Source of the DNA: an uncultured Oscillospiraceae bacterium
GTDB taxonomy: Bacteria; Bacillota; Clostridia; Oscillospirales; Oscillospiraceae
DNA: 64,000 bases
NCBI GenBank assembly: GCA_904419145.1
Contig: CAJFQQ010000003.1
Coordinates: 1-64,000, forward strand
Direction of reading: 5' to 3'
Shown here piece by piece: positions 1-64,000 of the stretch (position 1 is its first letter; the number at the start of each line of letters is the position of its first letter). Below the pieces are notes generated by a model that saw only the letters and a list, made by a program, of their open reading frames with translations, was not told the origin of the DNA and ran no database searches. The translations under genes and the position numbers were made by a program.

Positions 1-1
1 G

Positions 2-1840
2 GGCCACGTGGACTTCACCGTTGAGGTGGAGCGCTCCCTGCGCGTGCTGGACGGCAGCGTGACCGTCATGTGCGCCAAGGGCGGCGTGGAGCCCCAGTCC
101 GAGACGGTATGGCGTCAGGCGGACCACTACAAGGTCCCCCGGATGGTCTACGTCAACAAGATGGACATCATGGGCGCAGACTTCTTCAATGTTCTGCGCA
201 TGATCGATGAACGTCTCAAGTGCAACGCCGTTCCCATTCAGCTGCCCATCGGCAAGGAGGCGGATTTCCGCGGCATCATCGACCTGGTGGAGATGGATGC
301 GGACGTCTACTACGACGAGCTGGGCAAGGATATGCGGGTAGAGCCTATTCCCGATGACATGATGGAGTTGGCCAAGGAATATCGCGAGAAGCTGCTGGAT
401 GCTGTTTCCATGTTCGACGATGAGATCATGGAGATGTACCTGGACGGCAAGGAAGTTCCTACCGACAAGATCCGCAAGGCCATCCGTGAGGCCACCATCG
501 CTAACGAGATGGTCCCCATTACCTGCGGTACGTCCTACCGCAACAAGGGTGTTCAGAAGCTGCTGGACGCTATCGTGGATTATATGCCCTCCCCGGTGGA
601 TATCCCCGCCATCAAGGGTGTCAATCCCAAGACCGACGAGGAGGAAGAGCGGGCGGCTTCCGACGACGGCCCCTTCTCCGCTCTGGCTTTCAAGATCGCC
701 ACAGACCCCTATGTGGGCCGTCTCAGCTTTATCCGGGTGTACTCCGGCGTGCTGAATACCGGCAGCGCCGTACTCAACTCCACCAAGAACCAGAAGGAGC
801 GCATCGGCCGCATCCTGCAGATGCACGCCAACCACCGCGAGGATATTGAGACCGTCTACTCCGGCGACATTGCCGCCGTGGTGGGCCTGAAGAACACCAC
901 TACCGGCGATACCCTGTGCGATGAGAAGCACCCGGTGATCCTGGAGTCCATGGAGTTCCCCGAGCCTGTGATCCGTGTGGCCATTGAGCCCAAGACCAAG
1001 GCAGGCCAGGAGAAGATGGGCATTGCCCTGATGAAGCTGGCCGAGGAGGACCCCACCTTCAAGACCTACACCGACGAGGAGACCGGCCAGACCATCATCG
1101 CCGGCATGGGTGAGCTCCACCTGGAGATCATTGTGGATCGTCTGTTCCGCGAGTTCAAGGTGGAGGCCAACGTGGGCGCGCCCCAGGTGGCTTACAAGGA
1201 GACCATCAAGAAGGCAGTTCAGCAGGAGACCAAGTATGCCCGCCAGTCCGGCGGTAAGGGCCAGTACGGTCATGTCAAGATCCGTCTGGAGCCCAACGAG
1301 TCAGGCAAGGGCTACGAGTTCATCAACGAGGTGGTGGGCGGCGCCATCCCCAAGGAGTATATCCCAGCTGTCGACGCCGGTATCCAGGGCGCCATGCAGT
1401 CCGGCGTGCTGGCCGGTTACCCGGTGGTGGATGTGAAGGTCACCCTGTACGACGGCTCCTACCACGAGGTGGACTCCTCTGAAATGGCCTTCAAGATCGC
1501 CGGTTCCATGGCGTTCAAGGAGGGCTGCCAGAAGGCGGATCCCACCCTGCTGGAGCCCATTATGAAGGTCTGTGTCATCGTCCCCGAGGAGTATATGGGC
1601 GATGTCATCGGCGACCTCAACAGCCGCCGCGGCCAGATTCAGGGCTTTGAGGCTCGCTCCGGCGCGCAGCAGATCGATGCCTTTGTCCCCTTGAGCGAGA
1701 TGTTTGGTTATGCTACGGATCTCCGGTCCCGCACCCAGGGCCGTGGCCAGTACACCATGGAGCCCTCCCACTATGTGGAGGTCCCCAAGAACATCCGGGA
1801 TAAGATCATCGACCAGCGCAACGGCGGAAGAAAGATCTGA
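2..1840 (+). CDS. fusA: Elongation factor G, 5'-truncated by window edge
   Basis: This is the translocase GTPase that moves tRNAs and mRNA through the ribosome. The visible 612 residues begin at GHVDFT, just after the G3 motif DTPG, so the first ~85-90 residues with the P loop lie outside the window. The G4 motif NKMD is present ([10 protein letters not shown]), followed by domains II-V with the conserved segments GMGELHLEI and GGKGQYGHV. The GTG at position 8 is an internal valine codon, not a start. tuf follows after 121 bp, the usual str-operon order. Identification is certain from overall similarity. Confidence 0.98.
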
Positions 1841-1866
1841 TTACCGCTGTGACCTTGAAAATGAGG

Positions 1867-1895
1867 TTGCAATTCCTATGCAAATAGGGTAAAAT
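1867..1895 (+). promoter_or_regulatory. Promoter for tuf
   Basis: TTGCAA at 1867-1872 and TAAAAT at 1890-1895 are separated by 17 bp, a good sigma-A match in the fusA-tuf gap. It suggests tuf has its own promoter besides any str-operon readthrough. Confidence 0.6.
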
Positions 1896-1961
1896 GGTAG
1901 CGTTATGACGACGACGCTCCAATGGAACAATTTGAATTGATTTGATAGGAGGATTTTCCAA

Positions 1962-3167
<1,206 letters not shown>

Positions 3168-3192
3168 GTCCTCTCCTTTTCCGACTTAAGAA

Positions 3193-3221
3193 GCGCCCGG
3201 CAATAGCCGGGCGCTTTTTTT
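3193..3221 (+). terminator. Intrinsic terminator after tuf
   Basis: A perfect 9-bp GC-rich stem (3193-3201 with 3206-3214), AATA loop and a run of seven T. Confidence 0.95.
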
Positions 3222-3383
3222 ATGCATAGGGGTGCAGGAAAGGGGAAGGGTCCTCTGGATCAAAATACCAAGAAGAGGGGGGCAGGTGCGGTATTGTGGG
3301 GGAGTATGGTATGGAATAGAGAATAGGCGGGACAGCGGAGACTAAAGAGTGGGTTCTGCATAGCTGATAAAGGCGTTGCTGCT

Positions 3384-3854
3384 TTAATTTTCGGGGAATT
3401 GCAGGGTTGAGACAAAGCCGTTATCCCCATAGTAGAGGATGTCACCGCCAATAATGGTATCGCCGCACAGATAGAGGTCAGCTTGAACCTGATCGGGAAA
3501 ACCTGGATAGTTCTGGACGGCGTAGCTGTAGCGTGTGACTTGCATCCCAGCGTAAGGAGACAAATCAAAGCCTTGTTCCAGTTGCAGCTGGTTATAGCTC
3601 TCATAGGCTTCATTGAGCGGTTGAGGAAGTGAAAATTCCAGAGTCTCTATTGGTGCAGGATCTACCGTCCATCCCAGACTTTCCAGATAGGCTGCCCGCT
3701 CCTGATCTGTGGCAGCGGAAACGATGTCCTCCCCAGGGGAGGGGGCGCGGCGGAAGCGTCCCACCAGAAGGATTACGGCAACGAGCAATACCCCAAGAAC
3801 AAGTAGATAGCGGACCGCTTTTTTGGGATTGAATTTAGCAGATACAATGAACAT
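3384..3854 (-). CDS. DUF4830-type membrane-anchored protein
   Basis: A 156-residue protein of unknown function. It has one N-terminal membrane segment (about residues 12-32, YLLVLGVLLVAVILLVG) and a soluble domain with a YLESLGW motif, an EQGFDLSPY segment and a C-terminal GGDILYYG motif. These resemble the DUF4830 family of Firmicutes. The ATG at 3854 is chosen because AGGAGGG sits 5-6 bp upstream; an in-frame GTG further upstream overlaps that ribosome site. It is divergent from the pseudouridine synthase gene. The C-terminal domain probably faces outside (inference). Confidence 0.75.
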   Translation of the reverse strand: MFIVSAKFNPKKAVRYLLVLGVLLVAVILLVGRFRRAPSPGEDIVSAATDQERAAYLESLGWTVDPAPIETLEFSLPQPLNEAYESYNQLQLEQGFDLSPYAGMQVTRYSYAVQNYPGFPDQVQADLYLCGDTIIGGDILYYGDNGFVSTLQFPEN

Positions 3855-3942
3855 ATCATCCCTCCTCACTGATTTCTATTCCCTTTCCGGCAAAAGTATG
3901 ATACGATTGTCCCAGTGTAACGAAAAAAGGAGGGGGAGCAGT

Positions 3943-4665
3943 TTGTCCTATGAGCGCCTGGATAAAATTATTGCCTCCACGGGACGATGGTCCAGAAGAG
4001 AGGCCAAGACACTGGTACGGGAGGGGCGTGTGCTAGTGGATGGCGCGCCGGCAGCAGGCGTGGAGGTGAAAGTGGATCCGGAAGCATCAGAGATTTTGGT
4101 TGACAATCAGGATTTGGGCTATCGGCGGTATAGCTACATTTTGCTCAATAAACCTGCGGGACTGCTTTCTGCAACGGAGGATAACCGGCAGGAAACGGTT
4201 TTGGATTTGTTGTCGCCGGAACTGCGCCGGATTGGGCTCTCGCCGGTGGGGCGTTTGGACAAGGATACAGAGGGCCTTTTACTCCTGACCAATGACGGTG
4301 CCATGGCCCATGCACTTCTTTCGCCCAAACGGCATGTAGACAAAGTGTATTACGCTGTCCTTTCTGCACCGGCGGATGAGACGGATCGGGCGGCTTTTCA
4401 GAATGGGATTAGGCTGGGTGATTTCACCTGTTTGCCGGCACAGCTGGATATTACCGAAGAACCGACAGAGGTATTTGTCACATTGCACGAGGGTAAATTT
4501 CACCAAATCAAGAGGATGTTTTCTAGCCGCGGTAAGACGGTTTTATACCTGCGCAGGGTAGCCATGGGGCCGCTGCAGTTGGAGGCATCCTTGGGCGTGG
4601 GAGAATTTCGGTACTTATCAAAACAAGAAGTCAATAAATTGAACACAATAGCGCAAAAAAAGTAA
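3943..4665 (+). CDS. RsuA-family ribosomal pseudouridine synthase
   Basis: This enzyme should convert a specific rRNA uridine to pseudouridine. The N-terminal S4 RNA-binding domain starts at YERLDKIIASTGRWSRREA. The catalytic domain carries GRLDKDTEGLLLLTNDG with the catalytic Asp, and the C-terminal HEGKFHQIKRMF segment is typical of the RsuA/RluB/E/F group. A TTG start at 3943 is preferred because AAGGAGGGGG lies just upstream and the S4 domain begins at once; this gives 240 residues, the family norm. The exact target (16S U516 versus 23S sites) cannot be decided from sequence. Confidence 0.9.
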   Translation: MSYERLDKIIASTGRWSRREAKTLVREGRVLVDGAPAAGVEVKVDPEASEILVDNQDLGYRRYSYILLNKPAGLLSATEDNRQETVLDLLSPELRRIGLSPVGRLDKDTEGLLLLTNDGAMAHALLSPKRHVDKVYYAVLSAPADETDRAAFQNGIRLGDFTCLPAQLDITEEPTEVFVTLHEGKFHQIKRMFSSRGKTVLYLRRVAMGPLQLEASLGVGEFRYLSKQEVNKLNTIAQKK

Positions 4666-4724
4666 CAGTTTAACACTTTGCCTAAAAAATATCCCTTGAT
4701 TTTGTGAAAAAAAGAAAAAATGTC

Positions 4725-4753
4725 TTGCATTCTTCCGAGTTGCCCGGTATAAT
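4725..4753 (+). promoter_or_regulatory. Promoter for PucR-type regulator
   Basis: TTGCAT (4725-4730), 17-bp spacer, TATAAT (4748-4753), followed by a leader of about 75 nt to the ATG at 4835. Confidence 0.7.
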
Positions 4754-4834
4754 GAAATAAGAATAGTCATATTGCACAAAGGGTAGAAATGAGAAAGTGC
4801 TATCGCCTTTGATATCCGGTAGGAGGATGGATGT

Positions 4835-5923
4835 ATGTCGGGTAGAATTTTTCAAAATGTAGTCCTGCAGATCAAAGAGACCACGGACAAGGTGCTCGGC
4901 GTGCTGGACGGGGAAGGCACCGTCATTTCCTGCAGCGATCTGGGACTCATCGGCAACAAATGGCCGGAATATGTGGATCCCATCGCCCATGCGGAAGGGC
5001 GCTGCTTCTCCTATCAGGGCAAGTCGTTTAAGGCCCTTAATGGGTGGGGGACACAGTTTGATTATGCGGTATTCGTTCTGGCAGATGATGAAGTGGGCCG
5101 GGCAGTGTGTTCGGTGGCCAGTGTCTCTCTGAATGGTGCAAAAGCCTACTATGAGGAGAAACATGACCGGGGTTCCTTTATCAAGAACATCATCTCAGAC
5201 AATATCATGCTGGGGGATATCTATATGCGGGCAAAGGAGCTCCATGTGGATCCGGAGGTGCCCCGAGGTGTGTTTGTCATCCGAAACCTGGATGAGTCGG
5301 AGTCGGTACATTTGGATGTGATCCAGAACCTGTTCCCGGACCGGCAGACGGATTTCGTGCTGAATGTGGACGATGTGGATGTGGCGCTGATCCACCAGCT
5401 CTCCGACAACGGCGAGAGGGAACTGAACCGCATTGCCGCTACAGTGGAGGAAGCTCTGCGGGATGGGACAGAGAGCCGGGTCGTCGTAGGAATCGGTACA
5501 GTGGCCAATCACCTTCGGGAGCTTGCCAAGGCTTATAAAGAAGCCCAGATTGCCATTGAAGTGGGTAAGGTTTTTGATACAGAGAAGTATGTCATCAACT
5601 ATGAAAACCTGGGGATTGGGCGTTTGATCTACCAATTGCCCACCACCTTATGCGAGATGTTCCTGATGGAAGTGTTCAAAAAGAATCCGATTGACGCTTT
5701 GGATCAGGAGACACTGTTTACCATCCATAAATTCTTTGAGAATAATCTGAATGTATCGGAAACGGCGCGGAAGTTGTTTGTACACCGGAATACTTTGGTT
5801 TACCGCTTGGAAAAGATTAAAAAACTGACGGGTCTGGATCTCCGGGAATTTGACGACGCCATTACGTTTAAGGTGGCCTTGATGGTCAAAAAGTATCTGA
5901 CCAGTCGTGGGATTGATGCATAA
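4835..5923 (+). CDS. PucR/CdaR-type transcriptional regulator
   Basis: A 362-residue regulator with the C-terminal PucR-type helix-turn-helix: NVSETARKLFVHRNTLVYRL followed by EKIKKLTGLDL (about residues 305-340). The N-terminal part is probably a ligand-sensing domain; the middle resembles the GGDEF-like domain of CdaR-type regulators. It has its own promoter and a TAGGAGG ribosome site, and is followed by a terminator, so it is monocistronic. Its target genes and ligand are unknown; the flanking genes are unrelated housekeeping genes. Confidence 0.85.
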   Translation: MSGRIFQNVVLQIKETTDKVLGVLDGEGTVISCSDLGLIGNKWPEYVDPIAHAEGRCFSYQGKSFKALNGWGTQFDYAVFVLADDEVGRAVCSVASVSLNGAKAYYEEKHDRGSFIKNIISDNIMLGDIYMRAKELHVDPEVPRGVFVIRNLDESESVHLDVIQNLFPDRQTDFVLNVDDVDVALIHQLSDNGERELNRIAATVEEALRDGTESRVVVGIGTVANHLRELAKAYKEAQIAIEVGKVFDTEKYVINYENLGIGRLIYQLPTTLCEMFLMEVFKKNPIDALDQETLFTIHKFFENNLNVSETARKLFVHRNTLVYRLEKIKKLTGLDLREFDDAITFKVALMVKKYLTSRGIDA

Positions 5924-5933
5924 AATTGGATTT

Positions 5934-5973
5934 AAACTGCCTCTCAGACGAAGAAGTTTGAGGGGCAGTTTTC
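5934..5973 (+). terminator. Intrinsic terminator after PucR gene
   Basis: Thirteen-bp stem with one G-U pair (5934-5946 with 5959-5971), then a short T run. Confidence 0.75.
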
Positions 5974-6230
5974 CTGTTCCAAGCGTCCAGGCGGTCAGAC
6001 GGAGGAGACGGCGATAGAAAAGAGATAGGGGGTGGGCTGAAAGACCACAGGCCGGCTGTGCGGCGATCAAGGGGGGCGAGCTGTCATCAAATGGGGAGAA
6101 TAAAAGTTGCCGTGAGGATATAGATGCGTTAAAATGGGAAAAAGGGAGGCATATCTCTGGGCGGATTTCGTCTTTTCATATAGGATGGAAGCTATCATTC
6201 CTGAAAAATACGAAAATGGAGGTAGAAACG

Positions 6231-8363
6231 ATGGCAAATCAGAAGCGGATTTCTCTGGTATTGGTACTGGGGTTGATTCTGGGGCTTGCGGCACCGGCGG
6301 CCGCCGCAGAGGAGACGACAGATGCGGCCCTCAGCCGGGTAACAACCATTGTGAAGGATACCCTGCAGCTTGATACGGATCAATACGATGAATTTTACGG
6401 CAACCGATATGAGGACGGCCTTGTGGGGATCTGGAGCCTCTATTGGAGCGGGACAGACGATAGCCTGTCCATTGATGCACTGGATGACGGAACTGTTGTC
6501 AGCTACCGGCTGAACCAGGAAGGCCGGGTGAGCAATATTGTGGACTTCCCCACGTTTCCCAAAGGGGATGTGGAGGCGGCGTATGAGGCTGCAGCCCGGT
6601 TCGAGAGCATGGTACTGGCAAAAGGCGAGAGCATCTTACACGATCTGACGAAAGATTCCCTTCAGGGAATGGATGTTCTGGGGGGAGATAGCTACCGCTT
6701 CAGCGGTAATATTCGATTAAACGGAAAACCCTCACCGCTGACGTACTCCATTACGGTGCGGGCCTCAGATAACCAGGTGATTTCCTTTCGGCGGGATGTA
6801 GGGGCCAACATGTTTCTGGGGGATATACCAACGACGGGCCGATATGTCTTGGGAAGCGACGAGGCGGCGACGATCTTGCGGGATACTCTTGCGGTGAAGC
6901 TGGAGTACGTTTACAGTGAGGAGGACAGCAACTCTGCGGTTCTCCGCTATCTCCCGGAAGATACGGATCTTTGTTATGTAGACGTTCACACCGGCGAGAT
7001 CATCAACATGACAGAGTTGATGGCTTCTATGGGTGGGAGCCTGGGCGGCAGCTCCGGGGCGGAGTCGGATTCTGCCACCGGGGACACCGGGGGCAACGGC
7101 CTGAGCCAGGCTGAGCAGGAAGGTATCGCGAAATTGGAGGGCGTTCTCTCCAGAGATGCGCTGGACAGCCGTCTCAGAGCCCAAACGGCCTATGGCTTAG
7201 GAGATTACACGCTGTCCTCCGTATCCTACCAGCTGGTTGAGGCAGCGGAGGAAGAGGAGGAACAGGTCCTCTGTACCTTGTCCTATATTGTTCCCGGTGA
7301 GGATTACCGCTCCCGCACCATTACTGTGGATGCCCGTACTGGTGTGGTGAAGAGGGTGTATTCTTATGCACCCGGCTTAGAGAAAGGGGAGACGGTGCCT
7401 CTGACGGCAGCGCAGGCCCAGATGCGGGCGGAAAATTTCCTGGAAGCGTTCTGCGCTGCGCGCTGGGAAGGGCTGGCCCTCTATGACAGTCAGAACGGCA
7501 CAATGGATCGCCGGCCCTGCTATACCTTTACTTATGTTCAGAATGTCAACGGCGTTCCCTTTCCCAAAAATGCTTATACGATCGCCATTGACAGCGGCGA
7601 CGGCTCCGTGTACCGCCTGGAATACCAGTATAACGATACTGTGACATTTGCCAGCCCGGAGGGAATCGTAGGGGCGGCGGAGGCCTTGGACGCCTGGGCT
7701 GGGACTTACGAGACACAATCGGCCTACCGGCTGGTACCCCGGGCTTTGGACAGTGCCAACGCGGCTGAGAAAAGGCTTCTGGACCTTGGAATGAGCTATT
7801 TCTTTGAGCTGCGCCTGGCCTATGCCTTGGAACGGGAGGGAACCTGCCTGGGAATTGATGCCGCCACTGGTGAGCCGGTGTGGGTGGAAGCGGATGACGA
7901 CACGCTGCGATATACTGATGTGGAAGGCACCTGGGTGGAAGCAGATGTGGAAAGACTGGCGGCCTATAATGTGGGCTACGAAGGCGGCGTATTCTGCCAC
8001 CAGAAAGAGCTGACCCAATGGGATCTTGTGGCTCTGCTGGCATGCCTGGAAGGGTACCGGATTGACCCGGAGAAGGCCGACGAATGGACATTGGATGCGG
8101 CCTATTCTGCTGCATACCAGATGGGGGCCATCCGGCGCGGCGAGCGGGATGAGTCCAAGGCCGTTACCCGCGCAACGCTGGTCAAATGCTTGCTGGACTG
8201 CGCCGGATATGGCCCGGCAGCCCGGTTACAGGGGATTTATACTAGCCGTTACAAGGATGCCGACAGTATCCCCTATAGCGACCTGGGGTATGCGGCCATT
8301 GCCCAAGCGCTGGGCATGGTGGGGGAGCGGTATGACGGTGATAAGATTGCGACGCGCGGGTAG
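6231..8363 (+). CDS. Exported YcdB/YcdC-repeat protein with truncated S-layer-like C terminus
   Basis: A secreted protein of 710 residues. A signal peptide runs from residue 1 (MANQKRISLVLVLGLILGLAAP) to the APAAAAEE cleavage region. The body has repeated PepSY/YcdB-like segments (for example RTITVDARTGVVKRVYSY and YTIAIDSGDGSVYRLEYQY), and the end resembles SLH surface-anchoring repeats (KDADSIPYSDLGYAAIAQAL). The ATG at 6231 is chosen over 6216 because GGAGGT is 7 bp upstream and the signal peptide starts there. The frame stops at TAG 8361-8363, but reading on gives LAAMLCRLLER then TAA at 8397, which would complete the last repeat (R-[E]-LAAMLCRL). The stop therefore looks like a GAG-to-TAG change. 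Confidence 0.8.
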   Translation: MANQKRISLVLVLGLILGLAAPAAAAEETTDAALSRVTTIVKDTLQLDTDQYDEFYGNRYEDGLVGIWSLYWSGTDDSLSIDALDDGTVVSYRLNQEGRVSNIVDFPTFPKGDVEAAYEAAARFESMVLAKGESILHDLTKDSLQGMDVLGGDSYRFSGNIRLNGKPSPLTYSITVRASDNQVISFRRDVGANMFLGDIPTTGRYVLGSDEAATILRDTLAVKLEYVYSEEDSNSAVLRYLPEDTDLCYVDVHTGEIINMTELMASMGGSLGGSSGAESDSATGDTGGNGLSQAEQEGIAKLEGVLSRDALDSRLRAQTAYGLGDYTLSSVSYQLVEAAEEEEEQVLCTLSYIVPGEDYRSRTITVDARTGVVKRVYSYAPGLEKGETVPLTAAQAQMRAENFLEAFCAARWEGLALYDSQNGTMDRRPCYTFTYVQNVNGVPFPKNAYTIAIDSGDGSVYRLEYQYNDTVTFASPEGIVGAAEALDAWAGTYETQSAYRLVPRALDSANAAEKRLLDLGMSYFFELRLAYALEREGTCLGIDAATGEPVWVEADDDTLRYTDVEGTWVEADVERLAAYNVGYEGGVFCHQKELTQWDLVALLACLEGYRIDPEKADEWTLDAAYSAAYQMGAIRRGERDESKAVTRATLVKCLLDCAGYGPAARLQGIYTSRYKDADSIPYSDLGYAAIAQALGMVGERYDGDKIATRG

Positions 8364-8426
8364 CTGGCCGCCATGCTTTGCCGTCTCCTGGAGCGATAAA
8401 TGCTTGATATCCTGCTGACTTGATGA

Positions 8427-8463
8427 CAGACGCGGTCGGTGCCTAAAGCACCGACCGCGTCTG
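8427..8463. terminator. Convergent-gene terminator hairpin
   Basis: A perfect 16-bp stem (8427-8442 with 8448-8463) with a CTAAA loop lies between two convergent genes. The T tract is weak on both sides, so it may serve both directions. Confidence 0.7.
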
Positions 8464-8520
8464 CTTGTGTTGATCTTGTTGCATTGGCAGAGTCCAAAGG
8501 GGCCCGGCTTTTTGAAACTG

Positions 8521-10038
8521 CTACCTTTTGGAGTCCTGCTTTTTCTGCTCGGTATCTAGCAGGCGGAACGACAGGGATAAATAGACCAGTTCATCCGGAT
8601 CATCCAGATGGCTGTCAAGGATTTCCTTGATCTTTTCCAAGCGATACAAAAAGGTGCTGCGGTGGATAAACAGCTCTTTTGCTGTCTGCATGGCATTTAA
8701 GTTCTGATCCAGATAGACCCGAAGCGTTTTCATATACTCGGTGTGCTGCAGCCGGTCATGCTGTTGGAGTGCCAGAAGCCCCTCGTGGCTGACCATATAT
8801 CCGGGCAGGCGGCGGGTAGATTGCTCCAACAGATAAGGGAACACCACGTTGTTAAAGTGATGGATCCAGAGATAAGGCTTGATGCGGCTGCCCACATCCA
8901 GAGCAATACAGGCTTGTACATATTGCCGCCTGAGGTTTCCATGACCTTGCATGGCACGGCTATACCCCGCTTTCAGGAAGCTCTCACGGATAAAATATTT
9001 CATTTCCCCCGCAATTTCGTCAAGGCCCTTGCCTTCCTTGGTGGCATCGAAAAAGGTAACAATATCCTCTTGATAGAGGAAGCTGCAGCTATAATGATAA
9101 TTTTTTTCGATATGACTACAGATTACATTGGCGGCCAGCTTCTTTTTGTCCAGGTAGGTGACCTTGAATACCAGGCAGAAGTAAGTGTCCTCCTCCCGCC
9201 AATCCAGCCGGGAGAGCTGACGGCTCATCTCAATATAGTCCGCAGTACGATCCGACAGGATGCGGTGGAATAGGCCGTGGAGGCTGTTATCTGATTGGGA
9301 GGGATCCTGTGCCCACTCCAGTAGATATCCTACATAAGGGACTAGGCGGGAGAGAAGCCAGCCATCGCTGGCGTGGAGGGATCGGCTGGTTTCAGCCAGA
9401 ATCAGCCTGTGTGTATTATAACCGCGGCTGGTTATATTCACATTCCAGGAGCGCCAACCCATGATATGGGCAGGATAAAGAAACGGTTCCAGGGAGCGCT
9501 GCATTTCCTGATAAATTTCATCCTGTTCCAGGGCGTTAAAGAGTTCCATGGAATCCGCTTCCGGATCGAAGATCCGCTGTTCAGCGGGGAGATCCTCCTC
9601 TCCAGCCTGGGCGATGAGGGTAAAATCCATCCCAACTACCATCAGGGGGTTCTGCAACAATTCATGTGCCGTATTCAGCAGATCCTGGATCGTTCCATGG
9701 CGCATGATAATCTGTTCCAAGCGCTCCTCCCACTGGTCAAAGTGATCAAAAATCTGCTGGACTGCATTAAAGGCGGTCGCCATGGACACGTGCAGGCAGA
9801 TCCAACTCCCTCCGGAGCGCTTCGGAGCGGCTCCTTCCAAATAAATAGTGCACAGATCCTGACGGCACAACGGGGCTGCAGGCTGTGTGGTGAGATATAC
9901 CTGGCCGGGCCTTACCGATTCCCCCGGCGCATACAAAAGCGGGCGCCCCAAAAGGGGGCACCCAGTTTCGATGTGATAATCACTGACAGAAAATTGCTCC
10001 TGCAGCGTTTCCAGCAGCAGTTCAACAGACAGTTCCAA
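8521..10038 (-). CDS. PucR-type transcriptional regulator of the corrinoid module
   Basis: A 505-residue regulator ending in the PucR helix-turn-helix (NAMQTAKELFIHRSTFLYRL then EKIKEILDSHLDD). The long N-terminal region resembles the sensing and GGDEF-like domains of this family. The start is a TTG at 10038, preceded by TAGGAGG with 8-bp spacing. It lies 12 bp downstream of a corrinoid-protein gene, so it is the last gene of the methyltransferase cluster. Regulators of this type are often found with corrinoid methyltransferase genes. Control of this cluster is an inference from position. Confidence 0.85.
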   Translation of the reverse strand: MELSVELLLETLQEQFSVSDYHIETGCPLLGRPLLYAPGESVRPGQVYLTTQPAAPLCRQDLCTIYLEGAAPKRSGGSWICLHVSMATAFNAVQQIFDHFDQWEERLEQIIMRHGTIQDLLNTAHELLQNPLMVVGMDFTLIAQAGEEDLPAEQRIFDPEADSMELFNALEQDEIYQEMQRSLEPFLYPAHIMGWRSWNVNITSRGYNTHRLILAETSRSLHASDGWLLSRLVPYVGYLLEWAQDPSQSDNSLHGLFHRILSDRTADYIEMSRQLSRLDWREEDTYFCLVFKVTYLDKKKLAANVICSHIEKNYHYSCSFLYQEDIVTFFDATKEGKGLDEIAGEMKYFIRESFLKAGYSRAMQGHGNLRRQYVQACIALDVGSRIKPYLWIHHFNNVVFPYLLEQSTRRLPGYMVSHEGLLALQQHDRLQHTEYMKTLRVYLDQNLNAMQTAKELFIHRSTFLYRLEKIKEILDSHLDDPDELVYLSLSFRLLDTEQKKQDSKR

Positions 10039-10050
10039 CCCTGCATCCTC

Positions 10051-10689
10051 CTAAATTAAAAAGGTCTTTGCCAGCTCCGCGGCCTCCACAGCGGTCTCCG
10101 AATAGGCGTCGGCACCGATTTCCTCAGCAAATTCTTTGGTAACGGAGCCTCCGCCCACCATAATCCTTAACAGCCGAGTGTCTTTTGCCTCCCGCAGCGT
10201 CCGAACTACTTGCCGCATAGCACCCATGCTGGTAGTCAGAAGGGAGGACAGGCAGACAATGGATACATCAGGATTTTCACGGACTGCCTTTAGAAACTGC
10301 TTTTCCGATACATCAACGCCTAAGTCAATGACCTGGAAGCCGGCACTGCGGAACATGATCGCTACCAGATTTTTCCCAACGTCATGGAGATCTCCCTCCA
10401 CCGTGCCCAGGATGACCTTCCCAATTACGTGGCTGCCTTGATCCTTCTCAATGTATGGCTCCAGTACATCCAACCCCCTGCGCATGCACCGGGCGGCGGC
10501 TAAAATCTTTGGAATATCGCTTTCATTGCTTTTGTAATGCTCCCCGGCGCTGCGCATGGCAGGAACCATTGCCTGTTCCAGAATTTGGGCGGGGGTATAG
10601 CCCTCCCCCAATGCCTGGTGGATCAAATCCTCTACATAGCGGAGACGGCCTGCCTCAACAACCGATCTGATTTCTTCCAATTTAGACAT
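10051..10689 (-). CDS. Corrinoid (B12-binding) methyl-carrier protein 2
   Basis: A 212-residue corrinoid protein of the MtaC/MttC/MtgC type. The N-terminal helical cap (about 1-85) is followed by the Rossmann B12 domain with the base-off motif DLHDVGKN, the LSSLLTTSM loop and the VGGG glycine turn. The histidine in DLHDVG replaces the lower axial base of cobalamin. The ATG at 10689 follows CAGGAGT; an upstream in-frame GTG is less likely. It is about 50% identical by eye to the corrinoid protein at 13146-13784, so the cluster carries two such carriers. Confidence 0.92.
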   Translation of the reverse strand: MSKLEEIRSVVEAGRLRYVEDLIHQALGEGYTPAQILEQAMVPAMRSAGEHYKSNESDIPKILAAARCMRRGLDVLEPYIEKDQGSHVIGKVILGTVEGDLHDVGKNLVAIMFRSAGFQVIDLGVDVSEKQFLKAVRENPDVSIVCLSSLLTTSMGAMRQVVRTLREAKDTRLLRIMVGGGSVTKEFAEEIGADAYSETAVEAAELAKTFLI

Positions 10690-10741
10690 AAAGCCAACTC
10701 CTGTGGTCAAAATGCTGGCGCTCTGAATGCTGGAGCCTCCA

Positions 10742-11281
10742 TCATTCTAACAGAAAACAGCCGGTATACGCAAGGGTGCATTTCCCGTAGTAATAAGGGA
10801 GGTTGTTATCCTGACAGACCTGGGAAACCAGCATCCCGTATGCCTCCATGGAGGAGATCATTTTGTCTGGGAAGCGGCAGGGGGCGTCTGGATAGGTACA
10901 GGTTTTGCATTGGGTACATCCGCCTGTACCAAGTGCAAGCATGTTGGGGAACTGCTTGCGGAGCTGCTCATAAAAGCGCAGGTAGTTTTCCTTGTGCTTC
11001 TCATTCGTTTCAGCCATGCTCTCATAATCCATTTCATCTTCCAGATTTCCCACGGTCTGGACGAGGATCCCAGCGGTGTACTGCTGGATCCTTTCACGGC
11101 ACGTATCCAAGTCACCGCAGCCGGGAGGACAGCTCCATTTTTTCCCATAGGCCCCACAAGAATTAGTGGCACACATGTCACGCACTTCGGACATTAACTG
11201 GATTGTAGATACCTTGAGCGGCGCCACATGAGTAAACCCAGCCTGTTTTCCCTGTTCAATCAGATCCTGGTAGTTCAGCAT
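10742..11281 (-). CDS. DUF2284 metal-binding protein
   Basis: A 179-residue cysteine-rich protein of the DUF2284 family. Cysteine motifs are CATNSCGAYGKKWSCPPGCG near the N terminus and CTQCKTCTYPDAPCRFP in the second half, suitable for a metal site or Fe-S clusters. Its start codon overlaps the stop of the reactivase gene (ATGCTGA), so translation is likely coupled. DUF2284 genes often sit beside corrinoid methyltransferase genes. Their function is not established; a role in cobalamin reduction or cofactor loading is only an inference. Confidence 0.85.
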   Translation of the reverse strand: MLNYQDLIEQGKQAGFTHVAPLKVSTIQLMSEVRDMCATNSCGAYGKKWSCPPGCGDLDTCRERIQQYTAGILVQTVGNLEDEMDYESMAETNEKHKENYLRFYEQLRKQFPNMLALGTGGCTQCKTCTYPDAPCRFPDKMISSMEAYGMLVSQVCQDNNLPYYYGKCTLAYTGCFLLE

Positions 11282-13008
11282 ACGACGGTTTCCTCCCAAT
11301 TTGGAAATTCTAACTGATCGACAAATTCATCCTGGAACTGCGGCAGAGATGCCAGCTCCAAAAACTCTGCCCTGCGGGCCAAAACTTCCGCCCGATCCCA
11401 CGCAGCGCGATCCTGCAGGACCATTTTTGCACCTTCGCCGGCAGCGTTTCCTACAGGAACCACTTTCTCTCGCAGTTCTGGAGGAATCAGACCGATGTCG
11501 CAGGCGCTATTGGGATCCATATAGTTCCCGAAGGCGCCGGCAATGCAGACTTGCCGGATCTCAGTTATGGAGATGCCCAAACGCTCTGCCAGCAAGCGAA
11601 TGCCGGCACTGATCGCACCCTTTGCCAGCTGCATCTCACGGATATCCTTCTGGGTCAGCACAACATCCGTATCACCCAGGCGATAGACCGGGCCGTTTTT
11701 CAGCCTTCCGCTTTCGTCCAACTGGCCGGAGCGGAGGAGGACAGCGACCAGATCAATGAGGCCGGAACCGCAAATCCCAAGAGCCTTACCGCCGCCGATG
11801 ACTCTCCATTTTACCTCACCATTTTCCAGCCAAACGTGCTCTACAGCACCCTCGGCTCCCCGCATACCGCATTGAATCTTGGCGCCCTCAAAGGCGGGGC
11901 CGGCAGCAGTGGAGCAAGCGATCATCCGATGGCGGTTCCCCATTACAATCTCGCCATTGGTGCCAATGTCGATCATCAACGTCAGATCCTCCAGCTGCTC
12001 CCAACCGCCGGCCAGAAGGCATCCCACAGTATCAGCCCCTACAAAACCGGCAATGACCGGCAGCATCAGAAGCGGGGCCCTTGTGTTAACGTGCAGGCCG
12101 TACTCACAGGCCCGCAGCAGAAGAGATTCGCTGATGGCCGGGTTGTAAGGCGCATGCACCAGGGAGTCGGGAGTAATGGAAAGGAACAGGTGGTGCATAC
12201 AGGTGTTGCCTACCAGGCTGACAGCAAAAACATCCTCCCGGGAGACATCCGCATCCCAGCAGAGCTGTCCAATCAGATGGTCCACAGCCTCCCGGACGCA
12301 GGAAGCCAGCACATCACAGCCCCGCTCCAGCGCATAGTTGGCGCGCATGATAACATCAGCACCATACTGCGCCTGAGGATTTAGCGTGCCGGCCTTGGCG
12401 ACGGTTTCCGCCTGGTCACCCCGCAGAAGATATCCTGCAATGGAAGTGGTTCCCACATCAAAAGCAACCATGTAGAAAGGGGCAGGCTCCTTCCGCAAGG
12501 CTAGAATATGGCAGCGATCCACCACAGCCCAAAGCTTTCCGCCTGTTTCGCGGATCAGGTCTCCCAGGATAGAGCACAATTCCACATCCGGTTCCCAAAA
12601 CTGGCGGCCTGTGGCCACAGACAGTGATTCTTTAAGCCGGGCCCAGTCGGCTGTACTCTCACCGAGTGGGCAAGGGGCCACTTGGATGGGGATTTGTTCC
12701 ACCCAAGGCTCCCAAATATTGCTGCCCTGCGCTTGCTCGCCATTGTCCAAAACACGAAGTTGCTGGTCTCGGGGAAGAGTTTTGAGCTCCAGAGGGCCAT
12801 CAACAAGGGTCTGGCAGGCCTTTACCCTCTGCCAAGGATCTTCGGCGGAATAGCGAATATCTACCAGGCATTTCCCACAGGTCCCCTGGCCGCCACAGGG
12901 GGCATCTGGATGGAGGCCCGCTTCCACCTGGACATCCAACAGGGAAACCCCCTTGTCCACCCAGACGGTCCTTTTCTCATTTGCCAATGTAATTTGAATT
13001 TTATCCAT
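11275..13008 (-). CDS. Corrinoid-protein reductive activator (RamA/RACo-like, ASKHA)
   Basis: This 577-residue protein should reactivate Co(II) corrinoid proteins to Co(I) with ATP. The N-terminal [2Fe-2S] ferredoxin domain has CGGQGTCGKC and a further Cys near KACQT. The C-terminal ASKHA/actin-like ATPase domain has VAFDVGTTSIAGYLL, MIDIGTNGEIVMGN and GGGKALGICGSGLIDLVAVL. The domain order matches RACo-type activators of acetogens rather than RamA, which has C-terminal 4Fe-4S clusters. The ATG at 13008 starts the ferredoxin domain; its ribosome site (GGGGG 12 bp upstream) is weak. It is in operon with the DUF2284 gene. Confidence 0.9.
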   Translation of the reverse strand: MDKIQITLANEKRTVWVDKGVSLLDVQVEAGLHPDAPCGGQGTCGKCLVDIRYSAEDPWQRVKACQTLVDGPLELKTLPRDQQLRVLDNGEQAQGSNIWEPWVEQIPIQVAPCPLGESTADWARLKESLSVATGRQFWEPDVELCSILGDLIRETGGKLWAVVDRCHILALRKEPAPFYMVAFDVGTTSIAGYLLRGDQAETVAKAGTLNPQAQYGADVIMRANYALERGCDVLASCVREAVDHLIGQLCWDADVSREDVFAVSLVGNTCMHHLFLSITPDSLVHAPYNPAISESLLLRACEYGLHVNTRAPLLMLPVIAGFVGADTVGCLLAGGWEQLEDLTLMIDIGTNGEIVMGNRHRMIACSTAAGPAFEGAKIQCGMRGAEGAVEHVWLENGEVKWRVIGGGKALGICGSGLIDLVAVLLRSGQLDESGRLKNGPVYRLGDTDVVLTQKDIREMQLAKGAISAGIRLLAERLGISITEIRQVCIAGAFGNYMDPNSACDIGLIPPELREKVVPVGNAAGEGAKMVLQDRAAWDRAEVLARRAEFLELASLPQFQDEFVDQLEFPNWEETVVC

Positions 13009-13054
13009 AGTACCGATTGCCCCCAAAAATAATATTCTCCCCCTATTATAATAG

Positions 13055-13105
13055 AAAGAGGCTGCCGCGTCTACAATTACTTGTTTCGCAGCAGCCTCTT
13101 TTTTA
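13055..13105. terminator. Bidirectional terminator inside corrinoid cluster
   Basis: An 11-bp stem (13055-13065 with 13091-13101) is flanked by T-rich ends on both strands. It lies just downstream of the first corrinoid-protein gene and could reduce expression of the activator and distal genes relative to the carrier and methyltransferase. A TATAAT lies just beyond it on the minus strand. Confidence 0.7.
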
Positions 13106-13145
13106 ATTAGGAATTGGGAATCAAATTACCTACCGCAATCAGATC

Positions 13146-13784
13146 TTAGCAGGCAGCAGCCAGTTCCTTCGCCTTCGCTGCAGCAGAAGCGGCATCGGGA
13201 GTATAAGCATCGGCACCGATCTCATCAGCAAACTCCTGGGTGATGGGAGCGCCGCCCACCATGACCTTGATCTTGCTGCGGAAATCAGCAGCATTCAGAG
13301 CGGCCACGGTGTCACGCAGAGCAGGCATAGTGGTGGTCAGCAGAGCGCTGCAAGCAACGATCTTGGTATCAGGGTTGGAACGGACAGCCTCGATGAACTT
13401 GTCGGAGGACACGTCCACGCCCAGATCGATAACCTCGAAGCCAGCGCTCTCGATCATCATAGCAACCAGGTTCTTGCCGATGTCGTGCAGGTCGCCGGCA
13501 ACAGTGCCGATGATCACCTTGCCAGCAGCACCAGCGCTGCCGGAAGCCAGATGGGGCTTCAGCACCTCAACGCCCTTCTTCATGGCGCGGGCGGCAACCA
13601 GCATCTCAGGAACAAAGATCTCGTTGTTCTTAAAACGCTCACCCACAACGCCCATGGCATCAATCATGCTGTTCAGGATCGCGCTGGGATCATTGCCCTC
13701 ATCCAGGGCCTCCTGCACCAGACCACCAATCAGCTTAGCCTTACCATTGATGACAACATCAGCGATTTCTTGCAGCTTGCTCAT
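13146..13784 (-). CDS. Corrinoid (B12-binding) methyl-carrier protein 1
   Basis: A 212-residue carrier of the MtgC/MttC type with a helical cap (1-85) and a B12-binding Rossmann domain (DLHDIGKN, ACSALLTTTM, VGGAPITQEFADEIGADAY). It ends at the expected alanine-rich C terminus. It is 81 bp downstream of the methyltetrahydrofolate methyltransferase gene and is followed by a terminator, so the two form a short, probably highly expressed unit. Codon use is strongly optimised compared with carrier 2, which also suggests high expression. Confidence 0.93.
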   Translation of the reverse strand: MSKLQEIADVVINGKAKLIGGLVQEALDEGNDPSAILNSMIDAMGVVGERFKNNEIFVPEMLVAARAMKKGVEVLKPHLASGSAGAAGKVIIGTVAGDLHDIGKNLVAMMIESAGFEVIDLGVDVSSDKFIEAVRSNPDTKIVACSALLTTTMPALRDTVAALNAADFRSKIKVMVGGAPITQEFADEIGADAYTPDAASAAAKAKELAAAC

Positions 13785-13865
13785 AATAATTTCCTCCTCA
13801 AAATATGATTTCTTCTATATGGAATTGCACTATTGGGGTTTACTTATGTTGATATTGGAAGCCAA

Positions 13866-14681
13866 TCAGTTCTTTACCGGACCGAACAGACCGTCACGAT
13901 ATGCGCTGATATACTCCATGCAATAATCATCCTGACCAAGCAGAGCCTCGGTGGCGTAGATAATGCCCATCATATCCCGGTTGGTGGGGTCCAGGATTGC
14001 ACTATCCAGTCCGGCATTCATTGCCAGAACGGTAAAGCCCAGGTTGATCATCTTACGTACAGGCAGATTGAAGGAGATATTGCTCACAGCAGCGGTGATA
14101 TGAATATCAGGATACTGCTTGCGGACAGAAGTGATGACCTCGATATTGGTCTCAATCCCATTCTCGGAAGTGCAGAGCATCTCCACCAGAGGATCAATGT
14201 GGATGCGATTAGGAGCGATGCCATACTCCTTGGCCTTAGCCATGATCTTGTCAAACACCCGCAGACGATCAGCAGCACTCTTGGGGATGCCGGTGTCGTC
14301 GCTGCACAGGGCGATAACCTGCCACCCCTTGTTTTCCGGCTGTGCCATAATGGGGAACAGGGTGTCCATCTTGTCGCCCTCGCCGGACACAGAGTTAAAC
14401 AGGCCGGGGCGCTTGCAGAATTTATAGGCCTGCGCCAATACGTGGCAGCTGGGGCTGTCCACAGAAATGGGAAGATCCGTGACCTCCTGGATGCACTCAA
14501 TCATCCATTTCAGCGTCTCCACTTCCTCTGCTTCAGGCACAGAAGCGCAGCAATCAATAAATGTTGCGCCGGCATTGGCCTGGGCAATGGCGCGATTTTT
14601 GATGAACTCGGCGTCCCGCTTGGCAATGGCTTCTGCTACTGCGGGAATGGAGCCATTGATTTTTTCACCAATAATAATCAT
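13866..14681 (-). CDS. Methyltetrahydrofolate:corrinoid methyltransferase
   Basis: A 271-residue pterin-binding TIM-barrel enzyme of the AcsE/MtgA/MtvA group that transfers a methyl group between tetrahydrofolate and a corrinoid protein. Visible motifs are MIIIGEKING at the N terminus, DCCAS, LPISVDSPS (the pterin site), and NPTNRD-like DPTNRD near the end. The ATG at 14681 is preceded by TGGAGG. It is first in the minus-strand cluster and directly followed by a corrinoid protein. In known demethylation systems this enzyme is the second methyltransferase (MT-II). The first one, which would define the substrate, is not in the window. Confidence 0.92.
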   Translation of the reverse strand: MIIIGEKINGSIPAVAEAIAKRDAEFIKNRAIAQANAGATFIDCCASVPEAEEVETLKWMIECIQEVTDLPISVDSPSCHVLAQAYKFCKRPGLFNSVSGEGDKMDTLFPIMAQPENKGWQVIALCSDDTGIPKSAADRLRVFDKIMAKAKEYGIAPNRIHIDPLVEMLCTSENGIETNIEVITSVRKQYPDIHITAAVSNISFNLPVRKMINLGFTVLAMNAGLDSAILDPTNRDMMGIIYATEALLGQDDYCMEYISAYRDGLFGPVKN

Positions 14682-15495
14682 GGCAAACCTCCATATCTTG
14701 TACTTTCTGGATGAATTATAGCAGATGTCCGACACAAATGAAATCCCACAAACTATATGTGTTTTTTCCGTTTATTCCTACACTTTGTAGGATGATACCG
14801 CGCTGTTCAGCGGATCCCAGCGGGAAGCAAAAGGCAAGGTATTCCACCCCACGGGCAGTATGATGCAGGGGTCATCTGGGGTAGTAGGTGCAGGCCCTTG
14901 TATGGGGGGTGTCCAGCTCTCCGCCAGATTTGCCGCTCCAGAGATGGCGGGTTTCAGAGATACACTTACAGCACGTGCGTAACAAATTGCCGGAATCTCC
15001 TTTTATTATAACAGGTGTCCCTATGAGATTCAACTAAAAATGCATGAGATTTGATTGATTCAGAGGGGAAAGCCGGAGGGACGGGCATCAGAAGGCAACC
15101 GATGTGGGGAAAGGACTGCCATTCTTGGCAGAAGCAGCATGCTGTTATGATGGAGCGATTCAAGGTCACAGGGAGAATTTGATATGGGGAGGGATGGGCG
15201 GAAGATGCTCCTCCCTCATCCGACAAATCGTTTAGTGGATTGGCAACGGAACATGCCTGTTGTTTGCCCCGTGTGCGAGGGGATACCCGAGTCTGAGGGG
15301 GGGAAAGGAGGATGGAGGTTCCGTGGCAGACTGGGTGCCGCCCTATAAAACCTGCTGGAGGTTTAAGACAGATATCGGGACGTTTGCCCCCTTTTCGGCG
15401 GCAGGTGCGCTGATGCTGCAAGGCCTGGTTTATCTGGAGATGATAGATATGAACCAGTCGCGCCTGTTTTATGGGGCGGCTTAGAGGAGCGGGCG
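14682..15495. other. Intergenic region of 0.8 kb without a supported gene
   Basis: A TATAAT box on the minus strand (14715-14720) is a likely -10 element for the methyltransferase cluster. The rest shows no frame with a ribosome site and recognisable protein character, no tRNA and no clear repeat. Confidence 0.5.
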
Positions 15496-16347
15496 CTATT
15501 GCGTTTCATAGATCCAGTATAATTCCTCCAGTGTAATCGTCCGGCCAAGAATTCCGCAGATTGCCTGTTGCCGCGACAAAAAAAGCTTTGCAAGCAGGCG
15601 GCGGACATCCTCCCGGGCCCCGTAGTGAATTTGGTTGTGGCAGTGGCTGCAGAGGGAAAAAATATTTTGTTCCCGGTCCAGGTTGACGCCAAAGTAATCA
15701 GTGAACGCCATGGGGATGAGGTGATGGGGCTCCATGTACCATGTGATGCCATCTCGGCAGAGAAAGGACGGATGGTCTGGATTGACGGCACATCGGTACC
15801 CGGCGAGCTCCAAAGCCCGCCGGGATACAGCGGGGGAGCGCTGATAGATGCGTCCGGATCTGGTTGACGGGGTGCCCTTTGGCTGCGGTATGTCCAGCAG
15901 CGGAGGAAGGGGCCTTTTTCCTGCCGGTTGATCCGGCTGGGAAAGATGGACAATCAGGGATTGGTCCTCCTCCATCTCGAAGACTGCGGTATCCCCAGCC
16001 AAAGTCCGAAAGAAGGCAGCGGTATAACTGGTGTCCGTGCCGGCAGTCTGACGGACTGCCTTTTCGGACAGGTCAGCGAGAAGGACTCGGCCAGACGGAG
16101 TGATCGCCCATCGCCCTTGCCCCTTTTGCTCCATATACCCGTATTCCACTAAATGCTGCCGCTCAAAGGAGAAGTCGTTACGCCAGGCCATTTCATTCCG
16201 GGTACGGCGCAGAGTGTCGTTTTGGTCATTTTTACACCAATACCCTTGATCATTGATATACTGCAGCACCACACTACGCTGTGCACCGCCGTTTAATTCG
16301 GAAAGACAGCGCAGCAGTACCAGCCATTTTTGCTCTTTTTGCGTCAT
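15496..16347 (-). CDS. HNH endonuclease with N-terminal winged-helix-like domain
   Basis: A 283-residue probable restriction nuclease. The N-terminal third (to about residue 95) resembles a winged-helix, Mrr-N-like DNA-binding domain (WRNDFSFERQHLVEYGYM, ITPSGR). The C-terminal HNH domain has EPHHLIPMAF (about 206-215), the central Asn in DREQNIFSLC and CSHCHNQIHYG (about 233-243), with Cys186, Cys197, Cys233 and Cys236 placed to bind zinc. Its ATG overlaps the stop of the methylase gene by 4 bp (ATGA), so the two are co-translated. No HsdR-type helicase is nearby. A restriction role is inferred from this coupling. Confidence 0.85.
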   Translation of the reverse strand: MTQKEQKWLVLLRCLSELNGGAQRSVVLQYINDQGYWCKNDQNDTLRRTRNEMAWRNDFSFERQHLVEYGYMEQKGQGRWAITPSGRVLLADLSEKAVRQTAGTDTSYTAAFFRTLAGDTAVFEMEEDQSLIVHLSQPDQPAGKRPLPPLLDIPQPKGTPSTRSGRIYQRSPAVSRRALELAGYRCAVNPDHPSFLCRDGITWYMEPHHLIPMAFTDYFGVNLDREQNIFSLCSHCHNQIHYGAREDVRRLLAKLFLSRQQAICGILGRTITLEELYWIYETQ

Positions 16348-18383
16348 TGCTTGTCCACCCCCTCCTGCTGTGAACAGAGAATAGGATAAGTGACATATTG
16401 TTCAATCAGAAGCTGTATGAACTGCCGGAGCAGCTTGCGCAGCGCTTCATCCCGGCAGGTATTGTAAAATTGGGAGACAGCGAGGGCCGTCTCGCCCAGT
16501 TGCTTCTGCATGGAGGCATCCGGATAATAAATAGAGATCTTTTGCAAACGATGGAGGTTCATATTGGCCCGCGTTGTATAAACTGGAGAGACCTTTCGGA
16601 CCTCCTGCCGGTAAATGGCGCTGCGCAAATATGCGGCCATATAGCCGGAATGGAGGGGAGATGCATTGTTGGGGCGAAGGCGCTTGATAAAGCTGCCGTA
16701 CACGGCATTGAGCTCCGCTGTGGCAATGCTGCAGCACGCCAGTTCCTCCACGGTTTCGCTGGTTCGATTCATCAGGATATCGCCGGGATGGATGCGGAAT
16801 GTTTCGATTTCCTTGGAGGTGGCTCTGACAGATTTTTCAAGCAGCGGGGGGAGGAACATATGGTGAATCACCGTCCTCACGTCAACCAGCGCAGTGTTAC
16901 TGTCGGTGTCATCCATTTTCCGGGAAATACCGCCTAAGACATGGTACCGGCGCAGCAGCGGCTCCTGTTTCCAGTACACTGCCGGTTGCAGATTGCCCCA
17001 ACAGCTAATGTGGTTGACAATCGAAAGGCCGGAGAGCATACCGTTCAGGGTGTGGAGAACTTCCATAAAGCGCCAGCGGTTCTGACGGAGCGGTTCGATC
17101 AGCATAGGAGGGGATGCAGTGTAGAGATTGGGGCTCAGCATCTCATTCTGAAGGGCGATTTCTTCCGGTGTGACGACAGCGTACCAATCTGTTTTCCCAT
17201 GCAGCAGGCCTTTGCGGTGCTGTATCACTAAATTGACCAGCGCCGGTGCTTCTGCGATACCATGGTTGTCAGATAGATTCGCTTTGCTGATATCAACCAA
17301 CAGCGTTGTTGCGCCGGGCACCCTTGCCTTGGAAAGCACCCAGATGCAACAGGGAATTCTTGTGCAATGAAAGAGACGCGGCGGCAGGGCAATAATGGCT
17401 TCTACCAGTCCGTCCTGAAGTATGCCGTGCCGGATGGCCCTCTCTGCACGTTGCTGCGTTGTCAGGCTCCCATTGGGCATCATCACCGCGCTGCGTCCAT
17501 TTGGTGCCAAATGGTGGATAATATGCTGCAGCCACATATAATTTGCATTGGAACGCGGCGGCAGGCCGTATTTCAGGCGTTCATCACAGGGAGAGAGCCC
17601 TTCGCACCAGTTGGAGAGGTTGAAGGGGGGATTTGCAAGGATGTAGTCGAAATATCGCCCATTTTGGAGATCTCTATTCAGGACATCCGCGGGTTGGCCG
17701 CCCAGGTCCACTGCCAATCCATGAAGAATGGCGTTGATCTGGCAAAGCTGATAGGTGTTGGTATCCGAGGCCTGACCAAACAGAGACAGCTGCTCCCCAT
17801 GCGGCAGAGAGAGGGCGGTGCTGTACAGCATCGCACCGCTTCCGCAGCAGGGATCATAGAGCGAACCCTCCTTCAGTTCCAGCATTTCCGCAATCTGACG
17901 GACGATAGAGGCAGGTGTGTAGAAGTCGCCGGGGATCGGGCCGCCGCTGGGGATCGCTGCTGCCATATTAGCCTCATAGACTTGAGAGAGAAGCTGCGGG
18001 TTTGCAGGGAGATGGGATAGCAGGTGGACAAGCTTGCCCAACTGTATTTCGTCAATTGCAGCGGAGTCTATGGAGGACCTCAGGTGCTCCAACAGGTGCC
18101 GGGGCAGTGAAATGTGCTGCAGTGCATGGATAAGGGCATACCGGCATTCCTTGGGAGAGGCGCCTTCCACCATGTACCACGGTGCGCTTGCGCCGCATTC
18201 GATGTCGCTCTGAAAAACGTCGTCAAAAAAATTGGGAATACGCAATTGCAGATTGGACGGGGCAAAGCCTGGTGAGGCGCTGCGGACGAGCAGTGGGCCA
18301 GCCAGAACATTCTGGTCCATATGGGCTGCCAGCTGCTGGATCTCGCGCAGCAGGGGATGGAATGAATTTGCATTTATGTTCAT
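16344..18383 (-). CDS. N6-adenine DNA methylase with fused specificity-like C terminus
   Basis: A 679-residue HsdM-like methyltransferase. It shows the HsdM entry motif FYTPASIVRQIAEML, SAM motif I DPCCGSGAML (about 177-186) and catalytic motif IV NPPF (about 251-254). The last ~220 residues resemble one HsdS target-recognition half (FRIHPGDILMNRTSETVEE and VSPVYTTRANMNLHRLQKIS, followed by a helical tail). So modification and recognition seem fused in one chain, and no separate hsdS is present. The ATG at 18383 is chosen for the GGGGGG 9 bp upstream. A promoter lies at 18454-18482. Partner of the HNH gene. Confidence 0.88.
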   Translation of the reverse strand: MNINANSFHPLLREIQQLAAHMDQNVLAGPLLVRSASPGFAPSNLQLRIPNFFDDVFQSDIECGASAPWYMVEGASPKECRYALIHALQHISLPRHLLEHLRSSIDSAAIDEIQLGKLVHLLSHLPANPQLLSQVYEANMAAAIPSGGPIPGDFYTPASIVRQIAEMLELKEGSLYDPCCGSGAMLYSTALSLPHGEQLSLFGQASDTNTYQLCQINAILHGLAVDLGGQPADVLNRDLQNGRYFDYILANPPFNLSNWCEGLSPCDERLKYGLPPRSNANYMWLQHIIHHLAPNGRSAVMMPNGSLTTQQRAERAIRHGILQDGLVEAIIALPPRLFHCTRIPCCIWVLSKARVPGATTLLVDISKANLSDNHGIAEAPALVNLVIQHRKGLLHGKTDWYAVVTPEEIALQNEMLSPNLYTASPPMLIEPLRQNRWRFMEVLHTLNGMLSGLSIVNHISCWGNLQPAVYWKQEPLLRRYHVLGGISRKMDDTDSNTALVDVRTVIHHMFLPPLLEKSVRATSKEIETFRIHPGDILMNRTSETVEELACCSIATAELNAVYGSFIKRLRPNNASPLHSGYMAAYLRSAIYRQEVRKVSPVYTTRANMNLHRLQKISIYYPDASMQKQLGETALAVSQFYNTCRDEALRKLLRQFIQLLIEQYVTYPILCSQQEGVDKQ

Positions 18384-18453
18384 CAGTAGTGTCCCCCCAT
18401 GACGGCCATTCACTGGATTCAGTACAGCCGTTCCTTATGTGCTGGATATATAA

Positions 18454-18482
18454 ACTATAATAAATCAGCGTTTCTGCGTCAA
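18454..18482 (-). promoter_or_regulatory. Promoter of the methylase-HNH operon
   Basis: On the minus strand TTGACG (18477-18482) and TATAGT (18454-18459) are spaced by 17 bp, about 70 bp before the methylase start. Confidence 0.7.
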
Positions 18483-18675
18483 TCGTTTGTAAGAGCACGC
18501 TGTTATGCTGCAGGTTGTACAGAATATTCCATTGGGATCCAAGACGGGACAGGTTAGTTGCAGGAAGTCCGAAGCCATTTTTATTATAGATGGTATCAAT
18601 AAAAATCTGCATAGAAGCAGATGTGCCCCCCTGCTGAAAGGAAGATGGCTGGAATGGATCGGGGATAGGGAAGGG

Positions 18676-20169
18676 CTACATCAAAAATCGGATGGGGCGC
18701 TCGATCAGCCGCAGCAAGGCCAGCAAGGCTCTACGGAAGAAGGGAATCTCAGGGACTGCGATGCCTTCCGGCACCTGAACGCCGTCTTCTGTTACATGAC
18801 CGCTGGATGCCTCCATCTGTGCCATGTGGGCAGACAGATCGGCCGCCAGCTCCGGACTGTCAATGACCAGTATCGTCTCCGTGTCCAGATAGGCGCTGCG
18901 CATATCCAGATTGAAGGAACCAACAATACAGCGCCTGTTGTCAATAAGGGCTGCCTTCATATGGCTGGACACCCCTGGTTCCTGGCTGTAATATTCATAG
19001 AGGTCGAAGCCGGTCTCCAGAATTCGGCCGCGCTCCTTGCTATAGACCACCGCCCCAAACAGATTGGCCGCCGTCTCCACAGAGTTCAGCACCAGCCGGG
19101 CATCCGGAACAGCTTCCGCGATCTCACGGAGAGAATCATACATGGTTTCGTTGCAGATCACATAGGGCGTGTGGAACAGGACCTGCTCCTTCGCGTCCGC
19201 CATGAGCTGCGTCAGCCCCCACAGAACCCAGGGCTCCTTTGCTCCGGTGTGAATGGGATTGCTGGGCAGGGTGATGCGGCTGGCTGGATGGGTGTGGGCG
19301 ATGTAATCATAGTTCGTATAGCACTGGGGATAGGTCGTTCGAAGGGACTCTGCCCGCTGCAGCAGCGCCTCCTGAATCTCGCCATTCTCCTTGGCACCTC
19401 CATAGGGCCTGGTACAGTCCAGCGCGCAGATCTGACGAAAATACGCCTCCACCTGTTCCAAGGCCTCTCCCCCGCCGTAGACCAGTACCTCCATATCCCG
19501 GCTGTAGAGGTCGCTGGGATAGCTGCCCAGGAAGTAATCATTGGTATTGCGACCGCCCAGCAGCAAATAGGTGTTGTCCACAATAATGTACTTGTCATGG
19601 AGCCGCCCCATGAGTTCCCACGGCTTGAGCAGATTCACTGGGTTATAGATCATTAGCTTCACATTGGGATGGGCGGCCAGTGTTTGAAAATGTGGCTCCC
19701 CATCCATTTTCTGCAGGGCATTGAAGCCGTCTGCTACAATTTCGACTTGGACACCCCGTTCTGCCGCAGCATACAGGGAAGCGATTACATCCAGGCCGCT
19801 GTTGTCGGCCACAAAATCAAAGGTAGATAAGACAATCCGATATTCTGCCAAAGAGAAGAGCCTCAGCCGCTCCTCCAGGGCGGCTTGATTGGTTGGCACC
19901 AGGGCGACTCGCTCTTTTCCGGGACTGTCGCCATAAAAGGCAGAGAAGTCCAGACTGTTTTGATAGGACTGCGATACAGTAGGATGGCGCAGATAAGCAA
20001 CAAAGATGCCGGTTAAAATATAGGCAGCCAGGACGGCTGTGCAAAGCAGCACAAGGCGGGTTCTCCGGATCCGCTTTCCAAAAATCTTGAACAGCAGGGC
20101 GATCAAACCGCATAGGATAGCCAGTGCCGATAAAATTAGCAGAAGATTCCATAATAGCTGCAGCTTCAT
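18676..20169 (-). CDS. Phospholipase D-like protein (cardiolipin synthase-like)
   Basis: A 497-residue membrane-anchored enzyme of the phospholipase D superfamily. Two N-terminal membrane helices (about residues 5-25 and 37-58) precede two HxKxxxxD catalytic motifs: HDKYIIVDNTYLLLGGRN and HMKAALIDNRRCIVGSFN. Both are intact, so an active phosphatidyl-transfer or hydrolysis site is expected. The ATG at 20169 follows TTGGAGA; a TTG 15 bp upstream would contain the ribosome site. Cardiolipin synthesis is possible but the C-terminal half is divergent. It is downstream of the EEP-family gene and may be co-transcribed. Confidence 0.85.
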   Translation of the reverse strand: MKLQLLWNLLLILSALAILCGLIALLFKIFGKRIRRTRLVLLCTAVLAAYILTGIFVAYLRHPTVSQSYQNSLDFSAFYGDSPGKERVALVPTNQAALEERLRLFSLAEYRIVLSTFDFVADNSGLDVIASLYAAAERGVQVEIVADGFNALQKMDGEPHFQTLAAHPNVKLMIYNPVNLLKPWELMGRLHDKYIIVDNTYLLLGGRNTNDYFLGSYPSDLYSRDMEVLVYGGGEALEQVEAYFRQICALDCTRPYGGAKENGEIQEALLQRAESLRTTYPQCYTNYDYIAHTHPASRITLPSNPIHTGAKEPWVLWGLTQLMADAKEQVLFHTPYVICNETMYDSLREIAEAVPDARLVLNSVETAANLFGAVVYSKERGRILETGFDLYEYYSQEPGVSSHMKAALIDNRRCIVGSFNLDMRSAYLDTETILVIDSPELAADLSAHMAQMEASSGHVTEDGVQVPEGIAVPEIPFFRRALLALLRLIERPIRFLM

Positions 20170-20286
20170 AGAAATGGTCTCCAATAAGCAGGCCGGGGGA
20201 CATGGGCCGCCAAACAGCCGCGCGTCTCCCCGGCAATGATTTCCCCAGAGGTGATTGCACCAATATGCCGGATGGCTTCTCTGGGT

Positions 20287-21390
20287 TCAGCCATCCGATT
20301 GTAATATGAAATCCAGATATACCGGGTTGTGGTCGCTCCATTGGAAAGCAGTATCCACTGCGGTACTGTCCACCACCGTTACATTTTCTGAAACAATAAA
20401 GCCGTCCACCACCAGAACAAAATCGTCCGGCCCGTAGGGGCGGTCTGCATTGCGGCAGGAGGGCACCGGATGCCCGGGATCCAGCGGCGCAACAACAGAA
20501 AGCCCTTCTGGGATCAGTTCCTCCGGGATAGGTTGTGCCCAGGTATAAGCTGCACCGGAGATCCCAAATACCGCCGAAGAGTCCCCTAAAAGATCTTTAT
20601 TGAAGTCTCCGCCGGCCACAGCATAGTTTCCCTTCTGGTACTCCGCCAGCATGTCCGCAAAGAGCATTTTCAACTGCTCCTCTGCGATGGTTCCATCTGA
20701 AGTATAGGCAGAGAGATGGAAGTTGTAAAGGACGAGTTCGTTCCCATCCTCCACCGGGATCCGTTGTACAGAATAACAGCGATCCAGATCCACCAATTTC
20801 ATCAGGCTCTCCTCGATCGGAAGGCTGCGGCGTAGGGCGGAACGGATGGGATAGCGCGAAAGGGTCAGCTGTCCCGAGCGGTTGGCACCGTGGGGCTCCA
20901 GCAGCGGCCAAAAGAGATACGGACTGTCATAATTTTGAGCAAAAGTGCCGCAATAGGCTTCGCCCATCGCTTTGAGTACCAAAGCGGCTTCATTGATGTG
21001 GTGGCTGCGTGTCCCATCAATATCCACCTCCTGGAGAAGCAGAAAATCCGCATCCATTGCCTGGAGCGCGGTGATAGCGCCGTCTATGTTTTCATAAACG
21101 GACTCCTTTGATCGGGCACGGCTTTCTGAACCGCCATCCATAAAAAATGTATAGTCTGCACTGTAGGCACCGAATCCAATATTATAGGAGGCCACGCGAT
21201 AGGGGATTGCCGGCGACAGGGATTCATATGTGCTGCTGGCAGCCGGGAAGACCTCTAACGCCAAACGATCCTCCAAACGGTAATAGGAGAGGAATACATA
21301 GGCGGCATAAACCAAGACCGCCAAGATGACAACACCAGGAATGGCGAGGAGGGGGATATACTTTGGTTTTTTCATATGAGGGTGTTTCAT
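20287..21390 (-). CDS. Endonuclease/exonuclease/phosphatase-family protein, membrane-anchored
   Basis: A 367-residue protein with an N-terminal membrane segment (about residues 12-34) and an EEP hydrolase domain. Catalytic motifs are SYNIGFG, LLLQEVD (metal-binding Glu), GGDFNKDLLG (Asp/Asn) and WSDHNPVYLDF (Asp-His). The substrate could be a phosphodiester or a lipid head group. The neighbouring phospholipase D-like gene makes a lipid or phosphodiester role plausible, but this is inference. The start lies 7 bp after the stop of the carbonic-anhydrase-like gene, so the three genes from 21922 down form an operon. Confidence 0.85.
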   Translation of the reverse strand: MKHPHMKKPKYIPLLAIPGVVILAVLVYAAYVFLSYYRLEDRLALEVFPAASSTYESLSPAIPYRVASYNIGFGAYSADYTFFMDGGSESRARSKESVYENIDGAITALQAMDADFLLLQEVDIDGTRSHHINEAALVLKAMGEAYCGTFAQNYDSPYLFWPLLEPHGANRSGQLTLSRYPIRSALRRSLPIEESLMKLVDLDRCYSVQRIPVEDGNELVLYNFHLSAYTSDGTIAEEQLKMLFADMLAEYQKGNYAVAGGDFNKDLLGDSSAVFGISGAAYTWAQPIPEELIPEGLSVVAPLDPGHPVPSCRNADRPYGPDDFVLVVDGFIVSENVTVVDSTAVDTAFQWSDHNPVYLDFILQSDG

Positions 21391-21397
21391 GTGGGCT

Positions 21398-21922
21398 TCA
21401 CTCAGTGGCCGGGAGAAGCGGGAGCTGCGCGCGGCCGGCCTCTACATAGTAGGCCGCATCGTCCAAAATTTCCAGGCGCTCCCGCTCGCTTAGGCTGCGC
21501 ACTACCTTACCCGGTACGCCCATAACCAGACTGCCAGGTGGGATGATTTTTCCGCCGGGTACCAACGCGCCGGCACCAATCAGTGAACCGGCCCCAATTA
21601 CAGCGTCGTCAAGGACTACAGCACCCATACCAATCAGGCAGCCATCTTCTATGGTGCAGCCATGAACGATGGCATTATGTCCAACCACTACATTTTTTCC
21701 AATGTGCGTGGGGAAACCAAACCCGCAGTGTACCACACAACCATCCTGGATATTGCTGCCTGCCTCAACGGTGATGGTAGCCACGTCCCCCCGAAGGGTA
21801 CAGTGGTACCAGAGGGAAACATCTGGACCAAGCATCACATCCCCCAAAATCGCGGCATCCTCTGCGCAGCGCACATCGGCGGAAATTTGCGGTGTTTTGC
21901 CTTGAAATCCTCGAAGTATCAT
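21398..21922 (-). CDS. Gamma-carbonic anhydrase family protein
   Basis: A 174-residue left-handed beta-helix protein of hexapeptide repeats. The zinc-binding histidine pattern of the gamma class is present in the VVHC, PTHIGK and VGHNAIVHGC segments, and the domain ends with GVPGKVVRSLSERE, usual for the family. The ATG at 21922 is preceded by AGGAGAGG and starts at the family's usual place (MILRGFQGKTP); an upstream in-frame start would add 49 residues without similarity. Activity as a carbonic anhydrase is not assured, as many relatives are uncharacterised. Confidence 0.9.
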   Translation of the reverse strand: MILRGFQGKTPQISADVRCAEDAAILGDVMLGPDVSLWYHCTLRGDVATITVEAGSNIQDGCVVHCGFGFPTHIGKNVVVGHNAIVHGCTIEDGCLIGMGAVVLDDAVIGAGSLIGAGALVPGGKIIPPGSLVMGVPGKVVRSLSERERLEILDDAAYYVEAGRAQLPLLPATE

Positions 21923-22115
21923 AAAGCGTCCTCTCCTGCTTTGGTAAATCCAGCTGCCGGTCAGCCACACATTGGGCGCGGCAGGTAATTTTATTGTACC
22001 CCATTGCGGATGATTGCGCAATGGCAAATCCTCATGGTAACATTCTGTCAAGCGTAAATAGTCATTCACCGCGTTGTGGTATCAAAAAATTTTTCTCATT
22101 TTTTGCAATCAGCCC

Positions 22116-22144
22116 TTTACAGCAGAGAGAATTCCTGCTATACT
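22116..22144 (+). promoter_or_regulatory. Promoter of the interrupted host tRNA-Arg
   Basis: TTTACA (22116-22121), 17-bp spacer, TATACT (22139-22144), ending 24 bp before the tRNA 5' half. The split gene keeps its promoter, which could now transcribe into the intact tRNA-Arg at 22358. Confidence 0.75.
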
Positions 22145-22168
22145 ATTTTAGCTGGTTCAAGTGAATAT

Positions 22169-22217
22169 GCGCCCGTAGCTCAGTTGGATAGAGCGTTAGA
22201 CTCCGACTCTAAAGGCC
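22169..22217 (+). pseudogene. 5' half of split host tRNA-Arg(CCG)
   Basis: Acceptor strand GCGCCCG, D arm and anticodon arm (stem TTAGA/TCTAA, loop CTCCGAC, anticodon CCG) are intact. The sequence leaves the tRNA pattern after AAAGGCC, so the T arm and 3' acceptor are missing. The missing half is found 21 kb away at 43304-43349, where CGGGCGT pairs with GCGCCCG. The TTAGA/TCTAA stem and the C2-G71 pair are shared by the two halves and differ from the intact copy at 22358. Confidence 0.9.
22200..22217 (+). repeat. Left attachment core
   Basis: ACTCCGACTCTAAAGGCC is identical to the copy at 43304-43321. Recombination between the two would remove 21,104 bp and rebuild a complete tRNA-Arg(CCG). 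Confidence 0.88.
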
Positions 22218-22294
22218 TCTCCTGTTGTGATGGGGCGCAAATCGTTGGTATCACTGGCCCGTAGTGGGCAACAAGAAAAATCACCGTGGTTGTT

Positions 22295-22314
22295 GACTAC
22301 TATTTGACCACTAT
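22295..22314 (+). repeat. Left arm-type integrase site (candidate)
   Basis: GACTACTATTTGACCACTAT matches the sequence at 43161-43180 at 19 of 20 positions, in the same orientation. Each contains two GACYACTAT units. Such short direct repeats near both ends are typical arm sites of tyrosine integrases; the role is inferred. Confidence 0.6.
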
Positions 22315-22357
22315 TTCGAAAAATGGTAACTGGCCGCTAAGGCTGTCGCCCATATAT

Positions 22358-22434
22358 GTGCCCGTAGCTCAGTTGGATAGAGCGTTGGACTCCGACTCCA
22401 AAGGCCGCTGGTTCGAATCCAGTCGGGCATACCA
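22358..22434 (+). tRNA. tRNA-Arg (anticodon CCG), intact, inside the island
   Basis: The cloverleaf is complete: acceptor GTGCCCG/CGGGCAT, D arm GCTC/GAGC, anticodon stem TTGGA/TCCAA with loop CTCCGAC, T arm GCTGG/CCAGT with TTCGAAT, discriminator A and encoded CCA. It differs from the split host copy by compensatory changes (T2-A71 instead of C2-G71, and G-C instead of A-T in the anticodon stem). It lies within the island, 140 bp from the left junction, and could replace the disrupted gene. Confidence 0.96.
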
Positions 22435-22467
22435 AGACCGCCGAAAGCAATTGTTTTCGGCGGTCTT
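22434..22467 (+). terminator. Terminator after tRNA-Arg
   Basis: Thirteen-bp perfect stem (22434-22446 with 22455-22467), starting at the end of the encoded CCA, followed by a pyrimidine-rich stretch. Confidence 0.85.
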
Positions 22468-22519
22468 CCTTTACAAATTTGAAATTTCCGGCGGAAGAGA
22501 AAGAGAGAGGTGTGGGATT

Positions 22520-22882
22520 TTGAGTTTCCAACTGATTTGTGTTTTGGTGGTCCTGATGGTTGCCAACCAACTGATTGGAACCGGATACGGCTCCTGGAAA
22601 GAGGGATTCAGTTGGCCTCTGTTCTGTAGGGGCGTTAAAAAAATCTGTTTGCTGTTTGTGGGGTACGGCGCTATCGCATTGACGGTTCACCTGGCTGCGG
22701 ATCACATTCCGAAGATCGAGTATCTCAACGGAATCCTCTTGGAGCCCATTGCAAAATACTTCACCAAGGTCTGCAGCTCTTTGAAGCAGCTGCTCAATGA
22801 GTCGACAAAAACTGCAACCTCTGCTGTGACGGTGGAACCGGCGGAGCCGTCTGTACATCAGGACAACACCCCGGTTGAATAA
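22520..22882 (+). CDS. Small membrane protein, phage-holin-like
   Basis: A 120-residue protein with two to three hydrophobic segments ([16 protein letters not shown] and [19 protein letters not shown]) and a charged, flexible C terminus. The pattern, including [18 protein letters not shown], resembles small phage holin-type proteins of Firmicutes. The TTG start at 22520 is the best in-frame choice, with a purine-rich GAGAGAGG upstream. It lies between the intact tRNA-Arg and the integrase, converging on it, and is the only other mobile-element-like gene. Function on the island is unknown. Confidence 0.55.
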
Positions 22883-22934
22883 ATTCTGAGGTACGCTACC
22901 CTGCCGTAATTGCGGCAGGGCACCACCGATTGTC

Positions 22935-24113
22935 TCAGATCTCCAACCCCTTCTGCAGTATCGCGCTGGCGGCCCTCTTGTTTTTGTCAAAGGCATGGGT
23001 GTAGATGTCCAGGGTGGTGGAGGGCTGGCTGTGTCCCAGCAGACCCGCCACCGTGGCCACGTCTGCCCCGCCTGCAATTAGAAGGCTGGCGTTGGTGTGT
23101 CGCAAGGAGTGGACATTCAGATTCTCTGGCAGGCCGTTCTTTCGGAGGATCAACTTGAAGCGCCAGGTGAAGGTGGTGGGCGTCATAGGCAACCTGCTTC
23201 CGTTTCGCCGGAAGAGAAAGTCCTCCCCCTCCAGCGCCCGACAGTCATAGGTTTCCGTAATGTAAGCGCATTCCTTTTGATACTCCAGCAGGAGCGTCTG
23301 CATCTCCGGAGAGAAGTAGACATATCGGTTCCCAGCCCTGGTCTTTGGCTCCTTGACAAAGATCTCTTCATCTGTAACCTTCACGGCGCTGCGGCAGATG
23401 TGGATGCTCCGTTGCTCCCAATCGATATCCCGCCACTGGAGGGCACAGCACTCTCCTCGCCGTATCCCGGTGGCGATGATCAATTTGAAGTATATCTCAT
23501 ATTTGATACTCTCATTCTCCAGCGCCGTGATAATCTTCTGAACAGTTTCACCGTCCGCAATTTGCTTTTCCCGTTTTCTTCCAGCGTAGCGATAGGTCCG
23601 CCAGGCCGGGTTGTGATGCAGAAAACCGCCCTCCACGGCGTCCGAGAGAATGGTACACAGCGTGGCGTGTACCCCCTCCACGGTGTTTTCGGAGAGCGGC
23701 TTTTTTGTTTCCTGGCTGACGGTTTTGCGCAGTTGGGCATAGAAACTGCGAAAGTGTTCCGGGCGCAGTTCCCGCAGTCGGTAGTGACCTAGGGACGGCA
23801 GGATACGGGCGATATCCTGCCGGTCCCGGCGGACGGTGGACTTGGCCAGTCGGTTCGGAGCCACCTTCTCCAGCCACAACTCGATGTACTTTGCCAGGGT
23901 GATATCTGGGGAGCGCGAGTCCTCATCATCGTTTCGACACGCCCGCTCGAAGAGAACTGCCTGTTCCTGAAGCCATTTCTCCCTCTGTTTGGGTGTCAGA
24001 TCCGCTGGGGGATGGACCGTCTTCTGCTTTGGCTTGATTCGCTTTCCGTTGTAATCATAGCCCATGGAAACCACGATCAGGTAACTCTCTCCGCGTTTTC
24101 GAATGCTTGCCAT
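22935..24113 (-). CDS. int: Tyrosine-type site-specific integrase
   Basis: A 392-residue phage-type integrase. It has an N-terminal arm-binding domain ([15 protein letters not shown]), a SAM-like core-binding domain (about 70-165) and a C-terminal catalytic domain. All catalytic residues are visible: Arg in [10 protein letters not shown] (~218), Lys in KEPKT (~257), His and Arg in HSLRHTN (~335, 338), His in [10 protein letters not shown] (~361) and nucleophile Tyr in DIYTHAF (~371). The enzyme should be active. Its 3' end faces the left attachment site. The ATG at 24113 is chosen because the family starts MASIRKRG; the ribosome site is weak. Confidence 0.95.
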
Positions 24114-24563
24114 TAGCAAACAACATGCAGGAATATACTGAGCGCTCATTGGACTTCTGTGGAAATATAGGTCTATTTGCCAACGAAAATTTCATACGAA
24201 AAACGAAGGAGCAGTGATCAAAACTGCCAGCACTGTAACAGACAATACAGCATTGCTGCAGAAAAGCCCCATTGTCAGAGGAATAGAGCCAGTAACAGCC
24301 AGTAAATTTGCTCTAGCGTCCTGCACGACTGGCGCAGGTTATTCCGGAAGATGTAGAGATGCGTAAGAGCGCCTGCAGCAGTTAGGCGCAGCCGGCGCAG
24401 TCAGCAGATACCGCATGATAGAGTTGAACAGACATCTATCTCGGTCTCTTCGTCGCAAGATAGATGCCTGTTCTGTTTATAGTGATTCAGTTTGTTTGCC
24501 AGTTCATCAGACGGAAGTCACAGATGAAACCGTCTGGAGATTGTTTCTTTACTTTTATAACTT
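24114..24563. other. Non-coding gap between integrase and cofactor genes
   Basis: About 450 bp with no supported gene. It should hold the integrase promoter (minus strand) and contains one strong hairpin at 24426-24473, given separately. Confidence 0.5.
24426..24477 (+). terminator. Strong hairpin, probable terminator
   Basis: A 16-bp stem with one A/C mismatch (24426-24441 with 24458-24473), followed on the plus strand by TGTTT. On the minus strand it lies about 90 bp after the mog-moaE gene and may end that transcript. Confidence 0.6.
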
Positions 24564-25451
24564 TTACAATTCTTCCTCTGTAACGCAACGGGTCTTGAGG
24601 TCTGTCACAAGGAACTCCAGTGCGGCAACAACGTGGGGACGGATATCACCGCCTACCAAGACTCGCATCAAATCGTCCCCGACCTTCAGTCCTCCGTGGT
24701 TGAGCCAGACGCGGACATGGTAGATACCCGGCAGGCTGCGGGTTTTCTCCACAGCCTCCTGCACCTTCTTTTCGTCGTAGGTAAAACGCATTCCGGATAC
24801 CGATTTGGCCTGCGCATTCCCCTCCCGGACCCGGGAGCGGGCGGTTTCCCGTACCACGCCGTTGTGGAATAGGTACATGCCAATTTTCCCCGCGCTTTCC
24901 AGAGCCTTTGCTTCCCGAAGCCAGGCATCAGCTGAGGGTGGTGCCTCGCCTAATGTCGGCGCGGCGCAGTCCGCCGACCCTTGGGAACAGAGCATGTCAA
25001 GTCCGTGGCCGATGGCTCCCAGCACAGCACTCAGATTCTCCCTGGACGCCTTTTTGCTGCCGGGGAGGTTTACAATCAGTGTGCGCTTCCGAATCCCTGC
25101 TACCTCCCTGGAGAGGCAGCCTCTTGGGGTAATGCGCATGCTCTCCGCGCGCATGGCTTCAGGGATTCCGGGGGTGGCCCGCTCGATTACCGCCAACGTG
25201 GCCTCCGGCGTCACGTCCCGGGGAGAGAAACCGGTCCCGCCGGTGGTCAGCACCAGAGAGAACTGTTCCTCATCGGCACAGTGGATAAGTTCCTGTCGGA
25301 TCAACTCCTGTTCATCGGGGAGAATCGCGGTGTGTGTCACTTGGTATCCTGCGTCCTCCAGTATACCTACCAGGGAAGGTCCGCTGGTGTCCACCCGCTC
25401 ACCCCGGGCACCCTTGTCGCTGATGGTAATGACTGCTGCGGTATACCGCAT
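24564..25451 (-). CDS. MogA/MoaB-MoaE fusion protein (pterin cofactor synthesis)
   Basis: The 295-residue protein joins two cofactor-synthesis domains. Residues 1-~160 are MogA/MoaB-like (AAVITISDKGARGERVDTSG, VLTTGGTGFSPRDVTPEAT, NLPGSKKA) and should adenylylate molybdopterin. The C-terminal ~125 residues (KIGMYLFHNGVVRETAR to VTDLKTRCVTEEE) resemble a divergent MoaE, the large subunit of molybdopterin synthase, which works with MoaD. The ATG at 25451 follows AGGAGG with 7-bp spacing. It is downstream of moaA. The MoaE assignment is less certain than MogA. Confidence 0.82.
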   Translation of the reverse strand: MRYTAAVITISDKGARGERVDTSGPSLVGILEDAGYQVTHTAILPDEQELIRQELIHCADEEQFSLVLTTGGTGFSPRDVTPEATLAVIERATPGIPEAMRAESMRITPRGCLSREVAGIRKRTLIVNLPGSKKASRENLSAVLGAIGHGLDMLCSQGSADCAAPTLGEAPPSADAWLREAKALESAGKIGMYLFHNGVVRETARSRVREGNAQAKSVSGMRFTYDEKKVQEAVEKTRSLPGIYHVRVWLNHGGLKVGDDLMRVLVGGDIRPHVVAALEFLVTDLKTRCVTEEEL

Positions 25452-25669
25452 TGTTATTCCTCCTGTCTTTATAGTGTCGCCTACTCCAGCACGCCGCAAT
25501 GGAAATGGGTAAAGTGTTCCAGGGGACCTCAGAGAAATCTTGCGGCCTCTTCTGCACCATGGAGGGAAAACTCGGCAAACCTGCAGGCGCGTCTGCCCGG
25601 TCCGTTACGATGGCGGGAAACGCTACCACAGGAATTTCGGGGGCGTTTTCTACCTCTCCCATTCCCAAC
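25452..25669 (-). other. Gap between moaA and mog-moaE with an uncertain short frame
   Basis: A TTG-initiated minus-strand frame of about 89 codons begins right after the moaA stop and overlaps the start of mog-moaE (start at 25668: LGMGEVENAPEIPVVAFPAI). It looks moderately protein-like but matches no family I know. It may be the remnant of a lost cofactor gene or only spacer. Confidence 0.3.
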
Positions 25670-26620
25670 TTACCCTCCGATTTGATTCATGTTCCGCTCG
25701 GCATGGCTCTGGTGCCCATACGTTAGCGGTGCATGGCAGGGAGGCTTTGCTAAGATGGCCCGCTCCATCTGCTGTGCCATCTCCTCTTGGGAGAGGCCCT
25801 TAATGGGGAATTCTGCCGCGGCGTGGAGGCAGGGTTTTACATATCCGTCAGCGGTCAGACGGATACGGTTGCACTGGGCACAGAAATGGGTGCTCACCGG
25901 AGTGATCAGCCCAATGCTGCCCAGTCCCCCCGGCAGGCAGTACCGCTTGGCCACACCGCCGTCCTCCGGTAGCGCCTTCAATTCCGGCAGGCGCTCCAGC
26001 ACCGCGGTACAGGGGAGATACGCCTCCGGGCCAAACCCTAGGCCTCCTATGGGCATCAACTCAATGAACCGCACATCCACCGGATACTGCCGGGTCAAGT
26101 CCGCCAGGGCGAGGATCTCACTGTCGTTGAATCCGCCAATCAGAACCGAGTTGATTTTGACCTTTTCAAATCCAGCCGTCAATGCCGCATCCAGGCCGCG
26201 CAGGGCGTCCTCCAGACGGCCGCGCCGGGTGATAAACGCATATTTATCCCGATCCAGCGTGTCCAGACTCAGATTTACCCGGGTGAGCCCGGCCTCCCGC
26301 AGCGGCTTTGCTAGTTCCGGTAGAAGGATGCCGTTGGTGGTGATACATATTTCTCGGATGCCATCCACCACTCCGCAGCGGCGGCAAATGGACAGGATAT
26401 TCTTCTTCACCAGGGGTTCCCCGCCGGTGAGTCGCAGTTTTCGGATGCCCAAGGAGGCCGCCGCCTCCACCGCCCGTACCATCTCGTCCTCGGTGAGCAT
26501 GATCTCCCGAGACTTTTTTGCAATGCCGTCCTCCGGCATACAGTACCGGCAGCGGAGGTTGCAGCGCTCCGTCACCGACAGGCGTAGATAGGTGATTTCC
26601 CGGCCGTATGGATCTTGCAT
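25670..26620 (-). CDS. moaA: GTP 3',8-cyclase MoaA
   Basis: MoaA is the radical SAM enzyme that, with MoaC, turns GTP into cyclic pyranopterin monophosphate, the first step of Mo/W-pterin synthesis. The 316-residue protein has the SAM cluster motif CNLRCRYC (Cys20, 24, 27), a TGGEPL segment, a C-terminal second cluster motif (FCAQCNRIRLTADGYVKPCLH, Cys around 255-272) and the characteristic C-terminal GG (RNMNQIGG). The ATG at 26620 starts the conserved DPYGREITYLRLSVTERC region. A promoter is at 26691-26719. MoaC is not found in the island. Confidence 0.95.
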   Translation of the reverse strand: MQDPYGREITYLRLSVTERCNLRCRYCMPEDGIAKKSREIMLTEDEMVRAVEAAASLGIRKLRLTGGEPLVKKNILSICRRCGVVDGIREICITTNGILLPELAKPLREAGLTRVNLSLDTLDRDKYAFITRRGRLEDALRGLDAALTAGFEKVKINSVLIGGFNDSEILALADLTRQYPVDVRFIELMPIGGLGFGPEAYLPCTAVLERLPELKALPEDGGVAKRYCLPGGLGSIGLITPVSTHFCAQCNRIRLTADGYVKPCLHAAAEFPIKGLSQEEMAQQMERAILAKPPCHAPLTYGHQSHAERNMNQIGG

Positions 26621-26909
26621 GGTGTTCACCGCCCCTTCATGGATTCCCGACCAAACGCGCCGGGTTCCTCTGCTTTTTCTGTCCGCACGCAAAATATACA
26701 TCCATCTGGTACCTGTCAAACGTAACATTTGGCGATTGGAATATAGATTTAGACGGTCTCTCCCTTGCAGCGCAAACAGCGCACTTGGAAGAGAATCATC
26801 TTTTCAAAATAGGCAGGCTTGTTCAGGAGCCGTTGCCGGAATCCAATGCATTGTTCCCAACGGTTCCAGCCTTTGTACTAAACATCCCATTTTCAGAAGA
26901 CTGCTGGGA
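26621..26909. other. Gap between tupC and moaA
   Basis: About 290 bp holding the moaA promoter. No protein-like frame or clear RNA element is seen; the minus-strand sequence shows short inverted segments around GGAACCGTTGGG but nothing I can name. Confidence 0.4.
26691..26719 (-). promoter_or_regulatory. Promoter of moaA-mog-moaE
   Basis: On the minus strand TTGACA (26714-26719) and TATTTT (26691-26696) are 17 bp apart, giving a leader of about 65 nt. Confidence 0.65.
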
Positions 26910-27560
26910 TCAGAGGGCGTAAAAGTCCAGAAAAGCCCGGGTGTCGGCGCAGCGTGGGTGTAAGAGCACTTGTTCGGCAGTTCCCTGCTCTACCAGATGT
27001 CCGTTTTGGAGGAAAAATACCTGGCCGGCGACCCGCCGTGCCTGTGTCAGGGAATGGGTAACCAGTACTACGGTACAGCTGGTCCTGGCTTGATACTCCA
27101 GAAGTATCTTTTCGGCCAGCAGCGTGGCTGCAACATCCATGGCTGCAGTCGGCTCGTCCAGGATGAGGAGGGGATGGTCCTCTATCAGGATCCGAGCCAG
27201 GGCCAGCCGCGCGGTTTCACCGCCGGAAAGCCCTTTGGCACTCTGATGGGCCAGACCGGCCAATCCAAAAGTTTCCAACTGTTTCATGGCGCGCTCCCGT
27301 CCGGCACCTGTGATCTGCAGGTTGTGCAGTACGCTCATCCGGAAGGGATAGGAGCGCTGGGGCATGTATCCCACCCGATCCATACAGGAAAATCTGCCGT
27401 CATCCGGTTTCAGTACGCCGGCCAAGATCCGGGCTAGGGTGGATTTGCCGCTGCCATTGGCGCCGATGATGGTGTGGATAGTGCTGTCCGCCAGTTCCAG
27501 GGCGGGCAGATCCAGAACCTTGCGGTTGCCATAGGTCTTGGTAATGGGAGGGAGTTTCAT
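26910..27560 (-). CDS. tupC: Tungstate ABC transporter ATP-binding protein
   Basis: A 216-residue ABC ATPase with Walker A GANGSGKST, signature LSGGETARLALARIL, Walker B LLILDEPTAAMD and the H-loop His in VTHSLTQ. It energises the permease encoded just upstream. The ATG at 27560 overlaps the permease stop (ATGA), so the two are translationally coupled; a longer upstream frame lacks similarity. Tungstate specificity is inferred from the TupA-like binding protein in the same operon and from the cofactor genes around it. Confidence 0.9.
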   Translation of the reverse strand: MKLPPITKTYGNRKVLDLPALELADSTIHTIIGANGSGKSTLARILAGVLKPDDGRFSCMDRVGYMPQRSYPFRMSVLHNLQITGAGRERAMKQLETFGLAGLAHQSAKGLSGGETARLALARILIEDHPLLILDEPTAAMDVAATLLAEKILLEYQARTSCTVVLVTHSLTQARRVAGQVFFLQNGHLVEQGTAEQVLLHPRCADTRAFLDFYAL

Positions 27561-28243
27561 CCTTCCAGCCTCCAGTGCAACAGGGCCACTCCGGCATTCA
27601 ACACCAGGGAGATGGCCAGCAGGATTATACCCAGGGCCAGGGCTGTAGTGAAGGCCCCCATATTGGTATAGTTCATGATGGCGGTGGTCATCACGTTGGT
27701 TTTGTAGGCAATGGCGCCTCCTACCATGGATACGGCACCTACCTCTGCAAATGCCCGGCCCAGGCCCAGAAGATAGGCGCTCACCAGTTGGTATTGGCTC
27801 TCGTTGATGATCAGTAGCAATATTCTGCCTCTGCTCAGGCCCATTCCAAGGGCGGTTTCCCGGATGTCGGGGGCAACCGTTGACACATGGGATTCCAGAC
27901 TGCCAGCGATCAGGGGGACCAGCAAAATCACCTGTGCAATGACCATACCCGTCACCGTGTACAATAGCCGCAGATGGCGCAGAGGCCCCACCCCGGAGAA
28001 GAGCATATAGCACACCAGACCTACTACTACCGGCGGAAGGCCCATCAGCGTCCGGTTGATTACGACCAGGGTTCGCTTACCCCGACCGGCATAACTCCCC
28101 AGCAGCACCCCCAGAGGGGCACCCAGCAGCAGGGCAATCATGGAACTGGATAGGGCCATGCGCAGCGTGGTAACCAGGATAATCCCCAACTGCCGGTCTC
28201 CGGAGGTGATTAGGGCCAAAGCCTGGACAAAGGCGGTCTTCAT
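27557..28243 (-). CDS. tupB: Tungstate ABC transporter permease
   Basis: A 228-residue inner-membrane permease with about five to six helices. The BPD_transp_1 coupling loop is visible in ETALGMGLSRGRILLLIINES, followed by AYLLGLGRAFAEVGAVSMVGG, which closely resembles TupB. The start is preceded by GGAAGGGAGAG. It follows tupA after a 95-bp gap that holds an intergenic hairpin and ends in tupC with a 4-bp overlap. Confidence 0.9.
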   Translation of the reverse strand: MKTAFVQALALITSGDRQLGIILVTTLRMALSSSMIALLLGAPLGVLLGSYAGRGKRTLVVINRTLMGLPPVVVGLVCYMLFSGVGPLRHLRLLYTVTGMVIAQVILLVPLIAGSLESHVSTVAPDIRETALGMGLSRGRILLLIINESQYQLVSAYLLGLGRAFAEVGAVSMVGGAIAYKTNVMTTAIMNYTNMGAFTTALALGIILLAISLVLNAGVALLHWRLEG

Positions 28244-28275
28244 ATATTCTCTCCCTTCCCATATCCCGCTTCATT

Positions 28276-28306
28276 CAAAAAGGGCCTGCCGCAGGGCAAG
28301 CCCTTT
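28276..28306 (-). terminator. Attenuating terminator between tupA and tupB
   Basis: On the minus strand the GC-rich stem (AAAGGGC...GCCCTTT, with an inner GCC/GGC stem) is followed by TTTTT. It probably trims most transcripts after tupA, giving more binding protein than permease. Confidence 0.75.
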
Positions 28307-28338
28307 CTTTGGCGATCAGAGCCGCCTGGCTGCAGTGC

Positions 28339-29385
28339 TTACTCCATGACGCCGTTGTTGGCCTGGAAGGTAAGGAAGGTGGCCTTGTCCGAGAGAATGT
28401 AGGCGCCCGTCTCCTCGGCCATGGTCAGGCAGACGCCCATGCCTGCGTTGGAGTAGGTGTACCAGTCTGTATAGTCCTCCACAGAGGCGGCGTCAACAGT
28501 GATGCCCAGTTCCTCAGGCCACAGGGAGATTTCCTTGGTATGGGTACCGGACTGGTCTCCGCGGGAGACGAAGGGATACTTGCCTTCAGCAATGGCGGCG
28601 AAGGCATCCCGGACGCTGGCTGCGTTCTTCACCCCTGCGGGGTCGGCGGAAGGACCGCACAGGACGAAGTAGTTGTACATGAAAGTCAGCCGTTCGCTGT
28701 CAAAACTGGGCAGGACATAGGAGTAACCGCCGGCAACAAATTCTTCCTCCTGGCTCTTGGAGTGGACCAGAAGCAGGTCAGCGTTTCCGCTTTTGGCGTT
28801 GGCGATAGCGTTACCTGTTCCGGCAGAAGTGACCTCCACTGTGTAGCCATAGGTATCCTCAAATATGGGCAGCAGATAGCCCAGCAGGCCGGAGTCATTC
28901 ACAGAGGTGGTGGTAGACAGACGGATCACCTTCGTCTCCTCGGTGGCCTGGGGTATCTCGGCTGTGGAGACCGGCGCGCCCTCACTCAGATAGAAGAGGT
29001 ACTCACCGTAGTCGGCGTAACCGTACTCTGTTGCGGTGGTCTCCCCCTCCTCGGAGAGCATCCAGTTGATGAGGGCAGCGGCCCCCTCGGTGTTAATGTA
29101 AACATCGGACACAGCATTGCCGTCCGCGTCCACAAAGGGCGCATCGGGATTGACGGCCAGGAGGGAGTAGTTGTTGATCATGTCGTCGTCGGCTTCGTAC
29201 AGAATCGTCAGATCGACGCCCTCCTCAGGCTCCTCAGTACCGGGGGTCTCATCCTCAGCGGTATCGTTTTCGGACGTGCTATTCGCAGGGGTTTGGTCCT
29301 CGGCGCCGTTTTCCTGTGCGCACGCGGTCAAAAATGTTGCAAGCAGGGAGAGAGACAGCAAGAGGACAGCAATTTTTTTCATCAT
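28339..29385 (-). CDS. tupA: Tungstate-binding lipoprotein, TupA-like, apparently circularly permuted
   Basis: A 348-residue lipoprotein with a signal peptide and lipobox (LTACAQ, Cys22), an acidic linker (~25-57), then a binding domain. The family signature TTTSVNDSGLL, normally near the mature N terminus, lies at ~158. The protein ends at ILSDKATFLTF, where a normal TupA would still have its last ~80 residues. Those residues (ILYEADDDMINNYSLLAVNP and TEGAAALINWMLSEEGE, then GEYLF) stand instead at ~58-135. This fits a circular permutation joined by a short linker (~136-152). The ATG at 29385 follows TGGAGATGG. Confidence 0.88.
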   Translation of the reverse strand: MMKKIAVLLLSLSLLATFLTACAQENGAEDQTPANSTSENDTAEDETPGTEEPEEGVDLTILYEADDDMINNYSLLAVNPDAPFVDADGNAVSDVYINTEGAAALINWMLSEEGETTATEYGYADYGEYLFYLSEGAPVSTAEIPQATEETKVIRLSTTTSVNDSGLLGYLLPIFEDTYGYTVEVTSAGTGNAIANAKSGNADLLLVHSKSQEEEFVAGGYSYVLPSFDSERLTFMYNYFVLCGPSADPAGVKNAASVRDAFAAIAEGKYPFVSRGDQSGTHTKEISLWPEELGITVDAASVEDYTDWYTYSNAGMGVCLTMAEETGAYILSDKATFLTFQANNGVME

Positions 29386-29619
29386 TTTAATTCCATCTCC
29401 ATTCATATCATTCCCTTTGACAGACAAGTCCGGAAGCTGCGTTTGGAGCAATACCGCAGACAGGTCGCGCAGTCAGTCAGCCCCATAAATCCGTACGGGG
29501 CAAACCAGTTCCGCCGCCTGCGGCACACTCCGCCCGTCCGCTGCCAAAGGGCTCGTCCACCATTTGGAAGGATACGTGCGTCCGCCGCCTCTCCCGGCCA
29601 AGCCGATCAGAGGGTTTCT
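29386..29619 (-). promoter_or_regulatory. Long structured leader of tupA, candidate regulatory RNA
   Basis: The promoter just upstream predicts a leader of about 235 nt. It is GC-rich with several possible hairpins on the minus strand, for example CCTCT...CGGCTTGGCCG...AGAGG (29592-29617) and GCCCC...GGGGC (around 29490-29515). The length and setting suggest metal- or cofactor-dependent control. I could not match it to the known Moco RNA motif. Confidence 0.4.
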
Positions 29620-29625
29620 GTTTGT

Positions 29626-29654
29626 ATACTAATCGGAAGAGATTGATTTGTCAA
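29626..29654 (-). promoter_or_regulatory. Promoter of tupABC
   Basis: On the minus strand TTGACA (29649-29654), 17-bp spacer and TAGTAT (29626-29631), directly after the stop of the upstream flavoprotein gene. Confidence 0.75.
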
Positions 29655-30563
29655 TTATTTTCCATCCTGTCGGGCCAACGCAGCGGCCTCACGCCCAACG
29701 GTTTCCCCCTGCCGGCTAACTGTGTCTACGGTTCGGTGAATATACCGGCAGTTGCCGCATAGGAACACCCAGGGCGGCAGAGGTTCCCCCAGCGGACGGA
29801 GCAACTCCCGCTCGGGGACAATACCCAGGGCGGTAACCAGTGTATCGCAGGGCAGAAAACGTTCCGCACCAGTGTCCAGTTGCCGGAGGGTCACACCGCA
29901 AATCCGCCCTTCGCCGTGAACGCAGCACACGGTCGTCCGGGTGAGCAGGGGAATACCGCATTCAACTATGCTCCGTTGGTAATTCCTGGGCAGACCGCCG
30001 CAGTGATCCTGCTGCTCCACCACAGCTGCCACAGAACATCCGGCCAAGACAAACTGCCGGGCCATGACCAGTCCCACATCTCCGCTGCCCAGAATCAAAA
30101 CGTTTCGGCCCAGGGAGAGACCCTGGAGATTTACCATCCGCTGGGCTTGACCAGCAGTGAAAACCCCCGCCGGGCGAGTGCCGGGGAGCGCCAGAGCCCC
30201 AATGGGGATTTCACGGCAGCCAGTAGCCAGTACCAAAGCCCGAAAAGCAATTTTTTCCACTCCTCCCGAACTGGAGAGCAGTGCCTGGCGATCCGGACTG
30301 AGGGAGAGAACAGTGGTGTCCAGTCGAAGAACGATGGGGGCGGCCTTTACCCTGGCTGCCCAGCAGGCGGCATACTCCGCCCCGGTCATTTCCCGGTGGA
30401 AAATACCCGTGCCAAAGCCGGAGTGGAGGCACTGAGGCAATACGCCGCCCAACTGTGTGTTCCGATCGGCCAGGAGAACCGTTTCTGCTCCCGCTTCCCG
30501 GGCGGAGAGGGCTGCCGCCATTCCTGCCGCGCCAGCCCCCACCACCAGTACGTCACAGTTCAT
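29655..30563 (-). CDS. FAD/NAD-dependent oxidoreductase, second flavoprotein
   Basis: A 302-residue flavoprotein of the pyridine nucleotide-disulfide reductase fold, without a CxxxxC redox disulfide. It has the FAD-binding GAGAAGMAAALSAREAGAE at the N terminus, ATGCREIPIGALALPGTRPA, and a second nucleotide site NVLILGSGDVGLVMARQFV (~150-168). It resembles the small flavin subunits of GlpA/HcnC-type dehydrogenase pairs. Its start overlaps the end of the upstream gene by 11 bp and has a GGAGGT ribosome site. The two proteins probably form a complex; the substrate is unknown. Confidence 0.82.
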   Translation of the reverse strand: MNCDVLVVGAGAAGMAAALSAREAGAETVLLADRNTQLGGVLPQCLHSGFGTGIFHREMTGAEYAACWAARVKAAPIVLRLDTTVLSLSPDRQALLSSSGGVEKIAFRALVLATGCREIPIGALALPGTRPAGVFTAGQAQRMVNLQGLSLGRNVLILGSGDVGLVMARQFVLAGCSVAAVVEQQDHCGGLPRNYQRSIVECGIPLLTRTTVCCVHGEGRICGVTLRQLDTGAERFLPCDTLVTALGIVPERELLRPLGEPLPPWVFLCGNCRYIHRTVDTVSRQGETVGREAAALARQDGK

Positions 30564-32037
30564 GGCGCTTACCTCCCAACAGCGGACTGCCCGGTCCGTC
30601 CTGGGTCACATCCCAGGGGGAAATCCCCAACTCTCTGGCCAGGATTTCCAGCACCTGATCCCCGCACCAACTGCCCTGACACCGGCCCAGGCCCGCACCC
30701 ACCCGGCGTTTGACCCCATCCAAGGTTACTGCTCCCCGGCGGATGGCGTCCATGATCTCCCCCTCAGTGACATCCTCACAGCGGCAGATCACCCGGCCAT
30801 AGGTGGGATCGGTCTGCACCAGAGCCCGGCGGGCTGTGCTGTCCAGATCCCGTGGCCGGGGCGTCGGAGTCCGGCATGGATTAAAATTCGGGTTGGGGGC
30901 ATCCTTTTCCAGGTACGTTGCTGCCTGACCGGCCAGCATTGTACCCAGAGCGTCGGCGCAGGTAAGCCCCGGGGTTTTGATCCCGATGAGGGACCACAGC
31001 CCCGGGCAGGGGTTGTCAATGGTAAAACTGTGGATTCCCCGGGTCTCGGGTACCCAGGCATCGCATTCTCTCCGGACATAAAAGGGGTTGGGACGGACGG
31101 CCCCGAAGGCACGGATCACCTGCCCTAGATCCAGGCCAGGGACGATCCGTGCTGCCATACGACGGAGGAAATCCAGTCCTTCCAATGTAACAGCCCGGTC
31201 GGGGCAGTCTCCGCCGGGCTGCTCCGAGGGACCCAGGAGAAGTTTGCCGTCTGTGGTGGGCACCAGGGTGAGCCCCTTACCCTTTTCCTCCGGCTCCTGA
31301 AAAATTACATGGCGGACATAAGGACCTGCCGTCTGATCCAGGACCAGATAGTCTGCCCGGTCGGGAATTACCCGCACGGTGGGAGACGTGCACAGTTCCT
31401 GAATCCGGTGGGCCTCCAGCCCGCAGCAATTGAGAACCACTCCGGCCCGGATGGTGTGAGGTCCGGCGGTGACGATCCAGTCTTTTCCCTCTCGGCACAG
31501 GGCGGTTACCGGAGCGTTCAAATAGATCTGGCAGCCGTTGGCCTTGGCATTCTCGTAGGCGGCAAAACACAGCGCCCAGGGATCCGTTACTCCAGTGCCG
31601 GGGGCCAAAAGAGCAGAAGAGATTCCAGAAGCCAATCCGGGCTCCAACGCCACAGCCTGTGTTCCAGTGAGGATCTCCAGGTTCTCTACGCCATTTTCCA
31701 GTCCCTGATGGTATTTGCGCCGTACAACATAGTCGCCCCGGGGACCGTAACTCACCAGCAGGGATCCTCGGCGGACAAAGGGGACGGACAACTGGGCGCA
31801 CAACTTTTCGAAAGCCCGGTTGGCCTGTACACACAGCCGGGCTTTCAGTGTCCCAGGCTTGTTGTCGCAGCCGGTGTATATGATGGCGCTGTTGCCGCGG
31901 GAAATGCCGGTACAAACGTCCTCCCGGGCCTCTATCAATGCACAGCGCAGTTGATAAGATGTCAGATGGCGGGCAGCAAAGCAGCCCAGAAGGCCGCCTC
32001 CCAGCACCACTGCATCAAAGCGCTCTTCAGTAGACAC
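30553..32037 (-). CDS. FAD-dependent dehydrogenase with BFD-type [2Fe-2S] domain (GlpA-like)
   Basis: A 494-residue FAD enzyme with a DAO-type fold (FDAVVLGGGLLGCFAARHL at the N terminus, GRNxA-like GISRGNSAIIYTGCDNKPG) like the glycerol-3-phosphate dehydrogenase GlpA. A C-terminal BFD-like domain has CRCEDVTEGEI and CQGSWCGDQV cysteines. The GTG start overlaps the preceding moeA-type gene by 11 bp. With its partner (29655-30563) it looks like an anaerobic dehydrogenase complex. Why it is co-translated with cofactor genes is unclear; it could deliver electrons or handle a substrate linked to the aldehyde pathway (inference). Confidence 0.82.
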   Translation of the reverse strand: MSTEERFDAVVLGGGLLGCFAARHLTSYQLRCALIEAREDVCTGISRGNSAIIYTGCDNKPGTLKARLCVQANRAFEKLCAQLSVPFVRRGSLLVSYGPRGDYVVRRKYHQGLENGVENLEILTGTQAVALEPGLASGISSALLAPGTGVTDPWALCFAAYENAKANGCQIYLNAPVTALCREGKDWIVTAGPHTIRAGVVLNCCGLEAHRIQELCTSPTVRVIPDRADYLVLDQTAGPYVRHVIFQEPEEKGKGLTLVPTTDGKLLLGPSEQPGGDCPDRAVTLEGLDFLRRMAARIVPGLDLGQVIRAFGAVRPNPFYVRRECDAWVPETRGIHSFTIDNPCPGLWSLIGIKTPGLTCADALGTMLAGQAATYLEKDAPNPNFNPCRTPTPRPRDLDSTARRALVQTDPTYGRVICRCEDVTEGEIMDAIRRGAVTLDGVKRRVGAGLGRCQGSWCGDQVLEILARELGISPWDVTQDGPGSPLLGGKRHEL

Positions 32038-33934
32038 GGCGCACCCGTCCCGGCTGATCCAGCGTGTACCCCCCCAACTTTTCCAGCCGAGCCCGGAACG
32101 CCGGCCCCGCCAGGATCTCCAATACCCGGCGGATCATAGAGGTGTCCCAGGCATAGTCGGGGATGATTAGATCGTACTGCTCTACGCAGACAGGCAAGAA
32201 ATCTAATCCATAGATTTTTGCCGCAGACCAGATCCCCATGCCTGCATCGGCAGTGCCTCCGGCGATCTGGGCAGCCACAGCAGTATGGGTAAATTCTTCC
32301 CGCTCATAGCCGTAAACTGTGGCGGGGTCTACCCCTTCCTTCCGGCACAAGTAGTCGGCCAAAATACGGGTGCCGGAGCCTTTTTGCCTATTTACATAAC
32401 GTATTCCGGAACGGGCGATATCCCTAAAGCCAGTGAGGCCCAGAGGATTGCCGGATGCCACCATCAGACCCTGGGTGCGTCCCACGCACTCCACCTGATA
32501 CACACCGCCGTTTGGAAACTGTTTTTCCAGAATGGCTGTGTTATAACTACCGTCGGCCTCATTGAGTAAATGGCAGCCGGCCATATGGGTTTCCCGCCGG
32601 CGGATGGCCATAAGGCCCCCCATGGACCCCACGTGGGAGGAACTCATAAAGGAGGAGGGATCCGCTTGGTGGATGAGATCGGCTAATTCGTCCAGCAGCG
32701 GGTCGTGGCTTCCGATGGCCACCAGGGTATGTTCCAGATCACAGGCGGGACGCAGGAGGCGGACAGGAACCTCAGACCCTGCTTCCAGCCCTTCGCTCCC
32801 CTGAGGAATTTCCAGAATGCCGTCAGCCTTCATAAAAGAGGAGACCACCCCGCTGCCCCGGGCCAAGGGTGCGGCCACAAGCCGCCCTCCTACCTGTCCC
32901 AGGCGCACCCGGACAAATTCCTGATATTTCAGGCTGGATACCACCCGGCGGCTCAGCACCGCTTGGGCTGTAACCGGCTGCTCCGCTCCGCGGCCCAGGC
33001 ACAGATCCACCAAAGGCCGCAGCAGCTGTTCCATGACAATGATGCCGGACACCGGGTATCCGGGCACCCCAAGAATGGGCTTGCTTCCCCGGTGGCCCAG
33101 AATGGCAGGTTTACCCGGCTGGATGGCAATGCCATGGCAGAAGACCTCGCCCACTTGGGAGATGACGGTGGCGGCATAGTCCTCACGTCCGGCGGAGGAG
33201 CCTGCGTTAATCAGAACCATGTCGCACTCATTCAGCGCTTGTGTGAGGGCAGTGCGGATCGCTTCTTCCTGGTCAGGGACGATGGGATAGACCTGGGGCG
33301 TTGCACCCCACTCCTCCAGCATGGCCGAGAAGATGGAGGAGTTGAACTCCACCACATCCCCGGGCTTTGGGTTGGCGGTGGGAAGGACCACCTCGTCCCC
33401 GGTGGGGATAATACCGACAATCGGCTTTGCCAGCACTTCCACCTCCAACACACCCGCGGCGAGCATGGCCCCGATGGCGGCAGGAGAGACGGACATATGA
33501 CCGGGCAAAAGCATCTCTCCGGCGCAGATATCCTCACCGATCTGACGCACATGCTGCCAGGGAGTTGCGGCCTGGTGGATAATTGCTTGGCCCGCGGCAA
33601 AGACGACTTCCTCCACCATAATCACGGCATCCCGTTCCTCGGGCAGGGGGTCACCGGTGTCCACCACCGTGTATTGCTCCGGAGTGAGAGAGATCGGGGT
33701 AGTATCGCTTGCGCCGAACGTGTCTGCCGCGGAGACGGCGATGCCGTCCATGGCACAGGCGGGATAGTGGGGCGCACAGATGTGGGCGTACACCGCCCGG
33801 GCGGTTATCCGTCCTCCGGCAGACTGAACCGGAATGGTTTCCGACCGAGGGGTAAAGCCCTGTTCCTGCAGCAGGGCCAGGTACTGGGTTCTGGCCTCGT
33901 CCAGAGGCCGGTTGTTGAGATATTGAAAAGCCAT
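32027..33934 (-). CDS. MoeA-like protein fused to periplasmic-binding-type domain
   Basis: A 635-residue fusion. Residues 1-~400 are a MoeA-type molybdopterin molybdenumtransferase (PACAMDGIAVSAADTFG, NAGSSAGREDYAATVI, GVPGYPVSGIIVMEQLL). The rest resembles a PBP-like/molybdate-binding domain (GSHDPLLDELADLI, VNRQKGSGTRILADYL, GMGIWSAAKIYGLDFLPV). The family is common in anaerobes and is thought to insert or sense the metal. The ATG at 33934 follows GGGGAGG. Together with the separate moeA upstream it gives the island two MoeA-type proteins, one of which may be specific for tungsten (inference). Confidence 0.87.
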   Translation of the reverse strand: MAFQYLNNRPLDEARTQYLALLQEQGFTPRSETIPVQSAGGRITARAVYAHICAPHYPACAMDGIAVSAADTFGASDTTPISLTPEQYTVVDTGDPLPEERDAVIMVEEVVFAAGQAIIHQAATPWQHVRQIGEDICAGEMLLPGHMSVSPAAIGAMLAAGVLEVEVLAKPIVGIIPTGDEVVLPTANPKPGDVVEFNSSIFSAMLEEWGATPQVYPIVPDQEEAIRTALTQALNECDMVLINAGSSAGREDYAATVISQVGEVFCHGIAIQPGKPAILGHRGSKPILGVPGYPVSGIIVMEQLLRPLVDLCLGRGAEQPVTAQAVLSRRVVSSLKYQEFVRVRLGQVGGRLVAAPLARGSGVVSSFMKADGILEIPQGSEGLEAGSEVPVRLLRPACDLEHTLVAIGSHDPLLDELADLIHQADPSSFMSSSHVGSMGGLMAIRRRETHMAGCHLLNEADGSYNTAILEKQFPNGGVYQVECVGRTQGLMVASGNPLGLTGFRDIARSGIRYVNRQKGSGTRILADYLCRKEGVDPATVYGYEREEFTHTAVAAQIAGGTADAGMGIWSAAKIYGLDFLPVCVEQYDLIIPDYAWDTSMIRRVLEILAGPAFRARLEKLGGYTLDQPGRVRRVY

Positions 33935-33975
33935 GCTCTTTTCCTCCCCCAATAAAGAATGATATATTTTGCATA

Positions 33976-35202
33976 TCAGTCGGCAATAAAAATATTGACT
34001 AGTACCTGGGTGCCGGCAGGGAAGCCCTCACAGTCCCGTGGGATGCAGAAATAGCCGTCCGCTCCAGCCAGTGCAGTTATAAGCCCCGATTTGCCCCGGA
34101 TAGGCAGAGCCTCCAGTCCTTGGGAACCCTGCCGGAGGATTGCCCCGTTGTATTGTGACCGGCCGTGGTTGGCGGAAACTTCTTCGACCAGCCGGGCGGT
34201 CACCTGCCGTTGGCGGAGGCTCCTCCCCTCCAGACGGGCGAGGATCGCCCGGACGAAAAGATGTGTACAGAATAGTGCAGCGACCGGATGTCCCGGGAGT
34301 CCTACCATGGCCTTGCCCGACCCGGTTCTTCCCAGGAGGGTAGGCTTGCCAGGTTTCATGGCGATACCGTGAAAAAGAATCTTACCCAGGGCGGACATGA
34401 CCCGGTAAGCCGCATCTTTTTCCCCCACAGAACTTCCTCCAGACAAGATCACGGCGTCACACTCCGTCAATCCCTGCTCCATCGTCCGTGTAAGACAGTC
34501 CTCTTGATCAGGGACGATGCCGTAAAACCGTGGCAGAACTCCGGCCTGTTCCAACAGTGCACAGACCAGAGGACCGTTTACGTCCCGGACTTGACCGATG
34601 GCGGGGATTTGTTCCGGCGGCACCAGTTCGTCCCCGGTGGAAATGACCCCTACCCGGAGACGGGGTACCACAGGTACAGACGTCATCCCCAGGGCGGCCA
34701 GAGCACCGATGTCCTGAGGCTCCAGCCGACGGCCGGCGGGGAGCACCCGGTCTCCGGGCTTTACATCATCTCCACGGAAAATCATGTTGTGACCCGGGGC
34801 CACACTTTTGAGGATTCCGATGGTGCCGTCGCCGTAATCCTCACACAGTTCCAGCATCTGCACTGCATCCGCTCCCTGAGGCACTTCGCCTCCTGTGGGG
34901 ACGGCGGCACACTGCCCCGGGGCAAGGGTCAGACCCGCTCCTTCGCCCATCCGAACCTCCCCAGACAGGATAAGTTGGGCGGGCAGGGCGTCAGAGCAGC
35001 CGAACGTGTCCGCTGCCCGGACGGCGTAGCCGTCCACAGTGGAGCGGTGGAAGTCTGGCACATAGGCGTCAGCTGTCACATCCAGAGCCAGTACCCGCCC
35101 CAAAGCGGAGGAGAGGGTGACGTTCTCTGGAGGACGGTCCAGGGGAACAAAAGAAGTACGGATGATTTCCAGCGCCTCGTCCGGGGTCTTGACATTGAGC
35201 AT
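33976..35202 (-). CDS. moeA: Molybdopterin molybdenumtransferase MoeA
   Basis: MoeA inserts Mo or W into adenylylated molybdopterin. The 408-residue protein has the expected four-domain order: STVDGYAVRAADTFG (~60-74), VPTGGEVPQGADAV, the MPT-binding GVISTGDEL and LSGGSSVGEKD (~270), and GLPGHPVAALFCTHLFV. The start has a strong AGGAGGG site. It is the first gene of a minus-strand operon (moeA, moeA-fusion, two flavoproteins) and is divergent from the ThiF-like gene over 113 bp. Confidence 0.94.
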   Translation of the reverse strand: MLNVKTPDEALEIIRTSFVPLDRPPENVTLSSALGRVLALDVTADAYVPDFHRSTVDGYAVRAADTFGCSDALPAQLILSGEVRMGEGAGLTLAPGQCAAVPTGGEVPQGADAVQMLELCEDYGDGTIGILKSVAPGHNMIFRGDDVKPGDRVLPAGRRLEPQDIGALAALGMTSVPVVPRLRVGVISTGDELVPPEQIPAIGQVRDVNGPLVCALLEQAGVLPRFYGIVPDQEDCLTRTMEQGLTECDAVILSGGSSVGEKDAAYRVMSALGKILFHGIAMKPGKPTLLGRTGSGKAMVGLPGHPVAALFCTHLFVRAILARLEGRSLRQRQVTARLVEEVSANHGRSQYNGAILRQGSQGLEALPIRGKSGLITALAGADGYFCIPRDCEGFPAGTQVLVNIFIAD

Positions 35203-35315
35203 GAAATTTCCCTCCTAAAAATATGGCAGACTTTACTTAAAACCGCGCCCCAGGGCTTGCTGCTCCTGGGAGAATCAGGTAAAATAGACCCAAAATCGCG
35301 AAAGGTGGATGTTTT

Positions 35316-35990
35316 ATGCAGGAGCGCTATATCCGCAACCTCGGTCCGCTGACGGAAAAGGAATGCCTGCTGCTCCGGAAACGCAGGGTATTTCTGGCTG
35401 GGTGCGGCGGACTGGGAGGTTACCTCCTGGAGCACTTGCTTCGGGCGGGTGTGGGAAAAATCACTGTCTGTGACGGGGATCGGTTTGTCCCTAGCAATCT
35501 CAACCGACAACTTCTGGCCGACGAAACAAGTTTGGGGCGGTCCAAGGCAGAAACTGCGTGTACGCGGGCTGCTCGGGTGAATCCGGAGGTCATGGTGGAG
35601 GCGTTTCCCTTTTTTCTTACAGCAGAAAATGCTTCTGAACAGATTGCTGGTCACGACTTGGCACTTGACGCCTTAGACAGTCCAGCGGCCCGTCGCATCC
35701 TGGCCAGAGCCTGCTGCCAGGCTGGCATTCCCCTAGTCCATGGGGCAATTCGGGGGTGGTACGCCCAGGCGACTGTGATCCTACCGGGAAGCGGCCTGAT
35801 GGAGCAACTTTATCCCACAGATGCACCCGCTCATGCAGATCAGGGGAGCCTCTCTCCAACTGTTGGATTGTGTGCGGCTATCCAGGCTGGAGAGGCAATC
35901 AAACTCTTGTGCGGTCGTTCCAGCCCTTTGGTAGGACAACTGCTATGGATAGATTTGCTTGAACAGGAGTATCAGATAGTCCCGTTCTGA
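35316..35990 (+). CDS. ThiF/MoeB-type adenylyltransferase
   Basis: A 224-residue E1-like enzyme with the nucleotide-binding GCGGLGGYLLEHLLRAG (~30-46), a D-G-D-x-F-x-x-S-N-L-N-R-Q segment (DRFVPSNLNRQLLAD) and the acidic metal site LALDALDS. It should adenylate the C-terminal Gly-Gly of the MoaD encoded at 39606 so that it can be thiolated. The zinc-binding CxxC pairs of classical MoeB are absent, as in several ThiF/HesA homologues. Its ribosome site is AAAGGTGG. Its 3' end overlaps the LysR gene tail to tail by 19 bp. Confidence 0.86.
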   Translation: MQERYIRNLGPLTEKECLLLRKRRVFLAGCGGLGGYLLEHLLRAGVGKITVCDGDRFVPSNLNRQLLADETSLGRSKAETACTRAARVNPEVMVEAFPFFLTAENASEQIAGHDLALDALDSPAARRILARACCQAGIPLVHGAIRGWYAQATVILPGSGLMEQLYPTDAPAHADQGSLSPTVGLCAAIQAGEAIKLLCGRSSPLVGQLLWIDLLEQEYQIVPF

Positions 35991-36877
35991 CCGGTAGCGC
36001 CGTTCAACTGAAAATAATCCAGCACAAAAGTGCGGAGGGTCTGGCCGGCTGGGGAAAGATGTTTGTCCCGCTTGAAACAGAGCATAAGGCGGCGGCGGAA
36101 TTTGTTCCCCCGGATGGGTAGTAGACGGAGTGCCGGATTGGCCTGATAAGGGCCGGCGCAGCCCTCAGGCACAAAGCCCAGTCCTATGCCGGCTGCCACC
36201 AGTTGTCGATGCTGCTCCCGGTCATCGGTGAGACATGCGGTACGCAGCCCTAAGTTGAGTCCGGCGCAGAGATCATAGGGATCTGCTATCCCCACCTGTC
36301 CGCGGCGGAGGAACACAAAGGGTTGTCCGGCTAAATCCTTTGGCAGGATACCGGAGTGATCCGCCAGGGGGTGGGTTGCCGCCAGGGCCAGCAGATAACA
36401 TTCCTCTCGGAGAGGAATTCCCCGGAAGCGCTGATAATCCCCAGTATCGGGACAGAGAAGCATGTCATACTGATTGATGTCCAAAGTCTCTTGCGCTTCA
36501 ATGGAACAGTCTAGATCCAATGTGATCTGGGGATGTGCGGCAGAGAAGGCGGCCAGGCAGGCGGAGATGGGCTCATCTGGGCCGCACAGGCCGACAGAGA
36601 GTCTGGCACCTGCCCCGCCAGCGTAAGTGCGCAACTGCACCAGGGCGCTATCCAACTCGCGGAGAACCACCTGGGCGCTGGACAGGAAATGACTGCCGGG
36701 CTCATTGAGTACCACTCGTTTTCCCTGGCGACAGAACAGGGGGGCGCCCAACTCGGCCTCCAGCCGGGCGATACTCCGGGATAGGGAGGGCTGGCTGATA
36801 TGAAGCGCCTCGGCCGCCTTGGATAAATTCTGCAACTGGGCCGCGGTGACAAAATACCGCATCTGGTCAAGAGTCAT
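35972..36877 (-). CDS. LysR-family regulator of the aldehyde oxidoreductase operon
   Basis: A 301-residue LysR protein with the N-terminal winged helix (MRYFVTAAQLQNLSKAAEAL then HISQPSLSRSIARLEAEL) and a two-lobed effector domain. The ATG at 36877 follows GGAGGAG. It is divergently placed to the AOR operon, so the shared 398-bp region with its palindrome (36915-36967) is the likely binding site. The effector is unknown; an aldehyde, acid or metal is possible. Confidence 0.9.
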   Translation of the reverse strand: MTLDQMRYFVTAAQLQNLSKAAEALHISQPSLSRSIARLEAELGAPLFCRQGKRVVLNEPGSHFLSSAQVVLRELDSALVQLRTYAGGAGARLSVGLCGPDEPISACLAAFSAAHPQITLDLDCSIEAQETLDINQYDMLLCPDTGDYQRFRGIPLREECYLLALAATHPLADHSGILPKDLAGQPFVFLRRGQVGIADPYDLCAGLNLGLRTACLTDDREQHRQLVAAGIGLGFVPEGCAGPYQANPALRLLPIRGNKFRRRLMLCFKRDKHLSPAGQTLRTFVLDYFQLNGATGQNGTI

Positions 36878-36914
36878 GGCGTACTCCTCCATGGCAGAAA
36901 ACAGACAACTTCAC

Positions 36915-36967
36915 AACCGGCTGAATGGCTTCAAAAATAGGTTATAGCCTAAATGAATAAGCCGGTT
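36915..36967. promoter_or_regulatory. Nested palindrome, candidate LysR operator
   Basis: AACCGGCT (36915-36922) and AGCCGGTT (36960-36967) enclose AGGTTATAGCCT, itself nearly palindromic. Such a dyad close to the start of a LysR gene is typical of autoregulatory binding sites; the role is inferred. Confidence 0.5.
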
Positions 36968-37120
36968 CCAAAGTAGGAACTGATGCTCTGTGAAATCCGC
37001 CAGTTCAAAGCATCTTTTTTTGATGAAAGTGACAAAAAATATGGCTATAAATTGCTCGTCTTTTTGCAAATTATAAAACAATCCATGCATAAAAGCAATA
37101 TCCAATTTGCCTTCTGAGAA

Positions 37121-37149
37121 TTTACAAACTTTTTCATGTATTGTAAAAT
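37121..37149 (+). promoter_or_regulatory. Promoter of the AOR operon
   Basis: TTTACA (37121-37126), 17-bp spacer, TAAAAT (37144-37149). Confidence 0.7.
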
Positions 37150-37275
37150 TTAGATAACACAAGCAAGGTGGGCCAGCGCCCCACGGGCTGGCTGCTTTTG
37201 ATTCGTGGAGCAAAAAATATGATTTTGGGAGGTGAGTTCCTGTCCCCCGGTATGTCTGGGGGAAGGAGAGAGACT

Positions 37276-37746
37276 ATGAAACAATTAGTCGTCAAGCCCG
37301 AGAAGTGTATCGGTTGCCGCACCTGTGAATTGGTGTGCTCCTTCGGGCACTATCAGCAGTTCAGCCCCCGATTAGCCAATATCACCATTCTGGAGTATGA
37401 GGCGGCCACACTGGCAGTGCCGGTGGTGTGCCAGCAGTGTGAGGATGCCAGTTGCATGAAAGTCTGTCCTGTCCATGCCATCAGCCGGAATGAGGACGGC
37501 ATCGTTACCATCAACTATGACCGGTGTATCGGCTGCAAACTCTGCACCAATGCCTGTGCATTGGGCAATATGTCCTACTCACCCCGGCTGCGGAAAGTCT
37601 TTAAGTGCGATCAGTGCGGCGGAGATCCCAAATGTGTGCGCTACTGTCCCGGCGGTGCCTTGACCTATGAGGATGCCGACCGCATGGATCCGCGCAAAAA
37701 ACTGACGGCGGACAAGATTGTGGCCGCTATGGGAATGGAGGTCTGA
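37276..37746 (+). CDS. Ferredoxin-like small subunit with four [4Fe-4S] clusters
   Basis: A 156-residue electron-transfer subunit. Sixteen cysteines form four cluster motifs: CIGCRTCELVC (from Cys11), CQQCEDASCMKVC, CIGCKLCTNAC and CDQCGGDPKCVRYC. This arrangement matches the polyferredoxin subunits found with aldehyde oxidoreductases of the AOR family, which take electrons from the large subunit. The ATG at 37276 follows GGAAGGAGAG; a longer in-frame start upstream is possible. The AOR gene begins 3 bp after its stop. Confidence 0.92.
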   Translation: MKQLVVKPEKCIGCRTCELVCSFGHYQQFSPRLANITILEYEAATLAVPVVCQQCEDASCMKVCPVHAISRNEDGIVTINYDRCIGCKLCTNACALGNMSYSPRLRKVFKCDQCGGDPKCVRYCPGGALTYEDADRMDPRKKLTADKIVAAMGMEV

Positions 37747-37749
37747 TCC

Positions 37750-39552
37750 ATGGGCAACGGATATGTAGGAACCGTCCTGCGGGTGAATCTGGCTAAGGGC
37801 ACCATCATCAAGGAGCCCCTGAACCGGAAGAATGCCGAGGAATATGTAGGTGCACGTGGACTAGGCACCAAATATTACTGCGATGAGTGCGATCCCAACT
37901 GCGATCCCCTGGGACCGGACAACAAACTGATCTTCATGACCGGACCCCTCACTGGCACATGTGCCACTTCCTCCGGCCGCTACAACGCCGTAGCCAAAGC
38001 GCCCCTTACCGGGACAATCGGCGCGGCCAACTCTGGCGGACACTTCGGACCTGAACTCAAATACGCCGGGTACGACGGCATCATCTTTGAGGATGTCTCC
38101 GACCACCCGGTTTACCTGTACATCAACGATGACACGGTGGAACTCCGGGATGCCTCCCATTTGTGGGGCAAGGATGTGTATGAGACCACGGACGCCCTGA
38201 TTGAAGAACTAGGGGATGAGTTCCGGATCGCCTGCATTGCCCCCACCGGGGAGAATGGATGCCTCTTTGCCGGCATTATGAACGACAAGCACCGGGCTGC
38301 CGGCCGCGGCGGTATCGGCGCGGTGATGGGTTCCAAGAAACTCAAAGCCGTGGCCGTCCGGGGCACCGGCGCCATCACCGTAGCCCGGCCTGAGCCTTTC
38401 TTCCAGGCCTGTATGGACGCGCGGGATAAACTCAAAGCCCACCCGGTCACCGGTGCCGGCCTCTCCGCTTACGGGACCCAGATCCTGGTAAACATTGTCA
38501 ATGCCGCTGGCGGCCTGCCCCTCTGCAATGGTCGGGATGGATCGGTTTTCGACCAAGCCGACGATATCTCCGGCGAGACCCTAGCCGCCAAGTATCTGTT
38601 GCGGAACAAGGGCTGTTTCGGCTGTTCCATCGGCTGCGGCCGGGCTGTGGAGATCAAGGACGGCCCCTTCAAGTCCAAGGGTGAGGGCCCTGAGTATGAG
38701 GCAGGCTGGTCCTTCGGCGCCGACTGCGGCATCAACGACCTGGCTGCGGTATGCGACGCTAACTTCCTGTGCAACCAGTACGGCATCGACCCCATCACCA
38801 TGGGTGCCACCGTGGCCTGCGCCATGGAACTCTTTGAAATGGGCGCCATCCCTGAGTCCGATATCGGTTTCCCCTTGCGCTTCGGTGATGCCGCGGCCAT
38901 GGTGAAGGCCGTGGAGATGACCTGCAAGGGTGAGGGCTTTGGAAAGGTTATGGGCCTTGGCTCCTACCGCATGGCGGAGAAGTACGGACACCCGGAACTC
39001 TCCATGTCTGTGAAGAAGCAGGAGATGCCCGCTTACGATGGCCGGGCCATCCAGGGCATCGGCCTGGAGTACGCGACCTCCAACCGGGGCGGTTGCCACG
39101 TCCGGGGCTACATGATCTCCCCTGAGGTGCTGGGTCTGCCGGTGAAGATGGACCCCCTAGTCACAGAAGGCAAGGCAGGTATGCTCAAGACCTTCCAGGA
39201 TCTCACTGCCCTGGTGGATGCGACCGGCATCTGCCTCTTCACAACCTTCGGCATCGGCCTGCCTGAGGTGGCTGCACAGTACCGGGAGGCCGTGGGCAGC
39301 GACGAGAGCGACGAAGAGATCCTCCTCAAGGGAGAGCGGATTTGGAACCTGGAGAAACAGTTCAACATCGCTGCCGGGGTGGAAAAGGATACTCTGCCGC
39401 CCCGTCTGCTCCGGGAGAAGTTGCCCAACGGCCCGGCAGAGGGTAAAGTTAATGACCTTTACACTATGCTGGCGGAGTACTACGAGGCGCGGGGCTGGAC
39501 GGCTGACGGAATCCCCACGCCGGAGAAACTGGAACAACTGCATCTGAAATAA
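37750..39552 (+). CDS. Aldehyde:ferredoxin oxidoreductase (tungsten-pterin enzyme, AOR family)
   Basis: The 600-residue catalytic subunit should oxidise aldehydes to carboxylic acids using a bis-pterin tungsten cofactor and one [4Fe-4S] cluster. The N terminus ([12 protein letters not shown]) and [14 protein letters not shown] are typical of AOR domain 1, and [20 protein letters not shown] binds the pterin. Cluster ligands are Cys289, Cys292, Cys296 (CFGCSIGC) and Cys495 in DATGICLF. Family members use tungsten, and the island supplies a tungstate transporter. Substrate specificity within the AOR/FOR/WOR group cannot be read from the sequence. Confidence 0.95.
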
Positions 39553-39559
39553 GTGTGCT

Positions 39560-39589
39560 GTCCGGGCCGGGAGAGATCCCGGCCCGGAC
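39560..39589 (+). other. Perfect intergenic stem-loop with GAGA tetraloop
   Basis: A 13-bp GC-rich stem (39560-39572 with 39577-39589) closed by GAGA, between the AOR and moaD genes. No T run follows, so it is more likely an RNA-stabilising or processing element that sets the ratio of AOR to downstream proteins. Confidence 0.75.
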
Positions 39590-39605
39590 GGGAAAGGGCC
39601 TGGAT

Positions 39606-39887
39606 ATGACCGTTAAATTTTTTGCCTATCTCCGGGAAGCACAATATGCCGGCTGCAAGGAGATGACCTGTCCCGCGCCGGAGACGGTAGCCCGGCTGGG
39701 TGAGATGCTCAGTCAGCGGTTTGGCCCGGCTTTCCGGAGAGAGTTTTTTTCTCCGGACGGAAGGGACCTGGGCGAGAGGGTCATCGTCATGGTCAATGGG
39801 CGGCGGATCGAGTTCCTCCAGGGGCTGGACACCCCCCTGACCGACCGGGATACGGTACAGATTTTCCCGGTGGTGGCGGGGGGCTGA
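39606..39887 (+). CDS. moaD: Molybdopterin synthase sulfur carrier MoaD
   Basis: A 93-residue ubiquitin-like protein (MTVKFFAYLREAQYAGCKEM; MVNGRRIEFLQGLDTPLTDRD) ending in VVAGG. The C-terminal Gly-Gly is adenylated and thiolated to carry sulfur to molybdopterin synthase. The likely partners are the MoaE-like domain at 24564-25451 and the ThiF-like enzyme at 35316-35990, both on the island. Its place within the AOR operon is common for tungsten-enzyme loci. Confidence 0.92.
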   Translation: MTVKFFAYLREAQYAGCKEMTCPAPETVARLGEMLSQRFGPAFRREFFSPDGRDLGERVIVMVNGRRIEFLQGLDTPLTDRDTVQIFPVVAGG

Positions 39888-39939
39888 GAAGGCGGTCCGA
39901 CGGGTAGCAGTGATACCGTATTAGTCGAAAGGAAAGGCG

Positions 39940-40422
39940 GTGAGGCCGGTGCAAGCGGATCTGCAGGCAATTGCGGATATCCTGCACAACTATCCGGCAC
40001 AGCAGCGCTACAGTCTGGCTATGCTCCAGGACATGCAGCGCCATTTCAACTATATTCCCCGGGAGGGGATGGAGGCCCTGGCGGATTATCTGGACTGTCC
40101 CCTGTCCAGCCTGTACGCCATGGCCACTTTCTATAAGGCCCTGAGTCTCAAGCCCAAGGGGCGGCACATCATTAAACTCTGCGACGGAACTGCATGCCAT
40201 ATCCGTGGATCCGTCAATCTGGTGAGCGGTGTGGAGCGCCTGTTGGGCATCCAGGCGGGGGAGACTTCCGCTGACGGCCAGTTCTCCCTGGAACTGGTCA
40301 ATTGCTTGGGCTCCTGTGCTCTGGCCCCGGTGATGGTAGTGGATGACACCTACTATGGCAAGGTGACCATGGAGCGCCTGCCGGAGATTTTGGCGCAGTA
40401 CAGAGAGGAGGGGGGAGCGTGA
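39940..40422 (+). CDS. NuoE-like [2Fe-2S] subunit
   Basis: A 160-residue thioredoxin-like ferredoxin with ligands Cys81, Cys86, Cys122 and Cys126 (CDGTAC; CLGSC). It corresponds to the 24-kDa subunit of complex I and to the small subunit of electron-bifurcating hydrogenases and related complexes. Start choice is open between GTG 39940 and GTG 39949. The stop overlaps the next start (GTGA). Confidence 0.92.
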   Translation: MRPVQADLQAIADILHNYPAQQRYSLAMLQDMQRHFNYIPREGMEALADYLDCPLSSLYAMATFYKALSLKPKGRHIIKLCDGTACHIRGSVNLVSGVERLLGIQAGETSADGQFSLELVNCLGSCALAPVMVVDDTYYGKVTMERLPEILAQYREEGGA

Positions 40423-42212
40423 GCAAGACAATCCTGGTCTGCTGCGGTACTGGCTGTCTGGCCAACGGCAGCAAAAAGGTGGCCGAGGCTTTCCGGCAGG
40501 CTTTGACCGGCACGGATCACCAGGTGGAGTGCATGGTCAAAGAGACTGGGTGCAATGGCTTCTGCGAAAATGGCCCTCTGATTCAGATCTTGCCCGACGA
40601 TATCACCTACTATAAGGTTCAGGTGAAGGATGTGGGGGAAATCGTGGACAAGACCATTCTGGCTGGCGAGCCGGTGGAACGGCTCCTCTATAAAAATGAC
40701 GCAGGGCAGCGGGTGCGCAGCCAGCATGAGAACCCCTTCTACGCTCCACAGAAAAAGGTGGCTCTGCGGAACATCGGAAAAATTGAGCCCTCCAGCGTGG
40801 AGGACTATGTGGCCTACGGCGGCTACCGTGCCCTGAAGAAGGCTCTGTCCATGACCGGGGAGGAGATTGTCCGGGAGATGGAGGCCTCCGGCCTCCGGGG
40901 CCGGGGCGGTGCCGGGTTCCCCACTGGGCGTAAGTGGCGTTCGGCTATGGAACTGGATCACTTTCCCAAATATGTGGCCTGCAACGGAGATGAAGGCGAC
41001 CCAGGCGCCTTTATGGATCGGTCTATCCTGGAGGGTGACCCGCACAGTGTTCTGGAGGGAATGGCGATCTGCGCTTTGGCTATTGGAGCGGAGGAAGGCT
41101 TTCTCTACATCCGGGATGAGTACGGTCTGGCTGTCCACAATGTGCAGATGGCCATTGAACAGGCGGAGGCCCGCGGCATTCTGGGCGAGCACATCATGGG
41201 TTCCGACCGGCGGCTGAAACTCAGCGTAGTCCGGGGCGGTGGCGCCTTTGTCTGTGGAGAATCTACGGCCTTGATGGCTTCTGTCGAGGGCAGGGTGGGT
41301 GAACCCAGAGCCAAATATATCCGCTCTGTCCAGCGGGGCCTTTGGGACTGCCCTACGGTGCTCAACAATGTGGAAACTCTGGCCAATGTGCCGGTTATTT
41401 TGGATCAGGGCGGTGCGTCCTTTGCTGCCACCGGTACTGAGACCTCCCGGGGTACGAAAGTTTTCGCCCTGGTGGGCAAGGTCAAGCGCACAGGCCTGGT
41501 GGAGGTTCCTATGGGTGCCACACTGCGCCATCTGATCTACGACATCGGTGGTGGTGTTAAGGGAAACCGCCCCTTTAAGGCTGTACAGACCGGCGGCCCC
41601 TCCGGCGGCTGCATTCCGGCAGACATGCTGGATCTGCCTGTGGACTTTGACACGCTGAAGGCACGGGGTGCCATGATGGGATCCGGCGGCATGATCGTCA
41701 TGGATGACCGCAGTTGTATGGTGGAGGTTGCCCGGTATTATATCAAGTTCCTTTCTGAGGAATCCTGCGGCAAGTGTACCCCTTGCCGGGAGGGACTTCG
41801 GCACATGCTGGCCATCCTCGCCGATATCTGCGAGGGCCAGGGGCAGGAGAGCGATCTGGAATTACTGGAACAGGTCTGTGACACGTTGGAAGACGCATCA
41901 CTCTGCGCCCTGGGAAAATCTGCGCCCAACCCGGTACGGACGACCCTGAAATATTTCCGGGATGAATATGAGGCCCACATCAAGGAACACCGTTGCCCCG
42001 CAGGGGTATGTACGGCTTTGACAAGGTTTGTGATCAATCCTGATAAGTGCGTGGGTTGTGGCGCTTGCCAGAGAGCTTGTCCTGCTGGCGTGATCTCCGG
42101 CGGAGCCAAGGAACCTCACAGCATTGACAATACCCGTTGCATCGTCTGCGGCAGTTGCAGAGAGGCCTGTCGGTTTGATGCGGTGGAGGCAAAAGGGAGG
42201 GCCGGGCTGTGA
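40419..42212 (+). CDS. NuoF-like NAD/FMN subunit with extra Fe-S domains
   Basis: A 597-residue flavoprotein that should pass electrons to NAD. In order: thioredoxin-like [2Fe-2S] domain (Cys9, Cys13, Cys45, Cys49), FMN/NAD-binding domain (GRGGAGFPTGRKW; ACNGDEGDPGAFMDR), SLBB domain, N-terminal-type [4Fe-4S] motif ESCGKCTPCREG, and a C-terminal two-[4Fe-4S] ferredoxin domain (CVGCGACQRACP; CIVCGSCREAC). This is the HydB/NfnB-type layout of electron-bifurcating complexes. It begins at a GTG overlapping the NuoE stop and ends overlapping the next gene. Confidence 0.93.
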   Translation: MSKTILVCCGTGCLANGSKKVAEAFRQALTGTDHQVECMVKETGCNGFCENGPLIQILPDDITYYKVQVKDVGEIVDKTILAGEPVERLLYKNDAGQRVRSQHENPFYAPQKKVALRNIGKIEPSSVEDYVAYGGYRALKKALSMTGEEIVREMEASGLRGRGGAGFPTGRKWRSAMELDHFPKYVACNGDEGDPGAFMDRSILEGDPHSVLEGMAICALAIGAEEGFLYIRDEYGLAVHNVQMAIEQAEARGILGEHIMGSDRRLKLSVVRGGGAFVCGESTALMASVEGRVGEPRAKYIRSVQRGLWDCPTVLNNVETLANVPVILDQGGASFAATGTETSRGTKVFALVGKVKRTGLVEVPMGATLRHLIYDIGGGVKGNRPFKAVQTGGPSGGCIPADMLDLPVDFDTLKARGAMMGSGGMIVMDDRSCMVEVARYYIKFLSEESCGKCTPCREGLRHMLAILADICEGQGQESDLELLEQVCDTLEDASLCALGKSAPNPVRTTLKYFRDEYEAHIKEHRCPAGVCTALTRFVINPDKCVGCGACQRACPAGVISGGAKEPHSIDNTRCIVCGSCREACRFDAVEAKGRAGL

Positions 42213-42949
42213 ACATTACCATTGATGGCAAGATCTGCGCCTGTGAAAAAGGCGAGTTTCTTCTGGCGGTTGCCCGGCGAAACGGGATCCTGATTCCCAC
42301 ACTCTGTCATCATCCGGCCCTGGCTGGCCAGGGCTGCTGCAGGGTCTGTCTGGTAGAAGTGGACGAGGGACACGGCCCGAAAATCGTGGTTTCTTGTGTC
42401 TATCCTATTCAGAGAGAGTGTACCGTTGAGACCGAGAGTGAACGGGTCCGCAAGGAGCGGGGCATGGTTCTGGCCCTGCTGCGCAAGCGAGCTCCGGACA
42501 GTCCGCGGATCGCGACCCTGTGTCGGATCTATAAAGCGCCTGAACTCCCCCGGCTCACACCGGCAGATACGGGCAAGTGTATTCTGTGTGGACTGTGTGT
42601 CCGGGCATGTGGCGAATTAAGTGTAGGGGCCATCTCTACGGTTAACCGCGGCGTACTCAAGGAGATTGCCACCCCTTACCATGAGGCGAGTAGCGTGTGT
42701 GTGGGCTGCGGATCCTGTGCCAGCGTCTGCCCGACTCAGGCAATTCCCATTACTGAGACGGCGGATACCAGGACGATTTGGGGTAAGACCTTCCAACTTG
42801 TCCGCTGTGCGCATTGCGGAAGTGTGATCGGCACCCGGGAAGAACTGGAGTTGGCTGCCAGGAGATCCGGGCAGGAACCGGAGACGCTCTGCAAACGCTG
42901 TCGGAAAGTTGCAACTGCTCAGATCTTGGCAGACGTCTATGGGGAATGA
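42209..42949 (+). CDS. NuoG N-terminal-like Fe-S subunit
   Basis: A 246-residue protein matching the N-terminal part of NuoG/HydA. It has a [2Fe-2S] domain (Cys33, Cys44, Cys47, Cys63: CHHP, GCCRVC) and two [4Fe-4S] motifs (CILCGLCVRAC; CVGCGSCASVC). A C-terminal CAHCGS...CKRC pair could bind zinc or a further cluster. There is no H-cluster or molybdopterin domain. With the NuoE- and NuoF-like subunits it completes an NAD(H):ferredoxin-type electron module attached to the AOR. GTG start in a 4-bp overlap. Confidence 0.92.
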   Translation: MNITIDGKICACEKGEFLLAVARRNGILIPTLCHHPALAGQGCCRVCLVEVDEGHGPKIVVSCVYPIQRECTVETESERVRKERGMVLALLRKRAPDSPRIATLCRIYKAPELPRLTPADTGKCILCGLCVRACGELSVGAISTVNRGVLKEIATPYHEASSVCVGCGSCASVCPTQAIPITETADTRTIWGKTFQLVRCAHCGSVIGTREELELAARRSGQEPETLCKRCRKVATAQILADVYGE

Positions 42950-42992
42950 CTTCTGACTAACTGCGAAAAACAGATATACCGTGGTAGCAACG

Positions 42993-43032
42993 GAACCGCC
43001 CTTTGCTTCAAAGAGGCGGTTCTGCTGCTTTT
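42993..43032 (+). terminator. Terminator of the AOR operon
   Basis: A long stem (GAACCGCC, CTTTG / CAAAG, GGCGGTTC with one bulge, 42993-43022) followed by a T run to 43032. Confidence 0.9.
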
Positions 43033-43303
43033 TACCGTTCCACGGGTGGACGAACCTGCAGACACCATATTTGCCTGCCGTTTCTTCGCTCTAATGCTCT
43101 CATCAAAGCATTGTATCAAATTTCTTTATGAGCATGGCGTTGATGCGACGGAAACAACTGGACTACTATTTGACTACTATCTAAAAAAGTCTCGGAGGCA
43201 TTGCGCCGCAATGGCTCCGGATCTTTTTCACAAATGTCAAAAAAATTGTGTAAATCCGCTGAAATCCTTGCGCCTCAGCGATTTCCCCTTTGACGGCCTG
43301 ATA
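43033..43303. other. Right end of the island, non-coding
   Basis: Contains the right arm-type repeat (43161-43180) and leads into the right attachment core. No supported gene. Confidence 0.6.
43161..43180 (+). repeat. Right arm-type integrase site (candidate)
   Basis: GACTACTATTTGACTACTAT, 19 of 20 identical to 22295-22314, lies 143 bp inside the right attachment core. Confidence 0.6.
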
Positions 43304-43321
43304 ACTCCGACTCTAAAGGCC
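43304..43321 (+). repeat. Right attachment core
   Basis: Identical 18-bp copy of 22200-22217. The similarity to the intact tRNA continues to 43349 with two differences, both compensated in the other half of the split gene. Confidence 0.88.
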
Positions 43322-43349
43322 GCTGGTTCGAATCCAGTCGGGCGTACCA
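43304..43349 (+). pseudogene. 3' half of split host tRNA-Arg(CCG)
   Basis: Contains the anticodon loop and TCTAA stem strand, T arm, 3' acceptor strand CGGGCGT and encoded CCA, but no D arm or 5' acceptor upstream. It pairs with the 5' half at 22169-22217. Confidence 0.9.
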
Positions 43350-43361
43350 AAATCGAGAAAT

Positions 43362-43399
43362 CCGAATCTGTTTGCCATCGGCAACGGATTCGGGTTTTT
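43362..43399 (+). terminator. Terminator of the original tRNA-Arg
   Basis: CCGAATC/GATTCGG stem with an inner TTTGCC/GGCAA stem, then five T, 13 bp after the CCA. Confidence 0.85.
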
Positions 43400-43573
43400 C
43401 GGTTCCCTGCATGAAACGGCATAGGCCCGGCTCAGAGAGCGCGGCGGCGGTATCGCTCTGCGCCGATATGACTGTACTGCGGATACCAAGCGGGCATTAC
43501 CCGGAGGAAATCAGAACGGCAGTTTTAACAGAGATTTCCTCGTTACCCGTAGGAAACCGTTGCCATCATGTAC

Positions 43574-43608
43574 AGCCTGTCCGGTTTAACGGTGGGGACA
43601 GGCTTTTT
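43574..43608 (+). terminator. Intrinsic terminator
   Basis: AGCCTGTCC/GGACAGGCT stem then TTTTT, at the end of the possible small-RNA stretch. Confidence 0.8.
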
Positions 43609-43616
43609 CCGACCTC

Positions 43617-43661
43617 AAAAAGAGGAGTGCTTGCCATAAAACGGCAAGCACTCCTCTTTTT
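43617..43661. terminator. Bidirectional terminator
   Basis: A perfect 19-bp stem (43617-43635 with 43643-43661) with A and T tails on both sides. Confidence 0.9.
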
Positions 43662-44241
43662 GCCGCTCTTGTCCGGTCTGTTCTTCCTATGTGCCTGCAT
43701 TTTCTTTTACTCTGTAAATTTCTATTGCCCCTCTTTACTCTCGTAGAATGCACGAATGTCGGAACATAAGAAGCGGACAAAGGATTCCAATACATGGTGG
43801 AAAATCCAAGTAAGTAACAAGGGTTCTTCTTTCAAGATGACCGTCTCCTCTGCGAAAGGATGGTACAGAGACCCTCTTTCTATATAGTTAATATTAATTT
43901 TGTAAGAAAAGCGTGCTGTAGTTTTTGTGTTGCAGCAAATTTATGACCAAAATATTGCAGATATCAGATGGCGTTTCTTTTCGTATCTACAGGAAGAGGG
44001 CAAATGCATGAACAGATCGAATCTTGATTATTGTTATGGTGAGCAATTGGAGATTTTTCAATGCCTGCACATCCTCCGATTGTTATTTGCCGCACCGCCA
44101 TTCCACTTTGACTTTTCGCCTTCCGGCGATCAGCCGAGAACTGGCAAATGTGTTCCAAACGCAGAGCATTCAACCTGAACTTTTGAGAGAGAATGGGTAA
44201 TCTCATAAAACGAGGGTGTCCTGTTTGGCATAAGCGGAAAA

Positions 44242-44269
44242 AGAGGCCGGGGTGTTTACCACGGCCTCT
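44242..44269 (-). terminator. Terminator of the permease operon
   Basis: On the minus strand AGAGGCCGTGG/CCCCGGCCTCT followed by TTTTT. Confidence 0.85.
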
Positions 44270-44291
44270 AAATTTGGATCTGCTAAAAATT

Positions 44292-45644
44292 TTATTGTAA
44301 CTCCCAGCTCTTCTCAACGTGTGCTTTGCCGGTCTTTTTACGATAGAAACACCACAGCCACATTACCAACAGACAGGCAGCAGAAGCGACAAGCATGGTC
44401 ATGTTAGCAGTTTGGAAGGACCTCCAGATCATAAAGACACGAATAGCTAACGCAATCCAGCAGGCAGCCAGAAACAACCACATTGGAGTACGCCAGGCGC
44501 GATTTTCCCAAGCGCCTTCCATCGTTTTTGGATACCGCATAATGCCGATGGCCACCAGGATATAGCCAATAGAGGATACAAAGGTGAAATTGGATACGAT
44601 AGTACCAATATCAAAGTCCAAAACAATAGGCAGGGCACCAATGAAAAAGAAAATAATGATGTACTTCCAAGCGATGCCGTATTTATTCACATTACCCAAA
44701 ATCTCCGGCAGCCAGCCGTCGCGGGTCAGCTGCATCATCGGCCGCTCAAAGATGCCGAAAGAGGAGTTTAAAGAGGTGGCCAGTGCCATGACCGGGCCGC
44801 TAAACACAAACAGATAAAACACCACGGGGCTGAAAATAACCTGTGCGACTGCAGTCAGCGGCTGGTTCGCAGTCTGCTCAATGGGTAGAACATTGCACAT
44901 GGTAAAGCCTACACTGCAGTATAGCACTACTAGAAAAAGCGGAACGATGGCCATTGCCAGAGGTAAATCTGTTTTAGGTTTCTTGCAGGAGCCAGAGAAG
45001 GACGTGATAAGGGTGTAGCCGGTAGTGGAATTCATCAGAATCATTACCGCCTGCATAAAGCCATCCGGACCATCAGTGAAAAAGTCCTCGGCTGCGAAAT
45101 CAAAGCTGCCGGGTTGTGCATTCATCATGCCATAGAGACCAAACATCAGTAGGCCGAAGATCAGGATAATCGTTAGAACATTCTGCACCTTAGCCATAAA
45201 GCTGGTGCCAAACAAATTGATCAACGCAAACAGAACCAAGCTAAAAATGGCGACGCCTTTCACAGGAATTGCAGGACTGATTGCATGCATGTAATTGCCC
45301 AACGAAAGAGCCATAGTGCTAAAATAGAAAGCGTTCAAGATTTGCTGTACACCGTACCAGCCACCGCCTACTTCGCCCAAGGTAGTAGCCAGGAACGAGT
45401 AGTTACCACCTTTAATGCGGGCGGCACTGGACATGAGGATCAGTGGCAGGTTTGCTAAAAAGCCCAGCACAATTGCCACCGCATAGGCAATCCATGCACT
45501 GCGGCCGGTCCAAGAGATAGCGATACCGACATAGGTAACAATGCCGGCACCTACAACAGAACCTAAGCCCATAAAAGCCAGATCCCAAAAGCCAAGCAGA
45601 CCGCTTTTTTCAGTTGTTGTTTTTTCGCTTTTCATTAGACTCAT
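44292..45644 (-). CDS. APC-family amino acid/organic cation permease
   Basis: A 450-residue inner-membrane transporter with about 12 hydrophobic helices. The first helix region GLGSVVGAGIVTYVGIAI is the substrate-binding GSVVGAGI motif of the APC superfamily. The start overlaps the stop of the upstream enolase-superfamily gene by 4 bp (ATGA), so both are co-translated. The substrate is unknown but probably matches that of the partner enzyme. A terminator follows. Confidence 0.9.
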   Translation of the reverse strand: MSLMKSEKTTTEKSGLLGFWDLAFMGLGSVVGAGIVTYVGIAISWTGRSAWIAYAVAIVLGFLANLPLILMSSAARIKGGNYSFLATTLGEVGGGWYGVQQILNAFYFSTMALSLGNYMHAISPAIPVKGVAIFSLVLFALINLFGTSFMAKVQNVLTIILIFGLLMFGLYGMMNAQPGSFDFAAEDFFTDGPDGFMQAVMILMNSTTGYTLITSFSGSCKKPKTDLPLAMAIVPLFLVVLYCSVGFTMCNVLPIEQTANQPLTAVAQVIFSPVVFYLFVFSGPVMALATSLNSSFGIFERPMMQLTRDGWLPEILGNVNKYGIAWKYIIIFFFIGALPIVLDFDIGTIVSNFTFVSSIGYILVAIGIMRYPKTMEGAWENRAWRTPMWLFLAACWIALAIRVFMIWRSFQTANMTMLVASAACLLVMWLWCFYRKKTGKAHVEKSWELQ

Positions 45645-46831
45645 GCTCCTTTCACAGATTCGATCACCACTGCCTCCGCTAGCGCTTTTTCAGATAACTC
45701 GTTGCCGATGCCAGGCCGGTCCGGAATCTCAAAATACCCGTCAACAGGCTGGTAGTTATAGATACACAAGTCCGTTACCTCTTTCAAAGTGTTGACGGTG
45801 TGGTGTTCATGAATGATAAAGTTGGGAATGGCTGCCTCAAACTGCAGCGCCGCCGCAACGCTGATGGGAGTGTTACAGGTATGGGTCTGTACTGAGATAC
45901 TGAATGCCTCTGCCATATCACAGATCTTTCGCCCTTCAGTATAGCCGCCGCAGTTGCCCAGATCAGGCTGTGCAACAGATAAACAGCCCGTCTGGAACAG
46001 AGGCAAAAATCCCCTGCGGGTGTAGGTGCGCTCGCCGGTGGCCAAGGGGATATTGGTGTGGGCAGCAATACGTTGGTAATCCATGGGACTCAGCGGAGAA
46101 GCCGGCTCTTCCAGGAACATAATGCCATAGGGTTCAGCCATGCGGGCAAATTCGATGGCAGTCATAGCCGTTGTCCCATTGTGATTTTCCAAAATGATGT
46201 CTACGTCCGATCCCAAAGCTTGGCGGCAGGCGTCCAGCTTTTTTTCCAGCTCCCGCATGGTGGATGGCTGAAAGTGGATGTGCATTTCCTCTGAAGAGGT
46301 AGGCTTACCGTCCAGCCTTTTGCTAATAAGGTCGATTTTCACAGAGTTGTAGCCATCTTCCACAGCGGCGTGGCATGCCTCCTGTAAGAAGCCTATGTCA
46401 CCGGGGGATGCCATAAATGTCTCGCTTTTCCAGCCAAACTGGAGCTGACTGGCGTAGGTCCGTAGCTTTGTGCGGTGGACACCGCCCAACAGTTTACAGC
46501 AGGGGACGCCGAAGTATTTGCCTTTGATATCCCACAAGGCGGTGTCAATGGCACTGATTGCGGCCATAATTACGCCACCGTTACCCTGTGCCCAAAAATT
46601 CCCGGCCAACTTATGGTACACAGCATCCGTGTCCAGTGGATCCATTCCAATAATCATCTTAGCCATTAGTTTGATTAACTGATAGGCACCTACCGAGTAG
46701 TCAAAGATAGAAACACCTGCCTCGCCATAGCCATAGATGCCCTCGTCTGTGTTGATGCGGCACAGTACCGGGGTCTGCGCGCTCACATCGAGCCTCTTTA
46801 ATTGGATAGCGTCAACCGAAACAATTTTCAT
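45641..46831 (-). CDS. Mandelate racemase/muconate lactonizing enzyme-family protein
   Basis: A 396-residue enolase-superfamily enzyme. The N-terminal capping domain is followed by the barrel with SVKIDL (second-strand catalytic position), metal ligands in ILENHNG and MFLEEPASP, then GERTYTRRG, QPDLGNCGG and QTHTCNTPIS. The C-terminal pattern is closest to acid-sugar dehydratases such as galactonate dehydratase, but the strand-three residues differ, so racemase or epimerase activity cannot be excluded. The ATG at 46831 follows AAAGGAAGGG. It is first in the operon with the APC permease and divergent from a LysR gene. Confidence 0.88.
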   Translation of the reverse strand: MKIVSVDAIQLKRLDVSAQTPVLCRINTDEGIYGYGEAGVSIFDYSVGAYQLIKLMAKMIIGMDPLDTDAVYHKLAGNFWAQGNGGVIMAAISAIDTALWDIKGKYFGVPCCKLLGGVHRTKLRTYASQLQFGWKSETFMASPGDIGFLQEACHAAVEDGYNSVKIDLISKRLDGKPTSSEEMHIHFQPSTMRELEKKLDACRQALGSDVDIILENHNGTTAMTAIEFARMAEPYGIMFLEEPASPLSPMDYQRIAAHTNIPLATGERTYTRRGFLPLFQTGCLSVAQPDLGNCGGYTEGRKICDMAEAFSISVQTHTCNTPISVAAALQFEAAIPNFIIHEHHTVNTLKEVTDLCIYNYQPVDGYFEIPDRPGIGNELSEKALAEAVVIESVKGA

Positions 46832-47007
46832 CAAATCCCTTCCTTTCTCACTCAATAAAAATAAATTATATCTTTGCTGCCATCCTTTAGGCAGAAAAGA
46901 CTTGTGGAAGAACACAAAATAGGTTATAATACACGATAATCAAATCAATAATTACCTCTTTTTTGTTAGTATAACGCAAAAAACACTGCCAGACAAATAC
47001 AAATATA

Positions 47008-47037
47008 TTGTAGACATTATAATAAAATGGTTATAAT
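47008..47037 (+). promoter_or_regulatory. Promoter of the LysR gene
   Basis: TTGTAG (47008-47013), 18-bp spacer, TATAAT (47032-47037), only 14 bp before the chosen start, in an AT-rich divergent region. Confidence 0.5.
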
Positions 47038-47051
47038 GTATGGGGGCTGTT

Positions 47052-47918
47052 ATGAACATTCAGCATCTTCGCTATTTTTTAACCATTGTTCGTTGCGGGA
47101 CTCTCAGCGGTGCCGCAAGGGAACTGCACGTTGCACAGCCAGCTTTGAGTGCCACATTGGCCAAAATCGAGGATGAGATTGGGGTTAAATTGTTTGACCG
47201 GGTGCGCGGACGGCTGATCCTTAATGAGAAGGGCAAAATTTTCTCACGCGGCTGTCTAGATATTTGCGAGGATTATGACCGCATGTTAGAGAGAGTACAC
47301 CGGCTGGTACAGCGGGAATGGAACGAGTTAACAGTCGGCATTTTGGATATAGGATTTCCTCAGCAATTCATTCTGGACTTTCTAGCTGCCAATCCGGGTA
47401 TCCAAGTCAATAGCAACCTGTTTTTTCAACCTGCTGGGCAAGAGTTCGAATCGTTCCATTGTGACCTTTTAATCATGCCTGGTCCTGTAGAAATGAAAGG
47501 CGTAGAGTGCCGACTTATTCACTCCGATCCCCTGTTTTTGACTATGTTAAAGACGCATCCTTTAGCTGGTTATAAACAGATAGCGTTACAAGATTTGAAT
47601 GGGGTTAATTTAATTCAGCTTGGGGCAAATAGCTATTATGGCAGGTTGGTCAACAATCTGTTGGAACAAAACAAAATTGTCTTTGCCAGTCGTTGCAGTT
47701 CTACTGAGCGGCAATTGCGTCAGCTTTTGGAGAAGCAGCAAGGCGTATGTGTCACAATCCCGGATATCTGGAATACCATGCCGGATGCGGATGGCCTTGT
47801 ACATATTCCAATAGATACGTCTGTACGACGTCAATGCTATTTCGTTTATAGTGCAAAGCGCTCCATTTCTCCCCTGGCTACGCATTTTATGGACTATATT
47901 TGCAATTTTTATCATTAA
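47052..47918 (+). CDS. LysR-family regulator of the permease/enolase operon
   Basis: A 288-residue LysR protein (NIQHLRYFLTIVRCGTLSGA then HVAQPALSATLAKIEDEIGV). The ATG at 47052 is preferred to 47040 because the earlier ATG contains the GGGGG ribosome site. It is divergent from the enolase-family operon and probably controls it. A perfect terminator follows. Confidence 0.9.
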   Translation: MNIQHLRYFLTIVRCGTLSGAARELHVAQPALSATLAKIEDEIGVKLFDRVRGRLILNEKGKIFSRGCLDICEDYDRMLERVHRLVQREWNELTVGILDIGFPQQFILDFLAANPGIQVNSNLFFQPAGQEFESFHCDLLIMPGPVEMKGVECRLIHSDPLFLTMLKTHPLAGYKQIALQDLNGVNLIQLGANSYYGRLVNNLLEQNKIVFASRCSSTERQLRQLLEKQQGVCVTIPDIWNTMPDADGLVHIPIDTSVRRQCYFVYSAKRSISPLATHFMDYICNFYH

Positions 47919-47958
47919 CTAGAGTCAAGCGAAACGCATTTTGTGAGGAAAATATAGC

Positions 47959-47992
47959 AATGGGGGAGGATGCAAAAGCATCCTCCCCCATT
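47959..47992 (+). terminator. Convergent terminator
   Basis: A perfect 15-bp stem (47959-47973 with 47978-47992) with AAAA loop between the LysR and the vWA gene. Confidence 0.85.
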
Positions 47993-48030
47993 ATCATGCA
48001 TGTTTGCTATTACCACATACATGGGGTGCC

Positions 48031-49413
48031 TCAAAGGCTGACGACAGATTCGCAGCAGCGATAGTCGGTGTCAATATAGTGGGCAATAAAGCGTGCCTTG
48101 AAGTTGCGCTGATCGCACATAGATTGATTGTTGCCTCCAGAGACGTTCAAATCTTCCGGCACAACAAATTTGAGGCACTTGACCAAAATATCGCGGCAGG
48201 CAGGTGCATCATGTGCCGGAATGGTTATGGCCTTCATCCCGCGCTGATACTCTGTGCCGTTTTCATCCACCTCGGTGAGAATAGCTGCCAGGGCAACCCG
48301 CTTTCCGGGGCAGACGTTCTTGATGGTCACGTCCAGCTGTACAATGCGCCCCATGGACTCCAGATAGGTGTCTCCCATATCCACTAAAACAGCGTCGGAG
48401 CAGCCCTCTATAGAGAGGTCCACCGGGACAGGGCACTCCTCGGGATTGACAACGATGCCGCAGTCCACGATGACGGTCGGCTCCGGGAAACGGACGACGT
48501 TGCCCTCCTGGTCGGAGTAGGTGATGGATTGGTTGACAAGCTTGGTCCCCTGGGTCTGCGCGGTGTGGCGGACAAAGAATTCCAGGACCGCGCTTTCGCT
48601 GGCGGTGACGCCCAGAGCGGGAATGTTCCAGCGCAGAGCGGTGGAATTCACCATGGTGGCCGTTCCCTTGTTGGGCGTGAGGATGCTGGTGATGACGAAG
48701 TCCGAGTTTACGATCTCGTTGATGACAATATTGGTCGCGCCGGTCTTGGAGATGTTAGCGGCCAGCTCCGCGAACAGCTCCTCCAGATCTTCGGCATCGG
48801 GGGTGACGGAAACGTGGGCGCTGGAAGGAGCGGTGGCCCACTGGTTGAGCATCCCCACGTCCACACCGCCGGAGCCCACCAGTCCGATGCAATAGATGAT
48901 AATGCCCTGGGCCTTTGCCGCCTCGGCTACCGGCGTGGGTGGGGCTCCGGTGGTGGTGTTTCCGTCAGTGAAGAGGACAATGACCCGGTTCTGGCTGCTG
49001 GAGGCGGATAGCAGCTGCGTGGCCTTGGTAAAGGCGTCCGCATGATTGGTGCTGCCGCCGGCGGTCAGCTGGTCAACCGCATTTTTCAGCGTGTCCACGG
49101 AGGTGATGAGCTGTGTGTTTTCCGTGGCGGTGTCGGCGAAGCTGACGATGCCGATGCGGCTTCCGGAGCCGATCTGGCCGCTGGCGGTGCCGCCGGTGGC
49201 CTCTGCAATGATATCAATAAACGTCTTCGCACCAGTTTTCATACTGGCCAGAGGCGTGCCTGCCATACTGCCGGAGCGATCCAACACCAGGACGATATCC
49301 GTGGGATTGGAGATGATATCCGGTGCCGCAGTCAGGGAGAGCGTCACCCGCAGGGACCCCTCACAGTCGATGCGGGTGGCGTTGATGACCTTGTTCGAGT
49401 TCGTAACACCCAT
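48031..49413 (-). CDS. von Willebrand factor A-domain protein
   Basis: A 460-residue protein with a vWA domain at about 35-215: metal-ion-dependent adhesion site DRSGSMAG, the following T/S and Asp (STNHADAFTKA; VLFTDGNTTTG). The second half is a beta-rich DUF11-like segment and a cysteine-containing C-terminal domain. There is no signal peptide or membrane helix, so it should stay in the cytoplasm or leave by a non-classical route. The ATG at 49413 follows AAGGAGGT. Function unknown; relatives occur in gut Clostridia. Confidence 0.85.
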   Translation of the reverse strand: MGVTNSNKVINATRIDCEGSLRVTLSLTAAPDIISNPTDIVLVLDRSGSMAGTPLASMKTGAKTFIDIIAEATGGTASGQIGSGSRIGIVSFADTATENTQLITSVDTLKNAVDQLTAGGSTNHADAFTKATQLLSASSSQNRVIVLFTDGNTTTGAPPTPVAEAAKAQGIIIYCIGLVGSGGVDVGMLNQWATAPSSAHVSVTPDAEDLEELFAELAANISKTGATNIVINEIVNSDFVITSILTPNKGTATMVNSTALRWNIPALGVTASESAVLEFFVRHTAQTQGTKLVNQSITYSDQEGNVVRFPEPTVIVDCGIVVNPEECPVPVDLSIEGCSDAVLVDMGDTYLESMGRIVQLDVTIKNVCPGKRVALAAILTEVDENGTEYQRGMKAITIPAHDAPACRDILVKCLKFVVPEDLNVSGGNNQSMCDQRNFKARFIAHYIDTDYRCCESVVSL

Positions 49414-49631
49414 TGTGTTACCTCCTTCTGGGGTGAGTCCCCTTCGTATCTTATGCCGCGGTGGATGATCCGCCACTATGCATAGGATCTTTCTGCATAA
49501 AAATGAAAGATAACTTGCAAAAGCGGGTGAACAATATAGCTGCTTTTTGTACGGATCACTAAAGATTTTTTTCGCTGCAAGCTGAAAATTGTGAAATGCA
49601 GAAAAAGTAAAAGCGGGAAAACTGTGGACTA

Positions 49632-49660
49632 TTGACAAGAAAAAGCGGCGGTTTTATAAT
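49632..49660 (+). promoter_or_regulatory. Consensus promoter of gltBD
   Basis: TTGACA (49632-49637), exactly 17 bp, TATAAT (49655-49660): a full sigma-A consensus. Confidence 0.88.
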
Positions 49661-49679
49661 AAAGTCAACAAAAGTTGGG

Positions 49680-49720
49680 GCGCATACTGTCCTTGCTGAG
49701 AGGGGAGTATGCGCATTTTT
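49680..49720 (+). terminator. Attenuator-like terminator in the gltB leader
   Basis: GCGCATACT/AGTATGCGC stem (49680-49688 with 49706-49714) followed by ATTTTTC. It starts about 13 nt after the predicted transcription start and 125 bp before gltB, so most transcripts may end here unless it is overcome. Confidence 0.75.
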
Positions 49721-49838
49721 CTATTATTTTTCAAAAAAGACAAATGTCTATAAGCCAGAGACAACTTGCGCATAAAACTGGTGAACTTGAAGGACAAATT
49801 GCAAATTGGCCGGAAGCTGAGAAAGGGAGGCATGGGCT

Positions 49839-52800
49839 ATGGAGCGAATGGAGGGATTGTACCGTCCCCAGTGGGAACACGACGCCTGCGGCATCGGGGC
49901 GGTCATTCAGATCGACGGAACCAAGTCCCACGCCACGGTGGATAAGGCGCTGAAGATCGTGGAAAAGCTGGAACACCGGGCGGGAAAGGACACCAAGGGT
50001 GAGACCGGCGACGGCGTGGGGATTATGGTGCAGATCGCCCACCCCTTCTTCACCAAGGCGGCGGCCCAGCAGGGCATCCAGCTGGGCGAGGAGCGGGACT
50101 ACGGCGTGGGGATGTTCTTCTTCCCCCAGGATAACCTCCTGCGCAGCCAGGCCCGGAAGATGCTGGAGATCATCGCCGCCAAGGAAGGCGTGGAATTTCT
50201 GGGCTGGCGGCGGGTGCCGGTGGTGCCGGAGGTCCTGGGACAGATGGCCCGGGACAGCATGCCCGCCATCTACCAGTGCTTCCTCCGCCGCCCGGGGGAT
50301 GTGGAGCGGGGGCTGGACTTTGACCGGAAGCTCTATGTGGTGCGCCGGGAGTTCGAGCAGTCCAACGACCACACCTATGTCGCTTCCCTCTCCAGCCGGA
50401 CCATTGTCTACAAGGGGATGTTCCTGGTGGACCAGCTGCGCAAGTTCTACCCGGACCTGCAGGACGAGGACTATGTGTCCGCCATCGCCATGGTTCACTC
50501 CCGCTTCTCCACCAACACCACCCCCAGCTGGGAGCGGGCCCACCCCAACCGCCTGATCCTCCACAACGGAGAGATCAACACCATCCGGGGCAATGTGGAC
50601 CGCATGCTGGCCCGGGAGGAGACCATGTTCTCCTCCATCATGGCCGACGACATCGACAAGGTGCTGCCGGTGGTGGACCAGAGCGGCTCCGACTCCTCCA
50701 TGCTGGACAACACCCTGGAATTTCTGATGATGAACGGCATTGAGCTGCCCCTGGCGGTGATGCTGACGATCCCGGAGGCCTGGCGGGGGGAGCCGGAGCT
50801 CAGCCGGGAGGTGGCGGACATGTACCACTACTACGCCACCATGATGGAGCCCTGGGACGGCCCGGCAGCCATCCTCTACTCCGACGGGGATATCGTGGGG
50901 GCCACCCTGGACCGCAACGGCCTGCGCCCCATGCGCTACTACGAGGTGGACGACGGCACCATCATCCTCTCCTCCGAGGTGGGGGTGCTGGACATCCCCC
51001 ATGAGAAGATCCTCCACAAGTCCCGGGTCAAGCCCGGCCAGATGCTGGTGGTGGATACCCGGGCCGGCCGCATCCTGGAGGACGGCGAGCTCAAAGCCCG
51101 CTACGCCGCCCAGGCCCCCTACGGGGAGTGGCTGGACCAGAACCTGGTGCGCCTCCAGGATCTGCCGGTGCCCAGCCGCAAGGTGCCCGTCCACACACCG
51201 GCCCAGCGCAGCCGTCTGTACAAGGCGTTCAACTATTCCTATGACGATATCAAGGACGTGGTGCTGCAGATGGCCGCCACCGGCAGCGAGCCTACCACCT
51301 CCATGGGCGTGGATATCCCCCTGGCGGTGCTCAGCGAGAAGCACCAGCCCCTGTTCAGCTACTTCAAGCAGATGTTCGCCCAGGTCACCAATCCGCCCAT
51401 CGACGCCATCCGGGAGGAGACGGTCATCGACACCACGGTCTACGTGGGCTCTGACGGGAACCTTCTGGAAGCCAAACCGGATAACTGCCATGTGCTGGAG
51501 ATCCGCAACCCCATCCTCACCAGTGTGGACCTCCTGAAGATCCGGCACATGGATGTGCCGGGGCTGAAGGTGGAGACCATCTCCCTGCTGTTTTTCAAAA
51601 ACACGTCCCTGAAAAAGGCACTGGACCACCTGTTCGTCAACTGTGACCGGGCCTATAAGAACGGAGCCAATATCCTCATCCTGTCCGACCGGGGAGTGGA
51701 TGAGAACCATGTCGCCATCCCCAGCCTTCTGGCGGTATCCGCCATAGAGCAGTATCTGATCCGGACGAAAAAGCGCACCAGCATCTCCATCATCCTGGAG
51801 AGCGCCGAGCCCCGGGACGTCCACCACTTTGCCACCCTTCTGGGCTACGGCGCCCGGGCCATCAACCCCTATCTGGCCCATGAGGCCATCGGTGAGCTCA
51901 TCGACGAGGGGCTGCTGGACAAGGAGTATACCGTGGCGGTCGGCGACTACAACAGCGCGGTCCTCCACGGGGTGGTGAAGATCGCCTCCAAGATGGGGAT
52001 CTCCACCATCCAGTCCTATCAGAGCGCCCAGATCTTTGAGGCGCTGGGTCTCAGCGACGAGGTGGTGGACACCTACTTTACCAACACCATCAGCCGGGTG
52101 GGGGGCATCGGCCTGAAGGAGATCCAGGAGGCGGTGGAGTGGCAGCACGACCAGGCTTTTGACCCTCTGGGCCTGGGGTCCGACACCACCCTGGACAGCT
52201 TCGGCTATCACAAGCTGCGCAGCGGCAGCGACAAAGAGGATCACATGTTCAATCCCCAGACCATCTTCCTCCTGCAGCGGGCGGCCCAGACCGGGGACTA
52301 CGACCTCTACCGCCAGTACGCGGAGCTGGTGGACGCCGAGGGCATCCCCCACACCCTACGGGGCCTGCTGGAGTTCAATACGGCGGAGCGGACGCCGGTG
52401 CCCATCGAGGAGGTGGAGCCGGTGGAGAGTATCGTCCGGCGCTTCAAGACCGGCGCCATGAGCTACGGGTCCATATCCCAGGAGGCCCACGAGTGTCTGG
52501 CCATCGCCATGAACACCCTAGGCGGCAAGTCCAACTCCGGGGAGGGCGGCGAGACTATGGAACGGCTCTATTCCGAGCGGGGCAGCGCCATCAAGCAGGT
52601 GGCCAGCGGCCGGTTCGGCGTCACCAGCGCCTATCTCGTCAGCGCCAAGGAGGTGCAGATCAAGATGGCCCAGGGCGCCAAGCCCGGCGAGGGCGGACAC
52701 CTCCCCGGCGGGAAGGTGTACCCCTGGATCGCCCACACCCGCTACTCCACTCCAGGGGTTTCCCTGATCTCCCCGCCGCCCCACCACGATATCTACTCCA

Positions 52801-54350
52801 TTGAGGACCTGGCACAGCTGATCTACGACCTGAAGAACGCCAGCCCGGAGGCCAAGATCTCCGTGAAGCTGGTGTCGGAGGCCGGGGTGGGCACCATCGC
52901 CAGCGGCGTAGCCAAGGCCGGGGCCCAGGTGGTGGTGATCTCCGGCTATGACGGCGGAACCGGCGCGGCGCCCCGGACCTCCATCCACAATGCGGGCCTC
53001 CCCTGGGAGCTGGGGTTGGCGGAGGCCCACCAGACCCTGATCCGCAACGGCCTCAGGCAGCGGGTGACCCTGGAGACCGACGGGAAGCTCATGACCGGCC
53101 GGGATGTGGCCATCGCCGCCATCCTGGGGGCGGAGGAGTTCGGCTTTGCCACCGCGCCCCTCGTCACCCTGGGCTGTGTGATGATGCGGGTGTGCAACCT
53201 GGACACCTGCCCCATGGGCATCGCCACCCAGAACCCGGAGCTGCGCAAGCGGTTTAACGGCAAGCCGGAGTATGTGATGAACTTCATGCGCTTCGTGGCC
53301 CAGCAGCTCCGGGAGATCATGGCCTCCCTGGGGGTGCGGACGGTGGCGGAGCTGGTGGGCAACACGGACCTGGTGAAGGTCCGGGCCAAGTCCATCACCC
53401 GCCGGGCGGAGATGGTGGATGTGTCTGCCATCCTCAAAAGGGAGGAAGGAAACTTCACCGACAAGGACCTCTACGATTTCGGCCTGGAAAAGACCCTGGA
53501 CCAGAAGGTGCTGCTGAAGAAGTTCCGCTCCGCCATTGCCAAGGGGGAGAAGGGGACCGTGTCCCTGGACATCACCAGCACCGACCGGGCCTTCGGCACG
53601 TTGCTGGGGGCGGAGGTGACCAAGGCCCACCCGAAGGGCCTTCCCGAGGACACCCTGCGGGTGCAGTGCCGGGGCGGGGCGGGCCAGAGCTTCGGCGCGT
53701 TCCTGCCGGCGGGCATCACGCTGACCCTGGAAGGGGACAGCAACGACTACTTCGGCAAGGGCCTCTCCGGCGGGAAGCTGGTGGTCTATCCGCCGAAGGA
53801 CAGCACCTTCGCCGCGGAGGAGAACATCATCATCGGCAACGTGGCCCTCTACGGCGCCACCGGGGGCAAGGCCTTTATCTCCGGCGTGGCCGGGGAGCGG
53901 TTCTGCGTGCGCAACTCCGGCGCCAGCGCGGTGGTGGAGGGCGTGGGCAACCACGGCTGTGAATATATGACCGGGGGCGTGGCGGTGATTTTGGGCCCCG
54001 TGGGGACCAACTTTGCCGCCGGCATGTCGGGGGGCGTGGCCTTTGTGCTGGATGAGCGGCACCTGCTCTACCGCAAGCTCAACAAGGAGATGGTGCGCAT
54101 GGAGGCGGTGACGGAGAAGTCCGACGCCCTGCTGCTCAAGGGGCTCATCGAGGAGCATGTGGCTGCCACCGGCTCTCAGATCGGCCGGAAGATTTTGGAC
54201 GATCTGGAGCACTATCTGCCCTGTTTCAAGAAGATCATCCCCGTGGGGTACAGCAAGATGCTCCGGGCCATCGCTTCCTTCGAGGAGAAGGGCATGTCCC
54301 GTCAGCAGGCCGAGGTCGAGGCGTTCTATGCCCTGACCGCCAACGGATAA
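49839..54350 (+). CDS. gltB: Glutamate synthase large subunit
   Basis: The 1503-residue enzyme uses glutamine to aminate 2-oxoglutarate. The N-terminal amidotransferase domain has its catalytic Cys at residue 17 (HDACGIG) after a short propeptide. The central and FMN-binding domains follow (GGKSNSGEGGET; ISGYDGGTGAAPRTS), then the Fe-S cysteines (CVMMRVCNLDTCPMGIATQ) and the C-terminal beta-helix GXGXG domain (GDSNDYFGKGLSGGKLVVYP). Length is normal for bacterial GltB. It is in operon with gltD 13 bp downstream. Very strong GC3 bias. Confidence 0.98.
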   Translation: MERMEGLYRPQWEHDACGIGAVIQIDGTKSHATVDKALKIVEKLEHRAGKDTKGETGDGVGIMVQIAHPFFTKAAAQQGIQLGEERDYGVGMFFFPQDNLLRSQARKMLEIIAAKEGVEFLGWRRVPVVPEVLGQMARDSMPAIYQCFLRRPGDVERGLDFDRKLYVVRREFEQSNDHTYVASLSSRTIVYKGMFLVDQLRKFYPDLQDEDYVSAIAMVHSRFSTNTTPSWERAHPNRLILHNGEINTIRGNVDRMLAREETMFSSIMADDIDKVLPVVDQSGSDSSMLDNTLEFLMMNGIELPLAVMLTIPEAWRGEPELSREVADMYHYYATMMEPWDGPAAILYSDGDIVGATLDRNGLRPMRYYEVDDGTIILSSEVGVLDIPHEKILHKSRVKPGQMLVVDTRAGRILEDGELKARYAAQAPYGEWLDQNLVRLQDLPVPSRKVPVHTPAQRSRLYKAFNYSYDDIKDVVLQMAATGSEPTTSMGVDIPLAVLSEKHQPLFSYFKQMFAQVTNPPIDAIREETVIDTTVYVGSDGNLLEAKPDNCHVLEIRNPILTSVDLLKIRHMDVPGLKVETISLLFFKNTSLKKALDHLFVNCDRAYKNGANILILSDRGVDENHVAIPSLLAVSAIEQYLIRTKKRTSISIILESAEPRDVHHFATLLGYGARAINPYLAHEAIGELIDEGLLDKEYTVAVGDYNSAVLHGVVKIASKMGISTIQSYQSAQIFEALGLSDEVVDTYFTNTISRVGGIGLKEIQEAVEWQHDQAFDPLGLGSDTTLDSFGYHKLRSGSDKEDHMFNPQTIFLLQRAAQTGDYDLYRQYAELVDAEGIPHTLRGLLEFNTAERTPVPIEEVEPVESIVRRFKTGAMSYGSISQEAHECLAIAMNTLGGKSNSGEGGETMERLYSERGSAIKQVASGRFGVTSAYLVSAKEVQIKMAQGAKPGEGGHLPGGKVYPWIAHTRYSTPGVSLISPPPHHDIYSIEDLAQLIYDLKNASPEAKISVKLVSEAGVGTIASGVAKAGAQVVVISGYDGGTGAAPRTSIHNAGLPWELGLAEAHQTLIRNGLRQRVTLETDGKLMTGRDVAIAAILGAEEFGFATAPLVTLGCVMMRVCNLDTCPMGIATQNPELRKRFNGKPEYVMNFMRFVAQQLREIMASLGVRTVAELVGNTDLVKVRAKSITRRAEMVDVSAILKREEGNFTDKDLYDFGLEKTLDQKVLLKKFRSAIAKGEKGTVSLDITSTDRAFGTLLGAEVTKAHPKGLPEDTLRVQCRGGAGQSFGAFLPAGITLTLEGDSNDYFGKGLSGGKLVVYPPKDSTFAAEENIIIGNVALYGATGGKAFISGVAGERFCVRNSGASAVVEGVGNHGCEYMTGGVAVILGPVGTNFAAGMSGGVAFVLDERHLLYRKLNKEMVRMEAVTEKSDALLLKGLIEEHVAATGSQIGRKILDDLEHYLPCFKKIIPVGYSKMLRAIASFEEKGMSRQQAEVEAFYALTANG

Positions 54351-54363
54351 GGAGGGGAGAACC

Positions 54364-55806
54364 ATGGGAAAAGCAACTGGATTTTTGGACTATCAGCGGC
54401 TGGAGGATATCCAGGAGGCCCCGGAGGTCCGCTGCGGCCACTATGAGGATTTCCACCGGGCGCTGCCGGAGGCGGAGCGCCGGGAGCAGGGGGGACGGTG
54501 CATGGACTGCGGCGTGCCCTTCTGCCAGGCGGGGTGCCGGTTTGACGGCCTGGGCAGCTTCGGCTGCCCCCTGCACAATCTGATCCCGGAGTGGAACGAT
54601 ATGGTGTTCCGGGACAACACACGCCACGCCCTCAGCCGCCTCCTGAAGACCAACAACTTCCCGGAGTTCACCGGCCGGGTCTGCCCCGCCAGCTGCGAGG
54701 AGGCCTGCGTGTGCAATGTCCACGGTGAGGCCGTCACCATCCGGGACAACGAGCTGAGCATCATTGAGACCGCCTTTCGGACGGGGCTGATGCAGCCCCG
54801 CCGGCCCGCCGTCCGCTCCGGGCGGAGGGTAGCGGTGGTGGGCAGCGGCCCGGCGGGCCTCGCCGCCGCGGATCAGCTCAACCAGCGGGGCCACAGCGTC
54901 ACCGTGTTCGAGCGGGACGACCGGCCCGGCGGGCTTTTGATGTACGGCATCCCCAACATGAAGCTTCCCAAGGACATCGTATTGCGCCGGGTGCAGCTGA
55001 TGGAGGCGGAGGGAGTGACCTTCCGCACCGGCGTCAATGTGGGGAAGGACATCTCGCCGGAGGAGCTGCTGGCGGAGTTTGACTGCGTGGTGCTGTGCTG
55101 CGGCGCGGCCAAGCCCCGGCCTTACGCCCTGGCGGACCAGGGGGTCAAGGGGGTCAGCTATGCCCTGCCCTACCTCCAGTTTGCCACCCGGGCCCTGCTG
55201 GACCGCTCCGCCCCGGTGATCGACGCCGTGGACAGGGATGTGGTGGTGGTCGGCGCCGGGGACACCAGCAGCGACTGCGTGGCCACGGCCATTCGCCAGG
55301 GCTGCCGCTCCATCACCCAGGTGATCCGCAAGCCCCAGTCCGTCATCGAGCAGGGGCGCTGCCTGTGGCGGCCCCAGCCCTACCGCCCGGACTACGCCCA
55401 TGAGGAGGCCGTCGCCCGGTTCGGCGCCAGCCCCCGGCGGTATGAGACGGTGGTGAAGGAGCTGGTGACCGGGGAGCAGGGGGAGCTGCGGCAGGTGGTG
55501 CTGCAGCGAGTCTCCTGGCGTCAGGAGGACGGGAAGGCGGTCATGGAGCCCCTGGCGGGCACCGAGGAGACCATCCCGGCGGACCTGATGCTGGTAGCCA
55601 GCGGCTTTGCCGGCTGTGAGGACTACATCGGCGAGGCCTTCGGCCTGACGCTGGAGCGGGGCATGGATGTCTGCGCACCCAACGATCAGCGGATCTTCCT
55701 GGCCGGGGACCTGCGGCTGGGGGCCAGTTTGGTGGTCCACGCCATTGCCGACGGCCGGCGGGCCGCCAGGGCTGCGGACGACTACCTGATGCATCTGGTG
55801 GACTGA
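54364..55806 (+). CDS. gltD: Glutamate synthase small subunit
   Basis: The 480-residue NAD(P)H-oxidising subunit passes electrons to GltB. It has N-terminal Fe-S cysteines (CMDCGVPFCQAGC and CPASCEEAC), FAD site VVGSGPAGLAAADQL (~159-173), GLLMYGIPNMKLPK, and NAD(P) site VVVGAGDTSSDC. Ribosome site GGAGGGGAG. A terminator follows immediately. Confidence 0.98.
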   Translation: MGKATGFLDYQRLEDIQEAPEVRCGHYEDFHRALPEAERREQGGRCMDCGVPFCQAGCRFDGLGSFGCPLHNLIPEWNDMVFRDNTRHALSRLLKTNNFPEFTGRVCPASCEEACVCNVHGEAVTIRDNELSIIETAFRTGLMQPRRPAVRSGRRVAVVGSGPAGLAAADQLNQRGHSVTVFERDDRPGGLLMYGIPNMKLPKDIVLRRVQLMEAEGVTFRTGVNVGKDISPEELLAEFDCVVLCCGAAKPRPYALADQGVKGVSYALPYLQFATRALLDRSAPVIDAVDRDVVVVGAGDTSSDCVATAIRQGCRSITQVIRKPQSVIEQGRCLWRPQPYRPDYAHEEAVARFGASPRRYETVVKELVTGEQGELRQVVLQRVSWRQEDGKAVMEPLAGTEETIPADLMLVASGFAGCEDYIGEAFGLTLERGMDVCAPNDQRIFLAGDLRLGASLVVHAIADGRRAARAADDYLMHLVD

Positions 55807-55810
55807 AAAA

Positions 55811-55854
55811 ACGAGAGAAGGACCGGCGGGAACACCCGCCGGTCCTTCTCTCGT
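55811..55854. terminator. Bidirectional terminator between gltD and ABC operon
   Basis: A perfect 20-bp stem (55811-55830 with 55835-55854) with AACA loop, flanked by A and T stretches, between two convergent operons. Confidence 0.88.
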
Positions 55855-55859
55855 TGTGA

Positions 55860-56468
55860 TTATAGTCTCGCCTCCGGCTGAGGGAGGCGGAGAACCTGCA
55901 CGGCCCCGAGCGCCTGCGTCTCGCCAAGATCGTGGGTCACCAGCAGCACCGTTCGCCCGGTGCATCGGCGGCGGGTATCCGCCATGACCCGTTCCTTGGT
56001 CCCCGGATCCAATCCCTTGAAGGGCTCGTCCAGAAACAGGATATCCCAGGGGGCCAGCAGCGCCCGGAGGATGGCTGTCCGGCGGCGCATCCCGCCGGAA
56101 AATTCTGATACCGGCTGCCCCGCGCAGTTCTCCAGCCCTACCGCGGCCAGGGCCTCCTCCACCTGGGCGGGGGAGAGGGTTGGGTTCACCAGCCGGATAT
56201 TGGCCGCGGCGCTGAGATTGTCACACAGCCGGTCCTCCTGGAACACAGCGCTCTGCCGCAGGCCGGCGAGGCCGGTGACAGCGCCGCTGTCCGCCGGCTC
56301 CAGCCCCATGAGGATCCGCAGCAGCGTGGTCTTTCCGCCGCCGGAGGGGGCCATCACAGCGGTGACAGCTCCGGCGGGGATGGATGCGGAAAAGTCGCAC
56401 AGCACCGGCTTGCCGCCGAAGGCTTTGCAGAGGTGCTGCACCTCGATGGTACCGCCCATGCCTCTCAC
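55860..56468 (-). CDS. NitT/TauT-type ABC transporter ATP-binding protein
   Basis: A 202-residue ATPase (Walker A APSGGGKTT, signature FSGGMRRRTAILRAL, Walker B ILFLDEPFKGLD, H-loop VTHDLGE), short for this family. The start may be GTG 56468, overlapping the permease stop as GTGA, or ATG 56459. It forms an importer with the two genes upstream. The substrate is unknown. Confidence 0.88.
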   Translation of the reverse strand: MRGMGGTIEVQHLCKAFGGKPVLCDFSASIPAGAVTAVMAPSGGGKTTLLRILMGLEPADSGAVTGLAGLRQSAVFQEDRLCDNLSAAANIRLVNPTLSPAQVEEALAAVGLENCAGQPVSEFSGGMRRRTAILRALLAPWDILFLDEPFKGLDPGTKERVMADTRRRCTGRTVLLVTHDLGETQALGAVQVLRLPQPEARL

Positions 56469-57214
56469 ATCCTTTCCAGCCGTTTAGCGGCCCTGCGGAT
56501 CAGGGCCAGAAACAGCTTTTCAAAGCCCAGGCTCACCAGGACGATGACAACCGTCCAGGCCAGCAGATCTGGCGTGTTGAGATAGATCTTGGCCTGCTGG
56601 AGCTGTTCTCCGATGGACCCCTCCGGCATGCCGATGACTTCGGCAGCCACCCCGGCCTTCCAGCTGAGCCCCAGCGCCACGGTGCAGGCGGAGAGAAAGT
56701 AGGGGAGTACCTGGGGGAGGTAGATATAGCGGATACGCCGGGCCGCCGGGATGCGGAATACCCGGGCCATCTCCAGCAGCTGCCTATCCACGCTCCGAAT
56801 ACCCGCCAGTACGTTGGTGTAAATCACCGGCAGCACAATCAGGAAAGAAATCAGCACCGCCAGATGGCGGGAGGAGAACAGCATCAGGGCCAGGATAATA
56901 AAGGAGGCTACAGGGATGGATTTCACCGCCAGCATCAGCGGCGCCAGCAGCTCCTGGACGCGCCGGAACCGGGCGGCAAGGGCACCCAGCACCACGCCGG
57001 ATACCACCGCCAGAAGGAAACCGCCCCCAATGCGCAGCAGAGAATTGGCAATGGAGGACCAGAAGAAGCCCTCCGTCACCAACTGGCCCAGGCGTACCAC
57101 GACCCGCACCGGGGACACCAGAAAGAGATCCTGGTGGATCACCATGCTGGCGATCTGCCACACCGCCAGCCAGAATACCACCGCCCAGAGGCGGATCCGT
57201 CCCGGCCCTCTCAT
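56465..57214 (-). CDS. NitT/TauT-type ABC transporter permease
   Basis: A 249-residue inner-membrane protein with about six helices and the coupling-loop segment MARVFRIPAARRIRYIYLPQ, as in SsuC/TauC. The ATG at 57214 lies 1 bp after the stop of the binding-protein gene. Confidence 0.9.
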   Translation of the reverse strand: MRGPGRIRLWAVVFWLAVWQIASMVIHQDLFLVSPVRVVVRLGQLVTEGFFWSSIANSLLRIGGGFLLAVVSGVVLGALAARFRRVQELLAPLMLAVKSIPVASFIILALMLFSSRHLAVLISFLIVLPVIYTNVLAGIRSVDRQLLEMARVFRIPAARRIRYIYLPQVLPYFLSACTVALGLSWKAGVAAEVIGMPEGSIGEQLQQAKIYLNTPDLLAWTVVIVLVSLGFEKLFLALIRRAAKRLERM

Positions 57215-57215
57215 C

Positions 57216-58286
57216 TCAGCGGCTGTAGTAGAAGTCGTCGCCGGGCAGCGCCCCGCCGACGGACTGGGGATTCTGCTCCAACAGGACGGAGAGATAGCCG
57301 GAGAGATTCTCCTGCATCTCCGCGCCCTCGATAAAGGTGATGTTGCACGCCGGCAGGGCCTTCTCCGCCACCTGGGCGGTGACGATCTCATACTGCCCCA
57401 CCAGCTGGGCCGCCTCCGCCACGTTGGCATTGACATAGTCCACGGAGTCCTTGTAGTGGTTCAGGAAAGCGGAGACTGCCTCCGGATGCTGCTCGACAAA
57501 TTCCTTCCGGGCCACCACCACGCCGGTAACCAGGGTGGAGGGGGCGTCGCTGCCGGACTGGAGCCGATCCCACTCCTCCGTCAGATCCAGGGCCACCCGG
57601 AGCCCCTCGCTCTGGGCCTGGGCGGTGGTGACGAAGGGCTGGGGCAGCATGGCAATGCCGTTCTCGTCGGCCATCAGGGCGGACAGGCACTCCGCCTGCT
57701 CACTTTTCCACTCGATGGTCACATCGGCGGCGGGGTCGATACCGTTCTGGGTGAGGACGTAGTTGAGGGCGTACTCCGGGGTGGTGCCCTTGCCGCTGGC
57801 GTAGATGGTCTTGCCCCGCAGATCCTCCACGGACTGGATGGACTCGCCGTTCTCCACGATATACAGCACCCCCAGGGTGTTGATCGCCAGCACCTGGATC
57901 GCGCCGTCGGTGTTGTTGTAGAGCACAGAGGCCAGGTTGGCCGGAATGGCGGCGATATCCGTGCTGCCGTTGCCCAGAGCGGCGGAGGCCTCGTCGGTGA
58001 CAGCGGTGATGGTGAAGTGGTAGTTGTTATCCGTCAGGGCGCCGGTGTCGGCCTCGTTCATGAACGACACCATGCCCATGGCGGTGGGGCCCTTCAGGGC
58101 CATGATATGGATGTCAATAGGGTCCGCCGGTGTCTGGGTGTCCTCCGACTCTTGGTCGCCGGAAGCGCTGCCGGTGGTTTCATTGCCGCCGGTGTTGTTG
58201 GTTGTGGTCGTTGTGTTGGAGGCGCATCCGGCCAGCAGAGCGGCTGTCAGGGCCAGGACGCAGAAAAGAGAGAGCAGCTTTTTCAT
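57216..58286 (-). CDS. ABC transporter substrate-binding lipoprotein (SsuA/NMT1-like)
   Basis: A 356-residue lipoprotein with signal peptide and lipobox LLAGCAS, a Ser/Thr/Asn-rich linker (~25-55) and an NMT1/SsuA-type binding domain (IMALKGPTAMGMVSFM; LRGKTIYASGKGTTPEYALNY). Such proteins bind sulfonates, thiamine precursors or similar anions or small organics. The ATG at 58286 follows GAAAGGA. First gene of the operon. Confidence 0.9.
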   Translation of the reverse strand: MKKLLSLFCVLALTAALLAGCASNTTTTTNNTGGNETTGSASGDQESEDTQTPADPIDIHIMALKGPTAMGMVSFMNEADTGALTDNNYHFTITAVTDEASAALGNGSTDIAAIPANLASVLYNNTDGAIQVLAINTLGVLYIVENGESIQSVEDLRGKTIYASGKGTTPEYALNYVLTQNGIDPAADVTIEWKSEQAECLSALMADENGIAMLPQPFVTTAQAQSEGLRVALDLTEEWDRLQSGSDAPSTLVTGVVVARKEFVEQHPEAVSAFLNHYKDSVDYVNANVAEAAQLVGQYEIVTAQVAEKALPACNITFIEGAEMQENLSGYLSVLLEQNPQSVGGALPGDDFYYSR

Positions 58287-58607
58287 GGATAGGTCCTTTC
58301 TATGATGAATTCGTAAAATAGCATGCAGGCTTATTTTACCACGACAGGGCGCGATAGTCAAAAGCTCCCTGACCCCGGGGGAATATTTCTGTCCGAAAGG
58401 GCGCGCCGCCCCAAAGCCGGCGCATCCCGCGGCGGGGACGGAGAAAAACGCCGCCGATTTCCCCAGGACCTGGACGGTACCGGAGCCTGGTTTGGCGGCT
58501 CCGCCCGGATGGCGGGCCGGGAGGCGGTTGACCTGCCCGCCGCCGTATGGTATCATCGTCCTGCAGCGGCAGCGCGGCAAAACGAAAGGGAAGGGAGATA
58601 CTCCACT

Positions 58608-58892
58608 GTGAAAAAAGTGATCGTAGGCTCCGCTATGTTTCTGACCGGCATCCTTTCAGCGGTTATACTGTTGGCGGGTGCGATGGCGTTTCAATTCGAG
58701 CACATCAATTTAAGTCCCTTCGCGATGACGATGCAGATCCTCACAACCTATGGCCTGACGCCGGTCCTGTATGGGGCGGTGGGGCTCGCTGTGGTGGGCG
58801 CAGTCATTGCGATCCTGGGATTGAAAGAAAAGCGAGCTGCATGGCCGGGAACCAGCGCAGGTGCACCGGCTGAAGCGGGGGCTTTGCGCTAG
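58608..58892 (+). CDS. Small membrane protein, unknown
   Basis: A 94-residue protein with two membrane helices (VIVGSAMFLTGILSAVILLA and YGAVGLAVVGAVIAILGL). The GTG start is 10 bp after GGGAAGGGAG. I do not recognise a family. Confidence 0.55.
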   Translation: MKKVIVGSAMFLTGILSAVILLAGAMAFQFEHINLSPFAMTMQILTTYGLTPVLYGAVGLAVVGAVIAILGLKEKRAAWPGTSAGAPAEAGALR

Positions 58893-58906
58893 CCCGTGGA
58901 TTTTAC

Positions 58907-58936
58907 TTGACTGCGGTGCGGAAATGCCGGTATACT
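58907..58936 (+). promoter_or_regulatory. Promoter of the HD-domain gene
   Basis: TTGACT (58907-58912), 18-bp spacer, TATACT (58931-58936). Confidence 0.65.
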
Positions 58937-58965
58937 ACAATCAGTAAAGAGATGGAGGCGGCAGC

Positions 58966-59625
58966 ATGGTAACAGCGGAGCAGGTCAAAAATGACCGGGC
59001 GGTGAAGGCGTATATCGCCAAGGCGGATGAATCCCTCTCAGCCCTTGGGTACACGGAGCACAGCTTTGCCCACGTGGGGCTGGTGGCCAACACGGCCAAG
59101 TATATCCTGGAGACCCTGGGCTATGACGCCCACCAGATCGAGCTGGCACAGATCGCCGGCTATCTCCACGATATCGGCAACGTGGTCAACCGGGTGGACC
59201 ACTCCCAGAGCGGGGCGGTGATGGCCTTCCGTATTCTGGACAACATGGAGATGGACCCGGAGGATATCGCCACCATCATTGCCGCCATCGGCAACCACGA
59301 CGAGGGCACCGGCGTGCCGGTGAATGCGGTGGCGGCGGCGCTCATTCTGGCGGACAAGTCCGACGTGCGCCGCAGCCGGGTCCGGGAGAAGGACTCCAGC
59401 AAGTTCGATTTCCATGACCGGGTGAACTACTCTGTGCAGAAGGGGAGCCTGCGCATCAACGAGGCTAAAACCGTGGTGGAGCTGGAGCTGGAGATCGACA
59501 CGGCCTACGGCTCGGTGATGGACTACTTTGAGATCTTCATGGAGCGGATGATCCTCTGCCGCAAGGCGGCGGAGAAGCTGGGGCTCCATTTCCGCCTGAC
59601 CATCAATGGCCAGCAGCTTTTATAA
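58966..59625 (+). CDS. HD-domain phosphohydrolase
   Basis: A 219-residue cytoplasmic protein with an HD metal-dependent hydrolase domain: EHSFAHVG, LHDIGN (HD pair, ~67), NHDEG and a later Asp in LADKSDVRRSR. The substrate may be a nucleotide or phosphate ester; unknown. Ribosome site GATGGAGG. A terminator hairpin lies in the following spacer. Confidence 0.85.
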   Translation: MVTAEQVKNDRAVKAYIAKADESLSALGYTEHSFAHVGLVANTAKYILETLGYDAHQIELAQIAGYLHDIGNVVNRVDHSQSGAVMAFRILDNMEMDPEDIATIIAAIGNHDEGTGVPVNAVAAALILADKSDVRRSRVREKDSSKFDFHDRVNYSVQKGSLRINEAKTVVELELEIDTAYGSVMDYFEIFMERMILCRKAAEKLGLHFRLTINGQQLL

Positions 59626-59936
59626 ATCAAAAAACGGCTTGCCACTTTAGAAAATGCTGAGGCGCGGTGAACCTTCCACCGCGCCTTCCATCACGAGGAG
59701 ACTTCCGCTCAGGAAGCCTCGCGGAGGTCCTGGGGCCGTAGCCCCAGGAATAAAATGAAATCCGTCATTTCCGGGGACATGCGCCTCGGAAATGACACAT
59801 CTCATGGAATTTTCGCCGACTATTTCGCAGGAAATCGAGGCGAAAATTCCATGGACCTCTCTCGAAAAAGTGGCCCGCCACTTTTTTGACGCGCTGAGGA
59901 GCGGTGGATCTTCCACCGCTCCTCTTTTTCGGGGCT
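59626..59936. repeat. Intergenic array of inverted repeats
   Basis: Within about 290 bp lie at least five perfect stems: 59660-59686 (10 bp), 59764-59796 (9 bp), 59803-59853 (15 bp), AAAGTGG/CCACTTT near 59869-59886, and 59896-59924 (13 bp) with a T run, which is a terminator for the HD gene. No gene is supported. Confidence 0.7.
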
Positions 59937-60137
59937 TTACTTGATCTCCACTACCTCATAGCCCGCGTCAGTGACGGCCTTGGTGAGGGTCTCGTCGGTG
60001 ACGTCCCCCTGGACGGTTGCGGTGCCGGCCTCCAGATTCACCGTGGCGGTGACGCCGGGCAGGGCGTTGAGGGCCTTTTCCACGTGGGCTTGGCAGTGGG
60101 CGCACATCATGCCCTTGATTACAATGGTCTTTGTCAT
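59937..60137 (-). CDS. CopZ-like copper chaperone, possible internal product of copA
   Basis: In the copA frame, ATG at 60137 begins a 66-residue complete HMA protein (MTKTIVIKGMMCAHCQAHVE). It is preceded by GAGGAGG at good distance, which a purely internal codon stretch would not need. It may be made separately by internal initiation, or be a formerly separate copZ now fused by stop loss. Confidence 0.5.
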   Translation of the reverse strand: MTKTIVIKGMMCAHCQAHVEKALNALPGVTATVNLEAGTATVQGDVTDETLTKAVTDAGYEVVEIK

Positions 60138-62435
60138 AGTTGTTTCCTCCTCTTTGGATGTTTGGTGTATCGAAATCGTCTCCTCAGAAGACGGGATTTC
60201 CGCATAGGTCGGCTTCCACCGGCGCAGGCGCAGGGCGTTGGACACCACGCACACGCTGCTCAAGCTCATGGCCGCAGCGGCGAACATGGGGTTGAGTTTG
60301 AACCCGAACAGGGGGAAGAACACCCCGGCGGCGATGGGGATGCCGATGGAGTTGTAGAAAAAGGCCCAGAACAGGTTCTGCTTGATGTTGCGGATCACGG
60401 CCTTGCTCAGCTCCACGGCGGCCACCGCATCGTTGAGATCGCTTTTCATCAGCACCACATCACTGCTCTCGATGGCGATATCTGTCCCGGCGCCGATGGC
60501 GATGCCTACATCCGCCCGAGCCAGGGCTGGGGCGTCGTTGATGCCGTCGCCGATCATGGCCACCTTCTTGCCCTGCTGCTGCAGGTCGGCGATACACTTC
60601 TCCTTGTCCTGGGGCAGCACCTCGGCAATCACGTGTTGGATGTCCAGCTGCCGGCCAATGGCATCGGCGGTGCGGCGGTTGTCCCCGGTGAGGAGGACCA
60701 CGTCAATGCCGAGCTTTTTGAACTGGGCGATGGCGGCGGCGCTGGTGGGCTTCACCGTATCTGCCAGTGCCAGCATTCCCAGGAGGTTTCCGTCTGCCAC
60801 AAAGTACAGGGGCGTCTTACCCTCTGCGGCAATGCGGTCGGCCAAATTGTCAAAGGCGGAGATGTCCACGCCTTTCTGAGAGAAGAGACGGCGGTTGCCG
60901 GCGAAGAGTTTCCGCCCCTCCACGGTAGCCTCCACACCGCCGCCGGGGGTAGCGGCAAAGTTACTGGCTTCAGAAAGTGTAATATTATTTTCCTTTACAT
61001 GCTCTACAATGGCCTGGGCCAGGGGATGCTCCGACAAAACCTCTGCAGAGCCCGCCAAGCGCAGCAACTCTTCGGCAGCGACGCCGTCAGCGGGGAACAC
61101 GTCAGTGACCCGGGGCTGGCCCTGAGTCACGGTGCCGGTCTTATCCATCACCACGGTATTCACGTGGTGGAGGATCTTCAGGGCCTCTGCGGATTTGATG
61201 AGGATGCCGTGCTGGGCGGCCTTGCCGGTCCCCACCATAATAGCTACCGGAGTCGCCAGGCCCAGGGCGCAAGGGCAGGAGATGACCAGCACCGCAATGG
61301 CGATGGACAGCGAGAAGCTGACGCTCTGATGGCCCACAAAGTACCACAGGAGCCCGGCAATCACAGCGATGGTGATGACCGTGGGGACGAAGATGCCGCT
61401 GACCTTGTCGGCCAGCTTAGCGATGGGGGCCTTGGAGGAGGCCGCCTCGTCCATGAGGGTGATGATCTGGGATAGGGTGGTGTCCTTGCCCACCCGGGTG
61501 GCCTTGATCTCCAGGTAGCCGGCCTTGTTGATGGTGGCGGCAATAACAGTATCCCCCTCGCCCTTCTCCACCGGGAGGCTCTCGCCGGTGATGGCGCTCT
61601 CATCCACAGCGCCGCTGCCGCTGAGGACCGTGCCGTCCACCGGGATGCGGCCCCCCTGGCGGACGATGACCGTATCTCCGGCCACCACGTCACCGATTGG
61701 CAAGGTGATTTCCTTGCCATCTCTTAGAACTACAGCGGATTCCGGCGCCAAGGCAATGAGGGCGGCGATGGCCTCGCCGGTCTTGCCCTTGCTGCGGGCC
61801 TCCAGATATTTCCCCACTGTGACCAGGGCCAGGATCATGCCAGCGGACTCAAAGTAGAGCTCCGGCATCTCTCCGGCCGTGCCCTGGAAGATGCGGACCG
61901 TCTCCATCAGGCTGTAGACGAGACCGGCGGCCGCGCCCAGGGCCACCAGGGAGTCCATATTGGGCGCCAGCTGGAACAGGCGCTTGAACCCCACAGTAAA
62001 ATAGGCAGCGTTGACAATCAGAATGGGGATGACCAGAAGGATCTGAGTGATGACAAATACCTGTTGGTTGGTGTGGAAGATGGCGGGGACGGGGAGCCCC
62101 ATCATGTGCCCCATAGCGAGATAAAACAGCGGGACAAGGAACACGATGGAGATGATGAGGCGCTTTTTCATCCAGGCAATATGCTTGTCGCTGGCCTCTT
62201 TCTGGCTGTTCTTGCTGGAGACAGAGGCCAATTCTGCGCCATAGCCGCCGTCCACCACAGCGGCGACGATCTTGTCCGGGGATGTGACAGATTCATCGTA
62301 ATCTACAGCCATACTGCCGTTGAGCAGGTTGACGCTGACCTGGCACACGCCGTCCACATGGGAGACAGATTTCTCCACGTGTGCTGAACAGGCCGAACAG
62401 GTCATGCCGGTGACGACAAATTGGTCATGTTTCAT
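59937..62435 (-). CDS. copA: Copper-exporting P1B-type ATPase with C-terminal CopZ-like domain
   Basis: An 832-residue ATPase that exports Cu(I). An N-terminal HMA domain (CSAC, Cys13 and Cys16) precedes eight membrane helices with the CPC motif (SCPCALG), TGES and the phosphorylated Asp of DKTGT, GDGINDAPAL, then a second HMA at the C terminus (MMCAHC, ~775). An HMA at both ends is unusual. The last 66 residues look like a separate copper chaperone CopZ, and a strong internal ribosome site precedes its Met. The ATG at 62435 follows AGAGGT. csoR lies upstream on the same strand. Confidence 0.95.
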   Translation of the reverse strand: MKHDQFVVTGMTCSACSAHVEKSVSHVDGVCQVSVNLLNGSMAVDYDESVTSPDKIVAAVVDGGYGAELASVSSKNSQKEASDKHIAWMKKRLIISIVFLVPLFYLAMGHMMGLPVPAIFHTNQQVFVITQILLVIPILIVNAAYFTVGFKRLFQLAPNMDSLVALGAAAGLVYSLMETVRIFQGTAGEMPELYFESAGMILALVTVGKYLEARSKGKTGEAIAALIALAPESAVVLRDGKEITLPIGDVVAGDTVIVRQGGRIPVDGTVLSGSGAVDESAITGESLPVEKGEGDTVIAATINKAGYLEIKATRVGKDTTLSQIITLMDEAASSKAPIAKLADKVSGIFVPTVITIAVIAGLLWYFVGHQSVSFSLSIAIAVLVISCPCALGLATPVAIMVGTGKAAQHGILIKSAEALKILHHVNTVVMDKTGTVTQGQPRVTDVFPADGVAAEELLRLAGSAEVLSEHPLAQAIVEHVKENNITLSEASNFAATPGGGVEATVEGRKLFAGNRRLFSQKGVDISAFDNLADRIAAEGKTPLYFVADGNLLGMLALADTVKPTSAAAIAQFKKLGIDVVLLTGDNRRTADAIGRQLDIQHVIAEVLPQDKEKCIADLQQQGKKVAMIGDGINDAPALARADVGIAIGAGTDIAIESSDVVLMKSDLNDAVAAVELSKAVIRNIKQNLFWAFFYNSIGIPIAAGVFFPLFGFKLNPMFAAAAMSLSSVCVVSNALRLRRWKPTYAEIPSSEETISIHQTSKEEETTMTKTIVIKGMMCAHCQAHVEKALNALPGVTATVNLEAGTATVQGDVTDETLTKAVTDAGYEVVEIK

Positions 62436-62489
62436 AGGAAGTACCTCTTTTCTAAGAGCAGGTTGGTAAAGCTGCGCCGCAGGTGCGGC
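62401..62489. repeat. 89-bp direct repeat, copy 1 (copA start region)
   Basis: Covers the copA ribosome site, start and first 12 codons. It is repeated at 62590-62678 with one mismatch. Confidence 0.88.
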
Positions 62490-62589
62490 GTACAAGTGTT
62501 TCCCGGAGGGAAACCTTGCCGCAGGGCGGATTCATTCCGCCCGAGGAAGTTAGGAAATGGGGTCCCCGCAAAATCGGAGATTTTGTGGG

Positions 62590-62678
62590 GTCATGCCGGT
62601 GACGACAAATTGGTCATGTTTCATAGGAAGTACCTCTTTTCTAAAAGCAGGTTGGTAAAGCTGCGCCGCAGGTGCGGC
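62590..62678. repeat. 89-bp direct repeat, copy 2 (orphan copA start)
   Basis: Duplicates the copA ribosome site, start and first codons (MKHDQFVVTGMT on the minus strand), then runs out of frame and stops after about 12 more codons. It lies between csoR and copA and could make a short leader peptide. Confidence 0.85.
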
Positions 62679-62755
62679 AGAATTGTGAGATAGGAAGGAC
62701 CGCTTTAAGGTTCCTGCATAAGCGCCCCGGCAGGAAAAGGAATGCTTTGGCTTGG

Positions 62756-63058
62756 CTATTTCATCAGCTTCTGCAGGAGGCACACCAGTTCATCCACGAC
62801 TTCGTCGTTGCCGCTGCGGATGTTGTCGGCTACGCAGGTCTTGATGTGGGTGGCCAGAAGCTCCTTGCTAAAGCTGTTGAGGGCGGCGGTGGCGGCGGAT
62901 ACCTGTACCAGAATGTCGGTGCAGTAGGCGTCATTCTGCAGCATCTCCTTCAGTCCGCGGATCTGCCCCTCGATGCGGCTGAGGCGGTTGGTGAGCCGGC
63001 GTACCTCCTCCTCGGTGCGGTCCTTGTGCTTGCCGGAAGCACAGCAGCACTCATTCAT
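62756..63058 (-). CDS. csoR: Copper-sensing repressor CsoR
   Basis: A 100-residue all-helical DUF156 repressor with the Cu(I) ligand pattern Cys (DAYCTD), His and Cys (THIKTC). It starts with MNECCCASGK at an ATG preceded by GGGAGG. It is the first gene before copA on the same strand, and its promoter has a matching operator. Confidence 0.92.
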   Translation of the reverse strand: MNECCCASGKHKDRTEEEVRRLTNRLSRIEGQIRGLKEMLQNDAYCTDILVQVSAATAALNSFSKELLATHIKTCVADNIRSGNDEVVDELVCLLQKLMK

Positions 63059-63089
63059 TATGAATTCCTCCCGGTTAGGTTCTGCAAAC

Positions 63090-63118
63090 ACTATATACCC
63101 CGTGGGGGTATTTGTCAA
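63090..63118 (-). promoter_or_regulatory. csoR-copA promoter with CsoR box in the spacer
   Basis: On the minus strand TTGACA (63113-63118), 17-bp spacer, TATAGT (63090-63095). The spacer contains the dyad ATACCCC-GTG-GGGGTAT (63095-63111), a G/C-tract palindrome like known CsoR operators. Repressor bound there would block polymerase directly. Confidence 0.85.
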
Positions 63119-63140
63119 GCGGAATTTTTCACAAAGTACG

Positions 63141-63173
63141 AAAAAGCCGGAGACGGATTCCTCCGCCCCCGGC
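63141..63173 (-). terminator. Terminator after spoVAE
   Basis: On the minus strand a 12-bp stem with two G-U pairs (63146-63157 with 63162-63173), GGAA loop and TTTTT. Confidence 0.85.
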
Positions 63174-63182
63174 AGGGTTGGA

Positions 63183-63539
63183 TCAGCGCTTTTCCCCGGG
63201 CTTGAACAGCAGCGCCGCGATGACACCGAACAGCACCGCCGCTGCCACCCCGGCGGCGGAGGCGGTGAAGGGGCCGGTGAAGATGCCGATCCAACCTTGT
63301 TCCTCGATCGCTTTTGCTACACCTTTTGCCAAATTAGAGCCGAATCCGGTCAGCGGAACTGTAGCTCCAGCCCCGCCCCAGGCCACAATGTGCTCGTAGA
63401 CACCCACGGCCTGTAAGACAACACCGGCTACCACATACCCCACCAGGATCCGGGCAGGGGTCAATTTGGTTTTGTCGATGAAGATCTGGCCGATGGCACA
63501 TAGAATCCCCCCGCACAGGAAGGCGTTCCAATACTCCAT
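63183..63539 (-). CDS. spoVAE: Stage V sporulation protein AE
   Basis: A 118-residue membrane protein with three to four helices (FLCGGILCAIGQIFIDKTKL; GYVVAGVVLQAVGVY) matching SpoVAE, part of the channel that moves dipicolinate during sporulation and germination. It follows spoVAD after 19 bp and ends in a terminator. Confidence 0.93.
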   Translation of the reverse strand: MEYWNAFLCGGILCAIGQIFIDKTKLTPARILVGYVVAGVVLQAVGVYEHIVAWGGAGATVPLTGFGSNLAKGVAKAIEEQGWIGIFTGPFTASAAGVAAAVLFGVIAALLFKPGEKR

Positions 63540-63558
63540 TCACGTCATCCATCCTTTC

Positions 63559-64000
63559 TTATACCTTGTTTTCGATCAGAACCGCGTGGCAGATGCCGGG
63601 GATGCTCTCCCCCTGGAAGGAGGAGGTGGGGGAGAGGAGGGCTCCGGTGGGCGCGAACAGCAGTGTTTTCCATGTCCCATTCTCCAACTGCTGGAGGAGA
63701 TAGCCGTTGAACACGCTGGCGCTGCACCCGCAGCCGCTGGCGCCGCAGTGCATGTCCTGGCGTTTGCGGTCAAAGAGCAGCAGGCCGCAGTCGTTGTAGT
63801 TTGCCCCCAGGGGGTATCCCTCCCGCTCCATTAGATCCTGTAGGATTTCGCTGCCCAGTTGTCCCAGGTCTCCTGTGACAATCTGGTCATAGTCACTGGG
63901 CTTGGTACCGGTATCCTGGAAAAAAGCGGTAAGCGTGGCCAGTGCCGCAGGAGCCATGGCAGCACCCATATTATTCGCGTCAGTGATGCCCAAATCCTCC
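63559..64000 (-). CDS. spoVAD: Stage V sporulation protein AD, N-terminally truncated by window edge
   Basis: The last ~146 residues of SpoVAD, a thiolase-fold protein of the spore inner membrane that binds dipicolinate. Visible are GITDANNMGAAMAPAA, YDQIVTGDLGQLGSEIL and the cysteine-rich CGASGCGCSASVFNGY segment, typical of this protein. The reading frame continues past the window end (E-D-L-G before the visible segment). Confidence 0.93.
   Translation of the reverse strand, partial: EDLGITDANNMGAAMAPAALATLTAFFQDTGTKPSDYDQIVTGDLGQLGSEILQDLMEREGYPLGANYNDCGLLLFDRKRQDMHCGASGCGCSASVFNGYLLQQLENGTWKTLLFAPTGALLSPTSSFQGESIPGICHAVLIENKV

Follow-up and report, generated by a model that had tools for sequence, protein, structure and literature searches.

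Characterized TupABC systems are specific for tungstate, and both these systems and tungsten enzymes are common in gut bacteria; the aldehyde ferredoxin oxidoreductase family uses virtually only tungsten (PMC11980592). In DaG20 TupA, lobe A is made up of residues 2-76 and 201-251, and thus holds both chain ends, lobe B is made up of residues 91-200, and the site residues are T9-S12, H59, R118, T124, and D170 (PMC5517513). Natural circular permutations of the binding proteins of ABC importers have rarely been described. In the open literature we found one, that of a type I sugar binder, TpMglB-2 (Tp0684), which forms with its relatives the 'type Ic' glucose-binding proteins and for which the authors considered that tethering possibly favored the permutation (PMC4990184). 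For a permuted TupA, or any other type II oxyanion binder, no report was found in the open literature, whose coverage leaves subscription journals mostly outside.

Here, we describe a gene from an uncultured Oscillospiraceae bacterium, located in a 64,000-nucleotide window (the whole stretch of DNA analyzed). From sequence comparison and structure prediction, we are confident that its product is a natural circular permutation of TupA, predicted to be a lipid-anchored tungstate binder that serves TupBC, with a probable single origin in Clostridia and an anchor that would lie on lobe B. The permuted TupA would then be such a case for a type II oxyanion binder.

Results

The initial annotation had assigned positions 28339-29385 to a TupA-like protein with its two parts in reversed order. 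An open reading frame (ORF) that encodes 348 residues does fill this span, reading from an ATG at 29385 to a stop at 28339-28341 on the minus strand, and it was designated a circularly permuted tupA from two TupA matches in reversed order and 51 relatives that are colinear over the conserved parts. All its parts lie on the minus strand. Residues 1-56 (29218-29385) comprise, as judged from the sequence, the pLDDT values, and the lipobox pattern, a signal peptide, the lipobox LTAC with Cys23, and an acidic tether. The canonical C-terminal segment follows, now at the front (residues 57-135; 28981-29217), reading VDLTILYEADDDMINNYSLLAVNPDAP...GAAALINWMLSEEG...YGEYLFYL. A linker between the old C and N termini (residues 136-152; 28930-28980) leads into the canonical N-terminal part (residues 153-343; 28357-28929), which was delimited by Pfam, phmmer, and the alignment of relatives. 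This part carries the oxyanion-site residues TTTS158-161, His208, Arg275, Thr281, and Asp333, and the body to residue 348 reads TTTS...SRGDxSGTH...SDKATFLTFQANNGVME.

Profile searches placed the two parts separately. Pfam PBP_like_2 matched residues 148-341, and NCBIfam TupA matched in two stretches, the main one covering profile positions 16-193 of 266. In a phmmer search against PDB sequences, residues 153-341 were placed on residues 6-179 of the 3muq chain and residues 57-107 on residues 182-233, i.e., in reversed order. A profile made from 57 canonical TupA C-termini, run on the whole permuted protein, matched residues 57-133 with 59.9 bits, whereas the best of 200 shuffles of the segment reached 3.0 bits, and a C-terminal TupA segment thus does precede the TTTS body, as the initial annotation had it. 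When the parts were restored to canonical order, NCBIfam TupA matched as a single piece over positions 7-264 with 148.3 bits, compared to only 116.4 bits when the segment in the restored sequence was shuffled. A profile of the permuted family, run against canonical genomes of the class sample, matched in two adjoining pieces with the order swapped; in genome G283, for example, profile positions 116-320 lie at 11087-11659, followed by positions 35-111 at 11663-11860. The window protein ends 5 residues past the last conserved position (NGVME), where its canonical sisters run on with LDLKILL, consistent with the proposal that the chain stops where the canonical C-terminal segment would begin. Counted against the permutation was the difference in identity to a canonical sister, which is 38% for the moved segment (26 of 68 residues) and 58% for the remainder (102 of 177).

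A scan of genome contigs for homologs with the same order found it at 58 loci in separate assemblies, with best segments 59-88% identical. The hosts were Oscillospiraceae, Lachnospiraceae, other Clostridia, and Slackia (Actinomycetota), and included three named strains, Flavonifractor sp. An92, Slackia equolifaciens DSM 24851, and Pseudoflavonifractor phocaeensis An507. The rearranged TupA is a family shared by gut and other anaerobic bacteria. Classing all fetched loci gave 57 canonical and 63 permuted reading frames, a few of the latter being the same gene fetched again, as with the window's own. The linker has 17 to 20 residues in all 63 permuted frames, which corrects the original estimate of about 15. 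The reversal of the parts stood, on the 3muq matches and the canonical genomes. A canonical C-terminal segment elsewhere in the protein, which had been named as evidence against a permutation, was absent from every permuted ORF checked, and this objection is thereby removed. In an alignment of 51 proteins in permuted order, the site residues were invariant except Thr160 (at least 90%). A lipobox was found in 46 of the 63 permuted frames, and the median distance from its Cys to the domain was 32.5 residues in permuted versus 22 in canonical proteins, both figures being approximate since a simple pattern was used. Two insertions specific to the permuted clade, at residues 83-95 (29101-29139, minus strand) and 296-305 (28471-28500, minus strand), are missing from the aligned canonical sisters, and the former has a conserved DADGN loop that resembles a possible metal-binding loop.

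The permuted tupA is uncommon and patchy in its distribution, being present in 3 of 147 genomes of the order and 4 of 391 of the class, and in the phylum sample the window's own copy was the sole one among the matches listed. No canonical TupA that could act as a backup was found in the window's own genome. One metagenome-assembled genome has a permuted tupA broken into two reading frames (L040:3815-4903) by a frameshift or sequencing error, and genome G114 has, in addition to a permuted tupA (L069), a single long frame (L066) in which a LysM-like and proline-rich region precedes a TupA-like domain of canonical order. At L135:3786-4883 (minus strand), beside a canonical tupABC, a TupA-like domain lies behind a LysR-type helix-turn-helix and likely represents a tungstate-sensing regulator.

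Using the 51-row alignment, AlphaFold2 predicted the permuted TupA with a mean pLDDT of 85 (236 residues at 90 or above) and a pTM of 0.76; the model was confident throughout residues 60-345, and residues 1-53 were mostly under 50. The mean pLDDT was 94 for a canonical sister, L100. The elements of the permuted model run E59 E70 H99 H112 H123, followed by E153 H160 H167 E182 H190 E204 H211 E233 H258 E272 H283 (H299) E309 H316 E329 H334, and those of the L100 model run E7 H14 H21 E36 H44 E58 H64 E76 H105 E119 H127 E149 H156 E169 H174, followed by E187 E197 H215 H228 H239. The two orders are related by a cyclic shift, save for helix 299-305, which lies inside a permuted-clade insertion. In order-dependent structural alignments with D. 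alaskensis TupA (5my5), 178 residues of the permuted model were aligned (Z 14.3, rmsd 2.5), the match ending at residue 185 of the chain and leaving out the moved part, compared to 245 residues, up to residue 251, for the L100 model (Z 34.8, rmsd 1.3). The PstS protein 4h1x aligned in order, with model residues 56-272 on chain residues 103-289 (172 residues, Z 14.0, rmsd 3.9), as would be expected if the moved segment and the chain that follows pack as one lobe. Homology, element order, model confidence, and the order-dependent alignments together suggest that residues 57-135 take the position that the C-terminal segment has in canonical TupA.

Tyr73 of the window protein aligns with Tyr201 of DaG20 TupA, and the break lies near canonical residue 185, within lobe B. 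These positions imply a new path, in which the permuted chain would run from lobe B (57-72) into lobe A (73 to about 230) and through a central strand (233-245) back into lobe B (to 346). Lobe A would thus be continuous and lobe B discontinuous, with both inter-lobe crossings retained. Since both new termini would be in lobe B, the lipid anchor is also predicted to be on lobe B, and not on lobe A as in the canonical protein.

In trees built from the two parts together, and in trees from the N part by itself, the permuted forms made up one side of one branch (SH-aLRT 99), and a single change of order was needed on the tree compared to about 38 in shuffles. Several independent origins of the permutation were therefore rejected. 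On the both-parts tree, the permuted forms grouped with seven canonical TupAs from families f130, f70, f47, and f96 (SH-aLRT 95). Every row outside had the canonical order, including the TupA regulator with a helix-turn-helix and the TupA domain behind the LysM-like region, and we therefore took the canonical order as ancestral, a polarity read from a tree that has no true outgroup. The two Slackia loci (L016 and L019), where tupB, tupC, and a pair of moeA genes accompany the permuted tupA, fell inside the Clostridia clade, and this nesting suggests that the permuted tupA crossed between phyla into Slackia. Together, the reversed homology, the 63 frames of the same order, the single clade beside canonical TupA, and the cyclic shift of elements in the AlphaFold2 model support the circular permutation that the initial annotation had proposed.

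Circular permutations usually arise by tandem duplication followed by loss of the outer parts. For the permuted tupA, a single origin in Clostridia is probable, and the gene may have taken this route of tandem duplication and loss. The old chain ends, both in lobe A, would have been joined through the linker and the chain cut open within lobe B, near canonical residue 185, and the permuted tupA would then have been inherited together with its own tupBC, also into Slackia. No fused duplicated intermediate was found among 123 ORFs, the sole flagged case (L119) being a weak split match. A canonical sister genome (G804) carries tupA-tupB-tupC-tupA', each an individual gene, and this indicates no more than that duplication of tupA occurs nearby. 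At L133:5757-6650 (plus strand), a second, diverged tupA follows tupA-tupB-tupC and has changed motifs (TTTS to TTET and SGTH to SEVY).

In the window, the permuted tupA is part of a minus-strand series that reads, in order of transcription, moeA (33976-35202), moeA fused to a PBP_like domain (32027-33952; PRK14498, 712.5 bits; PF12727), two FAD-type oxidoreductases, the permuted tupA, the permease gene tupB (27557-28243; NCBIfam ABC_perm1, 174.8 bits; TupB, 125.4 bits), tupC for the ATP-binding protein (26910-27560; ABC_tran), which starts at 27560 with a 4-base overlap with the tupB end, moaA for GTP 3',8-cyclase (25670-26728; TIGR02666 above its cut-off), and a moaB-MoaE-like fusion. This fusion is a single ORF of 311 amino acids (24564-25499, minus strand) that joins a MoaB-type domain (PF00994) to a MoaE-like domain (PF02391). 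At all 54 loci with enough flank, the permuted tupA was followed by tupB and then tupC, and the TupB proteins of permuted loci formed one clade (SH-aLRT 100). A tungsten-type aldehyde ferredoxin oxidoreductase, the only one found in the genome, is encoded on the plus strand (37750-39552; PF01314, 471 bits; PF02730, 275 bits), 8.4 kb from the permuted tupA, and 20 of the 58 relatives had related ORFs in their flanks. No known riboswitch was found between 18000 and 40000, where just two tRNAs exceeded Rfam's thresholds. In the region 22169-24149, a tyrosine recombinase gene (22935-24149) lies near two tRNA genes, which may mark the place where a mobile element integrated.

The most likely function of these genes is that of a TupABC-type tungstate importer, and extracellular capture of tungstate by the permuted protein is very probable. 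The lipid-anchored TupA would pass tungstate to the TupBC importer encoded directly downstream, and the imported tungstate would supply the pterin-cofactor pathway and the aldehyde oxidoreductase.

Discussion

The reversed order could have other causes than a permutation within tupA. The window's genome is in 80 contigs and its relatives are mostly metagenome-assembled, as an error of assembly or gene calling would have it, but the relatives have one open frame with conserved residues, and an assembly artifact was rejected on account of the permuted-order relatives at 58 loci in separate assemblies, including the three named strains; we give this explanation practically no weight. It is also very improbable that the front segment completes the fold of a neighboring molecule, making a swapped dimer and not a permuted monomer. 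A single-chain prediction in which the segment is attached through a linker is compatible with such a swap, yet the linker is short and nearly constant, the single-chain model is confident throughout residues 60-345, and PstS aligns in order over the junction. That the front segment was recruited from another TupA-like gene, with the same order reached by fusion and truncation, would fit the lower identity of the segment to the sister clade, its insertion missing from the canonical forms aligned, and the tupA copies close together in a sister genome; against it stands the match of the segment to the profile of canonical C-termini (59.9 bits), and we regard such a recruitment as distinctly unlikely.

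A protein permuted as described could still have molybdate or another oxyanion as its main physiological ligand, which we consider unlikely. Tungstate binding is a prediction here, the two clade insertions could bear on ligand binding, and the genome encodes a molybdopterin oxidoreductase and two MoCoBD_2 enzymes that may use molybdenum; because of these other pterin enzymes, molybdate is possible as a further ligand. Against molybdate as the main ligand stand the tree position beside TupA, and not ModA or WtpA, the retention of the TupA site residues (TTTS, His, Arg, Thr, and Asp), the aldehyde ferredoxin oxidoreductase genes here and in the flanks of relatives, and the tungstate specificity of characterized TupABC systems (PMC11980592).

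Taking the gene as a permuted TupA for tungstate, we note that its living canonical sisters, 58% identical over the larger part, make folding, affinity, and lobe closing directly comparable. Whether the permutation is adaptive, with the lobe-B anchor and the discontinuous lobe B altering the closing on tungstate or the docking on the co-inherited TupB, seems rather doubtful; if so, permuted TupABC would be a mechanically distinct importer. Canonical-order profiles match the permuted TupA just partly, and TupA-based surveys of tungsten use in the gut may therefore miss complete importers.

Compared to canonical TupA (5my5; 3lr1 of Geobacter; NCBIfam NF041772), the permuted protein is homologous in both parts, has the same site residues, is followed by tupB and tupC, and is a predicted lipoprotein, as canonical TupA is in many Gram-positives. 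It differs in the reversed parts, with the C-terminal segment no longer last, in the termini, which would be in lobe B, and in the insertions with the DADGN loop and helix 299-305. It scored 134 bits with NF041772, and 148 once re-ordered, far below the equivalog cut-off of 400 bits, which was reached by none of the 147 genomes of the order, canonical ones included. Since the order is reversed in all 63 permuted frames, we place the protein in a permuted subfamily that derives from TupA, and not in canonical TupA. PstS-type phosphate-binding proteins (4h1x) likewise have a two-lobed oxyanion-binding fold, but differ in ligand and in having their own family's chain order, with 13% identity. TpMglB-2 is also an ABC-importer binding protein, a natural permutation and a tethered lipoprotein, and its type occurs in Gram-positive gut bacteria too (PMC4990184). 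Membership in the type Ic group was rejected, as it was TupA and type II oxyanion binders that our protein matched in sequence and fold, and only the permutation is in common. TpMglB-2 has a type I fold and a sugar ligand, and its N-lobe strands were moved to the C terminus with a fourth lobe crossing added (PMC4990184), whereas in the permuted TupA it is the C-terminal segment that went to the front, with both crossings apparently kept.
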